In this document: positions 1-64,000 of the stretch, piece after piece
How positions within the stretch are numbered: position 1 is the first letter of the stretch
Layout: every line of letters starts with the position of its first letter
Origin: Sideroxydans lithotrophicus ES-1
GTDB lineage: Bacteria; Pseudomonadota; Gammaproteobacteria; Burkholderiales; Gallionellaceae
Assembly (NCBI RefSeq): GCF_000025705.1
Contig: NC_013959.1
Coordinates: forward strand, 1,727,063-1,791,062
Reading direction: 5' to 3'
Length of the DNA stretch: 64,000 nucleotides
Translations under genes and position numbers: made by a program
Notes under the pieces: model-generated
What the model was told of the DNA's origin: nothing
Seen by the model: only the letters and a program-made list of their open reading frames with translations
Databases searched by the model: none

Positions 1-345
1 GGACGCGACCACGCTGGGGTCGGCAGCTACTACGGCCCGTTCGATGCTCATCACATCTTCGACAAGATACCCAAGGGAGCGCTGGAGACACAGGCGCTCA
101 AGATCGACTGGACGTTCTGGTGCTACAAGTGCGGCGGCATGGCTTCCGCCCGCACCTGCCCTCACGGCGATGCTGATCGCCTGCTGCTCTCCGGCACCAA
201 ATTACGCAAGATGCTTTCCGAAGGCTCCGACGTGCCAGCCGAATTCAGCCGACCGGAAGTACTGGAGATATTGCGCGAGTACTACGCTGGACTGCAAGAG
301 CATGAGAAGGTAGAAGTAAAACTGACGGGGCATTCCGCGAAGTAA
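1..345 (+). CDS. sat: Sulfate adenylyltransferase (ATP sulfurylase), C-terminal part
   Basis: The reading frame is open from base 1 and encodes the last 114 residues of a dissimilatory ATP sulfurylase; the start lies outside the window. The stretch [17 protein letters not shown] is the conserved Sat block around the nucleotide site, and the C-terminal CYKCGG...RTCPHG cysteines are typical of the homo-oligomeric Sat of sulfur oxidisers and sulfate reducers. In the oxidising direction the enzyme converts APS and pyrophosphate to sulfate and ATP in the cytoplasm. It is followed 59 bp later by aprM, so it probably heads or belongs to a sat-aprMBA operon. Family identification is firm; only the extent is incomplete. 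Confidence 0.95.
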
Positions 346-404
346 GGCCAACGGATATTCCGGTCATTTAGGGTCATTCGTCTGCAATTATTGAGGAGAA
401 ACTA

Positions 405-1241
405 ATGTTCACGAGCAATCCCTTTGCCGCACTTTCGGCATCGATTCCAACCGCCTACATGCAGGGGTATATCGTCGTGATGTTCCTGCTGGTCATGGGC
501 GGGACGATACTCGACATGCTTCACAAGAAAAGCGCGCAATACTTTTTCGCCAATGCGAAAAAAGCGCAGAAGAGTGCAAAACGATCTGTGGGTGGCGGAG
601 AAAAGGTGGCGATCGCCACTTCCGTGCTGGTAAAGGAAGTTTTGACTTCTGGCGAATTCGACAATCCAAGACGCAGACTTTCCCATCTGTTGACCATGTG
701 GGGAACCATCATCTTCATCATGACTACCGCAATCATGATCTTTTGCTATCCCACACCGGCAACGCCCACACCTACCCTGCTGCCCCAGCTCTGGCACATC
801 GGCGCGCTGATGCTGGCGGTGGGTGGATACTGGTTCTGGTTTGCCATCCGCGTTGATGTGGCTGCGGAAGGCCTTTCATGGTTTCGGCTTGAGCGCGCGG
901 ACTTGTTCATCCTCTCGCTGCTGGCCACCTCGACCTTCGCATTGGCCTGGTCTTTTACCGGCGGTGGATTGACCGTGTTCTTTGCCTTGTTCATCCTGTC
1001 CAGCACAGTGCTCTTTGGCGGCGTGTATTGGTCCAAGTTTGCCCACATGTTCTTCAAGCCAGCTGCGGCCTATCAGAAGAAAGTCATCATGGCCGATGGT
1101 GGGCGCGAGAATCTGCCTCCCGACTATGACCTGACGGATCCTGAAGTACAGCGAAAGTTTCCGGATATCCCCACGTACATGGGCAAGAACCCGCCCAACA
1201 TGGGACTTTGCATCAAGGCTGAACGAGCAAACCATTACTAA
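405..1241 (+). CDS. aprM: AprM, membrane anchor of APS reductase
   Basis: A 278-residue membrane protein with hydrophobic helices near residues 18-37, 97-115, 127-147, 165-185 and 188-210, and a polar C-terminal tail. Position between sat and aprBA and the overall sequence match AprM, the protein proposed in many sulfur oxidisers to connect AprBA to the quinone pool in place of the QmoABC complex. The start ATG has an AGGAG ribosome site at 392-396. No cofactor-binding motif is evident, so the electron-transfer route is inferred from the family. It is notable because remnants of the alternative Qmo/Hdr system lie at 7733-8098. Confidence 0.9.
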   Translation: MFTSNPFAALSASIPTAYMQGYIVVMFLLVMGGTILDMLHKKSAQYFFANAKKAQKSAKRSVGGGEKVAIATSVLVKEVLTSGEFDNPRRRLSHLLTMWGTIIFIMTTAIMIFCYPTPATPTPTLLPQLWHIGALMLAVGGYWFWFAIRVDVAAEGLSWFRLERADLFILSLLATSTFALAWSFTGGGLTVFFALFILSSTVLFGGVYWSKFAHMFFKPAAAYQKKVIMADGGRENLPPDYDLTDPEVQRKFPDIPTYMGKNPPNMGLCIKAERANHY

Positions 1242-1284
1242 TGCTGTCTTGACCAATTTTCGATAAGAAATAGAGGAGTATCGT

Positions 1285-1767
1285 ATGCCTACCTTTGTAT
1301 ATATGACGCGTTGTGATGGTTGCGGAGAATGCGTAGACATCTGCCCGTCCGACATCATGCACATCGACAAGAAGCTGCGTCGTGCTTACAACATCGAACC
1401 CAATATGTGCTGGGAATGCTATTCCTGTGTAAAAGCCTGCCCGCATCAAGCGATCGATGTACGCGGTTATGCAGACTTTGCGCCGCTTGGTCACTCGGTA
1501 CGTGTGATCCGGGATGAGGAAAAAGGCACCATTGCATGGCGCATCAAGTTCCGCAACGGCAAAAAAGATATGGAGTTGTTGGCGCCTATCACGACCAAGC
1601 CCTGGGGCTCGGCGACACCGAAACTGGCAGACGAACCTGCTCCAAGCAAGGAGATGCGCGACAGCCAACTGTTGTTTAACGAGCCGAAATATATACGCAT
1701 GGATGAAGGTGGCTTACACACACTGGAATCCAATGGCCTGGAAATTAAAAAAGGGGTGCAATACTAA
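1285..1767 (+). CDS. aprB: Adenylylsulfate reductase beta subunit (2x[4Fe-4S])
   Basis: A 160-residue ferredoxin-type electron-transfer subunit. Two four-cysteine clusters are visible: C10, C13, C16, C20 (CDGCGECVDIC) and C42, C45, C48, C52 (CWECYSCVKAC). The long C-terminal extension after residue 60 is the AprB tail that wraps around AprA. It passes electrons between the FAD of AprA and the membrane partner AprM. It is preceded by a GAGGAG ribosome site near 1273. Its stop codon TAA shares one base with the ATG of aprA, which indicates translational coupling and a 1:1 complex. Confidence 0.97.
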   Translation: MPTFVYMTRCDGCGECVDICPSDIMHIDKKLRRAYNIEPNMCWECYSCVKACPHQAIDVRGYADFAPLGHSVRVIRDEEKGTIAWRIKFRNGKKDMELLAPITTKPWGSATPKLADEPAPSKEMRDSQLLFNEPKYIRMDEGGLHTLESNGLEIKKGVQY

Positions 1768-3659
1768 TGAGCTACCAGACAATTATTGAAGACGATATCG
1801 ACATCCTGGTTGCCGGTGCGGGTCTGGGCGGTACGGGGGCGGCATTCGAGGCAAGATATTGGGGACGGGACAAGAAGATCGTCATCGCCGAAAAGGCGAA
1901 CATCATGCGTTCTGGTGCAGTAGCCCAGGGCCTGTATGCGATCAACTGTTACATGGGCACACGCTTTGGCGAGAACAATCCCGAGGATCATGTGCGCTAT
2001 GCACGTATCGACCTGATGGGTATGGTGCGTGAAGATCTGGCTTTTGATATGGCGCGTCACGTTGACTCCACTGTGCATAATTTTGAAGAATGGGGCCTTC
2101 CCATCATGCGCAACGAGAAGAAGGGTTCGTTTCTGCGTGAAGGACGTTGGCAGATCATGATTCATGGTGAATCCTACAAGCCTATCGTTGCTGAAGCGGC
2201 GAAAAAGCAAGCAGACAAGGTATTCAACCGCGTCTGTTTGACCCATCTGCTAATGGATGAGGCCAAAGAGAACCGTGTTGCCGGTGCTGTAGGCTTCAAC
2301 GTTCGCACAGGTAACTACCACGTATTCAAGTCCAAGACCGTTATCTGTGGTGCCGGTGGTGCTTCCAACATCTTCAAGCCGCGCTCTGTCGGTGAAGGTG
2401 CGGGCCGCGTCTGGTATGCGCCATGGTCTTCCGGTTCCGCATATGGTCTGATGATCGAAGCCGGTGCAAAGATGACCCAAATGGAAAACCGTATCGTACT
2501 GGCTCGATTCAAGGATGGTTACGGTCCTGTTGGCGCCTACTTCCTGCACCTCAAGACCTATACCCAGAATGCCTACGGTGAAGAGTATGAGTCCAAGTGG
2601 TTCCCGGAACTACAGAAGATGGTCGGCAAGGAATACCTGGATCCGGAAGTTTCGCACCGTACGCATCGCCCCATTCCGACCTGCCTGCGTAACCACGCGA
2701 TCATCTCCGAGGTGAATGCCGGACGTGGCCCGATTCACATGGTCACCATGGAAGCCTTCCAGGACCCACATCTTGAAGAGATCGGCTGGCACAACTTCCT
2801 GGGCATGACCGTTGGTCAGGCAGTACTGTGGGCCGCAACTGACGTTGACCCAAAATACGAAAACCCTGAACTGACGACTTCCGAGCCATACGTAATGGGT
2901 TCGCATGCAACGGGTTGTGGCGCTTGGTGTTCAGGCCCTGAAGACTTGTCTCCACCCGAGTACTTCTGGGGCTACAACCGCATGACGACCGTTGAAGGTC
3001 TGTTCGGTGCGGGTGATGCGGCTGGCGGTACACCTCACGCATTCTCATCAGGCTCCTTCACCGAAGGTCGTCTGGCTGCCAAGGCTGCCTGTAAATATAT
3101 CGATGATGGCAAAGCAGAAGGCATCCGCGTTTCTGACGCTCAGATTAATCGCCGCAAGGAACAGATCTACAAGCCACTGGAAACTTATCGCGTTTTTAGC
3201 AACGAAGTGGTTGCCGGTACCGTCAATCCCAACTTCATCAATCCGAGACAGGGTCTTGATCGATTGCAAAAGCTGATGGATGAGTACTGTGGGGGTTTTG
3301 GTGTTAACTACATGACCAACGACAAGCTTCTGAATATCGGTCTGAAGAAGATGTCGATTCTGGGTGAGGATCTGGAAAAGGTTGCTGCGTCTGATATCCA
3401 CGAACTGCTGCGTGCATGGGAGCTGAAGCATCGTTTCCTGACTTCTGAAAGCGTGTTCCATCATACGCTGTTCCGTAAGGAGACACGCTGGCCGGGTTAC
3501 TACTACCGTGGTGATGCGATGAAGCTGGATGATGAGAACTGGCACGTACTGACAGTTTCTCGTCGCAATCCCAAGACGGGCGAGTACACGATGGAAAAAG
3601 CACCTCTTTACCACCTGGTAGGTGATGTAGAGAAAGCGCCCCCAGAAGGCCATCACTAA
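1767..3659 (+). CDS. aprA: Adenylylsulfate reductase alpha subunit (FAD)
   Basis: A 630-residue flavoprotein of the fumarate reductase/succinate dehydrogenase superfamily. The FAD-binding dinucleotide fold is at the N terminus (VAGAGLGGTGAAFEARYWG, about residues 15-33). Later blocks such as SHATGCGAWCSGP and GLFGAGDAAGGTPHAFSSGS are diagnostic for AprA. In sulfur oxidisers it works in reverse, oxidising sulfite with AMP to APS. Length is normal and there is no frameshift. It forms the catalytic heterodimer with AprB and ends 80 bp before a strong terminator, so it closes the sat-aprMBA unit. Confidence 0.98.
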   Translation: MSYQTIIEDDIDILVAGAGLGGTGAAFEARYWGRDKKIVIAEKANIMRSGAVAQGLYAINCYMGTRFGENNPEDHVRYARIDLMGMVREDLAFDMARHVDSTVHNFEEWGLPIMRNEKKGSFLREGRWQIMIHGESYKPIVAEAAKKQADKVFNRVCLTHLLMDEAKENRVAGAVGFNVRTGNYHVFKSKTVICGAGGASNIFKPRSVGEGAGRVWYAPWSSGSAYGLMIEAGAKMTQMENRIVLARFKDGYGPVGAYFLHLKTYTQNAYGEEYESKWFPELQKMVGKEYLDPEVSHRTHRPIPTCLRNHAIISEVNAGRGPIHMVTMEAFQDPHLEEIGWHNFLGMTVGQAVLWAATDVDPKYENPELTTSEPYVMGSHATGCGAWCSGPEDLSPPEYFWGYNRMTTVEGLFGAGDAAGGTPHAFSSGSFTEGRLAAKAACKYIDDGKAEGIRVSDAQINRRKEQIYKPLETYRVFSNEVVAGTVNPNFINPRQGLDRLQKLMDEYCGGFGVNYMTNDKLLNIGLKKMSILGEDLEKVAASDIHELLRAWELKHRFLTSESVFHHTLFRKETRWPGYYYRGDAMKLDDENWHVLTVSRRNPKTGEYTMEKAPLYHLVGDVEKAPPEGHH

Positions 3660-3738
3660 GCAATTGCAGGCTTGATTTACCCGTTCTGTTCAATCAGGCC
3701 CATGCAGCTATTTGTGATAACTTGTCAGTGTATTGAAT

Positions 3739-3771
3739 GAGGACCAGCATATTCCTGTTGGTCCTCTTTTT
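3739..3771 (+). terminator. Rho-independent terminator after aprA
   Basis: A 10-bp stem pairs 3739-3748 (GAGGACCAGC) with 3757-3766 (GTTGGTCCTC, one G-U pair), followed by five T. It ends the sat-aprMBA transcript. Confidence 0.85.
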
Positions 3772-3849
3772 ATCTATTTCGCCAGAGTGGAGTAATTGTT
3801 TCCATGAATGATCATAATCAGGTGAAATATTTTTAATGGAGTGGACTTG

Positions 3850-4200
3850 ATGAATATCATTGACAAGACAGATGAAGAGATATCGGAGCTCGCAAATGCC
3901 ATGTGGGCGGATTTGGTCAAATACTCGAATGAAGGCAACTACGGTGCTTTCACGCGCAACTTTTCGAGCACTTTCATTGCGGGTGCCAATGAGGTTGAAA
4001 TGGGAAAACAGTTTGCCAGGAGCGAACTGGCAAAGAACCTGTCGCCGGACTATGAGTATCTTGGCATCATACGTCGTGGCGAATATGTCACCGTGCTATA
4101 CAAACAGAGAAGCTCGAAAAAAGCTGGCGAATGGCTGGGAAGGCTGGTGCTGGGTTATGAAAAAGACAAGGTGAGAATCTTTGGTGCCACCATATTTTAA
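3850..4200 (+). CDS. Uncharacterised 116-aa protein, NTF2/SnoaL-like size
   Basis: I do not recognise a named family. The product is small, soluble and acidic at the N terminus, with a helix-rich first half (residues 1-60) and a strand-rich end (EYLGIIRRGEYVTVLYKQR...). That layout and length resemble the NTF2-like fold, but this is inference only. The ATG at 3850 is chosen over an in-frame GTG at 3841 because GGAG at 3838-3841 is spaced 8 bases from it. It starts a run of same-strand genes (SlyD-like, TPR, HIT, 56 aa) just after the aprA terminator, suggesting a role linked to the sulfur operon. Confidence 0.7.
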   Translation: MNIIDKTDEEISELANAMWADLVKYSNEGNYGAFTRNFSSTFIAGANEVEMGKQFARSELAKNLSPDYEYLGIIRRGEYVTVLYKQRSSKKAGEWLGRLVLGYEKDKVRIFGATIF

Positions 4201-4225
4201 GACAAGGTTTATATAAAGATTCGAT

Positions 4226-4735
4226 ATGTCAGATACCATTGAAGACGATAAATTCGTTGAACTGAATTACAAGGTCATCGATAACAAGACCGGTGACATA
4301 CTCGTTACTGTGGATTATCCGCTGGGTTATGTTCATGGCGTGAATGATGTGATGTCTGAAGAAGTGACAAAGGAACTGTATGGCAAGAAAGTTGGCGATG
4401 TCATCGAAGTGCCAATAGACATTACAAAGTTATACGGTGAGAGAGATGAGTCACTGGTATTTACCGATCGTATAGAAAATGTCCCGGAAGAATATCGGGA
4501 GATCGGCATGACCATCACCATGGAAAATGAAAAGGGTGAGCCCAGAAACTTTATCGTCACACGATTCGACGACAAGACATTGACTGTCGACGGCAATAAT
4601 CCCCTTTGCGGCAGAGAAATCACTTTCATGCTGGAAGTATTGTCCATACGCGAAGCTACCGAGGAAGAGATCGAGCTTGGCGGAGCGGTTGGCGCAGATC
4701 CAGACTTAAATGAAATACTCGACCGAGCAAAATGA
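4226..4735 (+). CDS. FKBP-type peptidyl-prolyl isomerase, SlyD-like
   Basis: A 169-residue protein with the SlyD/FKBP layout: an N-terminal FKBP half containing PLGYVHGVNDV, an inserted IF-like domain (about 70-130), and the return strand with DGNNPLCGREITFMLEVLSI, matching the family motif DGNHPLAG. It lacks the histidine-rich metal-binding tail of E. coli SlyD, so a nickel role is unlikely. It probably acts as a cytoplasmic folding catalyst or chaperone. It overlaps the next gene by 4 bp (ATGA), so both are translationally coupled. Placement directly downstream of aprBA suggests a role in maturing iron-sulfur or flavin enzymes, which is inference. Confidence 0.88.
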   Translation: MSDTIEDDKFVELNYKVIDNKTGDILVTVDYPLGYVHGVNDVMSEEVTKELYGKKVGDVIEVPIDITKLYGERDESLVFTDRIENVPEEYREIGMTITMENEKGEPRNFIVTRFDDKTLTVDGNNPLCGREITFMLEVLSIREATEEEIELGGAVGADPDLNEILDRAK

Positions 4736-5796
4736 AATTCTCGACAAATTACATAATTCATCCTGAGAACAAGGCGCTGGAACGTGCCATAGCCAACGCT
4801 ATGGACCTGCTGAGTGCAGATGTGGCCGCTGCGGCTGTTCCGGATACCAAAGTTGCTGTAGCGGACAATTTTCGTTACACGCGGGGAAATTATGAGCAGC
4901 ACCGTTTCAGTTCAAGGATTTTCGAGAGCTTACGCGAGGCGCTTGAGCTATCGCTGACTGATACGCCTACTACGGCCCGCCCTGCTCCACAAATTCGCCG
5001 TGACCAGGAACCACTAGTCTGGGCTGAGACCCTTAATAATCTGGGAAACATCCTTGCGGCACAGGGTCAGCAGCGGAGAGATGCTGAATCGTTTGAACGG
5101 GCCATCCAGTGTTTCAGCAATGCATTGGAGGAGTTCCGACAGGAATCCTCACCATTGGAATGGGCAGCTACGCAATACAACCTGGGCACGGCCAATCAGG
5201 CGCTGGGTAGGCTGCTTGATGCCACAAAGCCGTTAAAGATCGCTGTCGATGCTTATACCAATGCCTTGCTGGTTTGGACGCGAGATGAGTTTCCGGAAGA
5301 ATGGATGTACACCATGCATCAACTGGGTTCTACCTTGCATACGTACGGAACATTGCTTAAAGGTAACCGTCAATTTCAAAAGTCCGTTGTTGCCTATAAA
5401 AATGCGCTTGCCGTACTCGACGCTGACAATTACGCATTAGAGCTGACTGCCACACATAATAATCGGGCTGCCGCTTTGCATCATCTCGGCGAGTCAGAAG
5501 AAAACCCTGATCGATTAAAAGAAGCGATAAATTCATATGAAAAGGCATTGACGGTCAGTATGGAGCAGCAGCTTCCCATTCATCTGGCGGTGCTATGCAG
5601 GGTAAACAAGACGACAGCACAGAATGCTCTGGCAGAATTAACGAGCGATACAGGACTTGCAGAAGAAGTGGCCGACGAGTTTGAAGTAATTATCGAGTGT
5701 TTTTCGCATGCCCTTCAGCCACTTTGTTTAAGGCATTGCGAGGAGCAAATGAATAAAGCAAGATCGCTGGCGCTGGCCAATAGCGCAAGCTGCTGA
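4732..5796 (+). CDS. Tetratricopeptide-repeat protein
   Basis: A 354-residue soluble protein. From about residue 95 it contains at least four TPR-like repeats with the recurring pattern WA.T..NLGN.....G......ESFERAIQ.., including WAETLNNLGNIL, WAATQYNLGTA and ATHNNRAAALHHLG. The N-terminal 80 residues are not repetitive and lack a signal peptide. TPRs mediate protein-protein contacts, so it is probably a scaffold or cochaperone working with the coupled SlyD-like protein upstream (ATGA overlap). It has no catalytic motif and its partner is unknown. Confidence 0.85.
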   Translation: MKFSTNYIIHPENKALERAIANAMDLLSADVAAAAVPDTKVAVADNFRYTRGNYEQHRFSSRIFESLREALELSLTDTPTTARPAPQIRRDQEPLVWAETLNNLGNILAAQGQQRRDAESFERAIQCFSNALEEFRQESSPLEWAATQYNLGTANQALGRLLDATKPLKIAVDAYTNALLVWTRDEFPEEWMYTMHQLGSTLHTYGTLLKGNRQFQKSVVAYKNALAVLDADNYALELTATHNNRAAALHHLGESEENPDRLKEAINSYEKALTVSMEQQLPIHLAVLCRVNKTTAQNALAELTSDTGLAEEVADEFEVIIECFSHALQPLCLRHCEEQMNKARSLALANSASC

Positions 5797-5811
5797 TAAG
5801 GGGAACGAAGT

Positions 5812-6225
5812 TTGTCGGCTGTAGAGAAAACAGAAAAAAAGCGAGATCCGAACGATCCATGCCTGTTCTGTAAAGATCCGCATGGCGTATCACTGCAGCA
5901 TGAACTTGCTTATAGTGCACGCGACACCTACGCCGTAAGCCCGGGCCATACCTTGGTTATTCCACGTCGCCATGTCGCGAGTTTTTTCGACCTGACGCCC
6001 GAGGAGGTCAATGCCTGCATGGGACTGATCATCGAGGAGCGCTTTCGACTGGACGAGGAATTCAAGCCCGATGGTTACAATATCGGCGTTAACGTGGGAC
6101 CGGCGGCCGGGCAGAGCATATTCCATGTCCATATTCACCTCATTCCGCGCTATCAGGGTGATGTCGAGAATCCGCAAGGGGGCGTGCGTCATGTGATTCC
6201 AAAGAAGGGACACTACACGCGCTAG
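5812..6225 (+). CDS. HIT family nucleotide hydrolase/transferase
   Basis: A 137-residue histidine-triad protein. The signature FHVHIHLIPR gives the H-x-H-x-H core, and an N-terminal CLFC pair is typical of HIT proteins that bind zinc. Family members hydrolyse dinucleoside polyphosphates or nucleoside phosphoramidates and related adenylates. Because APS is an adenylyl compound, use of APS or an AMP adduct is conceivable next to aprBA, but this is inference. A TTG start is chosen because AGGGGAA stands just upstream; no in-frame ATG gives a full domain. Confidence 0.9.
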   Translation: MSAVEKTEKKRDPNDPCLFCKDPHGVSLQHELAYSARDTYAVSPGHTLVIPRRHVASFFDLTPEEVNACMGLIIEERFRLDEEFKPDGYNIGVNVGPAAGQSIFHVHIHLIPRYQGDVENPQGGVRHVIPKKGHYTR

Positions 6226-6308
6226 ATAGTACGATTAGCCAGTCAAGTGGGAGGGGCTGGCAACTCTGTTCAAATTCCTCCCGTTTTCAACCAGCAAGGA
6301 GAATGATT

Positions 6309-6479
6309 ATGAGTGATGACAAGAAGCCTTATACCCGCCCCAAGATTCCGGATGGCCATGCATTCCATGTGACAACTCGTCAGAAAGAGATTACGCCGGG
6401 ACAATTCTTTGTTGGCTATGAAACTATCTGGGAACCGCACCAGAAAGAAGTTCCATACACTACTCCCAAGAAGCCCTGA
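6309..6479 (+). CDS. Uncharacterised 56-aa protein
   Basis: A short open frame supported by an ideal AAGGAG ribosome site at 6296-6301, 7 bases before the ATG; an in-frame ATG at 6303 is too close to it. The product begins MSDDKKPYTRPKIPDGHAF, is hydrophilic and rich in lysine and proline, and has no cysteine or membrane segment. It is the last gene before the terminator at 6579. I do not recognise the family. The clean ribosome site and operon position argue that it is translated. Confidence 0.65.
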   Translation: MSDDKKPYTRPKIPDGHAFHVTTRQKEITPGQFFVGYETIWEPHQKEVPYTTPKKP

Positions 6480-6578
6480 CAAGCATATTCAAGGCTATCA
6501 GCTGCGCGGCACTTTGCCAGATAGTCGAAGGCCGCGCGGATAACGCTAAACAGTTCAAGTCTGGATTTGCTTTATGAC

Positions 6579-6610
6579 AAGCACGCTTCCATAGCGTGCT
6601 TTTCTTTTTG
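6579..6610 (+). terminator. Rho-independent terminator
   Basis: A perfect 9-bp stem, AAGCACGCT (6579-6587) with AGCGTGCTT (6593-6601), a 5-base loop and a T-rich tail. It lies between convergent genes and ends the small-protein operon. Confidence 0.85.
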
Positions 6611-6624
6611 ATATAAAGTGCAAT

Positions 6625-7047
6625 TTAAAGCTTAGGACGCTCAGAAAGCTGGTAATCCACATTAATGAAGGCGCCAATATCGGCCAAAAAACGAATCGTT
6701 CTGGCGCCGAAACCCACATCCGGACAGGTTTCACCTTTATCCGCAGACAGTACCAGTACTACACTGATTCTGGGCGACAAATTGTGGCTTTTGATTACTT
6801 GCAGGATTTTTTCCTTGGCCGGTTCTATTTTTTTAATAATGACGTCCGTCATTTTATAAACGTCAATATTGTCCGTCATCGTTTCCGTTGATAACTCCCA
6901 TGAACTGATCACGGGCTTATCGAGTGGACTGTGCGCGCCGGATGCATCAACCGAGGTAGGTTCGATGCCAAGCAGACGCGTGATGTCATCAGGATCGAAA
7001 TGATAACCACTGAGTGTGAAGTGGGCGCGAGCTTTATTCGATGCCAA
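6625..7047 (-). CDS. DUF4279 domain protein
   Basis: A 140-residue cytoplasmic protein whose features ARAHFTLSGYHFDPDDITRLLGIEPT and ISSWELSTE match the DUF4279 family (function unknown). This family is often found near immunity or toxin-related genes but no such partner is visible here. The start is a TTG with GAGGG about 8 bases upstream; no ATG fits. It stands alone on the minus strand, separated by 214 bp from the rhodanese gene, in which I see nothing further. Confidence 0.75.
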   Translation of the reverse strand: MASNKARAHFTLSGYHFDPDDITRLLGIEPTSVDASGAHSPLDKPVISSWELSTETMTDNIDVYKMTDVIIKKIEPAKEKILQVIKSHNLSPRISVVLVLSADKGETCPDVGFGARTIRFLADIGAFINVDYQLSERPKL

Positions 7048-7261
7048 GTTATTACCCTCATCAATTGATTGTAAATGGGATGAAAGATTATAGCGTATAG
7101 CAAAAGGGGGAAATGCGCTGTCCCTGGCTTTGCCCAGGAAAACGTATTTGATTTAAACAGTTTGGTAGTAGTGGTTTTGCGGATAATTGACCGGGCGAAG
7201 AAGAGTCAGCGTTCCAGAATTAAACCAACCAATTTAACCGCGAATGCCAAGCGTTCATGCT

Positions 7262-7648
7262 TCAAGTCTGCGCCCAAGGCAAGCCATCAAACCGCCAGCC
7301 ATTGTGCGAATTGCGATGGTGACTATCGTCAAGATCACCTTCGAAACCATGTGTAACGTTGTAGATATCTTTCAAACCCGCATTTTCCAGTGCCAGCCCG
7401 GCATCGGCGGAGCGACGGCCGGAGCGGCAGATGAGTACGATGGGACGATTGACACTGGCTGCCTTGCGCACATGTGCAACAAATAGTGGATCGATTTCCC
7501 AGTCCGGTCCATCCACCCATGGAATAAGGATAGAACCGCGTGGATGACCGACGAACATGTATTCCATTTCACTGCGAACATCGATGAATACCGCTTCGGG
7601 ATTGGCTTGCAGGAATTCGTATGCTTCTTTTGGTTCGAGGTGTTGCAT
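7262..7648 (-). CDS. Rhodanese-like sulfurtransferase
   Basis: A single-domain rhodanese of 128 residues. The catalytic loop ICRSGRRS carries the active cysteine at C74, and VFIDVRSEMEYMFVGHPRGS is the conserved CH2A region. It transfers sulfane sulfur to a thiol acceptor in the cytoplasm; no signal peptide is present. AAGGAG lies just upstream of the ATG and a TATAAT-like hexamer sits at 7684-7689. It lies directly downstream of the qmoA/hdrB remnant on the same strand, so it may be a survivor of that sulfur operon, which is inference. Confidence 0.9.
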   Translation of the reverse strand: MQHLEPKEAYEFLQANPEAVFIDVRSEMEYMFVGHPRGSILIPWVDGPDWEIDPLFVAHVRKAASVNRPIVLICRSGRRSADAGLALENAGLKDIYNVTHGFEGDLDDSHHRNSHNGWRFDGLPWAQT

Positions 7649-7732
7649 GACCGCTCTCCTTCTTGATAAGTCGGGATGGAGCGATTATAACCCTACGATA
7701 ATCTGCTTGAGATTTACGAAATCGGTGCTTTC

Positions 7733-7939
7733 CTACCTACCTGCGATGTGCCTCAGTTTCTTCGGCTGAATGACGTGGCCGTCCAGCCCTGCCTGCCAAG
7801 CAGTTCCATCATAGGCAACGCTCATTAATTGGGAGTGGTACGCCACTGGAATTGAGAACTTTGTGCCCTGCTTCTTGTTGCACTCAGACTGGTAGACCTC
7901 GACGTTGGTCTGGCACAACTGGCAGGGCGTGACAATCAT
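7733..7939 (-). pseudogene. hdrB: hdrB remnant (C-terminal CCG region)
   Basis: These 68 codons read MIVTPCQLCQTNVEVYQ... and continue through AYHSQLMSVAY and GHVIQPKKLRHIAG. They match the C-terminal end of HdrB (heterodisulfide reductase subunit B), including the last CxxC of the second cysteine-rich CCG motif. The roughly 220 residues that should precede it are absent. Instead the sequence joins directly to a qmoA/hdrA-like start. The C-terminal end and stop are intact, so it is a truncated remnant and not a small functional gene. Confidence 0.8.
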
Positions 7940-8098
7940 TCAGGTTAATTAGCACGCAGGTAGGATGGCATATCTTAGGGAAGTATCGGTATAACAAGAC
8001 GGTACACCCGCCCAAGTTGGTATTGCGCTCGGTCAGTATCACTTGTTGCCGCATTCGGCCAACTCCAGCGCTACGGTCATGCTGCCGCCAACGACGAA
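7940..8098 (-). pseudogene. qmoA: qmoA/hdrA remnant (N-terminal FAD-binding region)
   Basis: Read on the minus strand, one frame gives IFVVGGSMTVALELAECGNK and then hits a stop. Shifting one base continues as VILTERNTNLGGC, then LLYRYFPKICHPTCVLIN. Together these match the first 60 or so residues of QmoA/HdrA: the FAD dinucleotide fold, the ExNxxLGG motif and the YFPKxCxPTC cysteines. The frameshift, a small deletion in the glycine loop and the missing remainder show that it is dead. QmoA is preferred over HdrA from the sulfur-oxidiser context and gene order, which is inference. Confidence 0.75.
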
Positions 8099-8134
8099 GA
8101 TGGACTATGGACTCAATCAATCCTCAGATTCAGG

Positions 8135-8659
8135 TTACAGCAAGGTACGAATCTCAAAATTCATGTGTTCCAGGTCGCCGAGTATCCAGGTCGGACTGGC
8201 AATCACGCCCGGGGCATCGATACCTGCGACCGAGCCGGGATTGACCAGCCAGCTTTGACCGCCACTGATGTTGGTTTGCTTGCCGACATGAGCGGTATGG
8301 CTGTGTCCATGGCAAACCAGATCATACGCGCCGGTACAGGCAAAGGCATGGCCATGGTGCGGCATATGTGTGACAAAGATCTTGCGTCCGCCGAATTCCA
8401 GTTCGGCCTCCTGTCCATGGTAGGTAAACAACCTGTCCGACTTGGCCATCATGCGATATAGCGCTGCGACATCGCCGATATTGTTTCCATGTACGGCGTG
8501 AATGGGTATACCGAGTTTGAGAGAGGCTCTCAGTGTGTTGACGCCAATCAGGTCGCCGCAATGGATCACGGCTTTTGCACCCAAAGTCTGCGCTTCCACG
8601 ATCGCCTCCACGAGGGGGGCGGAGCGGTCATGGCTATCTGAAACGATGCATATCTTCAT
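8135..8659 (-). CDS. YfcE/MJ0936-type metallophosphodiesterase
   Basis: A 174-residue phosphodiesterase with the full calcineurin-like metal set in order: VSDSHD, HCGDL, HGNN, THMPHHGH and CHGHSHT. Family members hydrolyse phosphodiesters such as bis-pNPP, or 2',3'-cNMP, in the cytoplasm. The ATG at 8659 is chosen because family members begin MKICIVSDSHD; an in-frame ATG at 8692 would add 11 residues. It ends 36 bp before the qmoA remnant on the same strand. The real substrate is unknown. Confidence 0.88.
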   Translation of the reverse strand: MKICIVSDSHDRSAPLVEAIVEAQTLGAKAVIHCGDLIGVNTLRASLKLGIPIHAVHGNNIGDVAALYRMMAKSDRLFTYHGQEAELEFGGRKIFVTHMPHHGHAFACTGAYDLVCHGHSHTAHVGKQTNISGGQSWLVNPGSVAGIDAPGVIASPTWILGDLEHMNFEIRTLL

Positions 8660-8940
8660 AGCCTTGGTTATGTCGCCAAGATTGCGTGACATTAGGCAGA
8701 ATTCGTTCTCCCAGTGTCTATAACCACATCGGGTGGGGGGTACTATAGCCCTGATGGGGTAGCGTGGATAAATCGACCGTCGTTGTGTTGATATTGAGAT
8801 GTTTTATTGATATTAAGGTCAAAGCGGAATACCCTTACGCTTCATCCAGGATGGTCAGGCACATCTGATACAGACATACTCGACAGGGCTTCAGGACATT
8901 GATTTTCCTGAAGACCAAACCGGAGTAGGAAGGCTACGGC

Positions 8941-10164
8941 ATGAGCAGAAAGATAAAGTTGATTGAGGAATCGGACAACGTGGCGTTCTACTGGACGCGC
9001 GATCCTGAGTTCGTCCTTCCTGGCAAGAACGGCGGGCTGGACACCTGCGTAGAACAGGAGTTCGCCACTGCCCGAAGCAACGATCTCAAGACACTGCTGA
9101 ACTCCTTTCTGGAAACTGCCATCGGTTTCATCAAAGCTCGGGCCTGTGTTGTACGCGTCTTGTTACCCGACGAACAAACCCTGCAACTCATCAGCGCCGT
9201 AGGATTGACCGGCGAAGAACTGGAAGCCGAACGCATCGTCGAACTGGCCTGCGAAGATTGCGGCAAGGATGCCTTCAAACACGGGCTCTGTTCCTCCGAT
9301 GTCGAAACCTGCGTAACACGGCATGGTGACCGTCCCCATCGGCAGTTCCGCTCGGTCATTTCCATCCCGCTGGAAAGTCGCAACTCCCCCGAGGCCATGC
9401 TGGGCGTTTTCACCCTGTTTTTTGACACCCCGCAATCGACTTCTGGAAATGCAGCAGAAATGGCGGTCAGTTTCGCCGATCTGTTGGGCACACTGCTCGA
9501 ACACATCAAAGCCACCCGGGAAGCCAAGCGCGAAGAGTTATTGAAGGAGCGCCAATCGATCGCCAACGAAATCCATGATTCACTGGCTCAGACGCTGAAT
9601 TACGCGCGCATGAACACGACCCTGTTGAGCGACGCGGTACGCAACAACAATGAAGTGATGGCGACCAAATATACGCGCGATATCGATGAGGCACTGGAGA
9701 TAGGACAAAAAACAGTGCGCACCCTGATAACGGATTTCCGCAGCGATATGGATCCAGCTGGGCTATTGCAGGCATTGCAGACGCTGTCCGAACAGTTCCG
9801 CCGGCAGCACAATATCGTGCTTCACTGCTCCATCCGGGTAGCCGACCTCGATCTGCCCCTGGAACATGAGATACAGGCTTATCACATCGTGCGTGAAGCG
9901 CTCTCCAACATCGCAAAACATTCAAATGCGAGCCATGCCCGACTGATCGTCGACCACCTTTGCGGTTATTATGTTTTTACCGTCGAAGACAACGGCGTTG
10001 GAACCTTTTCTCCTGTGGAAGGCCATTACGGAATCATCATCATGCGTGAACGCGCACAGCGCATCGGTGGCGAGATCAAAGTAGAAAGCACCAAAGGGTT
10101 AGGAACATGCGTACAATTATTCTTCCCTGAACCCGGGACGAACTGGAGGACAGCGCATGCCTGA
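8941..10164 (+). CDS. GAF-domain sensor histidine kinase, NarX/NreB type
   Basis: A 407-residue soluble kinase. A GAF domain (about 45-190) is followed by a HisKA_3 dimerisation domain with NEIHDSLAQ (phospho-acceptor H212) and an HATPase domain with ALSNIAKHSN, VEDNGVG and IMRERAQRIGG. There are no transmembrane helices, so the signal is cytoplasmic. The GAF domain has four clustered cysteines (C104, C107, C117, C124) that could sense redox state or bind metal. It overlaps the response regulator gene by 8 bp. AGGAAGG precedes the ATG. The 248-bp upstream region has a direct repeat TTGATATT at 8788 and 8807, but I see no convincing promoter. Confidence 0.92.
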   Translation: MSRKIKLIEESDNVAFYWTRDPEFVLPGKNGGLDTCVEQEFATARSNDLKTLLNSFLETAIGFIKARACVVRVLLPDEQTLQLISAVGLTGEELEAERIVELACEDCGKDAFKHGLCSSDVETCVTRHGDRPHRQFRSVISIPLESRNSPEAMLGVFTLFFDTPQSTSGNAAEMAVSFADLLGTLLEHIKATREAKREELLKERQSIANEIHDSLAQTLNYARMNTTLLSDAVRNNNEVMATKYTRDIDEALEIGQKTVRTLITDFRSDMDPAGLLQALQTLSEQFRRQHNIVLHCSIRVADLDLPLEHEIQAYHIVREALSNIAKHSNASHARLIVDHLCGYYVFTVEDNGVGTFSPVEGHYGIIIMRERAQRIGGEIKVESTKGLGTCVQLFFPEPGTNWRTAHA

Positions 10165-10864
10165 TGAATTGAAGATCGTACTAGTAGATGACCAAAGCCT
10201 GTGTCGACGCGGACTGAGCGAACTGCTTTCGCGCTGTTACGGCTTCAATGTGCTTGGCGCCGTCGGCACCATCGAGGATCTGCGCTCACTGATCAAGGAA
10301 CAGCCAGACCTGCTGGTAGTGGACCTGCGCATGAAACCGATGGACGGACTGGCCATGATTGAGCAGTTGCGCAAGGAAGGGTGCGATATCCCCGCAGTAT
10401 TGCTGACCATGAGCGATTCTGAAGTGGATCTGGGAAATGCGATACGCGCCGGGGTACGCGGCTACCTGCTCAAGGATATGGCGCCTGAAGAAGTGGTAGA
10501 TGCCATTCGCCGCGTAGCTGCCGGCGAACTGGTAGTCGCACCGACCATGACTGTGAAGATGATCGACATGTTACGTGGCGATCAGTCAGGCCAGGAACCC
10601 AAGAACTCGCTCAAACTGCTGACCGAACGCGAACGCGAGATCCTGCAGTTGCTATCTCGCGGCGAAAGCAACAAGGCGATCGCACTCACTTTGTCGATCA
10701 GTTATGACACGGTAAAACAGCATGTGCGACACATCCTGAACAAACTCAATCTGTCATCGCGCGTAAAGGCAGCAGTACTGTTCGCCAAGGAACAGGGAAC
10801 GCCGGAAGAAGACGATACACAGTCGAGCAAACCCGTTGGATCCAAGCAACAAGGAAGTAGATAA
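10157..10864 (+). CDS. NarL/LuxR-family response regulator
   Basis: A 235-residue regulator. The receiver domain (1-120) shows the acidic pair in VLVDDQSL, the phospho-acceptor aspartate in LLVVDLRM and the lysine in YLLKDM. The C-terminal LuxR helix-turn-helix is LTEREREILQLLSRGESNKA. It is coupled to the histidine kinase gene upstream and followed 46 bp later by sqr, which suggests that the pair controls or is cotranscribed with sulfide oxidation. This regulatory link is inferred from position only. Confidence 0.93.
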   Translation: MPDELKIVLVDDQSLCRRGLSELLSRCYGFNVLGAVGTIEDLRSLIKEQPDLLVVDLRMKPMDGLAMIEQLRKEGCDIPAVLLTMSDSEVDLGNAIRAGVRGYLLKDMAPEEVVDAIRRVAAGELVVAPTMTVKMIDMLRGDQSGQEPKNSLKLLTEREREILQLLSRGESNKAIALTLSISYDTVKQHVRHILNKLNLSSRVKAAVLFAKEQGTPEEDDTQSSKPVGSKQQGSR

Positions 10865-10910
10865 ATCAGGAAATCGTTCCGTCAATCGATCTATACAAAG
10901 AGGAGAAAAC

Positions 10911-12182
10911 ATGGCACACATCGTCATTATGGGAGCAGGTCTGGGCGGCATGCCGGCAGCCTACGAGATGCGGGAAAAGCTGGACAAGAAGCATAAGGTA
11001 ACCGTCATCAACAACGGCGAGAATTTCCACTTTGTCCCTTCCAATCCCTGGGTCGGCGTTAAGTGGCGTGATCGCAATCAAATCGAATTTCCGGTGCGCA
11101 CCTACCTGGAGCGCAAGGGCATCGAATTCATCTCAACTGGGGTAAAACGCGTACATCCCGACCAGAACCAGCTGGAATTGAACGACGGCAAGACAGTGGA
11201 TTACGATTATCTGGTAATCGCTACCGGCCCCAAGCTGGCCTTCGAAGAAGTCGAAGGCCTTGGACCGCATGGCGGCCACACTTACTCCGTATGCCATGTC
11301 GATCACGCAATGAAATCGCATGACGTATGGGACGATTTCTGCAAGAAACCCGGCCCTATCGTGGTTGGCGCTGTGCAGGGAGCATCCTGCTTCGGCCCTG
11401 CCTACGAATATGCCTTCATCATGGAGACCGACCTGCGCAAACGCAAGCTGCGCGACAAGGTGCCGATGACCTTCGTGACCGCCGAACCCTATATCGGCCA
11501 CTTGGGTCTGGGAGGCGTAGGGGATTCCAATGGTATCCTCGAATCAGGCATGCGCGACAAACATATCAAGTGGATCTGCAATGCCAAGGTGACCAAGATC
11601 GAAGCAGGCAAGATGTATGTCACCGAACACGACGATATGGGCGTGGAGAAGAAAAAACACGAGCTGCCTTTCAGCTACAGCATGATGCTGCCCGCCTTCA
11701 AAGGCGTGGATGCCGTGTTCGGCATCGAAGGCCTGACCAACCCGCGCGGTTTCATCATCGTGGACAAGCACCAGCGCAATCCGAAATACAAGAACGTCTT
11801 CGCGGTAGGTGTCTGTGTTGCAATTCCTCCCGTAGAAGCCACTCCGGTTCCCTGCGGCACGCCCAAGACCGGTTATATGATCGAATCCATGGTGACCGCA
11901 ACTGTACACAATATCCACGCTGATCTGGACGGTACACCAGCCGACACCGAGGCAACCTGGAATGCAGTGTGTCTGGCCGACTTCGGCGAAAGCGGTGTTG
12001 CCTTCGTTGCGATACCGCAAATCCCGCCACGCAACGTGAACTGGTTCTCCGAAGGCAAGTGGGTGCATCTGGCCAAGGTCGCATTCGAGAAGTACTTCAT
12101 CCGCAAAATGAAAAAAGGCAATTCAGAACCGTTCTACGAAGGTAGCATCCTCAAAATGCTGGGCATCGAGAAACTGAAATAA
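10911..12182 (+). CDS. sqr: Sulfide:quinone oxidoreductase
   Basis: A 423-residue membrane-associated flavoprotein that oxidises sulfide to polysulfide and reduces quinone. The N-terminal MAHIVIMGAGLGGMPAAYEM is the FAD fold. Cysteines C128, C160 (GASCFGPAYEYAF) and C354 (NAVCLADFG) align with the three catalytic cysteines 128, 160 and 356 of the Acidithiobacillus ferrooxidans enzyme, as I recall that sequence. The C-terminal WVHLAKVAFEKYFIRKMK is the amphipathic membrane-binding end. The ATG at 10911 has AGGAG 5 bases upstream; a longer frame from 10836 lacks one. It follows a two-component pair. Confidence 0.95.
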   Translation: MAHIVIMGAGLGGMPAAYEMREKLDKKHKVTVINNGENFHFVPSNPWVGVKWRDRNQIEFPVRTYLERKGIEFISTGVKRVHPDQNQLELNDGKTVDYDYLVIATGPKLAFEEVEGLGPHGGHTYSVCHVDHAMKSHDVWDDFCKKPGPIVVGAVQGASCFGPAYEYAFIMETDLRKRKLRDKVPMTFVTAEPYIGHLGLGGVGDSNGILESGMRDKHIKWICNAKVTKIEAGKMYVTEHDDMGVEKKKHELPFSYSMMLPAFKGVDAVFGIEGLTNPRGFIIVDKHQRNPKYKNVFAVGVCVAIPPVEATPVPCGTPKTGYMIESMVTATVHNIHADLDGTPADTEATWNAVCLADFGESGVAFVAIPQIPPRNVNWFSEGKWVHLAKVAFEKYFIRKMKKGNSEPFYEGSILKMLGIEKLK

Positions 12183-12194
12183 GCGCCACCTTTG

Positions 12195-12223
12195 AAAAAA
12201 GCCCTGATCCCAGGGCTTTTTTT
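12195..12223 (+). terminator. Terminator after sqr
   Basis: AAGCCCTG pairs with CAGGGCTT around a 4-base loop and is followed by a T tract; the A tract on the left makes it potentially bidirectional. Confidence 0.85.
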
Positions 12224-12258
12224 GTCTTCAGCGACTCGGTCAACTGCAATTACTTGGC

Positions 12259-12290
12259 GAAAAAATAAAAAAGCCAGCTGATGCTGGCTT
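12259..12290 (-). terminator. Terminator after tRNA-Pro
   Basis: AAGCCAGC and GCTGGCTT form an 8-bp stem with a TGAT loop. On the minus strand the stem is followed by a T-rich run, so it terminates the pheST-ihfA-merR-tRNA transcript. Confidence 0.75.
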
Positions 12291-12318
12291 GTTTTATTCG
12301 GTAACCAATTGATTTAAT

Positions 12319-12395
12319 TGGTCGGGGCGGGGAGATTCGAACTCCCGACCCCTTGCACCCCATGCAAGTACGCTACCAGGCTGCGCTACGCCCCG
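12319..12395 (-). tRNA. tRNA-Pro (anticodon GGG)
   Basis: A 77-nt cloverleaf including an encoded CCA. The acceptor stem pairs CGGGGCG with CGCCCCG. The anticodon stem CTTGC/GCAAG encloses the loop ATGGGGT, giving anticodon GGG for proline CCC/CCU codons. The T arm holds GTTCGAATC. Confidence 0.97.
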
Positions 12396-12455
12396 AGGGC
12401 GCGAATTATAGCAGAGCTCTGTTCTTTCCTTAAAACTGTTTTTTAATTTTTACTG

Positions 12456-12824
12456 TCAAGCATGAAGTAGCGCAATGATCGCGCGCAGCTCGCGCTTGAA
12501 CATGCCCGCATCAAAAGCAGAAGCCATGGGAGCTGTTTTTTCTTCCTGGTTGATGGCATGCTGATCCAGACGGCTTCGTGCACCGCTGATGGTAAAACCT
12601 TCTTCGTAAAGCAATTGCCGGATACGCCGGATGAGCAGCACTTCGTGATGCTGGTAATAGCGGCGATTGCCGCCGCGCTTCACCGGTTTGAGTTGGGTAA
12701 ATTCCTGCTCCCAGTAGCGCAACACATGGGCCTTGACCCCACACAACTCGCTGACCTCACCGATGGTGAAGTAACGCTTGGCCGGAATCGGCGGTAAATC
12801 CGAATTAGCTACGTGGTGTTCCAT
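12456..12824 (-). CDS. MerR-family transcriptional regulator
   Basis: A 122-residue protein with an N-terminal MerR winged helix-turn-helix: [20 protein letters not shown] and then [26 protein letters not shown]. The effector region is short and lacks metal-binding cysteines, so the signal is unknown. It overlaps the end of ihfA by 20 bp, the standard pheST-ihfA-merR arrangement of beta- and gammaproteobacteria. tRNA-Pro follows in the same direction. Confidence 0.92.
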
Positions 12825-13113
12825 GATAGTTCTTTTCTACCATGCTCTTGAGCTTCTGGCTGGGGTGAAACGTCACCACACGGCGAGCGGTGATGGGAAT
12901 CTCTTCGCCGGTCTTGGGATTTCGGCCAGGGCGTTGTGGCTTGTCGCGCAATTGAAAATTGCCAAAGCCGGACAGCTTGACACTTTCGCCTTGCTCCAAC
13001 TGCATGCGTATCTCCTCAAAGAACGCCTCCACCATATCTTTTGCTTCACGCTTGTTCAGGCCAACTTTTTCGAACAGCAGATCGGCCAGTTCCGCCTTGG
13101 TCAATGTCGTCAT
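12805..13113 (-). CDS. ihfA: Integration host factor alpha subunit
   Basis: A 102-residue HU/IHF-type DNA-bending protein. The signature [20 protein letters not shown] is the beta-arm that inserts into the minor groove, and the N-terminal [23 protein letters not shown] is typical of IhfA. With IhfB it bends DNA in nucleoid organisation, recombination and promoter control. It starts 9 bp after pheT, in the conserved operon position. Confidence 0.97.
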
Positions 13114-13122
13114 ATTCCCCTC

Positions 13123-15477
13123 TTAAACTCGCAATTGCGCGCCCTTACGTTGCAACGCTGCAACCAGACGAGCCATGTTTTCTTCAATTTCGTTATCAGT
13201 CAGAGTTTTTTGAGTATCTTGCAATAACACACGGAATGCAAGGCTTTTTTTGCCTTGCTCCACACCTTTGCCGCGATATACATCGAACAATGCCAACTCG
13301 ACCACATTGGTCACTTTTTCTGCCCGCATCACATCTATAAGCGACTGTACCGTCATATTTTCATCAACCAATACAGCTATATCCCGTCGAACTGGCGGAA
13401 AGCGAGAAATGTCCGCCACTTTGGGAACGCAATTTTGGCTCAAAGCAGCAAGTTCGACTTCGAACCAAACTACAGACTGCGGCAGGTCGTATTGTTGTTG
13501 CCATTGCGGATGCAGTTCGCCGATCCAGCCGATATCCCGCCCATCCAGCAGAATGCGCGCCGAACGTCCTGGATGCGAAGCCGGGTGTTGCGCTGCCTGA
13601 AAGCTCAAGCTACTCGGCGCGAACAAGGCATCAATATCGCTTTTCACATCGTAAAAATCCACATCGCGCGCCGGAACACCCCATTGCTCCGCAACGGCAC
13701 CACCATAGGCCAATCCGGCCAAACGTTCATGCTGTACATAGCTGCCGGCCTCGGCAGCAAAACAGCCACCGATCTCGAACAGGCGTACGCGCGGCTGTTT
13801 ACGGGAAAGATTGGTACGCAAGCCACCCAGCAAGCCGCCCAGCAAGCTGCTGCGCATCACGCTCATCTGGCTGGCAATAGGGTTCTTCAAGGCGATCGGC
13901 GCGGTATTGCCGCACAGATCGCGTTCCCAATCGGCCTCGACAAAGGCGTAATTGATGGTTTCCTGATAATCGCGCAGCAACATGGTTTGACGCAGCTTCA
14001 CCAAAGGACGCAGGGCCTCGACCTGCGGCAATATCGTCATGCGCGCCTGGATCGGCGCTGGCTCGATGTTCTCGTAGCCGTGCACACGCGCGACTTCCTC
14101 GATCAGGTCTTCTTCGATGGCGATATCGAAACGATAGCTGGGTGGAGTTACCGAAAATTCATCGTCCTTCTGCTGGTACACCATGCCGAGCCGCGACAGT
14201 ATCTGTGCTATCTCGCTGGATTTCAGCGTCAAGCCCAACACCCGGTGCACCCGCGAGGTACGCAACCTTACCGGATGACGTGCGGGCAATGCGCCCTGCA
14301 CTTCCGTGGCGACACCGGCCTGGCCGCCACATATGTCGATGATCAATTGCGTGGCACGATCCAAGGCAAGCTGCGTTGCCGCGAAATCCACACCGCGCTC
14401 AAAACGATAGGCGGAATCCGAGCTGAAACCGAGCCGGCGTGATTTTCCCACAATCACTCCAGGTGAGAAAAATGCACTTTCCAGGAAAATGTCGGTGGTC
14501 GCATCGTCAACCGCGCTGTCCGCGCCGCCCATCACGCCAGCCAACGCTACGGGGTTCTTGTCGTCTGCGATCACCAGCATGTCATCCTGCAAATCGACCG
14601 TCTGCTCGTTCAATAACTTCAGGCTCTCGCCAGCACGGGCAAAACGCACCTCGATATCACCGTTCAGTTTGCCCAAGTCGAAGGCGTGCAACGGCTGCCC
14701 CAGTTCCAGCAGCACATAGTTGGTCACATCCACCAGCGCACTGATGCTGCGTAAACCGCAACGCTGCAGGCGCTGCACCATCCAGGCTGGAGTCATAGCC
14801 TTGGCATTCACTCCGGAAATCACCCGTCCGCTGTAACGCGGACACGCATCGGATGCCGCCACCTTGACCTTGCAGCCCTGATTTCCCGTTTGCTTAAAGA
14901 CAGTCTGCGGAATGGTTTGCAACGCTGCGCCCGTCAATGCCGAAACTTCGCGCGCGATGCCGTTCAGCGACAGGCAATCGCTGCGGTTAGGCGTGAGCTT
15001 CAGTGTGATCAGGTGATCGTCCAGATCGAGATGCTCGCGGATACTCTGGCCTACGACAGCATCATCGCTAAGCACCATCAATCCTGCGCTTTCCTCTGCC
15101 AGACCAAGCTCTTTCTCCGAACACATCATGCCGAAAGAGGCGATACCGCGCACCTTGGCCTGCTTGATCTCGATGCCGGGCAGCTTCGCGCCCACCAACG
15201 CACAGGGCGCTTTCATGCCCACAGTCACATTCCCCGCACCGCACACGATGTTCAGCGGCTCGGCCAGTCCGACGTCAACTGTCAGTACATTGAGTCGGTC
15301 CGCATCGGGATGTTTGTCTTTGGTCTTCACTTGCCCCACGACGACCTTTTCAAAGGCTGGCGCAACAGAAGTCATTTCCTCCACTTCCAGCCCGGCCATG
15401 GTCAGCAGATGCGATAACTCCTCGCTCGAAAGCTCTGGGTTCACGAAGGTACGCAACCAGGATTCAGAAAATTGCAT
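13123..15477 (-). CDS. pheT: Phenylalanyl-tRNA synthetase beta chain
   Basis: A 784-residue subunit of the tetrameric PheRS. Visible domains are the N-terminal tRNA-binding fold (about 40-150, VVGQVKTKDKHPDADRLNVL), the B3/B4 editing domain (200-400), B5 (about 400-470) and the C-terminal anticodon-binding FDX-ACB domain (FPPVRRDIAVLVDENMT..., last 90 residues). It edits Tyr-tRNA and binds the anticodon, while PheS catalyses aminoacylation. It is separated from pheS by 156 bp carrying three hairpins, longer than usual for this operon. Confidence 0.98.
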   Translation of the reverse strand: MQFSESWLRTFVNPELSSEELSHLLTMAGLEVEEMTSVAPAFEKVVVGQVKTKDKHPDADRLNVLTVDVGLAEPLNIVCGAGNVTVGMKAPCALVGAKLPGIEIKQAKVRGIASFGMMCSEKELGLAEESAGLMVLSDDAVVGQSIREHLDLDDHLITLKLTPNRSDCLSLNGIAREVSALTGAALQTIPQTVFKQTGNQGCKVKVAASDACPRYSGRVISGVNAKAMTPAWMVQRLQRCGLRSISALVDVTNYVLLELGQPLHAFDLGKLNGDIEVRFARAGESLKLLNEQTVDLQDDMLVIADDKNPVALAGVMGGADSAVDDATTDIFLESAFFSPGVIVGKSRRLGFSSDSAYRFERGVDFAATQLALDRATQLIIDICGGQAGVATEVQGALPARHPVRLRTSRVHRVLGLTLKSSEIAQILSRLGMVYQQKDDEFSVTPPSYRFDIAIEEDLIEEVARVHGYENIEPAPIQARMTILPQVEALRPLVKLRQTMLLRDYQETINYAFVEADWERDLCGNTAPIALKNPIASQMSVMRSSLLGGLLGGLRTNLSRKQPRVRLFEIGGCFAAEAGSYVQHERLAGLAYGGAVAEQWGVPARDVDFYDVKSDIDALFAPSSLSFQAAQHPASHPGRSARILLDGRDIGWIGELHPQWQQQYDLPQSVVWFEVELAALSQNCVPKVADISRFPPVRRDIAVLVDENMTVQSLIDVMRAEKVTNVVELALFDVYRGKGVEQGKKSLAFRVLLQDTQKTLTDNEIEENMARLVAALQRKGAQLRV

Positions 15478-15517
15478 ATCAGTTAAATTGCTTAGTGGTC
15501 GTTTTAGTTACGGCATA

Positions 15518-15600
15518 ACGCGGCCTTGCCGCATTAGCCTCCACTGACAACAACCCGCACGGGTTGTTGCGGCGCAGACTAACCAGCCGCAGGCTGGTTA
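15518..15600 (-). repeat. Three consecutive hairpins between pheS and pheT
   Basis: Three inverted repeats follow each other: GCGGC/GCCGC at 15520-15532, a perfect 10-bp CAACAACCCG/CGGGTTGTTG at 15548-15569, and AACCAGCC/GGCTGGTT at 15581-15599. None is followed by a T tract on the minus strand, so they look like mRNA-stabilising or processing structures, or a palindromic mobile element, and not terminators. Confidence 0.6.
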
Positions 15601-15633
15601 TGTCGTAGCCAAATATTCCACAGTTCTTTTTCA

Positions 15634-16688
<1,055 letters not shown>

Positions 16689-16702
16689 ATATTGCGTAAT
16701 AT

Positions 16703-17062
16703 TTACGCGCCGAGGCTGGCTTTGGCTTGTGCGACGATCTGCGAGAACGCAGCTTTGTCGAACACGGCCAGATCGGCCAGCACCTTGCGATCGATCTCGA
16801 TCGCGGCTTTTTTCAGCCCGTTCATGAACACGCTGTACGCCATACCTTGCTCACGCGCAGCCGCATTGATACGGGCAATCCACAGAGTGCGGAACTGGCG
16901 CTTGCGTTGACGACGGTCGCGGTAAGCATATTGACCCGCCTTCATCACCGCCTCTTTGGCGATACGGTAGACGCTGTTGCGACGGCCGCGGTAACCCTTG
17001 GCCAGATTCAGGACCTTCTTATGGCGCGCACGCGCCGTTACACCACGTTTAACTCTTGGCAT
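16703..17062 (-). CDS. rplT: 50S ribosomal protein L20
   Basis: A 119-residue basic protein with the L20 pattern [20 protein letters not shown] and [12 protein letters not shown]. It binds 23S rRNA and is needed for 50S assembly; in enterobacteria L20 also represses rpmI-rplT translation. It is in the conserved infC-rpmI-rplT order, 10 bp after rpmI. Confidence 0.98.
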
Positions 17063-17072
17063 TTTCTACTCC

Positions 17073-17270
17073 TTATGCGTAAGGCATCATGGCGCGAACA
17101 GACGCCGTGTTGGTTTCATGGACACCTGTCGACCCACGCAACTGGCGCTTGTTCTTGGTGGTTTTCTTGGTAAGGATGTGGCGCTTGAACGCTTGGCCGC
17201 GCTTGATGCTGCCACCGGCGCGGACGCTAAAACGCTTCTTCGCGCCGCTCTTGGTTTTCATCTTAGGCAT
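17073..17270 (-). CDS. rpmI: 50S ribosomal protein L35
   Basis: A 65-residue basic protein beginning [20 protein letters not shown], characteristic of L35. The 130-bp gap to infC has no gene but can form several stems, possibly the L20 operator region known in other proteobacteria; this was not modelled. Confidence 0.97.
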
Positions 17271-17400
17271 AACAACTCCATTTTATTTGATGACGCCGGG
17301 AGGTCCCTGACAGGAACACTTGAAAACCCGGAACCACTTGTCTGGGACTCTTTGTGCTGCCACCGCAGCGGCAAGTCCCTTGCTCCGCTGCAATGCAAAC

Positions 17401-17919
17401 TTATTTCTTCTTTGGGCCGAGCACCATCACCATCTGACGGCCTTCCATCTTCGGAAACTGCTCAACCACGCCATATTCGTCCAGATCACCCTTGATACGC
17501 TCGATCAGCTTCATGCCAATCTCCTGGTGCGCCATCTCGCGACCGCGGAAACGCAGAGTAATTTTCGTCTTGTCGCCGTCACCCAGAAACTTGATCAGAT
17601 TGCGCAACTTGATGTTGTAGTCGCCTTCGTCAGTACCCGGACGAAACTTGATCTCTTTGATTTGAACCTGTTTCTGCTTTAGCTTGGCTTCGTGCTGCTT
17701 CTTGGCTTCTGCGTACTTGAATTTGCCGATATCCATGATCCGGCAAACAGGCGGTTCCGCCAAAGGCGCGATCTCCACCAGATCCAGTTCCGCTTCGTCC
17801 GCCATGCGCAATGCTTCTGCAATTGCCACGACACCAACCTGCTCTCCCTCCGCGCCGATGAGTCGCACCTGGGGTGCTGTTATCTGCTCATTGATACGCT
17901 GCGACTTATCTTGTGCTAT
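17401..17919 (-). CDS. infC: Translation initiation factor IF-3, probable AUA start
   Basis: A 172-residue IF-3. The frame is open upstream of the first GTG (17868) and encodes [17 protein letters not shown], the conserved N-terminal part of IF-3. No ATG, GTG or TTG gives this N terminus. A GGAG at 17928-17931 is spaced 8 bases from an ATA codon at 17917-17919, so translation most likely starts at AUA. IF-3 discriminates against non-canonical start codons, and infC genes classically use one (AUU in E. coli) for negative autoregulation. It lies between thrS and rpmI. The domains are the N domain (1-75), a lysine-rich linker, and the C domain ending in VMVLGPKKK. Confidence 0.93.
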
Positions 17920-17940
17920 TGGAAATTCTCCATTAAAAAA

Positions 17941-19854
17941 TTAAACCGCACTCTCCGCATGCAGTTCGGCTTGCAAGCGCTGGATCAGCGCATCCACCGA
18001 CATCTGCCCAAGGTCTTCACCTGTTCGGGATCGCACGGCAACGAGACCTGCAGCCACTTCCTTATCGCCGATAATCAGTTGATAAGGCAACTTCTGCAAG
18101 CTATGTTCTCGTATTTTATAGGTAATCTTCTCATTGCGCAAATCTGATTGCACCCGGAAGCCGGATGCGCGCAAGGTTTGGGCCACTTTACCGGCGTATT
18201 CCTCCTGCGCCTGGGAAATATTCATCACCACCATCTGTACCGGCGCCAACCACAGCGGCAACGCTCCGGCATGATTCTCCACCAGAATTCCGATGAAACG
18301 CTCCAACGAGCCCAAAATCGCGCGGTGCAGCATCACCGGCACCTTGCGAGTATTGTCCTCATCGACGAATTCGGCACCAAGGCGACCCGGCATGGAAAAG
18401 TCCACCTGGATCGTGCCGCACTGCCAGGAACGGCCAATCGCGTCCTTGATGTGGAATTCGATCTTCGGGCCATAGAACGCACCCTCGCCCGGCAACTCTT
18501 CCCAGTCCATCCCGGATGCACGCAGAGCCGCACGCAAGGCGTTCTCGGACTTGTCCCATATCTCGTCCGAGCCCACTCTGCCCTCCGGACGTAGCGCCAG
18601 CTTCACTACCACGTCATGGAAACCAAAGTCCTTGTATACCTTCAACACCAGCGTATTAAAGGCCTTCACCTCGGATTCGATCTGCTCTTCGGTACAGAAG
18701 ATGTGTCCGTCGTCCTGCACGAAACCGCGCACCCGCATCAAGCCGTGCAGACCGCCGGAAGGCTCGTTGCGGTGGCAGGAGCCGAATTCGCCATAGCGCA
18801 GCGGCAGTTCGCGGTAGGAACGCAGGTCGGCATTGAACACCTGCACGTGGCCGGGGCAGTTCATCGGCTTGATTGCGTAATCGTGTTTCTCCGACTCGGT
18901 GGTGAACATGTTGGCCTTGTAATGTTCCCAGTGGCCAGACTTCTCCCACAGCACGCGGTCGATGATCTGCGGGCAGCGGATCTCGTGGTAACCGTTGTCG
19001 CGATATACCGCGCGCATATACTGCTCGATCACCTGCCACATCGCCCAGCCCTTGGGATGCCAGAACACCATGCCAGGCGCCTCGTCCTGCATGTGGAACA
19101 GGTCGAGCTGCTTGCCTAGTTTGCGGTGATCGCGTTTCTCCGCCTCTTCCAGTCGGACCAGATAGGCCTCGAGGTCTTCCTTCTTCGCCCAAGCCGTACC
19201 GTAGATGCGCTGCAGCATCTCGTTCTTCGAATCGCCGCGCCAATAGGCGCCAGCCACCTTCATCAGCTTGAACGCCTTCAGCTTGCCAGTGGAAGGCACG
19301 TGTGGGCCGCGACACAGGTCGGTGAAATCGCCTTCGCTGTACAGCGACACATCCTGATCGGCCGGGATCGACTCGATGATTTCAGCCTTGTACTTTTCGC
19401 CGATGGATTTGAAGTAGGCCACCGCCTCGTCGCGCGGCAACACCTTGCGCGTCACCGGCAGGTCTTTCTTGGCCAGCTCTGCCATGCGTTTCTCGATGGC
19501 CGTCAGGTCTTCCGGAGTGAACGGGCGCGAATAGGCAAAGTCGTAATAGAAGCCATTCTCGATCACCGGGCCGATGGTCACTTGCGCCTCTGGAAACAGA
19601 TCCTTCACCGCGTAGGCCAGCAAGTGCGCAGTGGAATGGCGAATCAGGTCGACGCCATCGGCATCCTTGTCGGTGATGACGGCCAGCTTGGCATCAACCG
19701 AAATCAGATGCGAGGTATCCACCAGTACCCCGTCCACCTTGCCCGCCAGCGCAGCACGCGCCAGACCGGCACCGATGCTCTGCGCGACCTCAGCTACAGT
19801 CACAGGGTTGGGATAACTACGTTGCGAACCATCCGGTAAGGTAATGACGGGCAT
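17941..19854 (-). CDS. thrS: Threonyl-tRNA synthetase
   Basis: A 637-residue class II synthetase: TGS domain (1-60, [19 protein letters not shown]), editing/SAD domain with [10 protein letters not shown] and [15 protein letters not shown], catalytic core with CPGHVQVF and [15 protein letters not shown], and the C-terminal anticodon-binding domain. The ATG at 19854 is chosen over a GTG 9 bases upstream because the family begins MPVITLPDG. It opens the thrS-infC-rpmI-rplT-pheST operon. A terminator-like hairpin is in its leader. Confidence 0.98.
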
Positions 19855-19870
19855 TTTGTCCACTCTGCTA

Positions 19871-19900
19871 AAAACAAATGCGGCGACTGCCGCACTTTCA
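19871..19900 (-). terminator. Terminator-like hairpin in thrS leader
   Basis: TGCGGC and GCCGCA (19879-19894) pair around a 4-base loop and are followed on the minus strand by TTTGTTTTT, 17-25 bp before the thrS start. It could end transcripts from the MCE operon or attenuate thrS. Confidence 0.6.
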
Positions 19901-19913
19901 AATTTCGGTCAGC

Positions 19914-20052
19914 AGGCTATTAAAAAACATGGTGAAGATGGACAGGATGCAAGGCGCACGGCACGGAGCGACCGAGACATACCTTGGGCAAGCGAGGAAC
20001 GAGTACCGCGCAACGCCGTAAATGCACCACCACAGTAGTTTTACAACAGCCT
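19914..20052. repeat. 139-bp inverted-repeat element (MITE-like)
   Basis: The ends AGGCTATTAAAAAAC (19914-19928) and GTTTTACAACAGCCT (20038-20052) are imperfect inverted repeats (12 of 15 matching). The interior has no reading frame. Sequence of this style is a dispersed element in Nitrosomonadales genomes as I recall; no second copy is seen in this window. Confidence 0.5.
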
Positions 20053-20096
20053 GTCAGGCGCTCCTTGCGCCAAACGGGCGCGCAGTATAGCGCAAC

Positions 20097-20879
20097 TCAC
20101 TCCAACATGCCGAGGTAGGCGATGACGGCATCCAGCGTGAACACGAACAGCAGGCTTTGCAGTACGGCCTTGATGGCGACCTTGGGCACCTCGGTCACTG
20201 AGGGCTGGGCCTGCATGCCGTTGTAGCAGGAGATGGTGGAAATAGCCAGGCCGAACAAACAGCCCTTGAAGGCCACCACGGCGAATTCGGACAGTTTGAC
20301 GGTTTGCAGAAAACGCCCGACCTGATCGAGATAGGAGACGTTCTGGAACATGGCACTAATCGCCAGTCCGCCGCCGATGGCGACGACCTGAAAATAGATA
20401 GTAAGCCCCAGAACGGCGAGCGTCACCCCGGCGATGCGCGGTACCAGCAGATAATCCTGCGGCGGAATGCCCATGCGATAGAGACTGGTCATTTCGTGCC
20501 GCGTCTTCATCAGGGCCAGTTCTGAGGCGATGGCTGCGCTGCTTCGCGCGATGATGATGATGGCGGCGAACAGCGGTCCGACTTCCCGCACCAAGGTCCA
20601 GATCAGAATCTTCACAGTCAGTTCGCTGTCCCCGCCGACCAGCGAGGTGATCTGAGTGATGACCAACGCGCCGCTCAATAGCCCGAACACCGCGACGATG
20701 CGCAATGCTTCAACCCCGGTAAAAAATATCTGCCGGTGAAACACCGCGTTCACCGGGGGGATACGCAACACGCGCAGATGAGTAAAGGCGTACCACAACA
20801 GTTGCGAGGCGCCTGTCACCGTCTGGCGCACCTGCGTCATCTTCAGCCATGCGAAGAATCTGGGCCAGAGCGCAAGCAT
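20097..20879 (-). CDS. MlaE-type ABC transporter permease
   Basis: A 260-residue inner-membrane permease of the MlaE/YrbE family with about five hydrophobic helices. The cytoplasmic coupling segment ASELALMKTRHEMTSLYRMGIPPQDYLLVPRI is the family hallmark. Such permeases move phospholipids between membranes together with an MCE protein and an ATPase. It is the last gene of the minus-strand operon, touching the cyclase gene by one base. Being separated from its MCE partner by a cyclase and a lipoprotein gene is unusual. Confidence 0.92.
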   Translation of the reverse strand: MLALWPRFFAWLKMTQVRQTVTGASQLLWYAFTHLRVLRIPPVNAVFHRQIFFTGVEALRIVAVFGLLSGALVITQITSLVGGDSELTVKILIWTLVREVGPLFAAIIIIARSSAAIASELALMKTRHEMTSLYRMGIPPQDYLLVPRIAGVTLAVLGLTIYFQVVAIGGGLAISAMFQNVSYLDQVGRFLQTVKLSEFAVVAFKGCLFGLAISTISCYNGMQAQPSVTEVPKVAIKAVLQSLLFVFTLDAVIAYLGMLE

Positions 20880-22666
20880 CAGTTGGCAACCAGTAATGGC
20901 GGGTTCCAGCCGTAAACCCGGAGCTGAACGTCATTGACTGTGTGTTCGCCACAATCGACCAACCCACCCGAATTCTCCACCGCCTTTGCCACGGAGGAAG
21001 AACACACCACCGGATAGCTCAAAGCCCTCGTCAATTCTTCCAGTTTTGCAGTCAGTCCCACTGCATCGCCGATGATCGTATATTCATGCCTGGCCTCCGA
21101 ACCGATCTGCCCGACGATGACCTCGCCCACATGCAATGCGATGCCCAACTCGATGGGGGCGCCCCCTTGTTCCTGCAGGCGCGCATTGACATTGCGCAAG
21201 CGCAACAACATCTCCTGTGCCGCTTCGAGCGCGTGCCTTTCCGGATGTTCCAGCGCCTGGGGGGCACCGAAGAAAGCCATCACACCGTCACCGATGAATT
21301 TGTCTACTGTGCCTTTATGCTGGTGGATCGCAACGGTCATCTCGTTGAAATAATCGTTTAACAGACCAACCACTTCCTGCGCGGGCCGGTTCTCGCTGCG
21401 AGCACTGAATCCGTGGATGTCTGCGAACAGGATGCATAGCCGTATGCGTGCCCCGTCCAGTCCGGAACGGATGTTGCCCGCCATGATCTCGTGCAACACT
21501 TCCTGACTGACATAGCTGCCGAAAATACCGCGCAACCACTGTCGTTGCTGCACTTGCAGCGCTCCCTCGTAGCCCAAACGAGCAAGGTAAGCGAACACGC
21601 CGGAGAGCAATATTCCGCCGACCGGCAGGTATAAGCCCTGCCCCAATTGCCATGTGGAGAACAGAAGCAGCAAGAACGGAAAGGCGACCAGAACGGCAAG
21701 TTTGACCCAGCCGATGCGTCCCAGCCAGAACAAAGCCGCAAGCACAGTCAGTGCGCCCACCACCAAGTCGTTCACCTCACGGATCAAACCATCGCTCAGC
21801 ATCGAGCGCAATATCTGTGCCTGCACCAATACACCCGGCACACGCAGCTTATATGGATCCCATGCTGCCAGAGGAACCGGCACTTTGACGCGGACGCCAA
21901 AGCGGGACACCACGCCCAGCAGCACCGGTTTGCCGCCGAATGTGCGCTCCAGTTGTTCGGTGTCCCCTTGAGTTTGCCATTCCAGCACCTTGAGGAAAGG
22001 GACATACTCGAATTGCTCACCTGCGCTGAAATCCACCAAGCCGGTGCCAGGATTCGGCTTGCCCAGATGTGCCGCCATTTTTTCGACCAGCATCGAGCCG
22101 CGGGCATTCACCGTGCACAGGTTCGGATCGAAGCGACGCACCACGCCATCGTCGTCCTGACAGACCACTACCGATGCCAAAGTATCCGCACCGGCAGCGG
22201 AAACAAAAGGCGCGTAAACCGGGCGGAATGCGCCGCTGTCGTCCAGCACCTGTGCCATTACCAGCGGGGTCTTCGCCTTCAAAGCCTGCAATCCTTGCAA
22301 CAGGCTCTGATCGTACTGGGGAATAAGAAATTGATAGGATCGTTCCGGCAACGCGATATCCAGACCGACTACGGATGGTTTCGCTGCGGCCATCGCCTCC
22401 AGAAACTTGCCCAGATGAGGATGCCACAGGGCAAATGGTTCTTTTAGCGCTCTGGTTGCGTCCTCATCGATACCGACGATGACCACATCGCTCTTCAATC
22501 GGTGTACATCGTGCTGATGCAAAAGGGCGAATTGTTCATCCAATATCACACGACTCAATTGCGCACCGGCCTCAAACAAGTACATCAGCAGCGCGACCAG
22601 CACACAAACGCCCAGCCCCAGCGAAGTTCTGACTTTCGGATCGTTCAGCCGCTTCAGCGTTTCCAT
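20879..22666 (-). CDS. CHASE2-domain adenylate/guanylate cyclase
   Basis: A 595-residue class III cyclase. After one N-terminal helix comes a periplasmic CHASE2 sensor domain (about 40-310, with VIVGIDEDATRAL and VVGLDIALPE), then three membrane helices, then the catalytic domain with the metal aspartates in LFADIHGFSARS and FIGDGVMAFFGAPQ and the motif EYTIIGDAVGLTAKLE. It makes cAMP or cGMP in response to an envelope signal. The ATG at 22666 is chosen because the upstream extension is not CHASE2-like and overlaps the previous gene. It is embedded in an MCE lipid-transport operon, which suggests coupling of lipid state to cyclic nucleotide signalling. Confidence 0.9.
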   Translation of the reverse strand: METLKRLNDPKVRTSLGLGVCVLVALLMYLFEAGAQLSRVILDEQFALLHQHDVHRLKSDVVIVGIDEDATRALKEPFALWHPHLGKFLEAMAAAKPSVVGLDIALPERSYQFLIPQYDQSLLQGLQALKAKTPLVMAQVLDDSGAFRPVYAPFVSAAGADTLASVVVCQDDDGVVRRFDPNLCTVNARGSMLVEKMAAHLGKPNPGTGLVDFSAGEQFEYVPFLKVLEWQTQGDTEQLERTFGGKPVLLGVVSRFGVRVKVPVPLAAWDPYKLRVPGVLVQAQILRSMLSDGLIREVNDLVVGALTVLAALFWLGRIGWVKLAVLVAFPFLLLLFSTWQLGQGLYLPVGGILLSGVFAYLARLGYEGALQVQQRQWLRGIFGSYVSQEVLHEIMAGNIRSGLDGARIRLCILFADIHGFSARSENRPAQEVVGLLNDYFNEMTVAIHQHKGTVDKFIGDGVMAFFGAPQALEHPERHALEAAQEMLLRLRNVNARLQEQGGAPIELGIALHVGEVIVGQIGSEARHEYTIIGDAVGLTAKLEELTRALSYPVVCSSSVAKAVENSGGLVDCGEHTVNDVQLRVYGWNPPLLVAN

Positions 22667-22673
22667 CACAGCC

Positions 22674-23483
22674 TCAGCTCCCCGAAGCAGCGGCGATGCG
22701 GGCCGCCCTGTCGTGGTATTCTGCCGCCCGTTCGGCCTGCCCCATTTTTTCGTACACCTGTGCCGAGAGCAGCAAATCCTGGCGTATCTTCTCCGGCAAG
22801 CCAAGCGATTTATCGATGCCCAGCGATTCCTCCAGCAACTTCAGCGCCGCATCGTGTTCATTCTTCATCAATTTGGCTGAAGCCGACAGGCGCAGAGAAT
22901 TGGCGTATTCAAGCGGCGACGCATTCCTGTTTTCGGAGGCAGCGCGTTCGCTCCAATGCAAAGTCTTGTCGGCATCGTTGGCACGCAGGGCGATGCTGGC
23001 TCGTGCATTGTCGATCACACCGGAAAGCGGGCAATCCGAAACGCAATACACGGCAGCCCTTTCCACCCACTTCGTTGCACCTGACTCATCGTTTTGCTGC
23101 AGACGCAGCAGGGATTTCTGTGTCGCTGCCGCCGCAAGCTGGGTTGATGCATAGTGCAGTGCCTTGTCATCCAGCAGGCTATCAAGATAGCGTTCCGCCA
23201 GTTCCGTCTTACCCAGCATCTGGTTCACTCTGGCGAGGTTGAGGACATTAATGGCGATGCCGTTCACGTTCTCGATGGCGACATCCAGTTGCAGGGCGCT
23301 CTCGTACAACCTTGCCGCGACCTGATACTCGCCGCGCTGGAATGCGCGTTGTGCGCGCTGGTTGAGATCAGTGGCCTGCTCCTGCCTGGCACTGCGCAAT
23401 TCCTCCACATGCCCGCAGGCAGAAAGCAGCAAGAGGCCGCACAACATGGCGATGAATGAACGAATGGTCAATCGTACCTCCAT
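22674..23483 (-). CDS. TPR-containing lipoprotein
   Basis: A 269-residue protein with a lipoprotein signal peptide: a hydrophobic stretch ending in LLLLSACG, with the lipobox cysteine at about residue 22. The rest is alpha-helical with TPR-like repeats such as RAFQRGEYQVAARLYESALQ and AQVYEKMGQAERAAEYHDRA. It probably faces the periplasm and scaffolds the transporter or the cyclase sensor domain. The ATG at 23483 overlaps the stop of the MCE gene by one base; a TTG a few codons later, after GGAGGT, is an alternative start. Confidence 0.85.
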   Translation of the reverse strand: MEVRLTIRSFIAMLCGLLLLSACGHVEELRSARQEQATDLNQRAQRAFQRGEYQVAARLYESALQLDVAIENVNGIAINVLNLARVNQMLGKTELAERYLDSLLDDKALHYASTQLAAAATQKSLLRLQQNDESGATKWVERAAVYCVSDCPLSGVIDNARASIALRANDADKTLHWSERAASENRNASPLEYANSLRLSASAKLMKNEHDAALKLLEESLGIDKSLGLPEKIRQDLLLSAQVYEKMGQAERAAEYHDRAARIAAASGS

Positions 23484-24433
23484 CAAGGCAATGGTTTCGG
23501 AGGCACATAGCCATCCACGGGCAACTGCTGCTCTTCCGGCCTGGGGAACAAGCCGTTGAGCGGCCAGGCTCTCTTCACGCCATTCAAGGTTTCCTTGCTA
23601 TCTTCGACCAGAACATTGGTGTTGCGCACCAGCGAAGGAACTTCTACTGCCGACTCGTTGGTGATCTTCTTGATATCCGCAGTCGCGGATTGCACGTTGT
23701 CCAGTGTCGCCCCGGCCTTGTCCGCCAGTTTCGGGATCGCCTTGTCCAGAGTCTCCAGGCTGGAATTGGCCCTGTCCAGCGCCTTGTCCAGCTTCTCGTA
23801 CGCGCCGTCCAGTTTCTGGTTACTGCTGGCGCCCAGTTTGGTGAGCTGGTTCACTGTCTCGCGAAAGCCTCCCGAAGCCTGATTCAGGTTCCTGAGCGTT
23901 TGCTGGATATCCCCGTTCGGATTGTTGATGCTGGTGGTGATCTGATGGATATCGCTCAGGATAGGCTGCAACTGAGCCGCCAGATTCTCCACCACGGTGC
24001 TGGCATCCTGGCCGCGCTCGAATTCCAGCACGCTGTTATGCGTCACCTGTTTTACCTGTTGCGAACCGGGAATGATCTCCACCACACTCTCACCGACCAA
24101 TGCTTCCTTGATCAGCCGCGCTTTGGCATCCTGTCCGATGAGATGGACATATTCATCATCCAGCGCGACTTTGACCCGCACCGTGGCATTGGGCTGCATG
24201 CTCACATCCTGAACGCTGCCAACCTTGAAGCCGATGAATTTGACCGCCATACCAGTACTCAGTCCCTGCGCATTGGGCGTAAAGAAATAGATCGTGGTGC
24301 TACGGTGGAAATAATCCTGCTTGAAAGCGATCATCAACAACACCAGCAACATGACCCCTACCGCGCCCAGCATGAATCGTTGGGTGCGCTTCTCAATGGT
24401 CAGCAATCTCTGGTTAAAGGTGGATAACTTCAT
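23483..24433 (-). CDS. MlaD/MCE-family periplasmic lipid-binding protein
   Basis: A 316-residue protein with one N-terminal membrane helix (about 18-38), a single MCE domain (about 40-130; GLSTGMAVKFIGFKVGSVQDV), and a long helical C-terminal region (140-290) predicted to form a coiled-coil needle. This is the architecture of MCE subunits that ferry lipids across the periplasm. It lies between the degenerate ATPase gene and the lipoprotein gene, in translational contact with the latter. Confidence 0.92.
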   Translation of the reverse strand: MKLSTFNQRLLTIEKRTQRFMLGAVGVMLLVLLMIAFKQDYFHRSTTIYFFTPNAQGLSTGMAVKFIGFKVGSVQDVSMQPNATVRVKVALDDEYVHLIGQDAKARLIKEALVGESVVEIIPGSQQVKQVTHNSVLEFERGQDASTVVENLAAQLQPILSDIHQITTSINNPNGDIQQTLRNLNQASGGFRETVNQLTKLGASSNQKLDGAYEKLDKALDRANSSLETLDKAIPKLADKAGATLDNVQSATADIKKITNESAVEVPSLVRNTNVLVEDSKETLNGVKRAWPLNGLFPRPEEQQLPVDGYVPPKPLP

Positions 24434-24446
24434 CTCGAATCTGTCT

Positions 24447-25001
24447 TCATAGATGGATCACAAGTTGTTTCGGATCATCCTTGTCGCTGTATTCCTCGAA
24501 GCTTACCAGTGCCGACGTACGGAACGGGAAATATAAGCGGAATACCTTGTCCAGTTTGACCGCACGAGCCAGCTCCTTGCGGGACAATCCCTCGTTCATG
24601 GAATCGTAAATGATGAGTTCCGGGCTCATCAACATGGCACGCACGAAACCGACCAAGCGCTTTTCGTACAGCGACAATTGATCGGGCAACTTGAGCAACA
24701 ACTCGGATACGACCGTCTCATCTTCCACGCCGCATCGGATAAGTAACTGCACCACGCTGTCTTCAAGTTTTCCGGCAAGCTCGATGCCATGATATTGCAC
24801 CGGCAGGATGATGTTCTCCCACACGCGCAGGTTGCTTATAAGCCCGCCGTTGTGCGGCACGATGACCACACCGGGTTGATCGCCAAGGTTTTTGAGCAGT
24901 GCTGCGCGCTGGGATTCTGAACGGACGACGAGACAATACGAATAGCCTGATTGAAGCAGGGCCTGTGTACCTTCTTCACCATGCAAGCTCAGTGTGAACA
25001 T
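24447..25001 (-). CDS. Degenerate ABC ATPase (MlaF-like pseudo-ATPase)
   Basis: A 184-residue protein placed where an MCE operon encodes its ATPase. It aligns with the ABC fold (GVVIVPHNGGLISNLRVWENI is the Q-loop region), but every catalytic motif is altered. Walker A GxSGxGKST is VRSESQRAA (26-34), the LSGGQ signature is LSLYE (109-113), Walker B ends YDS and not DE (132-134), and the H-loop histidine is replaced in ALVSFEE. The frame is intact and of reasonable length, so it is not a decaying pseudogene. The start at 25001 is chosen because upstream sequence is tRNA-Val. It may act as a structural or regulatory subunit, or the transporter may borrow another ATPase. Confidence 0.8.
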   Translation of the reverse strand: MFTLSLHGEEGTQALLQSGYSYCLVVRSESQRAALLKNLGDQPGVVIVPHNGGLISNLRVWENIILPVQYHGIELAGKLEDSVVQLLIRCGVEDETVVSELLLKLPDQLSLYEKRLVGFVRAMLMSPELIIYDSMNEGLSRKELARAVKLDKVFRLYFPFRTSALVSFEEYSDKDDPKQLVIHL

Positions 25002-25039
25002 GGCATTTCTTGGAAGAATTACGCAACCATTCGGGAAAT

Positions 25040-25116
25040 TGGTAGGCGCGATTGGACTCGAACCAACGACCCCCACCATGTCAAGGTGGTGCTCTAACCA
25101 GCTGAGCTACGCGCCT
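25040..25116 (-). tRNA. tRNA-Val (anticodon GAC)
   Basis: A 77-nt cloverleaf with encoded CCA. Acceptor stem AGGCGCG/CGCGCCT; anticodon stem CCACC/GGTGG around TTGACAT gives anticodon GAC. The T arm has GTTCGAGTC. Confidence 0.97.
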
Positions 25117-25283
25117 GTAAAAGGACGCGCATTGTAACCGAACAGTTCGGGAGCGCCAAGGAATTAATGAGGGTTTTGCGCGATGCCACGCTGCGGTATC
25201 GCTTCTGGAAGGCTAGCGCTGCGAGCGACATGCTGCGCAGGTGCGCCCCGCGGCGAAGGGGCTGCAGGCGAACGCATCCCCGC

Positions 25284-26669
25284 TCAATACTGTGCGGAGG
25301 CGTGGTTCTCGAAGCGGGTGTACTCACCGCGGAAGGTCAGTCTTACCGCACCGATCGGACCATTACGTTGCTTGCCGACGATGATTTCGGCCGTACCCTT
25401 GTCCTGCGAATCCGGGTTGTAGACTTCGTCGCGGTAGATGAACAGGATCAGGTCGGCGTCCTGCTCAATAGCACCGGATTCGCGCAGATCGGACATCACC
25501 GGGCGTTTGTTCGGGCGTTGCTCCAGACTGCGGTTGAGCTGTGACAGTGCAATCACCGGCACATGCAGCTCTTTGGCCAGGGATTTAAGCGAACGGGATA
25601 TCTCCGAGATCTCGGTGGCGCGGTTCTCGCTCGCCTTGCCCGCTGGAGAGGACATCAGCTGGATGTAGTCGATGACCACCAATCCAAGACCACCATGCTG
25701 CCGATGCAGGCGTCGCGTGCGCGAACGTAATTCCAGCGCGTTCAGTCCAGGGGTCTCGTCGATGAAGATCGGCGCATCGTTGAGCAGTCCCAGGGCATGT
25801 GTCATGCGCGACCAGTCTTCGTCTTCCAGCTTGCCGGTGCGCAGGGTGTGCTGGTTGAGCCGCCCTACCGAGCCGATCATACGCATCGCCAATTGTGCCC
25901 CGCCCATTTCCATACTGAAGATCGCCACCGGCTTGCCATCCAGGGCCACGTTCTCCGCGATATTGATGGAGAAGGCAGTCTTGCCCATACTGGGACGACC
26001 GGCCACGATGACCAGATCGCCGGGCTGCAGACCGGATGTCATGCGATCCAGATCTGCGAAACCGGTCGCCGTGCCGGTCACGTCACTGGCGTTGTCCCGT
26101 CCGTACAAGGTCTCGATGCGCTCCACAACCTGCGTCAACAGCGGAGGCATGCCGACAAAACCCTGGCTGCCGCGCTCGCCCTCTTCATTGATCTCCAGCA
26201 CGCGGCTTTCTGCCTCATCCAGCAACTGACCAGCCGAGCGGCCACCCGGGTTGTAGGCACTGGTAGCGATCTCGCTACCCACTTCGACCAGTTTGCGCAT
26301 GATGGCGCGTTCGCGCACGATCTCGGCATAGCGACGGATATTGGCGGCAGAAGGTACGTTTTGCGCCAGCGTGCCCAGATACACCAGCCCGCCCGCCTTC
26401 TCCAGCTCGGCATTGCTCTCCAGCGATTCGGCCAGAGTGATCACATCCACCGGTTGGGCATGTTCGGTCAGTCGTCCGATGTGACGCCAGATCAGGCGGT
26501 GCTCATTGCGATAGAAATCGCTCTCGCTCAACAGATCGGCAATCTTGTCCCAAGCGCTGGTGTCCAGCAGGATGCCGCCCAGCACCGATTGTTCCGCCTC
26601 TAGCGAGTGCGGCGGCAGCTTGAGGGCTTCAAGCTGGGAATCGGCAACGGGGACAGTAAAATTTTGCAT
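25284..26669 (-). CDS. dnaB: Replicative DNA helicase DnaB
   Basis: A 461-residue hexameric helicase. The N-terminal primase-interacting domain (15-120, PPHSLEAEQSVLGGILLD) is joined to a RecA-like domain with Walker A AGRPSMGKTAF and Walker B GLVVIDYIQLM. It unwinds DNA at the replication fork. It follows the rpsF-priB-rpsR-rplI operon, the usual proteobacterial order, with a terminator between. The 167 bp after it, up to tRNA-Val, contain nothing recognisable. Confidence 0.98.
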   Translation of the reverse strand: MQNFTVPVADSQLEALKLPPHSLEAEQSVLGGILLDTSAWDKIADLLSESDFYRNEHRLIWRHIGRLTEHAQPVDVITLAESLESNAELEKAGGLVYLGTLAQNVPSAANIRRYAEIVRERAIMRKLVEVGSEIATSAYNPGGRSAGQLLDEAESRVLEINEEGERGSQGFVGMPPLLTQVVERIETLYGRDNASDVTGTATGFADLDRMTSGLQPGDLVIVAGRPSMGKTAFSINIAENVALDGKPVAIFSMEMGGAQLAMRMIGSVGRLNQHTLRTGKLEDEDWSRMTHALGLLNDAPIFIDETPGLNALELRSRTRRLHRQHGGLGLVVIDYIQLMSSPAGKASENRATEISEISRSLKSLAKELHVPVIALSQLNRSLEQRPNKRPVMSDLRESGAIEQDADLILFIYRDEVYNPDSQDKGTAEIIVGKQRNGPIGAVRLTFRGEYTRFENHASAQY

Positions 26670-26704
26670 GATGCGACCGCAAATTTCGGGAAGGAGATTC
26701 TAAA

Positions 26705-26733
26705 CAAAAAAGGGCTGTCGCCAGCCCTTTTTC
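26705..26733 (-). terminator. Terminator after rplI
   Basis: AAAGGGCTG pairs with CAGCCCTTT and is followed by a T-rich tract on either strand; it separates rplI from dnaB. Confidence 0.85.
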
Positions 26734-26755
26734 TTAACTACATGACAAAGCGGGA

Positions 26756-27205
26756 TTATTGCTCGCCCAACACCGAGATCGTCACGTTCACGACCACGTC
26801 CGGATGCAGTGCGATGCTGGCCGGATGATCCCCGATCTGCTTCAGGTGTCCGGTCGGCATGCGAACCTGGCCCTTTTCGACCTGGTGGCCCTGGGCCACC
26901 AGTGCGGCTGCGATGTCGGCATTGGTAACGGAGCCGAACAGCTTGCCGTCCACGCCTGCCTTTTGCACGATCTGCACGGTCAGGCCTTCCAGCTTGCCGC
27001 CGCGCGCTTGCGCATCGGCCAGTTTGGCCGCTTCAGCCGCTTCCAGTTCGGCGCGACGCGCCGCAAAATCCGCCACGTTGCTTTCCGTCGCACGCTTGGC
27101 CTTGCCTTGCGGGATCAGGAAGTTGCGTGCGAAACCGTTCTTCACTTTGACCACATCGCCCAACTGGCCGAGGTTGACCACTTTTTCCATCAGGATAACT
27201 TGCAT
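26756..27205 (-). CDS. rplI: 50S ribosomal protein L9
   Basis: A 149-residue protein with the L9 N-terminal domain ([24 protein letters not shown]), the long connecting helix (about 45-75) and the C-terminal rRNA-binding domain. It sits last in the rpsF-priB-rpsR-rplI operon. Confidence 0.98.
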
Positions 27206-27215
27206 GATCTACTCC

Positions 27216-27485
27216 TTAGTGCAAATCGGTGTAAGGCAGCAAAGCCAGGAAGCGCGCGCGTTTCACGGCTACGCTCAACTGACGCTGGAAACGCGTCTTG
27301 GTGCCGGTAATGCGGGCCGGAATCAGCTTGCCGTTCTCGGTGATGAATTCCTTCAGGATGTTGATATCCTTGTAATCCACTTCCGCGATCTTCTCTGCGG
27401 TGAAACGGCAAAACTTGCGGCGCTTGAACAACTGACGCGAAGCGTTGTTCTTCTTGTCGTCTTTTTTCTTAAATACACGAGCCAT
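27216..27485 (-). CDS. rpsR: 30S ribosomal protein S18
   Basis: An 89-residue basic protein. [19 protein letters not shown] and LPARITGT-like [16 protein letters not shown] are diagnostic for S18, which partners with S6 in the 30S platform. Confidence 0.98.
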
Positions 27486-27494
27486 GTTGTGCTC

Positions 27495-27791
27495 CTATCT
27501 CAATGTAACGTTATCAATGTGCAACACCAGTTGCGCGATCTTCAGGCTGCGCTGCGCCAGGAAACCTTCAGCTCTCACCATCTGTCCGGTCTGCAAACGG
27601 CTGACTTGCTGTGCCGCCTCACCCAGTGCCAGTGCCGGAACATCACACTGGACCTGACGTTGCATCCCTGCTTCCTGCTGCATTGAGCTGTGGCGCAATT
27701 TGAACGCCACTCTCGCCAAACCTGCCGGGGTATAACGCAAGCCTTCCAGCTCGGCGATCTCCCCTTCAATCACACAACGGTTGCTGCTCAA
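27495..27791 (-). CDS. priB: Primosomal replication protein N (PriB)
   Basis: A single OB-fold protein of 98 residues with the PriB pattern EGEIAELEGLRYTPAGLARVAF. It helps reload the replisome at stalled forks by bridging PriA and ssDNA. The start is uncertain: the frame extends upstream over the end of rpsF, and a TTG at 27791 directly after AAGGA, giving SSNRCVIEG, best fits the family N terminus. Confidence 0.9.
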   Translation of the reverse strand: MSSNRCVIEGEIAELEGLRYTPAGLARVAFKLRHSSMQQEAGMQRQVQCDVPALALGEAAQQVSRLQTGQMVRAEGFLAQRSLKIAQLVLHIDNVTLR

Positions 27792-27798
27792 TCCTTGC

Positions 27799-28185
27799 TT
27801 ACGCTGCCGGTGCTTCTGCTGCCGGAGCCGGTGCCTCTGCAGCATCGCTGCTGAACGAACGCGACTTCTCTTCCTTCATCATGGCGGAAGGCGTGACGAC
27901 TGCAGCCTTGGTCTTGATGGTCAGGTGGCGCAGTACAGCGTCGTTGAACTTGAATGCGTGTTCGAGCTCATCCAGCGTGGGCTGGTCGACTTCGATGTTC
28001 ATCAGCACATAGTGTGCCTTGTGGATCTTCTGGATCGGGTAAGCCAGCTGGCGGCGGCCCCAGTCTTCCAGACGGTGGATGTGACCGTTCTTGCTGGTCA
28101 CCAACGTGCGATAACGCTCGACCATCGCGGGCACTTGCTCGCTCTGATCGGGATGCACGATAAATACGATTTCGTAGTGTCGCAT
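27799..28185 (-). CDS. rpsF: 30S ribosomal protein S6
   Basis: A 128-residue protein beginning [17 protein letters not shown], the S6 signature, with an Ala/Pro/Glu-rich tail in place of the enterobacterial poly-Glu end. The ATG at 28185 has AGGAG just upstream; the longer frame to 28242 is leader. Expression is driven by the strong promoter at 28269-28296. Confidence 0.98.
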
Positions 28186-28240
28186 TACATCTCCTTGTGG
28201 ATTAAAGCCCCCCGACATTAGTGGACGGTGGAGCAAGGTC

Positions 28241-28262
28241 AAAAACTCCCTTTTTCAGGGAG
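28241..28262 (-). terminator. Terminator-like hairpin at the 5' end of the rpsF leader
   Basis: CTCCCT/AGGGAG stem with a 5-base loop followed on the minus strand by five T. It begins about where rpsF transcription should start, so it would stop read-through from ybbP while being too close to +1 to stop rpsF transcripts. Confidence 0.65.
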
Positions 28263-28268
28263 GGGCGC

Positions 28269-28296
28269 ATTATAGGGATATTCCGTGCCGCGTCAA
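28269..28296 (-). promoter_or_regulatory. Sigma-70 promoter of rpsF operon
   Basis: On the minus strand TTGACG (28291-28296) and TATAAT (28269-28274) are spaced 16 bp, near the sigma-70 consensus, 84 bp upstream of the rpsF start. Confidence 0.8.
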
Positions 28297-28307
28297 GCAC
28301 TAACCCA

Positions 28308-30782
28308 TTAATCCGCCGCGAGAATACGCAACGGCGGACGCTGCACCAGCCGTCGCGTCGCCAGCCATCCGGCCAGCATCACCACCGCCACCCCTCCGCC
28401 TCCGCCGATCAGCCAGATGGAAACATCTGAGCGGTAAGGGATATCCAGAACGAAACGCGCCAGCACCCAGCCCAGCAACGTCGCCCCCGCCGCCGCAAAC
28501 AGCCCGCTCAAGCCGCCCAGCACGGCGAACTCGGACAGGTGCAGACGGCGCAAATAGCGGCTATCCGCGCCCAGCGTGCGCAGGATCGCCGCCTCATGGC
28601 TGCGCTCGTCCTGCGTAGCCAGCAGGGCGGCATACAGCACGGCCAAGCCAGAAAGCAGCGTGAACAGGAACACCGCGCTGACCGTCTGCGCGATCTGGTC
28701 CATGATGTTGCGCACCTGGGCGATCACCGCGCCGGTGTCGATCAGCAAAATATTGGGAAATGCGCGCGCCAGCTCGTCGCCCGCGCGCACCTTGTCCGGC
28801 GGCAGATAGAAACTGCTCAGGTAGCTGGCCGGGAAATCCCTGAGCAATTCCGGCGTGGCGATGACGAAGAAATTCACTTTCATCGAATCCCACTGCACCT
28901 TGCGCAGGCTGGTCACGCGCGCCGTGAAGGTACTGCCCGCAACATCATAGGTAAGCCTATCGCCGAGATGGATACCCAACGTTTTGGCAATGCCCTCCTC
29001 TACTGAAAGCTGCCCATTGGCGCCAATGTTCCACCACTTTCCACTCACCAACTCATTCCAGTACGGCATCTGTTCCATCCAGGAAAGATTGAATTCGCGC
29101 TCCACCAAAGCTCGGGCACGTGGATCGGGGTAACTGTCGCCGTTGATGGCACGGTCATCGATGGCGATCAGCCTGCCGCGCACCATCGGCTGCAACTGCG
29201 GTACCGGCAACGACTGGCGCACAAAGAAATCCTGCACAGCCTGAATCTGGTCGGGCTGGATGTTCACCACAAAGCGGTTCGGCGTATCCGGCGGCAGCTT
29301 GCCCTGCCAGCTTTGCAACAGGTCCCCGCGTACCAGTGTCAGCACCAGCAACGCCATGCCGCCGAGGCTCAGCGCCACCACCTGCACCGCGGCACTGCGC
29401 CCGTGGCGGGCAAGGTTATTGAGCGCGTGCCGCCATTGCGATTGGAAATAGTATGAATTGCGCGCCAGCCCATGCAGCAGCAGCCACGCCAGCCAGCCGA
29501 ACACCAGCAACCCCGCCAGTAATCCGCCAAGAACCGCCATACCCAGCTTCAGCGAACCCGCATGCCACAGGAACAATAAAGCCAGCACGCCAACTGCCAG
29601 GCCGTAGATCAGCCAGCCGCTGGTTTCCGGCGAACCCAATTCGCGGCGCAACACGCGCAACGGCGAAACCTTGCGCAATTGCAGCAGAGGCAGGAAGGCG
29701 AAACCCAGCAACAAGGCAAAACCACTGGCCGCCGCCTTGATCAACGGCAACACGCCCGGTTGCGGCAGGCTGGCGCTGCGCATGGAAGCGATGCTCTCGA
29801 TCAATGCTGCCTGCGTGACATAACCCAGCAATCCGCCAAGCAGCACTGCCACCACACCAAGCAGGATGAACTGGTACAGGAACAGCCACAGCACCTGCTC
29901 CTGCTGCGCCCCCAGGCAGCGCATCACCGCACAGCCATCCAGATGCCGCAGCACGAAGCGCCGAGCCGCCAGCGCCATCGCAGCACCGGCCAGGATCGCC
30001 GCGGTCAGTGCCGCGAGCCCGAGGAAATGTTCGGCGCGTTCCAGCGCCGTGCGAATCTCGGGTCGTGCATCGCGCACGTCTTCCATCTTCTCGTTGCCGG
30101 AAAGTCTGGGTTGCAACTCGGAACGCAGCATTTTCACTTGCGCCGCATCGCCCGCGATCATCAGACGATAGGAGATGCGGCTGCCTTCCTGCAGCAACCC
30201 GGTGGAGGCCAGGTCCGCATCGTTCATCAACACCCGCGGTGCAAAGCTGGAGAAACCAATGGACTGGTCTATGTCCTTCACGATGCGCGCTCCTATCGTG
30301 AAGCGCCGCGCACCGATGCCCACCTCATCCCCCACCCCGATATCGAGACGGCGCAACAGCCGCTCATCCACCCACACCGTACCGTGTGCCGGGATGGCCT
30401 GTGCCACATGCACCTTGCCATCGTCGATCTCGATCTTGCCGCGCAATGGATATCCGGGTTGTGCCGACTGGATATCGCTCAGCAGTACCTGCTCACGGTG
30501 CGACACCATGCTGGGAAAACTGCGGCTCTGCACCACGCGCAAGCCGCGTTTCTGCGCCATCTCGCGATAAGCCGGAGTGAACGGACGCGTCGAGGAGATG
30601 CGCAGGTCGGCACCGATCAGACTCTGCGCCTGCTGCTGCAACGCCTGCCGCACGCGGTCGGCGAACAGGCCGACGGTGGCCAGACTGCCCACCGCCAGCA
30701 CCAGCGCCAGCAGCAGCACGCGCCACTCTCCGGCGCGCCAGTCGCGGCGCAAGAGGTTGAGAGACAGGCGGAGAAGATTCAT
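28308..30782 (-). CDS. ybbP: FtsX-like ABC permease, YbbP family
   Basis: An 824-residue membrane protein with the doubled FtsX/MacB-like layout: an N-terminal helix, a periplasmic domain (about 45-250), central helices (260-480 region), a second periplasmic domain (490-690) and C-terminal helices with FLFTLLSGLAVLYAALLATQ. Together with the ATPase at 31415 it forms the YbbA-YbbP system, which is placed beside tesA as in E. coli. Its function is unsettled; a role in envelope lipid or lipoprotein handling is proposed for the family. An unrelated gene separates it from its ATPase. Confidence 0.9.
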   Translation of the reverse strand: MNLLRLSLNLLRRDWRAGEWRVLLLALVLAVGSLATVGLFADRVRQALQQQAQSLIGADLRISSTRPFTPAYREMAQKRGLRVVQSRSFPSMVSHREQVLLSDIQSAQPGYPLRGKIEIDDGKVHVAQAIPAHGTVWVDERLLRRLDIGVGDEVGIGARRFTIGARIVKDIDQSIGFSSFAPRVLMNDADLASTGLLQEGSRISYRLMIAGDAAQVKMLRSELQPRLSGNEKMEDVRDARPEIRTALERAEHFLGLAALTAAILAGAAMALAARRFVLRHLDGCAVMRCLGAQQEQVLWLFLYQFILLGVVAVLLGGLLGYVTQAALIESIASMRSASLPQPGVLPLIKAAASGFALLLGFAFLPLLQLRKVSPLRVLRRELGSPETSGWLIYGLAVGVLALLFLWHAGSLKLGMAVLGGLLAGLLVFGWLAWLLLHGLARNSYYFQSQWRHALNNLARHGRSAAVQVVALSLGGMALLVLTLVRGDLLQSWQGKLPPDTPNRFVVNIQPDQIQAVQDFFVRQSLPVPQLQPMVRGRLIAIDDRAINGDSYPDPRARALVEREFNLSWMEQMPYWNELVSGKWWNIGANGQLSVEEGIAKTLGIHLGDRLTYDVAGSTFTARVTSLRKVQWDSMKVNFFVIATPELLRDFPASYLSSFYLPPDKVRAGDELARAFPNILLIDTGAVIAQVRNIMDQIAQTVSAVFLFTLLSGLAVLYAALLATQDERSHEAAILRTLGADSRYLRRLHLSEFAVLGGLSGLFAAAGATLLGWVLARFVLDIPYRSDVSIWLIGGGGGVAVVMLAGWLATRRLVQRPPLRILAAD

Positions 30783-30785
30783 TTT

Positions 30786-31418
30786 CTATTCACGTGAAAT
30801 TGCGCTGTCCGATTTGAACTGATAACTAAGCTCATGTGCCTTGGCCAACACGCTCGCGGCAAGTGATTCGTTGGTAGCAATTGCTGCAAGACCAAGAGTT
30901 GATAAAAGTGCTATTGATCCAGTGAACGACAGAACTTCATCAACCTCTGCATCTGAATAGTTTGGCTGTATCGCATCGCCCGTATTCCATCGAAGTACCT
31001 GCTGGGAACCGGTGTGGGCATAGGCACACATATCTGACCAACTTTGTTTGTAAATATCCGAGAGTTGTCCAGAATCGAAACCTGGAGTCTGCTCAATGGC
31101 AGAGAGTATGGATGGCATTTTAGGTGGGCTCTTCCCGTGTGAAAACCCCTCCAGCTCAGCGTCTTTTGCGCAATGTGCAAGCCACAATCCTCTGAGGTAG
31201 GCCTCGAACACTGGGCGCACAAGCGCAAAGGCTGGAGCATGCAGCGGGTGAGTTTGACTCAGAAGAAGAAGGATTGCCTGATGGTGCTCTTGAGCAACGA
31301 TAAAACATGTTCCAGCAAGACGTACTCGAACGGAGCCTGATAATTGCATGTCGCAGACTTGTTGCTCTATCCATGCTGCCAAATCATGCCCCTGCGAGAG
31401 ACGATGAGCTAACTTCAT
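30786..31418 (-). CDS. DUF6988-like protein inserted between ybbA and ybbP
   Basis: A 210-residue soluble helical protein with HHQAILLLLSQTHPLHAPAFALVRPVFEAYLRGLWLAH and the motif MCAYAHTGSQQ. The pattern resembles the DUF6988 and DUF5677 families, whose functions are unknown. The ATG overlaps the ybbA stop by 4 bp (ATGA), and its stop is 3 bp from the ybbP start. Its sequence is visibly more AT-rich than both neighbours, suggesting acquisition by transfer into an existing operon without breaking it. Family assignment is from memory of the pattern. Confidence 0.7.
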   Translation of the reverse strand: MKLAHRLSQGHDLAAWIEQQVCDMQLSGSVRVRLAGTCFIVAQEHHQAILLLLSQTHPLHAPAFALVRPVFEAYLRGLWLAHCAKDAELEGFSHGKSPPKMPSILSAIEQTPGFDSGQLSDIYKQSWSDMCAYAHTGSQQVLRWNTGDAIQPNYSDAEVDEVLSFTGSIALLSTLGLAAIATNESLAASVLAKAHELSYQFKSDSAISRE

Positions 31419-32083
31419 ACCATCACCCGTCCTGCAGCAAGTCGTAATTGCTTGCCGCAACGCTTTGCCAGCGCATCGTCATGGGTAACCAGGATCAGCG
31501 TCGTGCCCTGTGCGCGGTTCAGTTCCAGCATCAGCTCGATGATTTGCGCACCGGTGTCGGCATCGAGGTTGCCGGTGGGCTCGTCGGCAAAGAGTATCTT
31601 CGGCCGGGTGACGAAGGCACGCGCCAGTGCCACGCGCTGCTGCTCGCCGCCGGAGAGATGTTTCGGCACATGATGCATGCGCGCGGCAAGGCCGACTTGC
31701 TGCAACGACGCTTCGGCGCGCTGGCGCGCATCCTTTGCGCCGGCCAGCTCCAGCGGCAGCATCACGTTCTCCAGCGCATTCAGCGCGGGCAGCAGCTGGA
31801 ACGACTGGAACACGAAGCCGGCCAGTTCGCCGCGCAGCCTTGCGCGACCGTCCTCGTCCAGCGCGAACAGGTCGGTGCCATGCAGCAATACCTTGCCGCC
31901 GGTCGGTACATCCAGCCCGGCCAGCAGGCCGAGCAAGGTGGATTTGCCGGAACCGGAGGCGCCGACGATGGCGAGGCTCTCGCCTGCTTTCACCGTGAAA
32001 GTGACATCGTGCAATATCGTGAGCGGCTGATCGCCACTTAACACTTGCTTGGTGAGCCCTGCTGCTTGCACAATCGACGCCAT
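31415..32083 (-). CDS. ybbA: ABC transporter ATP-binding protein YbbA
   Basis: A 222-residue ATPase of the LolD/MacB type. Walker A is VGASGSGKST, the signature is LSGGEQQRVALARAF and Walker B is ILFADEPTGNLD. The start at 32083 follows AAAGG by 5 bases; its ATG overlaps the tesA ATG in the palindrome CATG. It energises the YbbP permease. Confidence 0.94.
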   Translation of the reverse strand: MASIVQAAGLTKQVLSGDQPLTILHDVTFTVKAGESLAIVGASGSGKSTLLGLLAGLDVPTGGKVLLHGTDLFALDEDGRARLRGELAGFVFQSFQLLPALNALENVMLPLELAGAKDARQRAEASLQQVGLAARMHHVPKHLSGGEQQRVALARAFVTRPKILFADEPTGNLDADTGAQIIELMLELNRAQGTTLILVTHDDALAKRCGKQLRLAAGRVMV

Positions 32084-32690
32084 GAAGACCTTTCTGAAAA
32101 TAGCATTGCTCATAGCCGCACTGGCGCTGTCCTGCTCGGCACAGGCAGCAAAGAACATCCTGCTGTTCGGCGACAGTTTATCAGCCGGTTACGGGATTGA
32201 GCGCGACGATTCATGGGCGAATTTATTGCAGCAGGAGTTGAAAAAAAGCCACCCTCAGTATGAAGTGGTGAATGCCAGCATCAGCGGCGAGACCACTGCG
32301 GGTGGGCTGCGCCGTATCGGCAAGGCTTTGCAGCAACACCGGCCTGCGGTGGTCGTCGTCGAACTCGGTGCCAACGACGGGCTGCGCGGCGGCGCCATCC
32401 CCGAGATGAAGAAGAACCTGGACAGGATAATCACCCAGGCGCAGAAAGCCAACGCCAGGGTGCTGTTGCTCGGTATCCAGCTGCCGCCGAACTATGGCCC
32501 GGACTACACCAGGAAATTCCGCGCGATATATCCGGCTCTGGCGAAACAGCACGACATCGCGCTGGTTCCCTTCATGCTGGAGGGGGTAAAACCGGAACAA
32601 TTCCAAGCCGACAATCTGCATCCGAACGCAGAAGCACAACGGGGTATCATGCAGCACATCCTGCACTCCTTGATACCCCTGCTAGACTGA
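32082..32690 (+). CDS. tesA: Arylesterase / lysophospholipase TesA (SGNH hydrolase)
   Basis: A 202-residue secreted esterase with a signal peptide (about 1-22, ending SAQA). The SGNH blocks are FGDSLSAGYG (nucleophile Ser), the Gly in ISGETTAGG, GANDG, and DNLHPN with the Asp-His pair. It hydrolyses acyl-CoA, lysophospholipid or aryl esters in the periplasm. Head-to-head placement with ybbA is conserved in E. coli. No good ribosome site is visible, so the start could be an upstream GTG or TTG inside ybbA. Confidence 0.92.
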   Translation: MKTFLKIALLIAALALSCSAQAAKNILLFGDSLSAGYGIERDDSWANLLQQELKKSHPQYEVVNASISGETTAGGLRRIGKALQQHRPAVVVVELGANDGLRGGAIPEMKKNLDRIITQAQKANARVLLLGIQLPPNYGPDYTRKFRAIYPALAKQHDIALVPFMLEGVKPEQFQADNLHPNAEAQRGIMQHILHSLIPLLD

Positions 32691-34720
32691 TGACCAATCA
32701 CCTCGCCCACGAAACCAGCCCCTACCTGTTGCAGCACGCCGACAATCCGGTGGACTGGCATCCATGGAGTGCAGCGACCTTGCAACTCGCACGCGATCTG
32801 GGCAAGCCCATCCTGCTGTCCATCGGCTATTCGGCCTGCCACTGGTGCCATGTGATGGCGCATGAATCGTTCGAGGATGAAGCCGTCGCAGCGGTGATGA
32901 ACGAGCTGTTCATCAACATCAAGGTGGACAGGGAAGAACGACCCGACCTCGACCAGATCTACCAGAACGCGCATCAACTGCTTTCGCGGCGCAGCGGCGG
33001 CTGGCCACTGACCATGTTCCTTGCTCCGGATGGCACGCCGTTCTACAGCGGCACCTATTTTCCCAAGCAGGCGCGCTACGGCTTGCCCGGCTTCCCTGCG
33101 CTGATACAGGACATCGCGCATGCCTACAAGGAACAACGCGGCGAACTTGCCGAACAGGGCAAGCAGATCGTTGCCGCGCTCGCTGCATGGCAGCCTGAAA
33201 AGAGCGCGACCGATTCCACTCTCGATGCGTCGCCGATAGCCACCTCCATCCGGCAGCACAGCGAGAATTTCGACCGCGTGAACGGCGGATTCGGCGGTGC
33301 GCCCAAGTTCCTGCATCCCGCCGAACTCGACCTGCTGTTGCAGCAAACCCATGCCACCCATGATGCGCAGACACGCCACATCGTGCTGTTCACGCTGCAG
33401 CAAATGGCACAGGGCGGATTGTACGACCAGCTCGGCGGCGGCTTCTGCAGATACAGCGTGGATGCAGAATGGGACATCCCGCACTTCGAGAAGATGCTCT
33501 ACGACAACGGCCTGCTGCTCGGCCTGTATAGCGATGCCTGGCTGAGCAGCAGCGACCCGTTCTTCGCCCGCATCGTGGAGCAGACCGCAGCCTGGGTGAT
33601 GCGCGAGATGCAATCGCCGCAAGGCGGCTACTATGCATCGCTGGATGCGGACTCGGAGCACGAGGAAGGCAAGTTCTATGTATGGCAGCGCAACGACATC
33701 CGCGACCTGTTGAGCGCTGCCGAATACGCGCTCATCCAGCCGCATTACGGCCTCGACAGCACGCCCAATTTCGAGAACCACGCCTGGAACCTGCGCGTGT
33801 CGCAACCGCTGGGTGAGATAGCGCAGAAACTCGGACTCGGCGAGGAACAGGCGGCCATGCTGCTCGCTGCGGCAAAGACAAAACTGTTCGCCGCGCGCGA
33901 GCAGCGCATCCGCCCCGGCCGCGACGAAAAGATACTCGGCAGCTGGAACGGCCTGATGATCGCCGGCATGGCGAAAGCCGCGCGCATTTTCGGGCGCGAG
34001 GATTGGCTGCATTCGGCACAGCAGGCGATGGATTTCGTGCGCACCACCTTGTGGCAGGACGGCAGATTGCTCGCCACCCACAAGGATGGCAAGACGCACC
34101 TGAACGCCTACCTGGACGACCACGCTTACCTGTTGAATGCCGCGCTGGAATTGCTCCAGGCCGAATTCCGCTCCCCAGACTTGAGCTTTGCCGTGCAAAT
34201 CGCCGATGCGCTGCTGGCACGTTTTGAAGATGTCCGGAACGGTGGCTTCTTCTTCACCAGCCACGATCACGAGGCGCTGATCCAGCGCAACAAGACCGCG
34301 CAGGACAACGCCACCCCCTCGGGCAACGGCATCGCTACGCAAGGCCTGTTGCGCCTGGCCGAGCTGACGGGTGACATACGCTACACGGATGCTGCCGAAC
34401 GCTGCCTGAAACTGTTCTTCCCGATCATGCAGCGCGCAGCCGGCCAGTTCAGCAGCTTGTGCACGGCACTGGGCGAGGCCCTGCAACCGCCCTCCATGCT
34501 GGTGCTGTGCGGTGCAGAAATAGAAACAGCCGCCTGGCGGGCGGCTGTGGCGGCGAAATATCTGCCGGGATTGATGATCATAGTCCTGAACGGTGATGAA
34601 GCCAGCTTGCCGTCATCGCTGGATAAACCACGCTCCGCCACGACCACAGCCTGGCTGTGCCATGGCACGCAGTGCCTGCCGCCGATCACCAGCCTGGATG
34701 AGTTGCTGACCGAACTATAA
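32690..34720 (+). CDS. Thioredoxin-domain protein of DUF255 (YyaL/SSP411) family
   Basis: A 676-residue protein. The N-terminal thioredoxin-like domain (1-165) has NHLAHETSPYLLQHADNPVDW and SIGYSACHWCHVMAHESF, where CHWC is the redox motif. The remainder is an alpha/alpha barrel resembling N-acylglucosamine epimerase or glycosidase folds. The family occurs in bacteria and animals (spermatogenesis-associated protein 20), and its reaction is not established. The ATG shares a base with the tesA stop. Confidence 0.92.
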   Translation: MTNHLAHETSPYLLQHADNPVDWHPWSAATLQLARDLGKPILLSIGYSACHWCHVMAHESFEDEAVAAVMNELFINIKVDREERPDLDQIYQNAHQLLSRRSGGWPLTMFLAPDGTPFYSGTYFPKQARYGLPGFPALIQDIAHAYKEQRGELAEQGKQIVAALAAWQPEKSATDSTLDASPIATSIRQHSENFDRVNGGFGGAPKFLHPAELDLLLQQTHATHDAQTRHIVLFTLQQMAQGGLYDQLGGGFCRYSVDAEWDIPHFEKMLYDNGLLLGLYSDAWLSSSDPFFARIVEQTAAWVMREMQSPQGGYYASLDADSEHEEGKFYVWQRNDIRDLLSAAEYALIQPHYGLDSTPNFENHAWNLRVSQPLGEIAQKLGLGEEQAAMLLAAAKTKLFAAREQRIRPGRDEKILGSWNGLMIAGMAKAARIFGREDWLHSAQQAMDFVRTTLWQDGRLLATHKDGKTHLNAYLDDHAYLLNAALELLQAEFRSPDLSFAVQIADALLARFEDVRNGGFFFTSHDHEALIQRNKTAQDNATPSGNGIATQGLLRLAELTGDIRYTDAAERCLKLFFPIMQRAAGQFSSLCTALGEALQPPSMLVLCGAEIETAAWRAAVAAKYLPGLMIIVLNGDEASLPSSLDKPRSATTTAWLCHGTQCLPPITSLDELLTEL

Positions 34721-34774
34721 CCAGCCACTTGGCAACCGTTCTTTGGTTGCTTAGTGGGATGGCTAGTCGCTTCA

Positions 34775-35728
34775 TCAGCGTAGCGTCACTGCGCCGAGTT
34801 GCGCCCCGAACCCTGGAAACATGCTTGCCACACCGGCGCCGAACTTCTTCGCCAGGCGATCCGCAAAACCTTCATGCGTGGTGAAGTCCACGATATTCTC
34901 TTCCTTGAGCACATCGCGCGCGACCGAATCCACACTGCCGTATTCATCCGCCAGCCCCATCTCGATGGCTTTGTCGCCCGTCCAGAACAAACCGCTGAAG
35001 GTTTCCGGCGTTTCTTTCAGGCGCTTGCCGCGCCCCTGTTTCACCACGTCGATGAACTGCATATGGATGTCTTCCAGCATCTTCCTGGTGAATGCCTCGT
35101 GCTTGGGATTGAGCGGCGAGAACGGATCCATGAACCCCTTGTTCTCGCCTGCGGTGAACAGGCGGCGTTCCACACCAAGCTTCTGCATGGTGCCGGTGAA
35201 ACCGAAACCGTCCATCAGCACGCCGATGGAACCGACGATGCTGGCCTTGTTCACATAGATCTTGTCCGCCGCCGCTGCGATGTAATAGCCGCCCGAGGCA
35301 CACATGTCTTCCACCACCACATACAGCGGAATGTCCGGGTGCAATTTCCGCTGGCGGCGTATCTCGTCATTCACCAGGCCGGCCTGCACCGGACTGCCGC
35401 CCGGACTGTTGATGCGCAGGATGACTCCCACTGTGTTCTTGTCCTTGAATGCATCCTGCAGACTGCCGATCAGGTTGTCTGCGTTGGCATTGCTGTCGGA
35501 GGAGATGACACCGGTCAGGTCGATCAGCGCAGTATGTTTGCCGCTCAGCGAGCCGTCGACCTTGTCGCCGGACCATCCCATGAACAGGAACAACAAAAGG
35601 AACAGGTAACCGAAGGTGAGCGACTTGAAGAAGATGCCCCAATGCCGCGCGCGGCGCTGTTCCTGCAGGGCGGACATCGCCAATTTCTCCAGCACGCTAC
35701 GTTCCCAGTTGTTGTTTTCGTCTGCCAT
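34775..35728 (-). CDS. sppA: Signal peptide peptidase SppA, 36K type
   Basis: A 317-residue S49 peptidase with one N-terminal membrane helix (about 34-55). The Ser/Lys dyad is in MCASGGYYIAAAADK and KASIVGSIGV; GGSPVQAG is the conserved oxyanion region. It degrades cleaved signal peptides in the inner membrane. The ATG at 35728 has AAGGAG 8 bases upstream. It follows the HAD phosphatase gene by 25 bp. Confidence 0.94.
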   Translation of the reverse strand: MADENNNWERSVLEKLAMSALQEQRRARHWGIFFKSLTFGYLFLLLFLFMGWSGDKVDGSLSGKHTALIDLTGVISSDSNANADNLIGSLQDAFKDKNTVGVILRINSPGGSPVQAGLVNDEIRRQRKLHPDIPLYVVVEDMCASGGYYIAAAADKIYVNKASIVGSIGVLMDGFGFTGTMQKLGVERRLFTAGENKGFMDPFSPLNPKHEAFTRKMLEDIHMQFIDVVKQGRGKRLKETPETFSGLFWTGDKAIEMGLADEYGSVDSVARDVLKEENIVDFTTHEGFADRLAKKFGAGVASMFPGFGAQLGAVTLR

Positions 35729-35753
35729 GTTAAAGACTCCTTCTATGTATTCG

Positions 35754-36410
35754 TTATGCATTGGCCCTGAACCAGTCGCGCAGTTCAGCAAAGTCATTCA
35801 GCAAGGCGATCGGGTTCAATTCGCGCAACTGCTCTTCAGGATGCGCGCCGTGCGTCACACCGATCGCATCCACTCCGGCGTTGATCGCCATCTGCAGGTC
35901 GTGCGTGGTGTCGCCGATCATCAGGGTGCGCTCGGGCGGTACATCCAGCTCATCCATGAGCTCCTGCAGCATCGCCGGATGCGGTTTGGAGAAAGTGCGG
36001 TCGGCCGTGCGCGTGGCATGGAAATACCCGCCCATCTGTGTCGTTTCCAGTGCATGGTCCAGGCCGTTGCGGTTCTTGCCGGTCGCCACCGCCAGCTGGT
36101 AGCCGGCGTCGTGCAATTCGATGATGGTCTCGCGCGCCTGGTCGAACAATGGTATCGACTCATTCTGCGAATGGAAATGATGGCGATAACGCGCCACCAG
36201 CGGTTCGTACATCGCCTCCGGCGCATCGGGAACGGCGTGGCGCAAGGCCTGCATCAGTCCCAGGCCGATCACATGGCGCGCCGTCTCGTCGTCCGGCACT
36301 GGCAATTTCAGATCGCGGCATGCCGCCTGGATCGAGGCTGCGATGATCGCCGTGGAGTCCATCACAGTGCCGTCCCAGTCGAACACGATCAAGTCATAAC
36401 GTTTTTTCAT
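35754..36410 (-). CDS. HAD-family hydrolase, phosphoglycolate phosphatase-like
   Basis: A 218-residue HAD IA phosphatase: nucleophile in FDWDGTVMDS, motif II in LAVATGKNRNG (Thr) and motif IV in LMIGDTTHDLQMA. The helical cap lies at about 15-85. Similar proteins beside rluC and sppA are annotated as Gph-like; the substrate is not determined by sequence. Confidence 0.9.
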   Translation of the reverse strand: MKKRYDLIVFDWDGTVMDSTAIIAASIQAACRDLKLPVPDDETARHVIGLGLMQALRHAVPDAPEAMYEPLVARYRHHFHSQNESIPLFDQARETIIELHDAGYQLAVATGKNRNGLDHALETTQMGGYFHATRTADRTFSKPHPAMLQELMDELDVPPERTLMIGDTTHDLQMAINAGVDAIGVTHGAHPEEQLRELNPIALLNDFAELRDWFRANA

Positions 36411-36502
36411 TCATACCGCCAAAATAAAACAGGCGCGGATTCTACCATTTCGCTTGCTCATACCATCGACTATCCCTACCATGCCGCGCCATGATGCCCC
36501 CG

Positions 36503-37522
36503 ATGAACACTTTACCCAGCTGGCTGATCTACTGCCGCCCCGGTTTCGAGCGCGACTGCGTGGAAGAGACCCAGGCCAAGCCTGTCGAAACCGCCGAGAA
36601 CAGCGGCTTCGTAGTGCTGCAGGGCAAGCCGCGCCTCTCTTACCGGCAACTGACCTTTGCCCGCCAGTTGCTCAGTTTGCATGCCGAAGTGGACGAACTG
36701 CCCGAACGTGACCGTCTCACGCCGCTGCTGAAAGCGATACCTACAACACCCGAGCGGTTCAGCATGCTGTGCCTGGAAGTGCCGGACACCAACGAGGGCA
36801 AGACACTGTCCGGCTTCACGCGACGGTTCCAGCCCCTGCTGGAAGACCAGTTGCGCAAGGATTCGCGCCTGCTGGATGACCCTTCTCTCCCGCGCCTGCA
36901 TATCTTCTTTCCGGACAACCAGCGTGCCCTGATCGCCAGCAGCGCTCCACACAACAGCTCTGGCGCGCTCAATGGCATCCACCGCGTCAGCATGGCGGGC
37001 GATGCGCCAAGCAGGTCTTACCTCAAACTCGCAGAAGCATTCGAGGTGTTCCTGGATAAAAAGGAACAAGCGCTATGGCTGAAACCGGGCATGACAGCCA
37101 TTGATCTGGGCGCTGCTCCCGGCGGCTGGACCTGGCAACTGGTGCAACGCGGCCTGAAGGTCGTCGCTGTGGACAATGGCCCGCTCAAGGGAGCGGCGGC
37201 AGGACACCCGTCCATCAGGCATCTGCGCGAGGACGGTTTCCGTTTCCGTCCGCAACGCCCGGTCGACTGGCTGGTATGCGACATGGTGGAGCAGCCGCAG
37301 CGAGTCGCTGCGCTGATGACTGAATGGTTCGTCCGCGGACTGACCCAACGCGCCATCTTCAACCTCAAGCTGCCGATGAAGAAACGAGTCGCCGCCTTGC
37401 ATGAAGCGCTCGACAGCATACGCACCGCGCTTAACAATAAAGGCATCCGCTACCAACTGGAAGCAAAGCAGCTTTATCACGACAGGGAAGAAGTGACGGT
37501 ATATCTGGCACGCAAACGCTAG
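36503..37522 (+). CDS. rlmM: 23S rRNA C2498 2'-O-ribose methyltransferase RlmM
   Basis: A 339-residue enzyme with an N-terminal THUMP-like domain and a C-terminal Rossmann methyltransferase domain carrying the SAM motif IDLGAAPGGWTWQL. The K-D-K-E-type residues include the aspartate in WLVCDMVE and the lysine in FNLKLPMKKR. It methylates C2498 of 23S rRNA. Starts at 36491 and 36503 are both possible; the second gives the family N terminus MNTLPSWLIYCRPGFE. Confidence 0.92.
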   Translation: MNTLPSWLIYCRPGFERDCVEETQAKPVETAENSGFVVLQGKPRLSYRQLTFARQLLSLHAEVDELPERDRLTPLLKAIPTTPERFSMLCLEVPDTNEGKTLSGFTRRFQPLLEDQLRKDSRLLDDPSLPRLHIFFPDNQRALIASSAPHNSSGALNGIHRVSMAGDAPSRSYLKLAEAFEVFLDKKEQALWLKPGMTAIDLGAAPGGWTWQLVQRGLKVVAVDNGPLKGAAAGHPSIRHLREDGFRFRPQRPVDWLVCDMVEQPQRVAALMTEWFVRGLTQRAIFNLKLPMKKRVAALHEALDSIRTALNNKGIRYQLEAKQLYHDREEVTVYLARKR

Positions 37523-37529
37523 TAGCAGG

Positions 37530-37850
37530 TCAGGCGGTTTCGTCGATATGTTCGACCAAGTCGCCCTCGCGCAGATTATGGCGGCGACGATCCGGCCCTG
37601 AACGCAGTTCGACCAATACTGGCTGATGGCTCACACGACGGCAAACCTTGCGCCTATCCTCGAAAGGCTCGGTGCGTTGATATTGCTGCTCAAGTGGCGT
37701 TGGCACCTGCCTCAGCGCCTGATTTTCGACATTGGGCACAGCCTGATCGGCAGCGGGCACCGGTTTGACTGCATGGATACGGCTCAAACCGCCCACCTGA
37801 CGAGTGTTCGGACTCGTCGTCAATGGCGGAAGACTGGGCGTATAGCGCAT
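37530..37850 (-). CDS. Uncharacterised 106-aa protein, arginine-rich end
   Basis: A short frame with a strong ribosome site (GGAG within GAGGAGAGG) just before the ATG. The product has a proline-rich, disordered N half and a basic segment with two similar motifs, FEDRRKVCRRV and SGPDRRRH, spaced by about 18 residues. I do not recognise a function. Similar small proteins occur in related betaproteobacteria as I recall. It lies between convergent rlmM and co-directional rluC. Confidence 0.6.
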   Translation of the reverse strand: MRYTPSLPPLTTSPNTRQVGGLSRIHAVKPVPAADQAVPNVENQALRQVPTPLEQQYQRTEPFEDRRKVCRRVSHQPVLVELRSGPDRRRHNLREGDLVEHIDETA

Positions 37851-37914
37851 GGCACCTCTCCTCGACCGCATCATACGGCCTGCAATCCTGTTATCGGCAA
37901 GACATGACCGAAAC

Positions 37915-38853
37915 TTAGGCAGCAGCAGCGTCCAGTTTGTTCAGGAAATTCTGCAATTCCGGCGGCAACGGCGCCGTGATGCTCAGCGGCTCACCGGTAA
38001 GCGGATGGTTGAATGCAATGCTGTGGGCATGCAGGAACATGCGTTTCAGGCCCCGTTTCGCCAGTTCCTTGTTGCGCGCGAAATCGCCATATTTGTCGTC
38101 GCCTGCGATGGGGAAACCCAGATGCGAGAGGTGTACGCGGATCTGGTGGGTGCGTCCGGTCTTCAGTTGCGCCTCCAGCAAAGTGAATTCCGGCCAGCTC
38201 TGCTGCAGGGTGAAGATGGTATGCGAGGCCTGCCCGTCTTCGCGCACCATCACCCGCTTTTCGCCTTGCGGGGTGTCGAACTTGTGCAGCGGCAGTTTCA
38301 CATGCTGTTTGGCGTTCTTCCACTGCCCCAGCACCAGGGCGAAGTAGCGTTTGTCGCTATTCCCCTCGCGCATGATCTCGTGCAGCCCGGTCAGCGCCGA
38401 ACGCTTCTTCGCCACCAGCAGCACTCCCGAGGTCTCGCGGTCGAGCCGGTGCACCAGTTCAAGGAGTTTGGCTTGCGGCCGCGCGCTGCGCAACTGCTCG
38501 ATGACCCCGAAGCTCACCCCGCTGCCGCCGTGCACCGCCGTTCCGGACGGTTTGTTGATGGCCAGCAGGGCTTCGTCCTCATAGAGAATGGGGAATTCGG
38601 TGGCCGGGACGTATTCGCTTTCCGGCTTTTCCGCTACGCGAATAGGGGGAATGCGCAGGATATCTCCCAGTTGCAGGCGGTAGGTCTGGTCCACACGCTT
38701 CTTGTTCACCCTGACCTCGCCGCGCAGGATGCGGTAGACATGGCTTTTGGGCACGCCTTTCAGGTGACGGAACAGGAAGTTGTCGATGCGCTGGCCCTCG
38801 CTGCCCTCGTCGATTTCCAGCCAGCTGACAGATTCTTTGCTTAAACCATTCAT
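37915..38853 (-). CDS. rluC: Ribosomal large subunit pseudouridine synthase C
   Basis: A 312-residue enzyme with an N-terminal S4 RNA-binding domain (about 18-80, QRIDNFLFRHLKGVPKSHVY) and an RluA-family catalytic domain with HRLDRETSGVLLVAKK (catalytic Asp) and KTGRTHQIRVHLSHLGFPIAGDDKYG. It makes pseudouridine in 23S rRNA. The ATG at 38853 is chosen because the upstream 44 codons are not conserved and overlap the divergent rne leader. RluC and rne are divergent here, the same pairing as in E. coli. Confidence 0.94.
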   Translation of the reverse strand: MNGLSKESVSWLEIDEGSEGQRIDNFLFRHLKGVPKSHVYRILRGEVRVNKKRVDQTYRLQLGDILRIPPIRVAEKPESEYVPATEFPILYEDEALLAINKPSGTAVHGGSGVSFGVIEQLRSARPQAKLLELVHRLDRETSGVLLVAKKRSALTGLHEIMREGNSDKRYFALVLGQWKNAKQHVKLPLHKFDTPQGEKRVMVREDGQASHTIFTLQQSWPEFTLLEAQLKTGRTHQIRVHLSHLGFPIAGDDKYGDFARNKELAKRGLKRMFLHAHSIAFNHPLTGEPLSITAPLPPELQNFLNKLDAAAA

Positions 38854-39213
38854 TTTGAATATACTTCGCGCCTCGCGTGTGCGCCTTCGTGAAACGGGAT
38901 GTTCATTTTCCCCGTCCAACCTAAGGCAGGCAATCAAGCCGCCTACGAAGCAGCCCCGCCCGGTTATCTCACTCACCGGAGACAAGCAGTGATGGTAATT
39001 GATTTGCGCGCTCTAAGCACGAAAGCAGATAGATTTTGGTGTGCTGCCCCATTTTGATCGGCGGCATACAGCTACAGACAAGCTAAACAACGAGAAGAAG
39101 AACTTGAAACATCGTCGTCATCACAACTCACAGGCAGTTTGCACGACCCTCATTCTCGCGCGCTAAGCGGCGCGTAGCTTTGTCCTGCCCGTGTAAGAGC
39201 GCGGGAGAAAAAT
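38854..39213 (+). promoter_or_regulatory. Long rne leader region (rluC-rne divergent intergenic)
   Basis: 360 bp without a gene between rluC and rne. It contains a CGCGC/GCGCG stem at 39157-39174 and an A-rich, purine-rich segment near 39090. In E. coli the long rne 5' UTR mediates RNase E autoregulation, and an equivalent role is likely. I could not place a promoter with confidence. Confidence 0.5.
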
Positions 39214-41721
39214 ATGAAACGCATGTTATTCAATGCGACGCAGCCGGAAGAACTCCGCGTCGCCATTGTGGATGGTCAGAAACTCATCGACCTCGACATT
39301 GAAACCGCCGGTAAAGAGCAACGCAAGAGCAACATCTACAAAGCCGTCATCACCCGCATCGAGCCCAGCCTCGAAGCCTGCTTCGTCGAATACGGTGGTA
39401 CCCGCCACGGATTCCTCCCCTTTAAAGAAGTCTCTCCGCAGTATTACAGCGCCGGCGCCGGCAATCGCCCTTCCATCAAGGAAGCGCTGAAAGAAGGCCA
39501 GGAACTGCTGGTGCAAGTGGAAAAGGACGAACGCGGCAACAAGGGCGCTGCCCTCACCACATATATAAGTCTGGCCGGCCGTTACATCGTGCTGATGCCG
39601 AACAACCCCAACGGTGGCGGTGTCTCCCGCCGTATCGAAGGCGAAGATCGCAACGAACTGCGCGACGTGCTGGCCCAGATGGAAGTGCCGCATGGCATGA
39701 GCATCATCGCCCGCACCGCGGGCATCGGCCGCAACCTCGACGAATTGCAGTGGGACCTGGACTACCTCAAACAACTGTGGGACGCCATCGAAGGCGCCGC
39801 AGAATCCGAGAAGGCGCCTTCCCTGATCTATCTGGAAAGCAGCCTGGTGGTGCGCGCCATCCGTGACTACTTCAACCCGGAGATCGGCGAGATCCTGATC
39901 GACACCGACGACATCTACCACCAGGCGCAGGCGTTCATGAGCACAGTGATGCCGGACCATGTCGACCGCATCAAGCGCTACCACGACGACGTGCCGCTGT
40001 TCTCGCGTTTCCAGATCGAACACCAGATCGAATCGGCACACGCACGCCAGGTGAACCTGCCTTCCGGCGGCGCCATCGTCATCGACCACACCGAAGCGCT
40101 GACCGCCATCGACATCAACTCCGCGCGCGCCACTCGCGGCGGCGACATCGAGACCACCGCGCTCAACACCAACCTGGAAGCGGCTGACGAGATCGCCCGC
40201 CAGTTGCGCCTGCGCGACCTGGGCGGCCTCATCGTCATCGACTTCATCGACATGGAGTCGAGCAAGAACCAGCGTGAAGTGGAGAACCGCCTGCGCGACG
40301 CCCTGCACTTCGACCGCGCCCGCATCCAGACTGCCAAGATCTCGCGTTTCGGCCTGCTGGAACTGTCGCGCCAGCGTCTGGCCCCCAGCCTGGAAGAAAG
40401 CAGCTACAGCACCTGCCCACGCTGCAACGGCATCGGCCACATCCGCGGCACCGAGTCTTCCGCACTGAACATCCTGCGCATCATCCAGGAAGAAGCGATG
40501 AAGGACAGCAGCGCCGCCATCCACGCACAAGTACCGGTGGACGTCGCCACCTTCCTGCTCAACGAGAAACGCGCCGACATCCATCGCATCGAATCGCGCT
40601 TCAAGACTGCCGTCATCCTCATCCCCAATCCGCACATGGAGACGCCGCAATACAACGTCACCCGCCTGCGCCAGGACGACATCACGGCCGACCACCTGCA
40701 AGCCAGCTATAAACTGGTGGAGAAACCGGAAGAGGTCAAGCCTGCGCTGGCCTCCACCGCACAGGAGATCAAGGCACAACGTCCGCAAGCGGCCGTGCGC
40801 GGCATCACCCCGGCACAACCCGCGCCCAAGCATGAAGTGAAGACAGAGAAGAAAACCTCGCTGCTCGGCAGCCTGGTCGGCTGGCTCAAGTCTCTCGGCG
40901 GTGAAAGCGAACCCGCAAAACCTGCCGCACCGGCCAAAAGCGGCCGCGGCAACCAGCGCCGCGAACGCGGCGAGCGGAGTGAACGGGGAGAGCGTGGCGA
41001 GCGTGGCGAAGGCGGCAAGCAACGCCGCGACCGCAACGAAGGCGGCAAGCAACAGCGCCGCGACCGCAACGAAGCTCCGCGCACCGACAACAAGGAGCAG
41101 AAAGAACAGCCGGAAAACCGCGGCGAGCGCCAACAGCAGCAACCGCGCCAGCCGCGTCCATCCAGTGTGGACAAGCCAGCGCTGGAGGCACCGAAGCCCG
41201 TGGTGGCAGGCGAAGAAGGCAACGGCAATCGTGAAGGCCGCAAGCGCGGTCGCCGCGGTGGCCGTCGCGAGCGCGAGCGTCGCGAACAGCAAGTGGCAGC
41301 ACCGTCCGGCGAGAACGCAGTTGTTCAAACCAGCGGACAGTCCGCCGCACCTGCGACCGGAGAAATTGCCGCCGTTCCAGCGCCTGTGCAACGCACAACG
41401 CCGACCGAATACGTCGCCTATCCCGACTCGATGAAGAAGGCCAGGCCGACCGAAGTGGTCTGCTATCCGGCACAGTCTGCCCCGGCGCCAGCAACCGTCG
41501 TTGCAGCGCCTGCCGCTGCACCTGCTCCGGTTGCTGCCCCGGTCGACCTGGGCAGCAGCGGCCTGACCCTGATCGAGACCGATCCGAACAAGGCGGCAAG
41601 CATCGCACCGGCACAGGAAAATCGCAGCCAGCCCCCGCGTCGTCGCCAGCGTCCACGCGAGATCTACACCATCGAGAACAGCGAACCGCTGCAGCAGGTG
41701 GAGACGCATTCGCCGAACTGA
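39214..41721 (+). CDS. rne: Ribonuclease E
   Basis: An 835-residue endoribonuclease. The catalytic half (1-510) contains the S1 domain (35-120), the DNase I-like active-site aspartates in TAIDINSARATRG and VIDFIDME, and the zinc-link CPRCNG. The C-terminal half is low-complexity: an Arg/Glu-rich tract of imperfect repeats (RGERGERGE, KQRRDRNE, KQQRRDRNE) for RNA binding, then Pro/Ala stretches and a short conserved motif YVAYPDSMKKARPTEVVCYP. It drives mRNA decay and rRNA processing, and anchors the degradosome. The upstream GGGAG is the ribosome site. Confidence 0.97.
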   Translation: MKRMLFNATQPEELRVAIVDGQKLIDLDIETAGKEQRKSNIYKAVITRIEPSLEACFVEYGGTRHGFLPFKEVSPQYYSAGAGNRPSIKEALKEGQELLVQVEKDERGNKGAALTTYISLAGRYIVLMPNNPNGGGVSRRIEGEDRNELRDVLAQMEVPHGMSIIARTAGIGRNLDELQWDLDYLKQLWDAIEGAAESEKAPSLIYLESSLVVRAIRDYFNPEIGEILIDTDDIYHQAQAFMSTVMPDHVDRIKRYHDDVPLFSRFQIEHQIESAHARQVNLPSGGAIVIDHTEALTAIDINSARATRGGDIETTALNTNLEAADEIARQLRLRDLGGLIVIDFIDMESSKNQREVENRLRDALHFDRARIQTAKISRFGLLELSRQRLAPSLEESSYSTCPRCNGIGHIRGTESSALNILRIIQEEAMKDSSAAIHAQVPVDVATFLLNEKRADIHRIESRFKTAVILIPNPHMETPQYNVTRLRQDDITADHLQASYKLVEKPEEVKPALASTAQEIKAQRPQAAVRGITPAQPAPKHEVKTEKKTSLLGSLVGWLKSLGGESEPAKPAAPAKSGRGNQRRERGERSERGERGERGEGGKQRRDRNEGGKQQRRDRNEAPRTDNKEQKEQPENRGERQQQQPRQPRPSSVDKPALEAPKPVVAGEEGNGNREGRKRGRRGGRRERERREQQVAAPSGENAVVQTSGQSAAPATGEIAAVPAPVQRTTPTEYVAYPDSMKKARPTEVVCYPAQSAPAPATVVAAPAAAPAPVAAPVDLGSSGLTLIETDPNKAASIAPAQENRSQPPRRRQRPREIYTIENSEPLQQVETHSPN

Positions 41722-41739
41722 CCTGTTTGTCGGATAATG

Positions 41740-41768
41740 AAAGCGCACGGCATGCCGTGCGCTTTTTT
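41740..41768 (+). terminator. Terminator after rne
   Basis: AAGCGCACGGC and GCCGTGCGCTT form a perfect palindromic stem followed by a T tract. Confidence 0.9.
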
Positions 41769-41787
41769 ACTTTGGGGAACGCACATC

Positions 41788-44589
41788 ATGCTTCGCATCC
41801 TGTTGATGCTTGCCGCCTTGACCTGGTTGTCCCCTGCACAGGCACTGCCCGGCCCGGATCCCAACCGCGACTGGCATAGCGCAGACAGCGCGCATTTCCG
41901 CATCAATTACGCCACCCCCCAGCGCGCCCAGGCAGAGCGCATCGCCGACATTGCCGAGCATGTCTATTCCCGCCTGAGCAAGGAGATGCAATGGGAGCCG
42001 GACGGCAAGATCGAGATCATCGTTCTCGACGAGTTCGACATCGCCAACGGCTACTCCACCCCGCTGCCCTTCAACGAGAGCGCGATCTTCCTCACCCCGC
42101 CCAACGACGGCGAATTGCTGGACAACAGCATCTGGCTGCAGATGCTGCTCACCCACGAACTGACCCATGTCTTCCACCTCGACAAGGTGCGCGCGGCACC
42201 GCATGTGCTGCGCCACATCTTCGGCCGTTTTCCGCTGCTGTTCCCCAACCTGTGGGAACCGACCTGGGCCATCGAAGGCATCGCCACCTACAACGAGAGC
42301 ACACCCGAACTCGGCCAGGGACGCCTGCGCGGTCCCATGTTCGAGGCATGGATGCGCATCGAACATGCACACGGTTTCAGGTCGCTGGCGGAGATGAATG
42401 CCGACGGCCGTGCGCTGCCAACTTCCAAACAGTATCTGTACGGGGCCTACTTCTATGATTTCCTGGCACGCAAATACGGACCGGAGGCCATCTACAAATA
42501 CATCGACAATTACAGCGGAAACATCGTGCCGCGTGTATATACCAATCCGGTCGCTGCGACCGGCAAGCACATGGACGAACTGTGGGATGAGTTCATCGCC
42601 GACCTGACCGAACAGATGAGCCATCGCGAGGCGCAACTCGAAGCCACGCCGCGCGTCGATGGCGACGTCATCTTGCCGGCGAAGTTCGAGATCGATTCGC
42701 TGGCACCGGTGCCCGATGGCGTCCTGGCCGTGGTGAACGACGGCCGCCTCCAGCCCCGGCTGGTCCATATCGATGCACAAGGCAAGCTGCGCAAGCTCGC
42801 CAAAGTGAATTCCGGCACACATATCGAGGCGCGCTCCGACGGCATGGTGCTGCTCGCCCAGCCCGATATCTGCCGCAACTACAACTACTACTACGACCTT
42901 TATACCTGGAGCGAAACTGCGGGGATGCAACGCAGGACCAGCTGCGGACGCTACCGCCGAGCCGCATGGCTGGGCGGGCAGATCGCCGCGCTACGCACCG
43001 CCGGTGGCGTCTCGACCCTGAGCGTACTGGAGCAGCACGGGAAACAGTGGCGCGAATCGCGCTCGCTGTACCAGACTCCCGACCAGGTCGAGGCGGTGGA
43101 ACTGGCTGCCAGTCCGGACGACGAACATATCGCGCTCGCCATCAAACAGGCGAACGCATGGCAAGTGCTGGAGTTCGACAGTACCGGCGGCGCACCACGT
43201 GTGCTATTCAACTACAACGCGCCGCTGCACGAACTGCGCTATTCGCGCACCGGCGATGCGCTGGAGTTCGTCGCAGTCAGGGACGGCACCTATGATCTCT
43301 GGCGCTATACGTTCGGCTCGAACGAATTGACGCGCCTGAGCCACACATACACTGCCGTGCTCCTGCACAGCGGAATAGCGCAGGACGGCTCGGTCGTACT
43401 GGGCGTGCTGGCCCCCGGGGGCACCGAGTTGCGCAGGATGCGGACGACGGCACCGCTGGCACAAGCAAAATTGGCATCGAGCCAAACGGCAGTCCTGCAA
43501 GGCGATACGCCTCCCGCAACCTACCCGCTGGGGCAAGCCGGCGACTACCACGCCTTGTATTCGATGTATCCGCGCAGCTGGCTGCCGGCAGTGATCTCCG
43601 ACCGGGGCCTGACCGCATTCGGCCTGTCCACCTTCGGCAGTGATGCCATGGGCTGGCATAACTACATCGCGACCTTGATGTGGGAGACCTCCCAGCATGA
43701 AGCCATCGGCAGTATCAACTACGATTACCTCGGCGAACATTTCTTCAATGTCTCGCGCAACTTGTGGGCAAGGCAATGGACCGGCTCCGCCACCAATGCG
43801 ACCACCACCGTATTCGACCGTGCCACCAGCGCGCAATGGGCTTCGATGCTGCCCTGGCTGCGGATCGAGCGGCAGTTCTATCTCGGCATCGGTGCTGCCA
43901 TGCAGACCACCGACCGGGTGCAGGTCCCCGGACTCACCACCCGCGCGCAGAACGAACGCCTCGCCGCGACCTTCCTGCGCTATGACACGCGCAACAGCAA
44001 CTGGTATGCAGACGGTGTCAACCGGGGCAACCTCAGCACCCTGCTCTATGAAAGCTACCGGCCGTTCAACAGCTTTTACAACGGTTATGTCACGCGCTTC
44101 GACACGCGCCAATTCCTGCCTCTCGGCGACACGGTGCTCAGCGCGAGGTGGACGGAGGCACGCGCGCACGGCATCACCGAGCAGTTCCAGCTCGGCGGTG
44201 CCATGCAATATGATCTGACCCAGGTACCCATGCTCAACCAGCGCAACCTGCCCTTGCGCGGCTATATCGGCAGCGAAGGCGCCTTGCGCGGCCAGAACGT
44301 GCGCACTCTGGGCATCGAATGGCGCACCCCGCTCGCCGACATCGACCGCCACGCGATGTCCCCGCCCATCGGCATCGACCGCCTGTCGGCCTCGGTGTTC
44401 ATAGATGCGGGTAGCGTGTGGGACAACGGCAATGCGCGCTCAAGATACTATCGCGGTGCGGGCATCGAACTGCTCGGCGAGATCAAGGTGTTCTACCGCC
44501 TCCCCCTCCCGCTGCGGCTGGGTATCGCACGCGGTATCGACAATCCCGGCGGAATGCGGGCCTATCTGCAACTGGGGCAGTCGTTCTAG
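41788..44589 (+). CDS. Metallopeptidase-like/beta-propeller/beta-barrel outer-membrane protein
   Basis: A 933-residue exported protein. After a signal peptide (about 1-19, ending AQA) comes a gluzincin-like domain with LLTHELTHVFHLD (HExxH) and, 50 residues on, WAIEGIATYNES supplying the third ligand glutamate. The middle (about 290-590) has TolB/WD-like repeats. The last 350 residues are alternating strands resembling a BamA/TamA-type barrel and end in LQLGQSF with a terminal phenylalanine, the outer-membrane signature. It may be a surface or periplasm-facing protease anchored in the outer membrane. The ATG at 41788 is preceded by GGGGAA. Confidence 0.8.
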   Translation: MLRILLMLAALTWLSPAQALPGPDPNRDWHSADSAHFRINYATPQRAQAERIADIAEHVYSRLSKEMQWEPDGKIEIIVLDEFDIANGYSTPLPFNESAIFLTPPNDGELLDNSIWLQMLLTHELTHVFHLDKVRAAPHVLRHIFGRFPLLFPNLWEPTWAIEGIATYNESTPELGQGRLRGPMFEAWMRIEHAHGFRSLAEMNADGRALPTSKQYLYGAYFYDFLARKYGPEAIYKYIDNYSGNIVPRVYTNPVAATGKHMDELWDEFIADLTEQMSHREAQLEATPRVDGDVILPAKFEIDSLAPVPDGVLAVVNDGRLQPRLVHIDAQGKLRKLAKVNSGTHIEARSDGMVLLAQPDICRNYNYYYDLYTWSETAGMQRRTSCGRYRRAAWLGGQIAALRTAGGVSTLSVLEQHGKQWRESRSLYQTPDQVEAVELAASPDDEHIALAIKQANAWQVLEFDSTGGAPRVLFNYNAPLHELRYSRTGDALEFVAVRDGTYDLWRYTFGSNELTRLSHTYTAVLLHSGIAQDGSVVLGVLAPGGTELRRMRTTAPLAQAKLASSQTAVLQGDTPPATYPLGQAGDYHALYSMYPRSWLPAVISDRGLTAFGLSTFGSDAMGWHNYIATLMWETSQHEAIGSINYDYLGEHFFNVSRNLWARQWTGSATNATTTVFDRATSAQWASMLPWLRIERQFYLGIGAAMQTTDRVQVPGLTTRAQNERLAATFLRYDTRNSNWYADGVNRGNLSTLLYESYRPFNSFYNGYVTRFDTRQFLPLGDTVLSARWTEARAHGITEQFQLGGAMQYDLTQVPMLNQRNLPLRGYIGSEGALRGQNVRTLGIEWRTPLADIDRHAMSPPIGIDRLSASVFIDAGSVWDNGNARSRYYRGAGIELLGEIKVFYRLPLPLRLGIARGIDNPGGMRAYLQLGQSF

Positions 44590-44590
44590 C

Positions 44591-45085
44591 TCAACCCTGC
44601 AGATGATGTTGGCGGACGTGCCGCAGCAAACCGTTCGCCGCATCTTCCACCATGTCCAGCACGTGCTCGAAACCGTCGGCGCCGCCGAAATAGGGGTCGG
44701 GTACTTCGCGTTCGCGGTAGCACTCGGCGAACTCCAGGAACAAGCCGAGATGACTTTGCGCATCGCGCGGGCGCAGACGCTGGAGGATATCGAGGTTCGC
44801 TTCGTCCATCGCCAGCACATAGTCGAAACGCTTGAAATCTCCCGCCTCGACCTGGCGCCCGCGCAGATCGCTCATGTCGTAACCGCGCTGCTTTGCGGCA
44901 CGTTGCGTGCGCACATCCGGGGCTTCGCCGATGTGGTAATCGTGCGTGCCTGCCGAATCGATGTGGATGCGTTCGGCCAGCCCTGCCTGTGCGACGTAAT
45001 GCCGGAACACTGCTTCCGCCGTGGGCGACCGGCAGATATTGCCCATGCAACAAAACAGGATCCTTACTTTGCCATTGTTTTCCAT
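44591..45085 (-). CDS. Low-molecular-weight protein tyrosine phosphatase
   Basis: A 164-residue phosphatase with the P-loop CCMGNICRS (nucleophile C13, R19) and the catalytic aspartate in VPDPYFGG. It dephosphorylates tyrosine on cytoplasmic proteins, or arginine in some homologues. The ATG at 45085 is chosen because the family begins directly before the P-loop. It is convergent with the barrel protein gene, and no cognate tyrosine kinase is visible nearby. Confidence 0.93.
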   Translation of the reverse strand: MENNGKVRILFCCMGNICRSPTAEAVFRHYVAQAGLAERIHIDSAGTHDYHIGEAPDVRTQRAAKQRGYDMSDLRGRQVEAGDFKRFDYVLAMDEANLDILQRLRPRDAQSHLGLFLEFAECYREREVPDPYFGGADGFEHVLDMVEDAANGLLRHVRQHHLQG

Positions 45086-45152
45086 AGCACCCCAGATACA
45101 GTGATCGATCTTTTCAATTCCAGCGAGAAACGCACAGCCGGATCGGATGGCC

Positions 45153-46916
45153 CTACTCACGCACCTCTTGCAGCTTGCCGCTTTCAAGTGCAGTGGTGAT
45201 GGCCTCGCGCAAGGCCTCCGCCTTGGCCGGCTTGTACAGGATTGGCAGGTCGGCATCCCTGGCGAGCATATAAGTCTCCTTGCTGATGTCGCCGGTAAAC
45301 AGCAAGGCCGGGAGCCGCTCCCCCCAGCGCCTGCGTATCACGGCGATCGCCTCGACGCCGTTGATGGATCTGCTCAAGCCGAAATCCGAGATGACCATCT
45401 CGACAGCATCGTCCATGGCTTCGAGCTGCTCGAGCATGGTTGCGGCCGAGTCGGCGACCACCACCCTGCACCCCCACGATTGCAGCAGATCGCTGATCCC
45501 CACGCGGATGTTGCCCTCGTTCTCGATGAAGGCGATCAAGCGACCGGCCAATTCCGGCGCCTCGGGTGCGACCCCTGTAACAGCTTGTTCCACAACCTCC
45601 CCCGGATTCGCCAGCGGCAGGGTGACTATGAATGCAGAGCCCTTGCCCAGTTGCGAAGTCAACGTGACGCTATGCCCGAGCAAACGGGCTGCGCGATCGA
45701 CGATGGACAATCCCAGCCCCAACCCCTGCTGCCGGTCGCGTTCCGAATTGTCGACCTGATAGAACTCATCGAAGATCTTGGGAAACTGATCTTCGGCGAT
45801 ACCGATGCCGGTATCGTGCACTTCGATGGAGAGCATGCCATAGCGGTGGCGGCACCCGACAAGAATGCGGCCGGAATGCGTGTAGCGTATCGCATTGGAA
45901 ATCAGGTTACGCAGGATCTGTTCCGCCAGGATGATGTCGCTTTCGACAATCGATGAGCACGGTGCGAATCTCAGCCGGAGGCCCTTGTTCGAGGCGAGCG
46001 GACAGAACTCCTCCTCCAGCTCGTCAAATAGTTTCTGGATGGGAAACGGCCTGATCTTCGGCTTGATCGCGTGGCCATCCAGCCTTGAAATGTCGAGCAA
46101 GCCATCCAGCAGACTGCTCAGGGAGGAGGTGGACAACAGCGCATGCGCCAGCACGCCCCTCCCCTTGGGGGAAAGCTGCTGCTCGAGTTCCAGCTGTTCC
46201 AGGAAAAGGATCAATGCCGCCAGGGGCTGGCGGAGATCATGGCTGGCCGCCGCAAGGAAGCGGGATTTCGACTTGCTTGCCGCTTCCAGCAACTCATGCT
46301 GACGCGACAGTTCGGTCACCAGGAATTCGTTATGGAAGCGCAGGCGCAGCACTTCGGTAAAGATGAGGTTCTTCTTGTTCCCGAGCGCGATGGTGATCGG
46401 GATGAGCAGGAGCAACATCACGCCAAGCACGGTATGCAGCTGGTTGCCGACGGTAAACAGGAAAATGGCCGGCGGCGTTAGACTGGCGATGGTGAACACA
46501 CGCGGCGGCTGGGCCAGAGAGAACCCTTCGGATGCCGAAGCTGCGGCCACCACGCCTGACACCGTCAACACGAAAAGCTGGTACTTGACCGGCAGATGGG
46601 CCAGCATTGCCGTGTTGGCCAGCCCCCAGCAAACGCCGGCCGATCCCCCGGTCAGCGCCTGACTGTTGCTCCATTGGGTTGAGGTCCTGCGTTCCGGTGC
46701 GCGGTGATACTGCCAGATCAGGTAGGCGCGGTACAGCGTGATCAGGAAAAGCACTGCCAGCGCCGGCGCCCATATCCAGTTGGGCGTTTCCTCATGCACA
46801 ACAACAACCAGCAACGCAAAGACCGCAAAACCGGACAGGTTGAGATAATTCGCATCATTGAAATACGCCTTGACCTGCTCGGCTTCGATCGCTTTATGCT
46901 CGTTTGGCGTGATCAT
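45153..46916 (-). CDS. Hybrid sensor histidine kinase/response regulator
   Basis: A 587-residue membrane kinase. Six hydrophobic helices occupy residues 25-190. HisKA has AAASHDLRQPLAAL (phospho-acceptor His), HATPase has NLISNAIRYTHSG, DTGIGI and GLGLGLSIV, and a C-terminal receiver (about 465-585) has the acceptor aspartate in VISDFGLS and the lysine in LYKPAK. The acidic pocket is FIENE where most receivers have DD, a weaker but known variant. There is no periplasmic sensor domain; the signal may be membrane state or quinone. It is last in a run with GMC oxidoreductase, phosphoesterase and hydrolase genes. Confidence 0.92.
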   Translation of the reverse strand: MITPNEHKAIEAEQVKAYFNDANYLNLSGFAVFALLVVVVHEETPNWIWAPALAVLFLITLYRAYLIWQYHRAPERRTSTQWSNSQALTGGSAGVCWGLANTAMLAHLPVKYQLFVLTVSGVVAAASASEGFSLAQPPRVFTIASLTPPAIFLFTVGNQLHTVLGVMLLLLIPITIALGNKKNLIFTEVLRLRFHNEFLVTELSRQHELLEAASKSKSRFLAAASHDLRQPLAALILFLEQLELEQQLSPKGRGVLAHALLSTSSLSSLLDGLLDISRLDGHAIKPKIRPFPIQKLFDELEEEFCPLASNKGLRLRFAPCSSIVESDIILAEQILRNLISNAIRYTHSGRILVGCRHRYGMLSIEVHDTGIGIAEDQFPKIFDEFYQVDNSERDRQQGLGLGLSIVDRAARLLGHSVTLTSQLGKGSAFIVTLPLANPGEVVEQAVTGVAPEAPELAGRLIAFIENEGNIRVGISDLLQSWGCRVVVADSAATMLEQLEAMDDAVEMVISDFGLSRSINGVEAIAVIRRRWGERLPALLFTGDISKETYMLARDADLPILYKPAKAEALREAITTALESGKLQEVRE

Positions 46917-46967
46917 TCGGTTGAGCCTGATGCTTGATGATGTGATGGAAACATTGTTCTGCGCCTT

Positions 46968-48776
46968 TTATCCTTGACGGGGAACATGCGCGCCAAGGTC
47001 GCCACTCGGGACTGTACCTGTAATCCCCTCGGCAATCCACTCGGAAACTGCGGAAATGGTGGCAGCCGGGTTGGCACCAAGCGCCCCGGGCATGAGCGAA
47101 CCGTCCGCAACATACAGTCCCTGGTAGCCGAAAACCTGGCCGCGGTCGCTCCCCGCGCTGACCACCCCATGTTCCGCATCGTGCGCCATGGCGCAACCGC
47201 CCAGAGGATGGACCGTGATGTTGTTCCGCAACGGCCACTTCCAGGTCGGCAGCGGCGTAAAGAAAGCGGCGCCGACGAACGACTTGAACTTCCTGCCGCA
47301 ATCGACGATGGCTCGGTATAGCGGCATGCTGGTTGCCTGCGGCCACTGGATATCCAGATGGCCATCCTTCAACGACAGCACGCCGTCGCCCTTGTCCAGT
47401 CCCATGCACAGAAGCACGCTGCTGCGATATGACAGGTCGCCCCGGAGCATCTCATGGAAAAGATCGGCGACCTGTCCGCTCCATTTTCCGCCAAACAGCA
47501 TTTGCCTGATGCGCCGCCACAGCCACTTGATCGCGCGCCAGATCTTTCTCGCCACTCCCAACGGGCTCAGCATGGGCTGCATGCCTTCGATGAACCAGGC
47601 CAGGAAGACCGGATAACTGGCGTCTTCCAGAATGAAGGCCCGCTCCGGATCGTGCGCCTTGAGCAGGTTGAAATCCGTGTACTGGGTGATCACCGGCCCG
47701 TAATTGGGATCGGCGATCCTCTCCCCCACGGCGGCGAAGGAAACGAAATCGCCATTGCCGGAGAAACGCCGCCCCAGTTGCCGGCTGATACGCGGCAACG
47801 AGCCATGCACATCGCGGCAGCGCAGCAGCAACTCGTTCGTTCCCAATGTTCCGGCAGAGACCACGACACGCTGTGTGTCGACCCAGGCAGCACCTTGATC
47901 GAGATGACGGTAATGCACCCGGTAGCCGAACCGGCCATCTGCAGCGGCATCCTCGCCGCCAAGCTCGTTCAGCGGAACGATCTTCTCCACCAGGGACTCG
48001 GTCTGGATGCGCGCCCCGTGCACATGCTCGGCGACATGCAGATAATTCAGATCCACGGTGTTCTTCGAGTGCGTGTTGCAGCCCACGTCGCATTCGCCGC
48101 AATAGGTGCAAGAGGTCTGCGTCGCGCCGTAGCGGTTCTTTTCCTGCAGGCCGATGGCTGCTGGTGCAGCGTGCGGATCTTTATAGTTGTAGTCGTTGCC
48201 GAAGAACACGCAAATGTCGGCAAGCCTCGATTCGCGCCCCTGCTCGCGGGCGAAATCCCGGAACAAGCCGGTGCGGCTGACGTGACGGCGCTTGTCGTTT
48301 TCCCAGGGCGGAATGGGGCGCGCACCGAGAACGGTTCTGGCAACGTCGTAATAGGGCTGCAGGAATTCCCGATCCACTCCGGCAGGCCAATTGGCGGCGA
48401 ACACCTCGTCGGGCGGTTCCAGGAACACGTTGGCATAGATCAGCGATCCGCCGCCCAGCCCGGCGCAGACCACGGCATCCATCCTGGAGTAGTTGCGGAT
48501 GTCATACATGCCGCGCAGCCCCTTGCCGCGCATATGCCTGGGGCGGCGCACCTTGTCGGATGGGTCGCTCCAGAAATTGTCGGCCATCTGATGCGGAGAG
48601 CGCGGGAAAGCACCCATCGGATAGCGCTTGCCGCGTTCCAGCAGCAGCACGCCTGTGCCCCACTTCTGCGCCAGGCGACAGCAACTGATGGCGCCGCCGA
48701 AACCGCTGCCGATGACGACAGCTTCAAGCTTTTCAGTAAATTCTCCGCCATTACCGCCAGGACTATTTTGTTCCAT
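46968..48776 (-). CDS. GMC oxidoreductase, cholesterol-oxidase-like
   Basis: A 602-residue flavoprotein. The FAD fold is EAVVIGSGFGGAISCCRLA, and the C-terminal active-site blocks are VHPLGGCAMAHD and YVADGSLMPGALGANPAATI. A cysteine-rich motif CTYCGECDVGCNTHSKNT is typical of this sterol/alcohol oxidoreductase subgroup. It probably oxidises a hydrophobic alcohol in the cytoplasm. The ATG at 48776 follows a G-rich ribosome site. Actinobacterial and proteobacterial relatives are often fused to an alpha/beta hydrolase, which here is the separate gene at 50316. Confidence 0.88.
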   Translation of the reverse strand: MEQNSPGGNGGEFTEKLEAVVIGSGFGGAISCCRLAQKWGTGVLLLERGKRYPMGAFPRSPHQMADNFWSDPSDKVRRPRHMRGKGLRGMYDIRNYSRMDAVVCAGLGGGSLIYANVFLEPPDEVFAANWPAGVDREFLQPYYDVARTVLGARPIPPWENDKRRHVSRTGLFRDFAREQGRESRLADICVFFGNDYNYKDPHAAPAAIGLQEKNRYGATQTSCTYCGECDVGCNTHSKNTVDLNYLHVAEHVHGARIQTESLVEKIVPLNELGGEDAAADGRFGYRVHYRHLDQGAAWVDTQRVVVSAGTLGTNELLLRCRDVHGSLPRISRQLGRRFSGNGDFVSFAAVGERIADPNYGPVITQYTDFNLLKAHDPERAFILEDASYPVFLAWFIEGMQPMLSPLGVARKIWRAIKWLWRRIRQMLFGGKWSGQVADLFHEMLRGDLSYRSSVLLCMGLDKGDGVLSLKDGHLDIQWPQATSMPLYRAIVDCGRKFKSFVGAAFFTPLPTWKWPLRNNITVHPLGGCAMAHDAEHGVVSAGSDRGQVFGYQGLYVADGSLMPGALGANPAATISAVSEWIAEGITGTVPSGDLGAHVPRQG

Positions 48777-48808
48777 TACCCCCCCTGATGACGCACTCAC
48801 GAATCCGG

Positions 48809-50323
48809 CTACCACTGATCCAGACGGTCTCCCCAACTGGTGACATCGCGCAAAGTGAAACCGTAGGAATCGCCGGTTGAACCTGCATGCACTCCGCCTT
48901 GCACGATCAGGGCACGTCCGATGCTGCGGCGGCGATAACCCTTGTTTTCGAATTTCCGCACGATGCGGTTGCGCCATGCACCCAGATTCACATAAGTGTA
49001 ATTGCGCCGTTGTTGCGGAGTGCTGTAATGCAGGTCGATTTCCATCGCAGAATGAGTATGGCCCTCGGCATGCAGGCGGAACCCAAAAGACCGGTAATCG
49101 GCACGAAATGCCGGAAGCCTGGAGTAAGAAGTCTTTCCTTCCCTGCCCGAGGCCCATGCCATCAGCCACATCAAACCTGTATCCAGCAAGGCCCAGTGCA
49201 GGCGTCTGCAACATGCGATGACAGGCAAGATAAATTTGAATAGCAGCGGAGCTGTCAATGTGGTTTCCGGATAAGCCAGCCACGCCTGCAGGCTGTTGCG
49301 ATACTGATCAATCACCGTCTGAAAAAGCAGCCTGTTGTCTTCGTCGCGACGATCCAGTTTCCTGGCCTCTCCCAACAAGCGCATGACTGCCAGCGCAGAC
49401 GGGCGGTACAGATCCATCTCGCGCAGCACGTTCTGGATGTGCTCGATCCCGTCATTCACGGAACGATGTACCGCAAAAGGGTTGACGTCCCGCTTGATGG
49501 CCTGAGTGGTATTCCAGATAAAGGCGGAAAGCAGCCCGCTGGCTATCGTATCGCCGAAACAAGGATCGCTGAACGGGCGATACTGCTCCTGCTGCCACAG
49601 GAGCGGCTGCCAGCCATGGCGGAACTTCCAGCGTCTTGTCGAGCGCGAATTGGTACTGTCGCGCCATTGGCCGTGCGTAGCGAAGAGGCGCAAAGCCGGG
49701 TCGGCAAAATAGAACGGCAACAGCGGCCAGATGTCGCCCGCATCGCTACCCATCTGCTCAGCCACCCATTTGCGGTAGCCGTCACTCAAATCGTCCGCGG
49801 AAAACCCGAGGCATTGCCGGTAATACATCTCGCGCGCCTCGGGCAAAACCTGCAACTCCTTGTCATGGTTCCCGACGATGGGAATGACTGTCACGCGCGT
49901 GCGCCCCAACCGCTCAGCCATCTTCCCAAGATAGTGGAAGAACCCGGATGAACGCGAATGTATCGCCGGATCGAGAGCGTGCCGCACAACGATCTTTCGC
50001 ATGATGGACAGCACGATCTTCCTGAAACGCTCATGTTTGCGTTGCCAGGGATATACACCAGCTGCAGCCCAACGCCCGGACCGCAACAGATCGACGACAT
50101 CCCCGTTGAGTATCAACAACACCTCGCCATCCCCGGCGAGTGTACTTGCCAACTGGTTGCCCAGTTCGTCGAAGAACCCTTCCCAGTCCGCCTCGTCCGC
50201 CGTCTGGTTGCCGACGGTGCAATCGGTGCAATGGATGTCGCTGATCAATACGGCGATACGCTGCCGCTTACCCCCGCCGCCAGGCCAGAAGACAATTCCG
50301 GGAGGCGGCTGGACATCAGCCAT
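48809..50323 (-). CDS. Calcineurin-like metallophosphoesterase
   Basis: A 504-residue protein with metal-binding blocks in order: ISDIHCTD, LNGDVVDLL, IVGNHDKEL, FATHGQW and AEGHTHSAM. It is much larger than simple phosphodiesterases because of a helical insertion (about 230-390). The substrate is unknown. It overlaps the hydrolase gene by 8 bp and precedes the GMC gene by 32 bp, so the three are a functional unit, plausibly acting on a lipid or phospholipid-like compound. Confidence 0.85.
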   Translation of the reverse strand: MADVQPPPGIVFWPGGGGKRQRIAVLISDIHCTDCTVGNQTADEADWEGFFDELGNQLASTLAGDGEVLLILNGDVVDLLRSGRWAAAGVYPWQRKHERFRKIVLSIMRKIVVRHALDPAIHSRSSGFFHYLGKMAERLGRTRVTVIPIVGNHDKELQVLPEAREMYYRQCLGFSADDLSDGYRKWVAEQMGSDAGDIWPLLPFYFADPALRLFATHGQWRDSTNSRSTRRWKFRHGWQPLLWQQEQYRPFSDPCFGDTIASGLLSAFIWNTTQAIKRDVNPFAVHRSVNDGIEHIQNVLREMDLYRPSALAVMRLLGEARKLDRRDEDNRLLFQTVIDQYRNSLQAWLAYPETTLTAPLLFKFILPVIACCRRLHWALLDTGLMWLMAWASGREGKTSYSRLPAFRADYRSFGFRLHAEGHTHSAMEIDLHYSTPQQRRNYTYVNLGAWRNRIVRKFENKGYRRRSIGRALIVQGGVHAGSTGDSYGFTLRDVTSWGDRLDQW

Positions 50324-52061
50324 GGCTGTGCTCGCGCAGGAAAGAGATCATCGCAGGGAAGATGTCTTCATGCACATTCTTGCCCATGAACACATCCTGA
50401 TGCCCGTAGCCGGGAAAGACATGCAACCGGTGGCGTCCGGGAACGATCTGTTCCAGACGCTCATGGCAGAGGATGTTGGAATCGGTGAAGACGCGGTTCT
50501 CCTGTCCCTGGGTCAGCAGGATGGGCGTCGTCATTTCCGCAGCATGCCGGAAATAATCGTCGGGAAGTGCCGCATAGCGCGGATCGTCCGCATCGTATTT
50601 GACGACAGTGTTGTCGTTCTTCACCATCTTCAACACATGGCGGTAGTAATTCACCGCCGTCCCGCCAAACAGGTCGCCCAGGCGTTCGTGCGTTTCGGGG
50701 GCCAGATTGACATGATTGAACAGCGAAGGATGGCCGTCCCCCCACATGAAACTCAGCATATGGCATTCGGGAGAATCGCACTCCTTGTGCGCCAAGTCGG
50801 CACCCAGCGCCAGCAACTTGCCTGCCGACCAGCCCCGCTCCCGCCGCCACGACGGATTCATGTATTCGATGCCGAGCAGATGGTCGCAAGCCCAGGGGCC
50901 GACGGCGAGTTTCATCCTTGCCCAAGGGGACACGTTCGGCGTCAGCGCCACGCAATTGAGAACGGCGCTGCTGATGCCCTGTATCGTTCTTCCGAACAGG
51001 CTCATTGCCATCGTCAGCGCCCCGACGCAATGCGCCACGATATGGATACGCCTGTCGCCGCCGATGTGCCGGCGCAATTCGGCGATGGCCGCCGGATGAT
51101 CGAACAGCGCGATGTCGTCGAAGGTGTAGCGATGGCGTGCGAGGTTGTAGGGAAAACGGCAGCTGCCGCGGAAGTCGAGCGTCCACACATCGCCGTAACC
51201 CTGGTCGAGCAGGGTCTGCACCAGGTTCTTGTGCTCCGGCATGATGAACATGTCGGACGAGGTCGTCAGCCCGTGGACGATCAACACCACATCGCCGCAG
51301 TCGGCGCGCCTGAACCGGGTGAGCTGCAACGTCAGGCCATCATCGGTGCTGAACGGATGCACCGAGACCTCGGCGCCGCTTACGCCTTCATTGGTGAAGC
51401 GCGGATACTTGCGTTTGGGTTGATTGCTCGCCGGCGGCAGCGCTGGACCGTAGACATCCCACAGCTTGCCGGCAAAATATTTGCCGAATTGCGCAAGCCC
51501 TGCCAGGCTGCTGCTGCCGTCGGCTGCGGTGGCGCGCAACTGCCCCAGCACCTGGATGAAATCCTGCAGTCCGAGGCCGATGATGCCGGTCATCCATATC
51601 TCGGTTTGTGCCGCCTTGTCCGGATCGATATGACCGCGATAGATGTTGACGTAGAGCGTCGTCGTGTCGCGCCACAGATCGAATGGCGCATCGTGCTGCA
51701 CCTGCTTCACGCCGATAAAGGTGATCGGCTGCTGTTGCGGTGTCGTGGCGTACAGCTGGTAATACATCACCTTGCGGTCGAGGTCTGCCGTATCCGGCAG
51801 CAGCCGGAACACGCCGGACTGCACCGGGCAGATCCCGCCAAGCAGGGAACAATCTATCTTGCCGCCGAGCGTGCCCGCATGCGCCGGGTCGGTCAGAAAG
51901 AGTTCCAGGTCCGGGATGAGCACTGAAACATCGATAGCCAGTGCATTCCCGGCCTTCTCGCCGTCGGCATGGCCATCGGCGAACGTGGTCGCCGCCGCGC
52001 TGGCATAGCCGTGCATCAATTCCGAAAACTCGATCCTTGTGCTGCCACCCTCATTCGTCAT
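50316..52061 (-). CDS. Alpha/beta hydrolase with cysteine nucleophile
   Basis: A 581-residue protein. Residues 1-200 form a beta-rich N-terminal region found in GMC-oxidoreductase-associated proteins. The alpha/beta hydrolase part (about 225-578) has LIVHGLTTSSDMFI, VWTLDFRGS, the nucleophile elbow IVAHCVGALT with Cys replacing the usual Ser, and the histidine in FPGYGHQD. Cysteine at this position is known in dienelactone-hydrolase-like and some related families, so activity is likely. It is probably an esterase or lipase acting with the GMC oxidoreductase. First gene of the four-gene minus-strand cluster. Confidence 0.85.
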   Translation of the reverse strand: MTNEGGSTRIEFSELMHGYASAAATTFADGHADGEKAGNALAIDVSVLIPDLELFLTDPAHAGTLGGKIDCSLLGGICPVQSGVFRLLPDTADLDRKVMYYQLYATTPQQQPITFIGVKQVQHDAPFDLWRDTTTLYVNIYRGHIDPDKAAQTEIWMTGIIGLGLQDFIQVLGQLRATAADGSSSLAGLAQFGKYFAGKLWDVYGPALPPASNQPKRKYPRFTNEGVSGAEVSVHPFSTDDGLTLQLTRFRRADCGDVVLIVHGLTTSSDMFIMPEHKNLVQTLLDQGYGDVWTLDFRGSCRFPYNLARHRYTFDDIALFDHPAAIAELRRHIGGDRRIHIVAHCVGALTMAMSLFGRTIQGISSAVLNCVALTPNVSPWARMKLAVGPWACDHLLGIEYMNPSWRRERGWSAGKLLALGADLAHKECDSPECHMLSFMWGDGHPSLFNHVNLAPETHERLGDLFGGTAVNYYRHVLKMVKNDNTVVKYDADDPRYAALPDDYFRHAAEMTTPILLTQGQENRVFTDSNILCHERLEQIVPGRHRLHVFPGYGHQDVFMGKNVHEDIFPAMISFLREHSHG

Positions 52062-52157
52062 GTTATTTTTTTAACTCCGACGGAATCATTGATGCACTAA
52101 CAACCGTGAACTGGTACTCCCAGACTAAAGCCTATCACATTACTTGAATTCCCCTGA

Positions 52158-54182
52158 TTACAGAGGGGAGAGGAACACGCTCTCGCGCAATTTCTTCAAC
52201 TGGTCGCGCAGTTGCGCGGCCTTCTCGAACTCCAGGTTCTTGGCAGCCTGCAGCATCTCCTTCTCCAGCTTGGCGATCTCCCTCGATACTTCCTTCTCGC
52301 TCATCGCCAGATACTTGGCCTCGGTCTGTGCCAGCTTCAGCGATTTGCGCTCGGCATCCATGTCGTACTCGGTGTCGATGATGTCCTTGATGCGTTTGAC
52401 CACGGATTGCGGCGTGATGCCGTGCGCTTCGTTGTAGGCCACCTGCTTGGCGCGGCGGCGGTCGGTCTCGTCGATGGCCTTGCGCATCGAGTCGGTGATG
52501 CGGTCGGCATACAGGATGGCCGTGCCGTGCAGGTGGCGCGCGGCGCGGCCTATGGTCTGGATCAGCGAGCGCTCTGAACGCAGGAAGCCCTCCTTGTCCG
52601 CATCCAGGATCGCGACAAGCGACACCTCGGGAATATCCAGCCCCTCGCGCAACAGGTTGATGCCCACCAGCACGTCGAACATGCCGAGGCGCAGGTCGCG
52701 GATGATCTCCACACGCTCCACCGTCTCGATGTCCGAGTGCAGGTAGCGCACCTTGATGCCGTGCTCGGAGAAATATTCGGTGAGGTCTTCGGCCATGCGC
52801 TTGGTCAGCGTGGTGACCAGCACGCGTTCGCCCACGTTGGTACGCAAGGTCACTTCCGACATCAGGTCGTCCACCTGGTTGGTGGCCGGACGCACGTCGA
52901 TGGTCGGGTCGATCAGTCCGGTCGGGCGCACCACCTGCTCCACCACCTGCCCGGTATGTTCGGCTTCGTAGGTGGAAGGCGTGGCCGAGACGAAGATGGT
53001 TTGGCGCATGATCTTCTCGAACTCGTCGAAGCGCAGCGGACGGTTGTCCAGTGCGGACGGCAGGCGGAAGCCGTAATTGACCAGATTTTCTTTTCTCGCG
53101 CGGTCGCCCTTGTACATGCCGCCGATCTGCGGGATCGTGACGTGGCTCTCGTCGATGATCATCAGCGCGTTCGGCGGCAGGTAATCCATCAGCGTTGGCG
53201 GCGCTTCGTTCGGACCGCGCCCGGAAAGGTGGCGCGAATAGTTCTCGATGCCCTTGGTGAAACCGATCTCGGCCAGCATCTCCAGGTCGTGGCGCGTGCG
53301 CTGCTCGATGCGCTGCGCCTCCACCAGCTTGTTCTCCTTCACGAAGAAGGCGATGCGCTCGGCCAGCTCCACCTTGATGGTCTCGATGGCGTGCAGGGTC
53401 GTCTCGCGCGGCGTCACGTAATGGCTGGAGGGATACACGGTGTAGCGCGGCACGCGCGTCTGGATGTGGCCGGTGAGCGGGTCGAACAGCGACAGCGATT
53501 CCACCTCGTCGTCGAACAGCGTCACGCGCAATGCGTTCTCGCTGCTTTCCGCCGGGAAGATGTCGATCACGTCGCCGCGCACGCGGAAGTGGCCGCGGTT
53601 GAAATCGATGTCGTTGCGCTCGTACTGCATCGCCACCAGGCGCTGGATCACATCGCGCTGCGCCATCTTCTCGTGCTCGCGCAGGTGCAGGATCATGCCG
53701 TGGTAATCCACCGGGTCGCCGATACCGTAGATGGCCGAGACGGTGGCGACGATCACGCAGTCCTGCCGCTCCAGCATCGATTTGGTGGCCGACAGGCGCA
53801 TCTGCTCGATCTGCTCGTTGATGCTGGAATCCTTTTCGATATACACATCGCGCGACGGCACATAGGCCTCGGGCTGGTAATAGTCGTAATAGGAAACAAA
53901 ATATTCGACCGCGTTCTCGGGAAAGAAATCGCGCATCTCGGAATACAGTTGCGCCGCCAGTGTCTTGTTCGGCGCCATCAGGATGGCCGGCCGCCCGGTG
54001 CGCGCGATCACGTTGGCCATGGTGAAGGTCTTGCCGGAACCGGTCACGCCCAGCAGCGTCTGGTACGCCAGGCCGTCCTCGATGCCTTCCACCAGCTGTG
54101 CGATGGCTGTGGGCTGGTCGCCGCTCGGCTCGAATGGCAGGTGCAGCAGGTAGGGGCTGTCGGGGAAGGTGATGGTTTTCAT
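52158..54182 (-). CDS. uvrB: Excinuclease ABC subunit B
   Basis: A 674-residue nucleotide-excision-repair helicase. Walker A is [14 protein letters not shown], the beta-hairpin [21 protein letters not shown] follows, the DEAD-like box is [12 protein letters not shown], motif VI is [12 protein letters not shown], and the C-terminal UVR domain ([20 protein letters not shown]) binds UvrC. The ATG at 54182 with GAGGA upstream is preferred to an in-frame ATG at 54206. Confidence 0.98.
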
Positions 54183-54266
54183 GCTGGGTTCCTCGGAATC
54201 GGGCATTTTAATGGCAAACGGAAAATACTGTTCGCTGCTCTTATCCCTGATCCTGTATTGTCTATT

Positions 54267-54284
54267 TGTGATCTATAGATTACA
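54267..54284 (+). promoter_or_regulatory. Palindromic operator of the HigBA-like toxin-antitoxin operon
   Basis: TGTGATCTATAGATTACA is an 18-bp palindrome with one mismatched pair, ending 9 bp before the toxin start. Autoregulated toxin-antitoxin operons carry such operators for the antitoxin. Confidence 0.65.
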
Positions 54285-54293
54285 CTGCGATCC

Positions 54294-54617
54294 ATGATCA
54301 CGGTACTGCGCTACGTCGACGAATCCGGCCATGAAGTCGTGACCGAGTGGCTATCATCGCTCAACGACAGACAGGCGCGGGTGCGCATCGAAGCGCGTTT
54401 CTTCCGCCTCGCCACCGGCAACTTCGGCGACTGCAAGCCGCTACGCGAAAGCGTATGGGAACTGCGCATAGACTGGGGCGCAGGCTATCGCGTGTATTAC
54501 GCCAAGATCGGCGAGGCCATCGTCCTGCTGTTGTGCGGTGGCGACAAACGCAAGCAGGATGCAGATATAGACCGGGCGATCCAGTACCTGGCCGATTTCA
54601 AACGGAGGACGAAATGA
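54294..54617 (+). CDS. Type II toxin, RelE/HigB-like (HI1419 family)
   Basis: A 107-residue toxin of the phage Gp49/HigB-like branch of the RelE superfamily: RIEARFFRLATGNFGDCKPLRESVWELRIDWGAGYRVYYA and a lysine/arginine-rich end. Members cleave mRNA on the ribosome. The toxin gene precedes the antitoxin gene and overlaps it by 4 bp (ATGA), the order typical of this family. Confidence 0.88.
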   Translation: MITVLRYVDESGHEVVTEWLSSLNDRQARVRIEARFFRLATGNFGDCKPLRESVWELRIDWGAGYRVYYAKIGEAIVLLLCGGDKRKQDADIDRAIQYLADFKRRTK

Positions 54618-54940
54618 ATAAACTCAATAAAGCCAGCATCAGCAACCACGATGCGATGTTGCGCGAACTGCGCGCCGATCCGGAATACGCCGCCGAATTC
54701 GTGAAGGTCGCGCTGGAAGAAATGGAAGACCCGGATACCTGCGCCGCCGCCCTGCTGGCGCTGCGCACCGTCGCGGAAGCCTACGGCATGGCGAAAGTGG
54801 CGGAAGAAGCCGGTATCCAGCGCGAGAGCCTGTACCGTTCCCTCTCGCCCAGCGGCAACCCGACGCTGAGAACATTGATGGCCGTCATGAAAGCGGTTGG
54901 ACTGCGCATTTCGGCGGTGCCGGATAAGGCGCATGCTTGA
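54614..54940 (+). CDS. Antitoxin of the HI1420/HigA-like family
   Basis: A 108-residue antitoxin with a Cro/C1-type helix-turn-helix: VAEAYGMAKVAEEAGIQRESLYRSLSPSGNPTLRTLMAVMKAVGLRI. It neutralises the upstream toxin and probably binds the palindrome at 54267. A GGAGG-type site lies within the end of the toxin gene. Confidence 0.88.
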   Translation: MNKLNKASISNHDAMLRELRADPEYAAEFVKVALEEMEDPDTCAAALLALRTVAEAYGMAKVAEEAGIQRESLYRSLSPSGNPTLRTLMAVMKAVGLRISAVPDKAHA

Positions 54941-55047
54941 AATTTGATGTAGACACTATATTCGATGCCGACCACAAACTACTGCGGCTCATGGGTACCA
55001 TCGCGGAATGGATGCTGCATGCGCATGCCCGAAAAAAAGACCCCTAA
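54937..55047 (+). CDS. Possible 36-aa ORF ending in the attC site
   Basis: An open frame starting at a TTG overlapping the antitoxin stop (TTGA) with AAGG 7 bases upstream. The product ends EWMLHAHARKKDP. Its stop TAA lies inside the first box of the attC site, exactly as for the cassette gene at 55113. It is either a genuine small gene coupled to the antitoxin or the tail of a lost cassette gene. Both are uncertain. Confidence 0.35.
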   Translation: MKFDVDTIFDADHKLLRLMGTIAEWMLHAHARKKDP

Positions 55048-55104
55048 CAGCGGCATGCAGCCGACACGCTTGAAGCCGCGCGCGGCCAATGCCGGACGTT
55101 AGGG
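55042..55104 (+). other. attC recombination site (complete)
   Basis: A 63-bp imperfect palindrome bounded by CCCTAAC (R'' box) and GTTAGGG (R' box), with inner complementary GCGGCAT/ATGCCGG-type arms. The length and end boxes match integron attC sites. The next reading frame starts 8 bp later, the standard cassette geometry. Confidence 0.75.
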
Positions 55105-55112
55105 TTTGGGGA

Positions 55113-55862
55113 ATGGAGAGGCTATTCACGGTGGCACTTGAAGCAATGGATGCAGCGTTCCAAGACTATGCAGCCGCATTGCCTAAGCCGGAACGCGTGC
55201 GTCAGGGAGATGGATGGAACTATCGCTTCAAGACACAAGATGTCTATCACGCGGTCGTCTTAAAGCTCGCCTTGGTGCAGAGCGCACTTCGTGCCGCGCT
55301 AATCCTCAACAGCAGTGGCTACGTGATGGAGCAAGGGATGCTTCAGCGCGTCATAGACGAAGCAAACGAGGACATCCTGTTCCTCGTCTACGCAATCACG
55401 AACGACACCATCACCGAACTGCACTTAAGATACTTAGCGGCCTTTTGGGCGGAGGAGTTCGGCGACTTCGACAATCCGACCGACTCTCACCAAAGTCGGG
55501 ACATGGTTAAGCGCGAAAAGATTCGTGCTTACCTTGCTCGAATTGAAGGAAAAAATCCAGACCCGAGCACCGCTGTCAAAGTGACGAAGGTAGTTAGTAA
55601 AGTGTATTCTGGTTTTGTGCACGGCGCGTCACCGCACATTATGGAGATCTATGGCGGTGATCCACCACACTTCCACACTCGCGGTGTACTGCCGAGAATT
55701 CCCGAGTACCAACGCGACCTTGCTAATTACATCTATCGTGGGCTCCTATCGCACATCTTCGCGGCAAAGCTGTTTGGATCCCAGACTCATGTGGATACGC
55801 TGATGAAATTCAAACAGACAATGGAACAAGCAATGGGGAGCGACTTTGCCACTAAACCCTAA
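55113..55862 (+). CDS. Integron-cassette protein of unknown function
   Basis: A 249-residue soluble helical protein. Recognisable stretches are LVQSALRAALILNSSGYVMEQ, RVIDEANEDILFLVYAI and VYSGFVHGASPHIMEIYGG; the motif with FVHG recalls DUF5677-like helical proteins, whose function is unknown. The ATG at 55113 follows GGGG closely. The stop TAA lies inside the R'' box of the downstream attC, and an attC precedes the start, so the gene is a mobile cassette. Base composition is lower in GC than flanking uvrB. Likely cargo roles such as defence or stress cannot be told from sequence. Confidence 0.8.
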   Translation: MERLFTVALEAMDAAFQDYAAALPKPERVRQGDGWNYRFKTQDVYHAVVLKLALVQSALRAALILNSSGYVMEQGMLQRVIDEANEDILFLVYAITNDTITELHLRYLAAFWAEEFGDFDNPTDSHQSRDMVKREKIRAYLARIEGKNPDPSTAVKVTKVVSKVYSGFVHGASPHIMEIYGGDPPHFHTRGVLPRIPEYQRDLANYIYRGLLSHIFAAKLFGSQTHVDTLMKFKQTMEQAMGSDFATKP

Positions 55863-55916
55863 CAAGCGGTTTCAGCCGACGCCTTACTCGCGGCGCTCGT
55901 TCGGCGTGGCTGAACC
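55857..55916 (+). other. attC site, truncated at the R' box
   Basis: It begins with CCCTAAC and contains the arms GGTTTCAGCC and GGCTGAACC around an inner GACGCC/GGCGT stem, as in attC hairpins. The expected closing GTTRRRY box is missing; the sequence turns into unrelated DNA at 55917. Confidence 0.65.
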
Positions 55917-55987
55917 TGTGCAAATCAATGGGGCCGGGTTTGCAATAGTCTTTCAGTTAGCATCCTACCTTCGGAAAGAAATTGAAC

Positions 55988-56548
55988 ATGAAAAATCTTC
56001 ACGTACTGCCAGACAATCTGCCCGTTCCCCAGGATGACGGTGCATGTGCCCATCTGCAAGGCATGCAGATGCCTTCCCTGTCTCTGCCAAGCACTGCCGA
56101 CCGCACAGTCGACCTCGGATCGGAAAGCGGAATCGTTGTCGCGTATTTCTATCCCATGACCGGCAGGCCGGACGCGCCGCCAATGATCGGCTGGAACGAG
56201 ATTCCGGGGGCGCGAGGATGCACTCCGCAAACCTGTGCTTTCCGCGATCATCATGCCGAATTGCGCGGCTTGGGAGCCACGGTGTATGGCGTAAGTGCGC
56301 AATCATCGGAAGACCAGAAGGAAGCGATGCAGCGCCTGCACCTGCCGTTCGAGTTGTTGAGCGATGGCGCTTTTGAATTGACGAGCGCCTTGCGTCTGCC
56401 GACTTTCGAATACAACGCGTTACGCCTGATCAAACGACTTACGCTCATCCTCGAAGATGGAAAGATAGTCAAAGTGTTCTATCCGGTGTTCCCGCCGAAC
56501 GAGAATGCGGACAATGTCATGGCCTGGCTGCGGGCGAACAGGGCCTGA
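55988..56548 (+). CDS. Peroxiredoxin / thioredoxin-like AhpC-TSA family
   Basis: A 186-residue redoxin with the catalytic region YFYPMTGRP and IPGARGCTPQTCAFRDHH, where TPQTC carries the peroxidatic cysteine. It reduces peroxides in the cytoplasm; a second conserved cysteine for the usual 2-Cys cycle is the GC just before it, so it is probably an atypical PrxQ-like enzyme. ATG at 55988 with GGAAAG upstream. Confidence 0.88.
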   Translation: MKNLHVLPDNLPVPQDDGACAHLQGMQMPSLSLPSTADRTVDLGSESGIVVAYFYPMTGRPDAPPMIGWNEIPGARGCTPQTCAFRDHHAELRGLGATVYGVSAQSSEDQKEAMQRLHLPFELLSDGAFELTSALRLPTFEYNALRLIKRLTLILEDGKIVKVFYPVFPPNENADNVMAWLRANRA

Positions 56549-56737
56549 CCGCAGAGGGACATTTTCGCAAATCTGCCTCCCCTGCATGCAAGCAGGAACG
56601 GGCATCTTCAGGACATATCGTCCAGCGACAAGGAAAGACGACGACCTTCGGCATAGATGCTTGCAGATCGCCGCTGGATGCGAATTGCGGGCAGGGCGTC
56701 TGTTGTGAATACAGCCAGCGCGGACGACAGCGTCAGC

Positions 56738-57067
56738 TCAATGCAGCGCGAGTATCCAGTCCACCAGTTGCTTTGCCTCGGCCTCGGACACGGCCGGGCG
56801 CTTCCACCCGGCCGGCGGCATCGGGATGTAACCCCAGTGACCCACGCCGCCTTTCTTGATCATGTGCACCAGGTTCGCTTCGGCATCGGCCTTGCCACTG
56901 TATTTCTGCGCGATCGTCCTGAACCCGGTTGCCCTGCCGATCTTGTTATCCACCGAGTGGCAGATGAGGCACTGCTTCTCCTCGGCCAGTTTCTGGGGAT
57001 CGGCATGGGCGACCGAAACCATTACCAGGAATGAGAGGACTGAGATGGAAATCGAAATCTTGGTCAT
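56738..57067 (-). CDS. Class I cytochrome c
   Basis: A 109-residue periplasmic protein with a signal peptide (about 1-22, ending AHA), one haem motif CLICH at about residue 33 and an axial methionine in YIPMPPAGW. It is the size of cytochrome c551/c552 carriers and would shuttle electrons to an oxidase or reductase. It stands alone on the minus strand; the 190 bp toward the peroxiredoxin gene show nothing else. Confidence 0.92.
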   Translation of the reverse strand: MTKISISISVLSFLVMVSVAHADPQKLAEEKQCLICHSVDNKIGRATGFRTIAQKYSGKADAEANLVHMIKKGGVGHWGYIPMPPAGWKRPAVSEAEAKQLVDWILALH

Positions 57068-57226
57068 GATCTTCCTTTGCTGGAGTTTATGTTCACCGAG
57101 TCTGGAGGCATTCTAGCCAAGAATTGAACGAGGCAGCTTCGCATTTGGTTCTGTTGCTCCCCAAACAGGAGTAGCCGCGCACTATTTATCTTTCCATAAT
57201 CCAATTACACAAAGTCTGTGAGCTTC

Positions 57227-57333
57227 CGTCATTCCGGCGAAGGCCGGAATCCAGTCAAAAAAACAAACTCCCGCAACCGGGGCAAAAGCATGTTGAATAA
57301 ACTCGCTGGATTCCGGCCTTCGCAGGAATAACG
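57227..57333. repeat. Inverted-repeat element with GTCATTCCGGCGAAGGCCGGAAT-type ends
   Basis: The left arm at 57227-57254 (CGTCATTCCGGCGAAGG...) and the right arm at 57306-57333 (...CCTTCGCAGGAATAACG) are inverted copies. Such arms are common dispersed intergenic repeats in proteobacteria. The 51-bp middle has no gene. Confidence 0.75.
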
Positions 57334-57381
57334 AGGCAAAAGGTTTCGTATGTTGTCTCCAATTATGGAAACTTCAATAGC

Positions 57382-57663
57382 TCACCGCTTCGCCGCAGCC
57401 TTGTACACCATGTTGCGCTCACGCTTGCCCACGGCGACGACCACGATCACCAGCACTTTGTCGCGGACTTCGTACACAAGCCGGTAGCCTGCGTCGCGCT
57501 GCTTGATCTTGTAGCGGTCTTTCTGCCCGGAAAGGCGGGCGGCGGGGATGCGGGGATTGTGCAGTCGTTCTGCAAGTTTCTTCTTGAACAGTTCGCGTAT
57601 CGAACCATCGAGCTTTTTCCATTCCGCCAATGCATCGGGGTGGAAGCTCAGTTCATAACTCAT
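57382..57663 (-). CDS. Type II toxin RelE/StbE-like
   Basis: A 93-residue RelE toxin: SFHPDALAEWKKLDGSIRELFKKKL and AGYRLVYEVRDKVLVIVVVAVGKRE. Conserved basic residues and the terminal hydrophobic strand fit ribosome-dependent mRNA interferases. It starts within the antitoxin gene (11-bp overlap). Confidence 0.92.
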   Translation of the reverse strand: MSYELSFHPDALAEWKKLDGSIRELFKKKLAERLHNPRIPAARLSGQKDRYKIKQRDAGYRLVYEVRDKVLVIVVVAVGKRERNMVYKAAAKR

Positions 57664-57907
57664 CCAGCTTCACCTTGACCAGACGTTTTCCATCTTTCAG
57701 GCGAGCATCGGCCAGTGCATTGAGTTCGGCATCTTCCAGCTTATCCATCAGCGCTTCGTAGGCCTTGGCCGGAACGCAGTAGAAGGTAGGTTCGTTGCGG
57801 TTAAGGATGGCGACAGGGAAACCGTCGCCAGCGGCGACTGTCGCCATCGGGTTCTTTTTCAGTTCGGAGATGCTGGCCGTGGTGGATGCCAGAATTGCAT
57901 GTGCCAT
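57653..57907 (-). CDS. Antitoxin of Phd/YefM (StbD) family
   Basis: An 84-residue antitoxin; the N-terminal STTASISELKKNPMATVAAG is the Phd/YefM DNA-binding fold and the C-terminal tail neutralises the toxin. It precedes and overlaps the toxin gene. Confidence 0.9.
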   Translation of the reverse strand: MAHAILASTTASISELKKNPMATVAAGDGFPVAILNRNEPTFYCVPAKAYEALMDKLEDAELNALADARLKDGKRLVKVKLDEL

Positions 57908-57978
57908 GATTGCCTCGTGAAGCTATTAACAGCGCCGACAATAGCACTCTTAACAGGTCTTGACAACGGTTCGTGCCG

Positions 57979-58866
57979 CTACAGCCACGCCGCCCCGCGT
58001 ACTCCGCTTGAGTCGCCGAACCGGTGCTGCGCCAGCCTGGTATCCACCCGATCCGAGAACACCCAGTTGCCCCACATCCTGGGCACATTCGCATACAACC
58101 TTTCGATGTTGGACATGCCGCCGCCCAGCACGATGACGTCCGGGTCGAGGATGTTGATGATGTGTGCGAGGGAACGCGCGAGGCGGTTCTCGTAAGTCTG
58201 CAGGCTGTGCTCGCAGGCGGCATCGCCCTGCTCTGCCCGCGTCACGATCTCTTCGGCGCACAGTGCTACGCCTGTCTCGTGATGATGCAACTTCGCCATG
58301 CCCGTCCCGGACAGGAAGGTTTCGATGCAGCCTTGTTTGCCGCAATAGCATGGCGGGCCAGGGAGTTCGTTCGGCTGCGGCCAGGGCAGCGGGTTGTGCC
58401 CCCATTCGCCGGCGATACCATTGGGGCCGGTAAGCACTTGGCCGTTAACGACGATGCCTGCACCGACGCCGGTACCGAGGATGACGCCGAACACGACTTC
58501 AGCGCCTGCCGCTGCGCCGTCCGTCGCTTCGGACAGCGCAAAGCAGTTGGCGTCGTTGCTGATCTGCACCTTGCGCTGCAGCAGCGCTTCGAGGTCTTGC
58601 AGGATGGGCTGACCGTTGAGCGCGACCGAGTTGGAGTTCTTCAGGCGCCCGGTGGCACGCGACAGCGCGCCGGGTGTGCCGATGCCGAGCGAGCCCTGCT
58701 GCCCCAGTTCCGCTTCGGTGTCGCGCACCAGTTGGGCGATGGCCTGCAGGGTCTCGTAGTAATCGCCCTTGGGCGTGGGCACGCGGCGGCGCAGCAGTTC
58801 GCGGCCGGCATCGTCGAGCGCGATGATCTCTATCTTGGTGCCGCCGAGGTCGATGCCTAGTCTCAT
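57979..58866 (-). CDS. mak: ROK-family fructokinase (Mak-like)
   Basis: A 295-residue sugar kinase. The phosphate-binding N terminus is MRLGIDLGGTKIEIIALDDAG, the catalytic region is SNDANCFALSEA, and the zinc motif is GEWGHNPLPWP...CYCGKQGCIETF. The end GDSSGVRGAAWL closely resembles E. coli Mak, so fructose is the likely substrate, though ROK specificity is hard to predict. The ATG at 58866 is chosen because upstream codons are not conserved. Confidence 0.9.
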   Translation of the reverse strand: MRLGIDLGGTKIEIIALDDAGRELLRRRVPTPKGDYYETLQAIAQLVRDTEAELGQQGSLGIGTPGALSRATGRLKNSNSVALNGQPILQDLEALLQRKVQISNDANCFALSEATDGAAAGAEVVFGVILGTGVGAGIVVNGQVLTGPNGIAGEWGHNPLPWPQPNELPGPPCYCGKQGCIETFLSGTGMAKLHHHETGVALCAEEIVTRAEQGDAACEHSLQTYENRLARSLAHIINILDPDVIVLGGGMSNIERLYANVPRMWGNWVFSDRVDTRLAQHRFGDSSGVRGAAWL

Positions 58867-59017
58867 GATTTGGGAAAAGTGGAAAAGTCCTGCCAGTCGC
58901 GCATTGTACGGACAAAGATTGAATTGCCAACTCGCCCGCTTCACGGCAGGATGCCGGCCATGAATATGTCTTGCCCGCCGCTTAATAAGGCCTTTACCCG
59001 CAGCCGGGGGAGTTGCC

Positions 59018-59932
59018 TTGCTTGAGCTAACTGCCCTGCATGCGCTGCTGCTCGATTCGCTCGAAGAGCAGATCGCCGTGATCGACCGCGAAGGCGTCAT
59101 CGTTTACGTCAATCGTGCCTGGACGAACTTCGGTCTGGAAAACGGGCTGGCTTCCGCTTCGTCCGGCACGGGCAACAACTATCTGGCGGTGTGCAATATC
59201 TCCGGCTCCAGCGGCGACAGTCTTGCCGGCGAGGCCGCCGCAGGCATCCGCGACGTACTGGCCGGCAAGCGGGTTTCTTTCCACTTCGAATATCCTTGCC
59301 ACAGCCCTGCGGAGAAACGCTGGTTCATGATGCGCGCTGCGCCGCTGCAAGGCGATGCAGGAAATCTTTTTGTGATCTCCCACCACAATATCACCCAGCG
59401 CAAGCTGGCCGAGGAGCGAATCGAATTCCTCTCCCTGCATGACCCGCTCACCGGGTTGGCCAACCGGCGCCATTTCAACCAGTTCCTGAACAACGCATGG
59501 CGGCGCAGCAGTCGCAGCCGCTCGCTGCTCAGTTTTGTGATGTTCGATCTCGACCACTTCAAGGATTACAACGATGAGCTGGGGCATCTTGCCGGGGATG
59601 AATGTCTGATCAAAGTAGGCCAGGTCCTTCGGGCGGCGGCGGGTCGGCCCGGCGACCTTGCTGTCCGGTATGGCGGCGAGGAGTTCGGTCTGCTGCTGGA
59701 AGGCACGTGTCTGGAGGATGCCGCAAAGATAGCGGATGCGATCAGGCAAAATGTCCATGAGCTCGATATGCGTTATCGCAAAACCCGACTGATAACTGTC
59801 AGTGCCGGCGTGGCCTCTGTCATCCCCGAAGGCGAACAGTCGGAGATCTTCCTGATTCGGGAAGCGGATAAAGCGCTGTATCGTGCAAAACAACAGGGGC
59901 GAAACCGGGTAGTCTGCGCAGGAACATCCTGA
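59018..59932 (+). CDS. PAS-GGDEF diguanylate cyclase
   Basis: A 304-residue cytoplasmic enzyme. A PAS domain (1-130, QIAVIDREGVIVYVNRAW) precedes a GGDEF domain with LSLHDPLTGLANRRHFN and the active site RYGGEEFGLLLEG. It makes c-di-GMP; no RxxD inhibitory site is obvious. The TTG start at 59018 has GGGGGAG 5 bases upstream; an ATG start is not available for the full PAS domain. Confidence 0.92.
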   Translation: MLELTALHALLLDSLEEQIAVIDREGVIVYVNRAWTNFGLENGLASASSGTGNNYLAVCNISGSSGDSLAGEAAAGIRDVLAGKRVSFHFEYPCHSPAEKRWFMMRAAPLQGDAGNLFVISHHNITQRKLAEERIEFLSLHDPLTGLANRRHFNQFLNNAWRRSSRSRSLLSFVMFDLDHFKDYNDELGHLAGDECLIKVGQVLRAAAGRPGDLAVRYGGEEFGLLLEGTCLEDAAKIADAIRQNVHELDMRYRKTRLITVSAGVASVIPEGEQSEIFLIREADKALYRAKQQGRNRVVCAGTS

Positions 59933-59953
59933 TTCGGGAAACGCCTTCGATTC

Positions 59954-60397
59954 CTATTTTCCCACCTGCAACCAGAACGTCACCGGGCCGTCGTTGATCA
60001 GGCCCACTTTCATGTCTGCACCGAACACGCCTGTCGCCACCGCCGGATGGGACTGGCGCGCTTCGTTCACGAAATGCTCGAACAGCGCCTTACCCTGCTC
60101 CGGCGGCGCAGCGGAAGAGAAACTGGGGCGCGTGCCTTTGTGGGTGTCGGCGGCCAGCGTGAATTGCGGTACCAGCAACAGTTCGCCGCCGATGTCGACG
60201 AGCGACAGGTTCATCTTGCCTTCGGCATCCGGGAATACGCGGTAAGTGAGGATGCGTTCGAGCAGGCGCTTCGCAGTTGCCTCGTCGTCATTCTTCTCGA
60301 CGCCGACCAGCACCAGCAGGCCGCGCCCGATCTGCCCGACGATGTTGCCGTCCACTGCCACGCTTGCTTCGCTGACGCGTTGTATGAGTCCGATCAT
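59954..60397 (-). CDS. dtd: D-aminoacyl-tRNA deacylase
   Basis: A 147-residue enzyme with the DTD motifs [26 protein letters not shown] and [22 protein letters not shown] (the GP motif). It removes D-amino acids from mischarged tRNA. It is followed on the same strand by the outer-membrane protein gene upstream (60431). Confidence 0.96.
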
Positions 60398-60430
60398 GTT
60401 GTACAGCTAGTACCAAGGTTGGCGATTATC

Positions 60431-61708
60431 TCAGCTTGGATTGTCGACCGAGAACATGCTCCACGGATAGGTGATCCACAGCTGGCTCTGGGAACCTTCG
60501 CGCCCGCGAGCCAGGTCGAAGCGGATGATCACGCCGGACAGCACTATCCGCGCACCGACGCCGTAGCTCTCGCGTCCGTTCTTGAACAACTGGCTGGATT
60601 GGTCGGCCACCATGCCGCGCTCCCAGAAGGCAGCCAGCTGGATGCCGGTGCGTATACCCTTGGCCACGAGGATGTTGAACGGCGTGCGTTCATCGGTCAG
60701 GTTCCAGCGGTACTCGACGCCGTAGGAGAGCGACTGCCCGGCATAGAAACGGCCGTTGTCGTATGAGCGCAGGCGCTGCGTTCCGCCCAGCGGCGAGGCG
60801 GTGCCATACAGGTTGTCTGCCAGTTTGTTCGCCAGCAGTTTGGACTCGGCAGACAGACAGGCATCCCGATTCGGCCCGACCGGATACTGGGTGCAGTTCA
60901 GCCCATAGTGCTGTTGCAGCGTGGCGTAATCGGTGGTGCCCTGGTGGGTGACGTGGGCGCGGGAATAGAACAGGTTGAAGACCAGCGTATCCCACTTGCG
61001 CATCGGCGCATATCCGGTGAGGTTGTAGTCGTTGACGAAATACTCGCTTTCGTCGGCATTGCGCCGGTGCGGCAGGCGGCTGCTGAACTCGAAACGCACA
61101 CCGTCGCGCGGATCGAGCCGGTCATCGGTCAGGTCGAGCGAGCCGCCGATGCTGTAGAAGTTGCCTGTCTTCCAGCTGGTATCGACGCCGGCGAAGGCCT
61201 GGTTGTTCTGGTCCAGCACTTCGATCAGGTGGTTCTTGCCGCTCAATATGCGCGCGTACGCCTCGTAGCGGCGTTCATCGAAGGTCAGCGTCATCTGCCC
61301 CAGCAGATAGCTCCCTTCCACCTTGGGGCGGATCAGATCGGCCGGGTTGGAATCGATGCCGCGGTTGTAGGCCGTGGTCGCAACGCGGTAGTCGTTGTAG
61401 CCCATGTCGAAGATCAGGCGCTTGGGCAGCACATGGTAATCGAGCAAGGCCGCGCCAGTCGCCTTGATGTCGCCGCGCACGTAGTAGCCGGTGAAATCGG
61501 TATCGCTGCCGCCCATGTTCAGCACGCTGGCGCCGACTCCCGTCGCTCTGCCCATGCCGGGTATCTCGCCCACGATCGGATAGAGGTAGTAGCCGAAATC
61601 CCGCCCGAACTGGTCCCTGCGCCGCTCGACCACCTCGGCAGAACACGCGCTGCCGACCGTCATCAGCAGCATCGCACAGCACAGGAACAACCTGACTTCG
61701 AGATTCAT
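60431..61708 (-). CDS. BamA/TamA-type outer-membrane beta-barrel protein
   Basis: A 425-residue protein with a signal peptide (about 1-25) and strand-rich remainder, e.g. FEFSSRLPHRRN, SYGVEYRWNLTDERTPF and SYGVGARIVLSGVIIRFDLARG, as in the surface-antigen barrel domain. POTRA domains are absent, so it is a barrel-only relative. The function is unknown; it may be a porin-like channel or a remnant of an assembly factor. The final residues are DNPS and not phenylalanine, unusual for an outer-membrane protein. Confidence 0.8.
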   Translation of the reverse strand: MNLEVRLFLCCAMLLMTVGSACSAEVVERRRDQFGRDFGYYLYPIVGEIPGMGRATGVGASVLNMGGSDTDFTGYYVRGDIKATGAALLDYHVLPKRLIFDMGYNDYRVATTAYNRGIDSNPADLIRPKVEGSYLLGQMTLTFDERRYEAYARILSGKNHLIEVLDQNNQAFAGVDTSWKTGNFYSIGGSLDLTDDRLDPRDGVRFEFSSRLPHRRNADESEYFVNDYNLTGYAPMRKWDTLVFNLFYSRAHVTHQGTTDYATLQQHYGLNCTQYPVGPNRDACLSAESKLLANKLADNLYGTASPLGGTQRLRSYDNGRFYAGQSLSYGVEYRWNLTDERTPFNILVAKGIRTGIQLAAFWERGMVADQSSQLFKNGRESYGVGARIVLSGVIIRFDLARGREGSQSQLWITYPWSMFSVDNPS

Positions 61709-61928
61709 GAACCAGCCTTTTCGAGAATCTGTCATGCACCCGAACGATTCTATGCTGCCATATGGGTAATGACAATTTGAGGAGATGCCAACTTTACGCT
61801 GTCATAGTGTGGCGCCAGCCTGATGCATCAAATTTGCATCGTTCGATGAATATATTTGAAAAATTCATGAACAAACTCAGGCAGTCATCTGTCTTCAATT
61901 AGCCTCAACTGAATTCATGGAGGAAATC

Positions 61929-62219
61929 ATGCCCAGAGCCATTTGGAACAACCAGATCATTGCCGAAGCACCAGCTAACGAGATCCATCGCGTGGAAGGA
62001 AACATCTACTTCCCGCCCGCTGCGGTGAAGCGCGAATACTTGCATCCCAGCGAATCGCATACCCATTGTGTATGGAAGGGTGAAGCAAGCTATTACAATG
62101 TCGAGGTTGACGGAATGGTGAATGAGGATGCAGCATGGTACTACCCTGATCCATCAACAGCCGCTGCCCGCATAAAAAACTACATCGCCTTCTGGCATGG
62201 AGTCCAGGTGGAGGAATGA
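61929..62219 (+). CDS. DUF427 domain protein
   Basis: A 96-residue protein with the DUF427 pattern RAIWNNQIIAEAP, YFPPAAVKREYL, SHTHCVWKGEASYYNVEVDG and AAWYYPDP. The ATG at 61929 has GGAGG upstream. It precedes egtB by one base and so belongs to the ergothioneine operon; the family's biochemical role is not established. Confidence 0.92.
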   Translation: MPRAIWNNQIIAEAPANEIHRVEGNIYFPPAAVKREYLHPSESHTHCVWKGEASYYNVEVDGMVNEDAAWYYPDPSTAAARIKNYIAFWHGVQVEE

Positions 62220-62220
62220 C

Positions 62221-63477
62221 GTGGCAATAAACGATGCCGCATTGATCGAACGTTTCCGAAAGGTCCGCGCGCGATCGGAATCGCTGTGCGCACCGCTGCA
62301 GATCGAGGACTACTGCATCCAGGCCATGCCCGACGTGAGCCCACCCAAGTGGCATCTGGCGCATGTCACCTGGTTCTTCGAGACGTTCATCCTTGTGCCG
62401 TATGTGAAACGGTACCGCAGGTTACGCGAGGAATATGCGCATCTGTTCAATTCCTACTACGAGACGGCGGGCACTTTCTTCCCGCGCCCGCAGCGCGGCA
62501 TGCTGTCGCGTCCCACGGTGGACGAGGTCTACCGCTATCGCAGCCATGTCGACGACGCACTGCTGGAATTGCTGGCACATCCGCCTGACGAACATGCCGC
62601 CGATATCCGCGAACGCGTACGACTGGGTATCGAGCACGAGATCCAGCATCAGGAGTTGCTGCTGATGGATACCCGCTACAACTTCTCCATCAACCCTCTG
62701 CAACCTGTCTATCGCAACATCGAAGTTCCCATCACCGCAGCACCCGCACAGGCGATGGGCTGGCAGGAATTTGCCGGCGGGGTCGTCGAGATCGGCCATG
62801 GCGGCAATGCATTCGCATATGACAATGAGCGTCCCAGACATCGCACGCTGTTGCAGGCTTTCCGACTGGGCACGCGACTGGTCACCAATGCGGAATATCT
62901 GGCCTTCATCGATGACGGCGGCTATGGCCGCGTCGACCTATGGCTGTCCGACGCCTGGCGCACCGTCGACGAACAGCACTGGCAGGCGCCGCTATACTGG
63001 TTCAAGGAAGGCCGCGACTGGAAACATTTCGACCTGACCGGCGCGCATGCCTTGCGCCCGGACGAACCGGTGTCACACCTGAGTTATTACGAGGCGGATG
63101 CCTATGCACGCTGGGCAGGCAAGCGTCTGCCGACTGAAGCGGAATGGGAACATGCCGCAAGCACCCACGCCACCAACGGCAACTTCCTCGACAACGGCCT
63201 CTATGTACCGCAGCCCGCGCAACAGACAGGATTGACCCAGATGTTCGGCGACCTGTGGGAATGGACGCAGAGCGCCTACCTGCCCTATCCCGGCTTCAAG
63301 CCGCTGCCCGGAACACTGGGCGAATACAACGGCAAATTCATGAGCAACCAGATGGTGCTGCGCGGCGGCTGTTGTGCCACCGCGCAGGATCATATGCGCG
63401 CCAGCTACCGCAACTTTTTCCGGGCGGCAGATCGCTGGATGTTTTCCGGCCTGCGCCTGGCGGAGGACATGCCATGA
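62221..63477 (+). CDS. egtB: EgtB, ergothioneine biosynthesis sulfoxide synthase
   Basis: A 418-residue non-haem iron enzyme. The N-terminal DinB-like half has WHLAHVTWFFETF and the metal motif EHEIQHQELLLMD; the C-terminal half is an FGE-sulfatase fold (GNAFAYDNERPRH, RLPTEAEWEHA, LRGGCCATAQDHMRASYRNFF). It joins cysteine or gamma-glutamylcysteine to trimethylhistidine. The GTG at 62221 has GGAGG 6 bases upstream. It overlaps egtD by 4 bp. Confidence 0.95.
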   Translation: MAINDAALIERFRKVRARSESLCAPLQIEDYCIQAMPDVSPPKWHLAHVTWFFETFILVPYVKRYRRLREEYAHLFNSYYETAGTFFPRPQRGMLSRPTVDEVYRYRSHVDDALLELLAHPPDEHAADIRERVRLGIEHEIQHQELLLMDTRYNFSINPLQPVYRNIEVPITAAPAQAMGWQEFAGGVVEIGHGGNAFAYDNERPRHRTLLQAFRLGTRLVTNAEYLAFIDDGGYGRVDLWLSDAWRTVDEQHWQAPLYWFKEGRDWKHFDLTGAHALRPDEPVSHLSYYEADAYARWAGKRLPTEAEWEHAASTHATNGNFLDNGLYVPQPAQQTGLTQMFGDLWEWTQSAYLPYPGFKPLPGTLGEYNGKFMSNQMVLRGGCCATAQDHMRASYRNFFRAADRWMFSGLRLAEDMP

Positions 63478-64000
63478 GAAACGCATCGCCCACCCCTGCG
63501 CGCAATCCCGAGGAGGACGATTTCCTCTCCAGCGTACGCGAAGGCTTGCGCCAACGCCCCAAGTCCATCGCGCCGAAATATTTCTACGACGCGCACGGCT
63601 CGCATCTGTTCGACCTGATCTGTACCACGCCGGAGTATTACCCGACGCGCACCGAGACCGGCATCCTCGATCGCCACGGCGCCGAGATGGCTGCGATGCT
63701 GGGAGCATCCTGCGTACTGATCGAGCTGGGCAGCGGCAGCGCGATCAAGACACCGTTGATACTGCGGCACCTGTCCGACAATGCCGTGTATGTGCCCGTC
63801 GACATCTGCGAGCCGCACCTGCGGCAAAGCACGCAACGCCTGCAAGCGATGTTCCCGGCACTGAGCATGCAACCGCTGCGTGCCGACTACCATCGGCTCC
63901 CCGCTTATGCGATCAAGCACCATGCCAGACAAAGACAGGTGGTGTACTTCCCCGGCTCCACCATCGGCAACTGCACACCGCAAGAAGCTGTACAACTGTT
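63474..64000 (+). CDS. egtD: EgtD, L-histidine N-alpha-methyltransferase (N-terminal part)
   Basis: The frame runs off the window end after about 175 residues. SIAPKYFYDAHGSHLFDLIC, TRTETGIL and IELGSGSAIKTPLIL match the SAM-dependent EgtD family that makes hercynine, the first step of ergothioneine synthesis. ATGA overlap with egtB indicates coupling. Confidence 0.95.
   Translation, partial: MRNASPTPARNPEEDDFLSSVREGLRQRPKSIAPKYFYDAHGSHLFDLICTTPEYYPTRTETGILDRHGAEMAAMLGASCVLIELGSGSAIKTPLILRHLSDNAVYVPVDICEPHLRQSTQRLQAMFPALSMQPLRADYHRLPAYAIKHHARQRQVVYFPGSTIGNCTPQEAVQL

Follow-up and report, generated by a model that had tools for sequence, protein, structure and literature searches.

Does the short minus-strand segment between the rhodanese and yfcE genes of Sideroxydans lithotrophicus ES-1, an iron and sulfur oxidiser, record the loss of an electron-transfer operon and, if so, what took its place? 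The segment lies in the window, a stretch of 64,000 nucleotides (NC_013959.1, positions 1,727,063 to 1,791,062), whose relevant features are collected in Table 1. The initial annotation had read here the start of qmoA/hdrA, with a single frameshift, joined by one internal deletion to the C-terminal end of hdrB, and had proposed either that the Qmo/Hdr module was replaced by AprM or that a second system was lost.

Table 1. Features of the ES-1 apr locus and its flank (positions in the window).
Feature	Position	Strand	Remarks	Basis
sat, 3' end	1..345	+	start upstream of the window, beside a molybdopterin-oxidoreductase gene	
aprM	405..1241	+	membrane-protein gene of lineage-I Apr loci	
aprB	1285..1767	+	lineage I, without the charged loop of lineage II	sequence; loop as in the available text of PMC2211403
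aprA	1767..3659	+	lineage I	
companion block	3841..7047	mixed	companions of aprMBA in lineage-I relatives	
orf3841	from 3841	+	aprMBA companion; no Pfam match	
FKBP-like gene	4226-4735	+	no Pfam match	named by eye
TPR gene	4732-5796	+		
HIT gene	5812-6225	+		
DUF4279 gene	6625-7047	-		
rhodanese-domain gene	7262..7648	-	adjoins hdrB in operon-bearing relatives	
hdrB remnant	7733..7939	-	codons 232-299 and stop; 68-codon open frame	translation, tblastn, NCBIfam, codon-position test
qmoA remnant	7941..8104	-	codons ~10-68	tblastn with intact L015 QmoA; split alignment
yfcE-type metallophosphoesterase gene	8135..8692	-	adjoins qmoA in operon-bearing relatives; orthologue in L015	
histidine kinase, response regulator, sqr-like gene	8941..12182	+	far flank	kinase and regulator named by eye

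Three-frame translation and tblastn with an intact protein of the same genus placed QmoA residues 10-33 at 8104-8042 of the minus strand in one frame and, in a second frame, residues 32-68 at 8048-7941 (E 4e-14, with 78% identity across 37 aligned positions); in the latter match three residues are gone from the FAD-binding loop and one more downstream. HdrB residues 232-299 follow at 7939-7736 with 75% identity (E 4e-31) and a stop at 7733. The FAD-binding N-terminus of an HdrA-like QmoA thus stands at one end and the C-terminus of HdrB at the other, as the initial annotation had claimed. Its single frameshift is indeed present inside qmoA, but the frame changes again at the qmoA/hdrB junction; likewise, the remnant does occupy 7733-8098, but nucleotide homology is wider at both ends, running toward the yfcE stop and across the hdrB-rhodanese spacer. 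Pfam matched neither piece. With NCBIfam the qmoA piece gave no match and the hdrB piece only matches far under the curated cut-offs, to the C-terminal end of SdhE and HdrB models. When the 489-nt yfcE-rhodanese interval was aligned in split mode with that of an intact relative, the score was 391, against -67, -56 and -38 for three shuffles, which rules out chance similarity (n=3). The interval keeps nucleotides 1-225 and 4900-5198 of the 5198 in the reference; both ends of the operon are retained and about 4.67 kb is missing, in agreement with one internal deletion joining the first gene to the last. A search of the ES-1 genome for an intact copy elsewhere returned no second HdrB (the self match plus one at E=0.2) and no QmoB (best match 19 bits). 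With qmoB and hdrC gone from the site and qmoA and hdrB truncated, ES-1 has no complete QmoAB-HdrCB. Segment 7733-8104 is therefore a deletion scar of a qmoA-qmoB-hdrC-hdrB operon, a real fossil.

Because the same two genes, yfcE and rhodanese, flank the site in ES-1 and in its relatives, it can be followed at its orthologous position. We found yfcE in 24 of 34 genomes of the genus (the G012 copy is a broken piece), and in three of the 34 (G017, G021 and G026) it is followed by intact qmoA-qmoB-hdrC-hdrB genes coding for a QmoA of 429, a QmoB of 748 and an HdrB of about 299 residues. The rhodanese gene comes next in G021 and G026, as in ES-1, and the G017 contig ends within hdrC. Profile matches agree with these identities, with HdrA-like FAD proteins, FlpD and ferredoxin domains, and HdrC- and HdrB-like proteins, at scores under the curated NCBIfam cut-offs. 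The remaining 21 yfcE-bearing genomes of the genus hold no intact operon; tblastn detected a remnant in 11 of them (one weak, E 0.009) and none in 10. We also scanned named genomes and obtained 56 yfcE loci, 39 from close relatives, many being genus genomes already counted. Among these 39, 14 have the operon (the three of the genus included, some cut by contig ends), 9 a remnant and 15 none at E 1e-4, and one is cut after yfcE. Most of the relatives compared are draft MAGs. Since yfcE stands beside qmoA outside the family as well (G050, G056, G220, G230 and G281), the linkage is old. The same neighbourhood was seen in other families of the order (L019, L021, L274, L281 and L284), and the yfcE-type gene is often retained where qmo has been lost.

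The scars are not all alike. G004 has the structure found in ES-1 plus extra deletions, G024, L217 and L218 retain the first 7-33 and the last 293-329 nucleotides of the operon interval, and G012 retains qmoA up to nucleotide 291 and nothing of hdrB. One breakpoint pair is common to L228, L231 and L240, and other pairs occur in L220, in L230 and in L232/L234. As ES-1, G012 and the G024 group each hold sequence that is missing in the others, none of these scars can be derived from another. Losses were counted on a tree of five flanking proteins with 45 loci, of which 15 have the operon intact, 29 have lost it and 1 is unknown (L253 was dropped for too few columns); with no regain allowed, the best topology calls for 8 losses. 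When branches were collapsed and each node counted once, 5 losses (branches under 80 bootstrap) or 4 (under 95) remained; unordered parsimony gave 6 changes on this tree and 5 on a quicker one. The ES-1 scar is ordinary as a pseudogene; its interest is as a marker of the repeated loss of an electron-transfer partner beside another enzyme set.

We then considered whether the 68-codon frame at 7733-7939, which is open from an ATG to a natural stop, might encode a functional short HdrB-like protein. Because synonymous sites were saturated in several pairs, lineage-specific changes by codon position were used instead of whole-tail dN/dS, a change unique to ES-1 requiring the agreement of four intact genes and one unique to another gene that of three. 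Of the ES-1-specific changes in the shared hdrB tail, 14 of 19 fell at codon positions 1 and 2, as compared with 10 of 40 in the four intact genes (Fisher p 0.0006). The non-synonymous proportion in this tail was 0.105-0.136 between ES-1 and these four genes and 0.037-0.068 among the four; at 0.14-0.18 from all the others, a fifth intact hdrB (L227) is itself divergent, on par with ES-1. By its codon pattern the ES-1 residue is drifting under relaxed constraint. Less than a quarter of HdrB is left, and the remnants of relatives vary in length, some with stops, so that there is no conserved short gene among them. We consider a functional product of this frame extremely improbable. A conserved short gene is likewise rejected, both by the codon pattern and by the differences between the remnants of the clades.

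What stands beside the scar is an Apr locus of the other type. Two lineages of Apr loci have been described in sulfur oxidisers: lineage-II AprB has a charged loop that presumably docks Qmo, and lineage-I AprB has no loop, with aprM co-transcribed (PMC2211403). The correlation of Apr I with AprM and of Apr II with Qmo or QmoAB-HdrBC was published in the same paper, which, in its available text, describes lineage-I APS reductase as having no known native redox partner and guesses AprM to be an anchor; AprM has also been named as a substitute AprAB partner in some sulfur oxidisers (PMC10504309). The pairing itself is thus already known. In ES-1 aprM precedes aprBA, qmo is absent and AprB has no loop between its first cysteines, which assigns the locus to lineage I; by sequence the AprB of operon-bearing G026 has the charged loop and that of ES-1 does not. 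Against the NCBIfam QmoC model, AprM aligns with the membrane part (155-357) at an E value of 4e-6, with a score far under the cut-off; this weak resemblance would fit a link on the quinone side.

The state of the operon was then compared with the Apr type. AprA was found in 27 of the 34 genus genomes, with 48% identity to that of ES-1 in the three operon-bearing genomes, where the order is sat-aprB-aprA-ykgJ with no adjoining aprM, and 93-100% identity in the other 24. In a search of 20 genomes with the prediction set beforehand, the 11 operon-bearing ones comprised 8 with lineage II, 3 with no AprA and 0 with lineage I, and the 7 scarred or empty ones 5 with lineage I, 1 with no AprA and 1 with both; L252 and L253 had no AprA. 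L252, whose contig stops after yfcE, was left out of the state counts, and L221, L222, L228, L239 and L250, having no apr, were dropped from the 39-row table. In the combined apr-bearing loci, all 12 with the operon had lineage II only, and 26 of the 27 that had lost it had lineage I only, the last having both (Fisher p 3e-9, phylogeny ignored). The association is phylogenetically clumped: supported branches provide just 4 independent pairs, 3 in the expected direction, 0 against and 1 equal, too few for significance. On a pheT tree, built without G013 (no pheT match) and without G017, G025 and G033 (partial matches, no locus), Apr type changed 7 times against a mean of 8.3 after shuffling and is hardly clustered; its two operon-bearing genomes are sisters amid lineage-I genomes.

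In 399 genomes of the order, the best 2-3 QmoB and AprA candidates per genome were scored, so that second copies may have escaped. AprM and lineage-I AprA (at least 61% identity) occurred in the same 45 genomes, lineage-II AprA (45-50%) in 54 and QmoB in 58. QmoB was present in 42 of 43 genomes with lineage II only, 1 of 34 with lineage I only and all 11 with both, and four QmoB genomes had no AprA match. G112 has lineage-I AprA, AprM and QmoB and no lineage-II AprA among these candidates, and G416 has lineage II and no QmoB among them; either may reflect an assembly gap or the limit of the search. The locus with a scar and both Apr types, L244 in G445, also has a truncated ykgJ. G445, possibly a mixed bin, bears the label of a Thiobacillus MAG, and its yfcE contig clusters with those of Gallionellaceae; another of its contigs, C42, carries both AprA types about 50 kb apart (L290, L299).

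We next compared the gene order around both kinds of apr genes. The molybdopterin-oxidoreductase gene beside sat is presumably soeA; by Pfam, the soe genes code for a molybdopterin oxidoreductase and a DmsC-type anchor. Lineage-II loci L308 and L310 read soe-sat-aprB2-aprA2-ykgJ, and L306 with L219 (genome G432) reads sat-aprB2-aprA2-ykgJ-rhodanese-hdrB-hdrC-qmoB-qmoA-yfcE. In G443 one contig (L311) holds aprB2-aprA2-ykgJ-rhodanese-hdrB-hdrC and the other (L241) yfcE-qmoA-qmoB. Lineage-I genomes have soe-sat-aprM-aprB-aprA-orf3841-FKBP-TPR-HIT and DUF4279-rhodanese-scar-yfcE, in full in G004 and ES-1. A different set of homologues thus lies between the same flanks, the right flank being seen in two lineage-II genomes (G432 and G443). 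The order aprBA-qmoA-qmoB-hdrC-hdrB assumed in the initial annotation does not hold, since the operon of the relatives converges on sat-aprBA, with ykgJ and the rhodanese gene between them where the two are linked. Of the 13 lineage-II apr loci that were mapped, 2 show such linkage (rhodanese beyond ykgJ in L306 and L311; L307 stops right after ykgJ), none of the mapped lineage-II loci holds the whole soe-to-yfcE chain on a single stretch, and in G017, G021 and G026 apr-II and qmo are on separate contigs with differing neighbours. Broken ykgJ pieces lie between HIT and rhodanese in the lineage-I genomes G029 and G013 (in G029 accompanied by part of another rhodanese gene), and L242 has a further decayed ykgJ end; these relics support the linked order as ancestral. 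In ES-1 no relic of ykgJ or aprBA-II was detected. An ES-1-like sat also occurs beside lineage II (L306-L308) and a G026-like sat beside lineage I (G005, G011 and G423), as judged by identity only, so that sat seems to lie outside the exchanged segment. Shared flanks and ykgJ relics point to an exchange at one locus.

We consider it probable that the ES-1 scar was left after aprBA-II had been exchanged in place for aprM-aprBA-I, the operon then being deleted and its residue drifting. The ancestral locus, as pieced together from several relatives, would have read soe(-) sat(+) aprB-aprA of lineage II(+) ykgJ(+) rhodanese(-) hdrB-hdrC-qmoB-qmoA(-) yfcE(-) hisK-RR-sqr(+). In the ES-1 line, aprBA-II and ykgJ would have been swapped for aprM-aprBA of lineage I with its accessory genes, as suggested by the shared flanks and by the ykgJ relics of relatives. 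From its published function, QmoAB-HdrCB would be the link of lineage-II AprBA to the quinone pool, and so, with aprBA-II gone, it would have lost its partner. The deletion, which spans the sequence between qmoA codon ~68 and hdrB codon ~231, would then have removed the operon, the drift since then being apparent in the codon pattern. In the living cell, AprM would be expected to take over from Qmo as the membrane link, here for AprBA-I. The replacement by AprM suggested in the initial annotation is thus supported for the electron-transfer genes, the intact operon going with aprBA-II without aprM and the scar with aprM-aprBA-I; it would not have concerned these genes alone, aprBA itself being part of the proposed exchange.

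The loss of a second system, offered as the alternative, would mean that an ancestor had both aprM-aprBA-I and aprBA-II with Qmo-HdrCB and that its lines each kept one, with no exchange in place. The 11 double genomes among the 399, all with QmoB, indicate that such a state is viable (and it may be a transient stage of an exchange), and most of the mapped lineage-II loci have apr away from the qmo site. However, in G432 and G443 lineage-II apr adjoins the rhodanese gene, where lineage-I genomes have aprMBA and its companions, and the genus search gives one AprA type per genome. Moreover, AprA-I of ES-1 is 94-97% identical to that of five genomes of another family, whereas AprA-II is at 89-91% where QmoB is at 73-77%; this closeness across families, at similar QmoB distance, suggests transfer. 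The comparison favours replacement, and we hold the loss of a redundant system to be unlikely. An AprMBA tree rejects the genus as a clade (p-AU 0.005), a weak sign of transfer since the flanking-gene tree also mixes genera; the grouping of G001 with G031 in the AprMBA tree is not rejected (p-AU 0.54), so that this pair is no evidence for transfer.

The deletion might also have taken place elsewhere, aprMBA and the scarred yfcE side moving horizontally into the ES-1 line ready-made. This would account for the scar structure common to ES-1 and G004 and for their somewhat higher nucleotide identity from aprB to hit (87-93% in 600-nt pieces, against 76-91% for G005, G011 and G024), and pheT joins G004 with G023, the placement of ES-1 being unresolved on that tree. 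Yet from rhodanese through the scar to yfcE, ES-1 and G004 are only 71-80% identical with no sharp block boundary, and common ancestry explains the scar equally well; an imported scar thus seems quite improbable. If the exchange in place is accepted for ES-1, it is tempting to extend it: aprM-aprBA-I with orf3841-FKBP-TPR-HIT might be an exchangeable cassette of the Gallionellaceae and a neighbouring family that replaced aprBA-II more than once by recombination in conserved flanks, Qmo-HdrCB decaying each time and AprM, with the companions, doing the same electron-transfer job alone. We put this forward tentatively, as something possible rather than probable. The orf3841, FKBP-like, TPR, HIT and DUF4279 genes go with aprM-aprBA in two families (L280, L282), and orf3841 and the FKBP-like gene were also seen in G380, of a third family.

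Several known cases resemble this one. As in the Apr loci of sulfur oxidisers (PMC2211403), ES-1 has aprM-aprBA without qmo and the operon-bearing relatives aprBA-II with qmoAB-hdrCB, but here both states occur in one genus, whose lineage-I members carry scars of the partner operon. HdrAACB/QmoABHdrCB is an annotated set in proteobacterial sulfur oxidisers (PMC6397845) and agrees with the lost operon both in its genes and in their order; of that operon ES-1 keeps just the two ends. Transfer of Apr lineages and putative xenologous replacement have been reported (PMC5099947), and Thioalkalivibrio sp. HK1, with a putative replacement of aprBA lineage I by II, is likewise an exchange within a group; its direction is opposite and was argued from an AprBA tree, whereas here the scar shows that Qmo-HdrCB was lost. 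In Thiobacillus, members have lineage II alone or both lineages (PMC10086054, PMC11294248), so that Apr type varies inside a genus there too, but the available text of these papers reports presence or absence, with no mention of a scar or a shared locus. The ES-1 transcriptome showed induction of dsr and sox on thiosulfate (PMC8788666); the whole words 'apr' and 'sat' are absent from the available main text of that paper, as are apr, qmo and hdr from that of the Gallionellaceae pangenome paper (PMC10734462). By title or start of abstract, subscription papers being outside this scope, we found no published description of qmo scars or of exchange at the same locus. A genus split between members with AprBA-II plus Qmo-HdrCB and members that have AprM, AprBA-I and fossils of the losing set amounts to a natural complementation experiment, and it suggests that the two redox partners are interchangeable in one cellular background; the split also names the genomes to compare. 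As qmo or aprM can switch inside a genus, caution is needed in predicting sulfur metabolism from marker genes.

Two minor observations concern other genes in genomes of the genus. In G026, soeA and sat are separated by multihaem and NapC/NirT-type cytochrome genes (L111, 3746-7757), and G021 and G017 have such genes to the left of sat, whereas ES-1 has none there and its soeA adjoins sat. Six genomes (G005, G011, G017, G021, G026 and G030) encode another, distant HdrA-like protein with an FlpD-like end, in most cases about 650-660 residues long, and in G026 (L112, contig C61) its gene is near distant hdrB- and hdrC-like genes.
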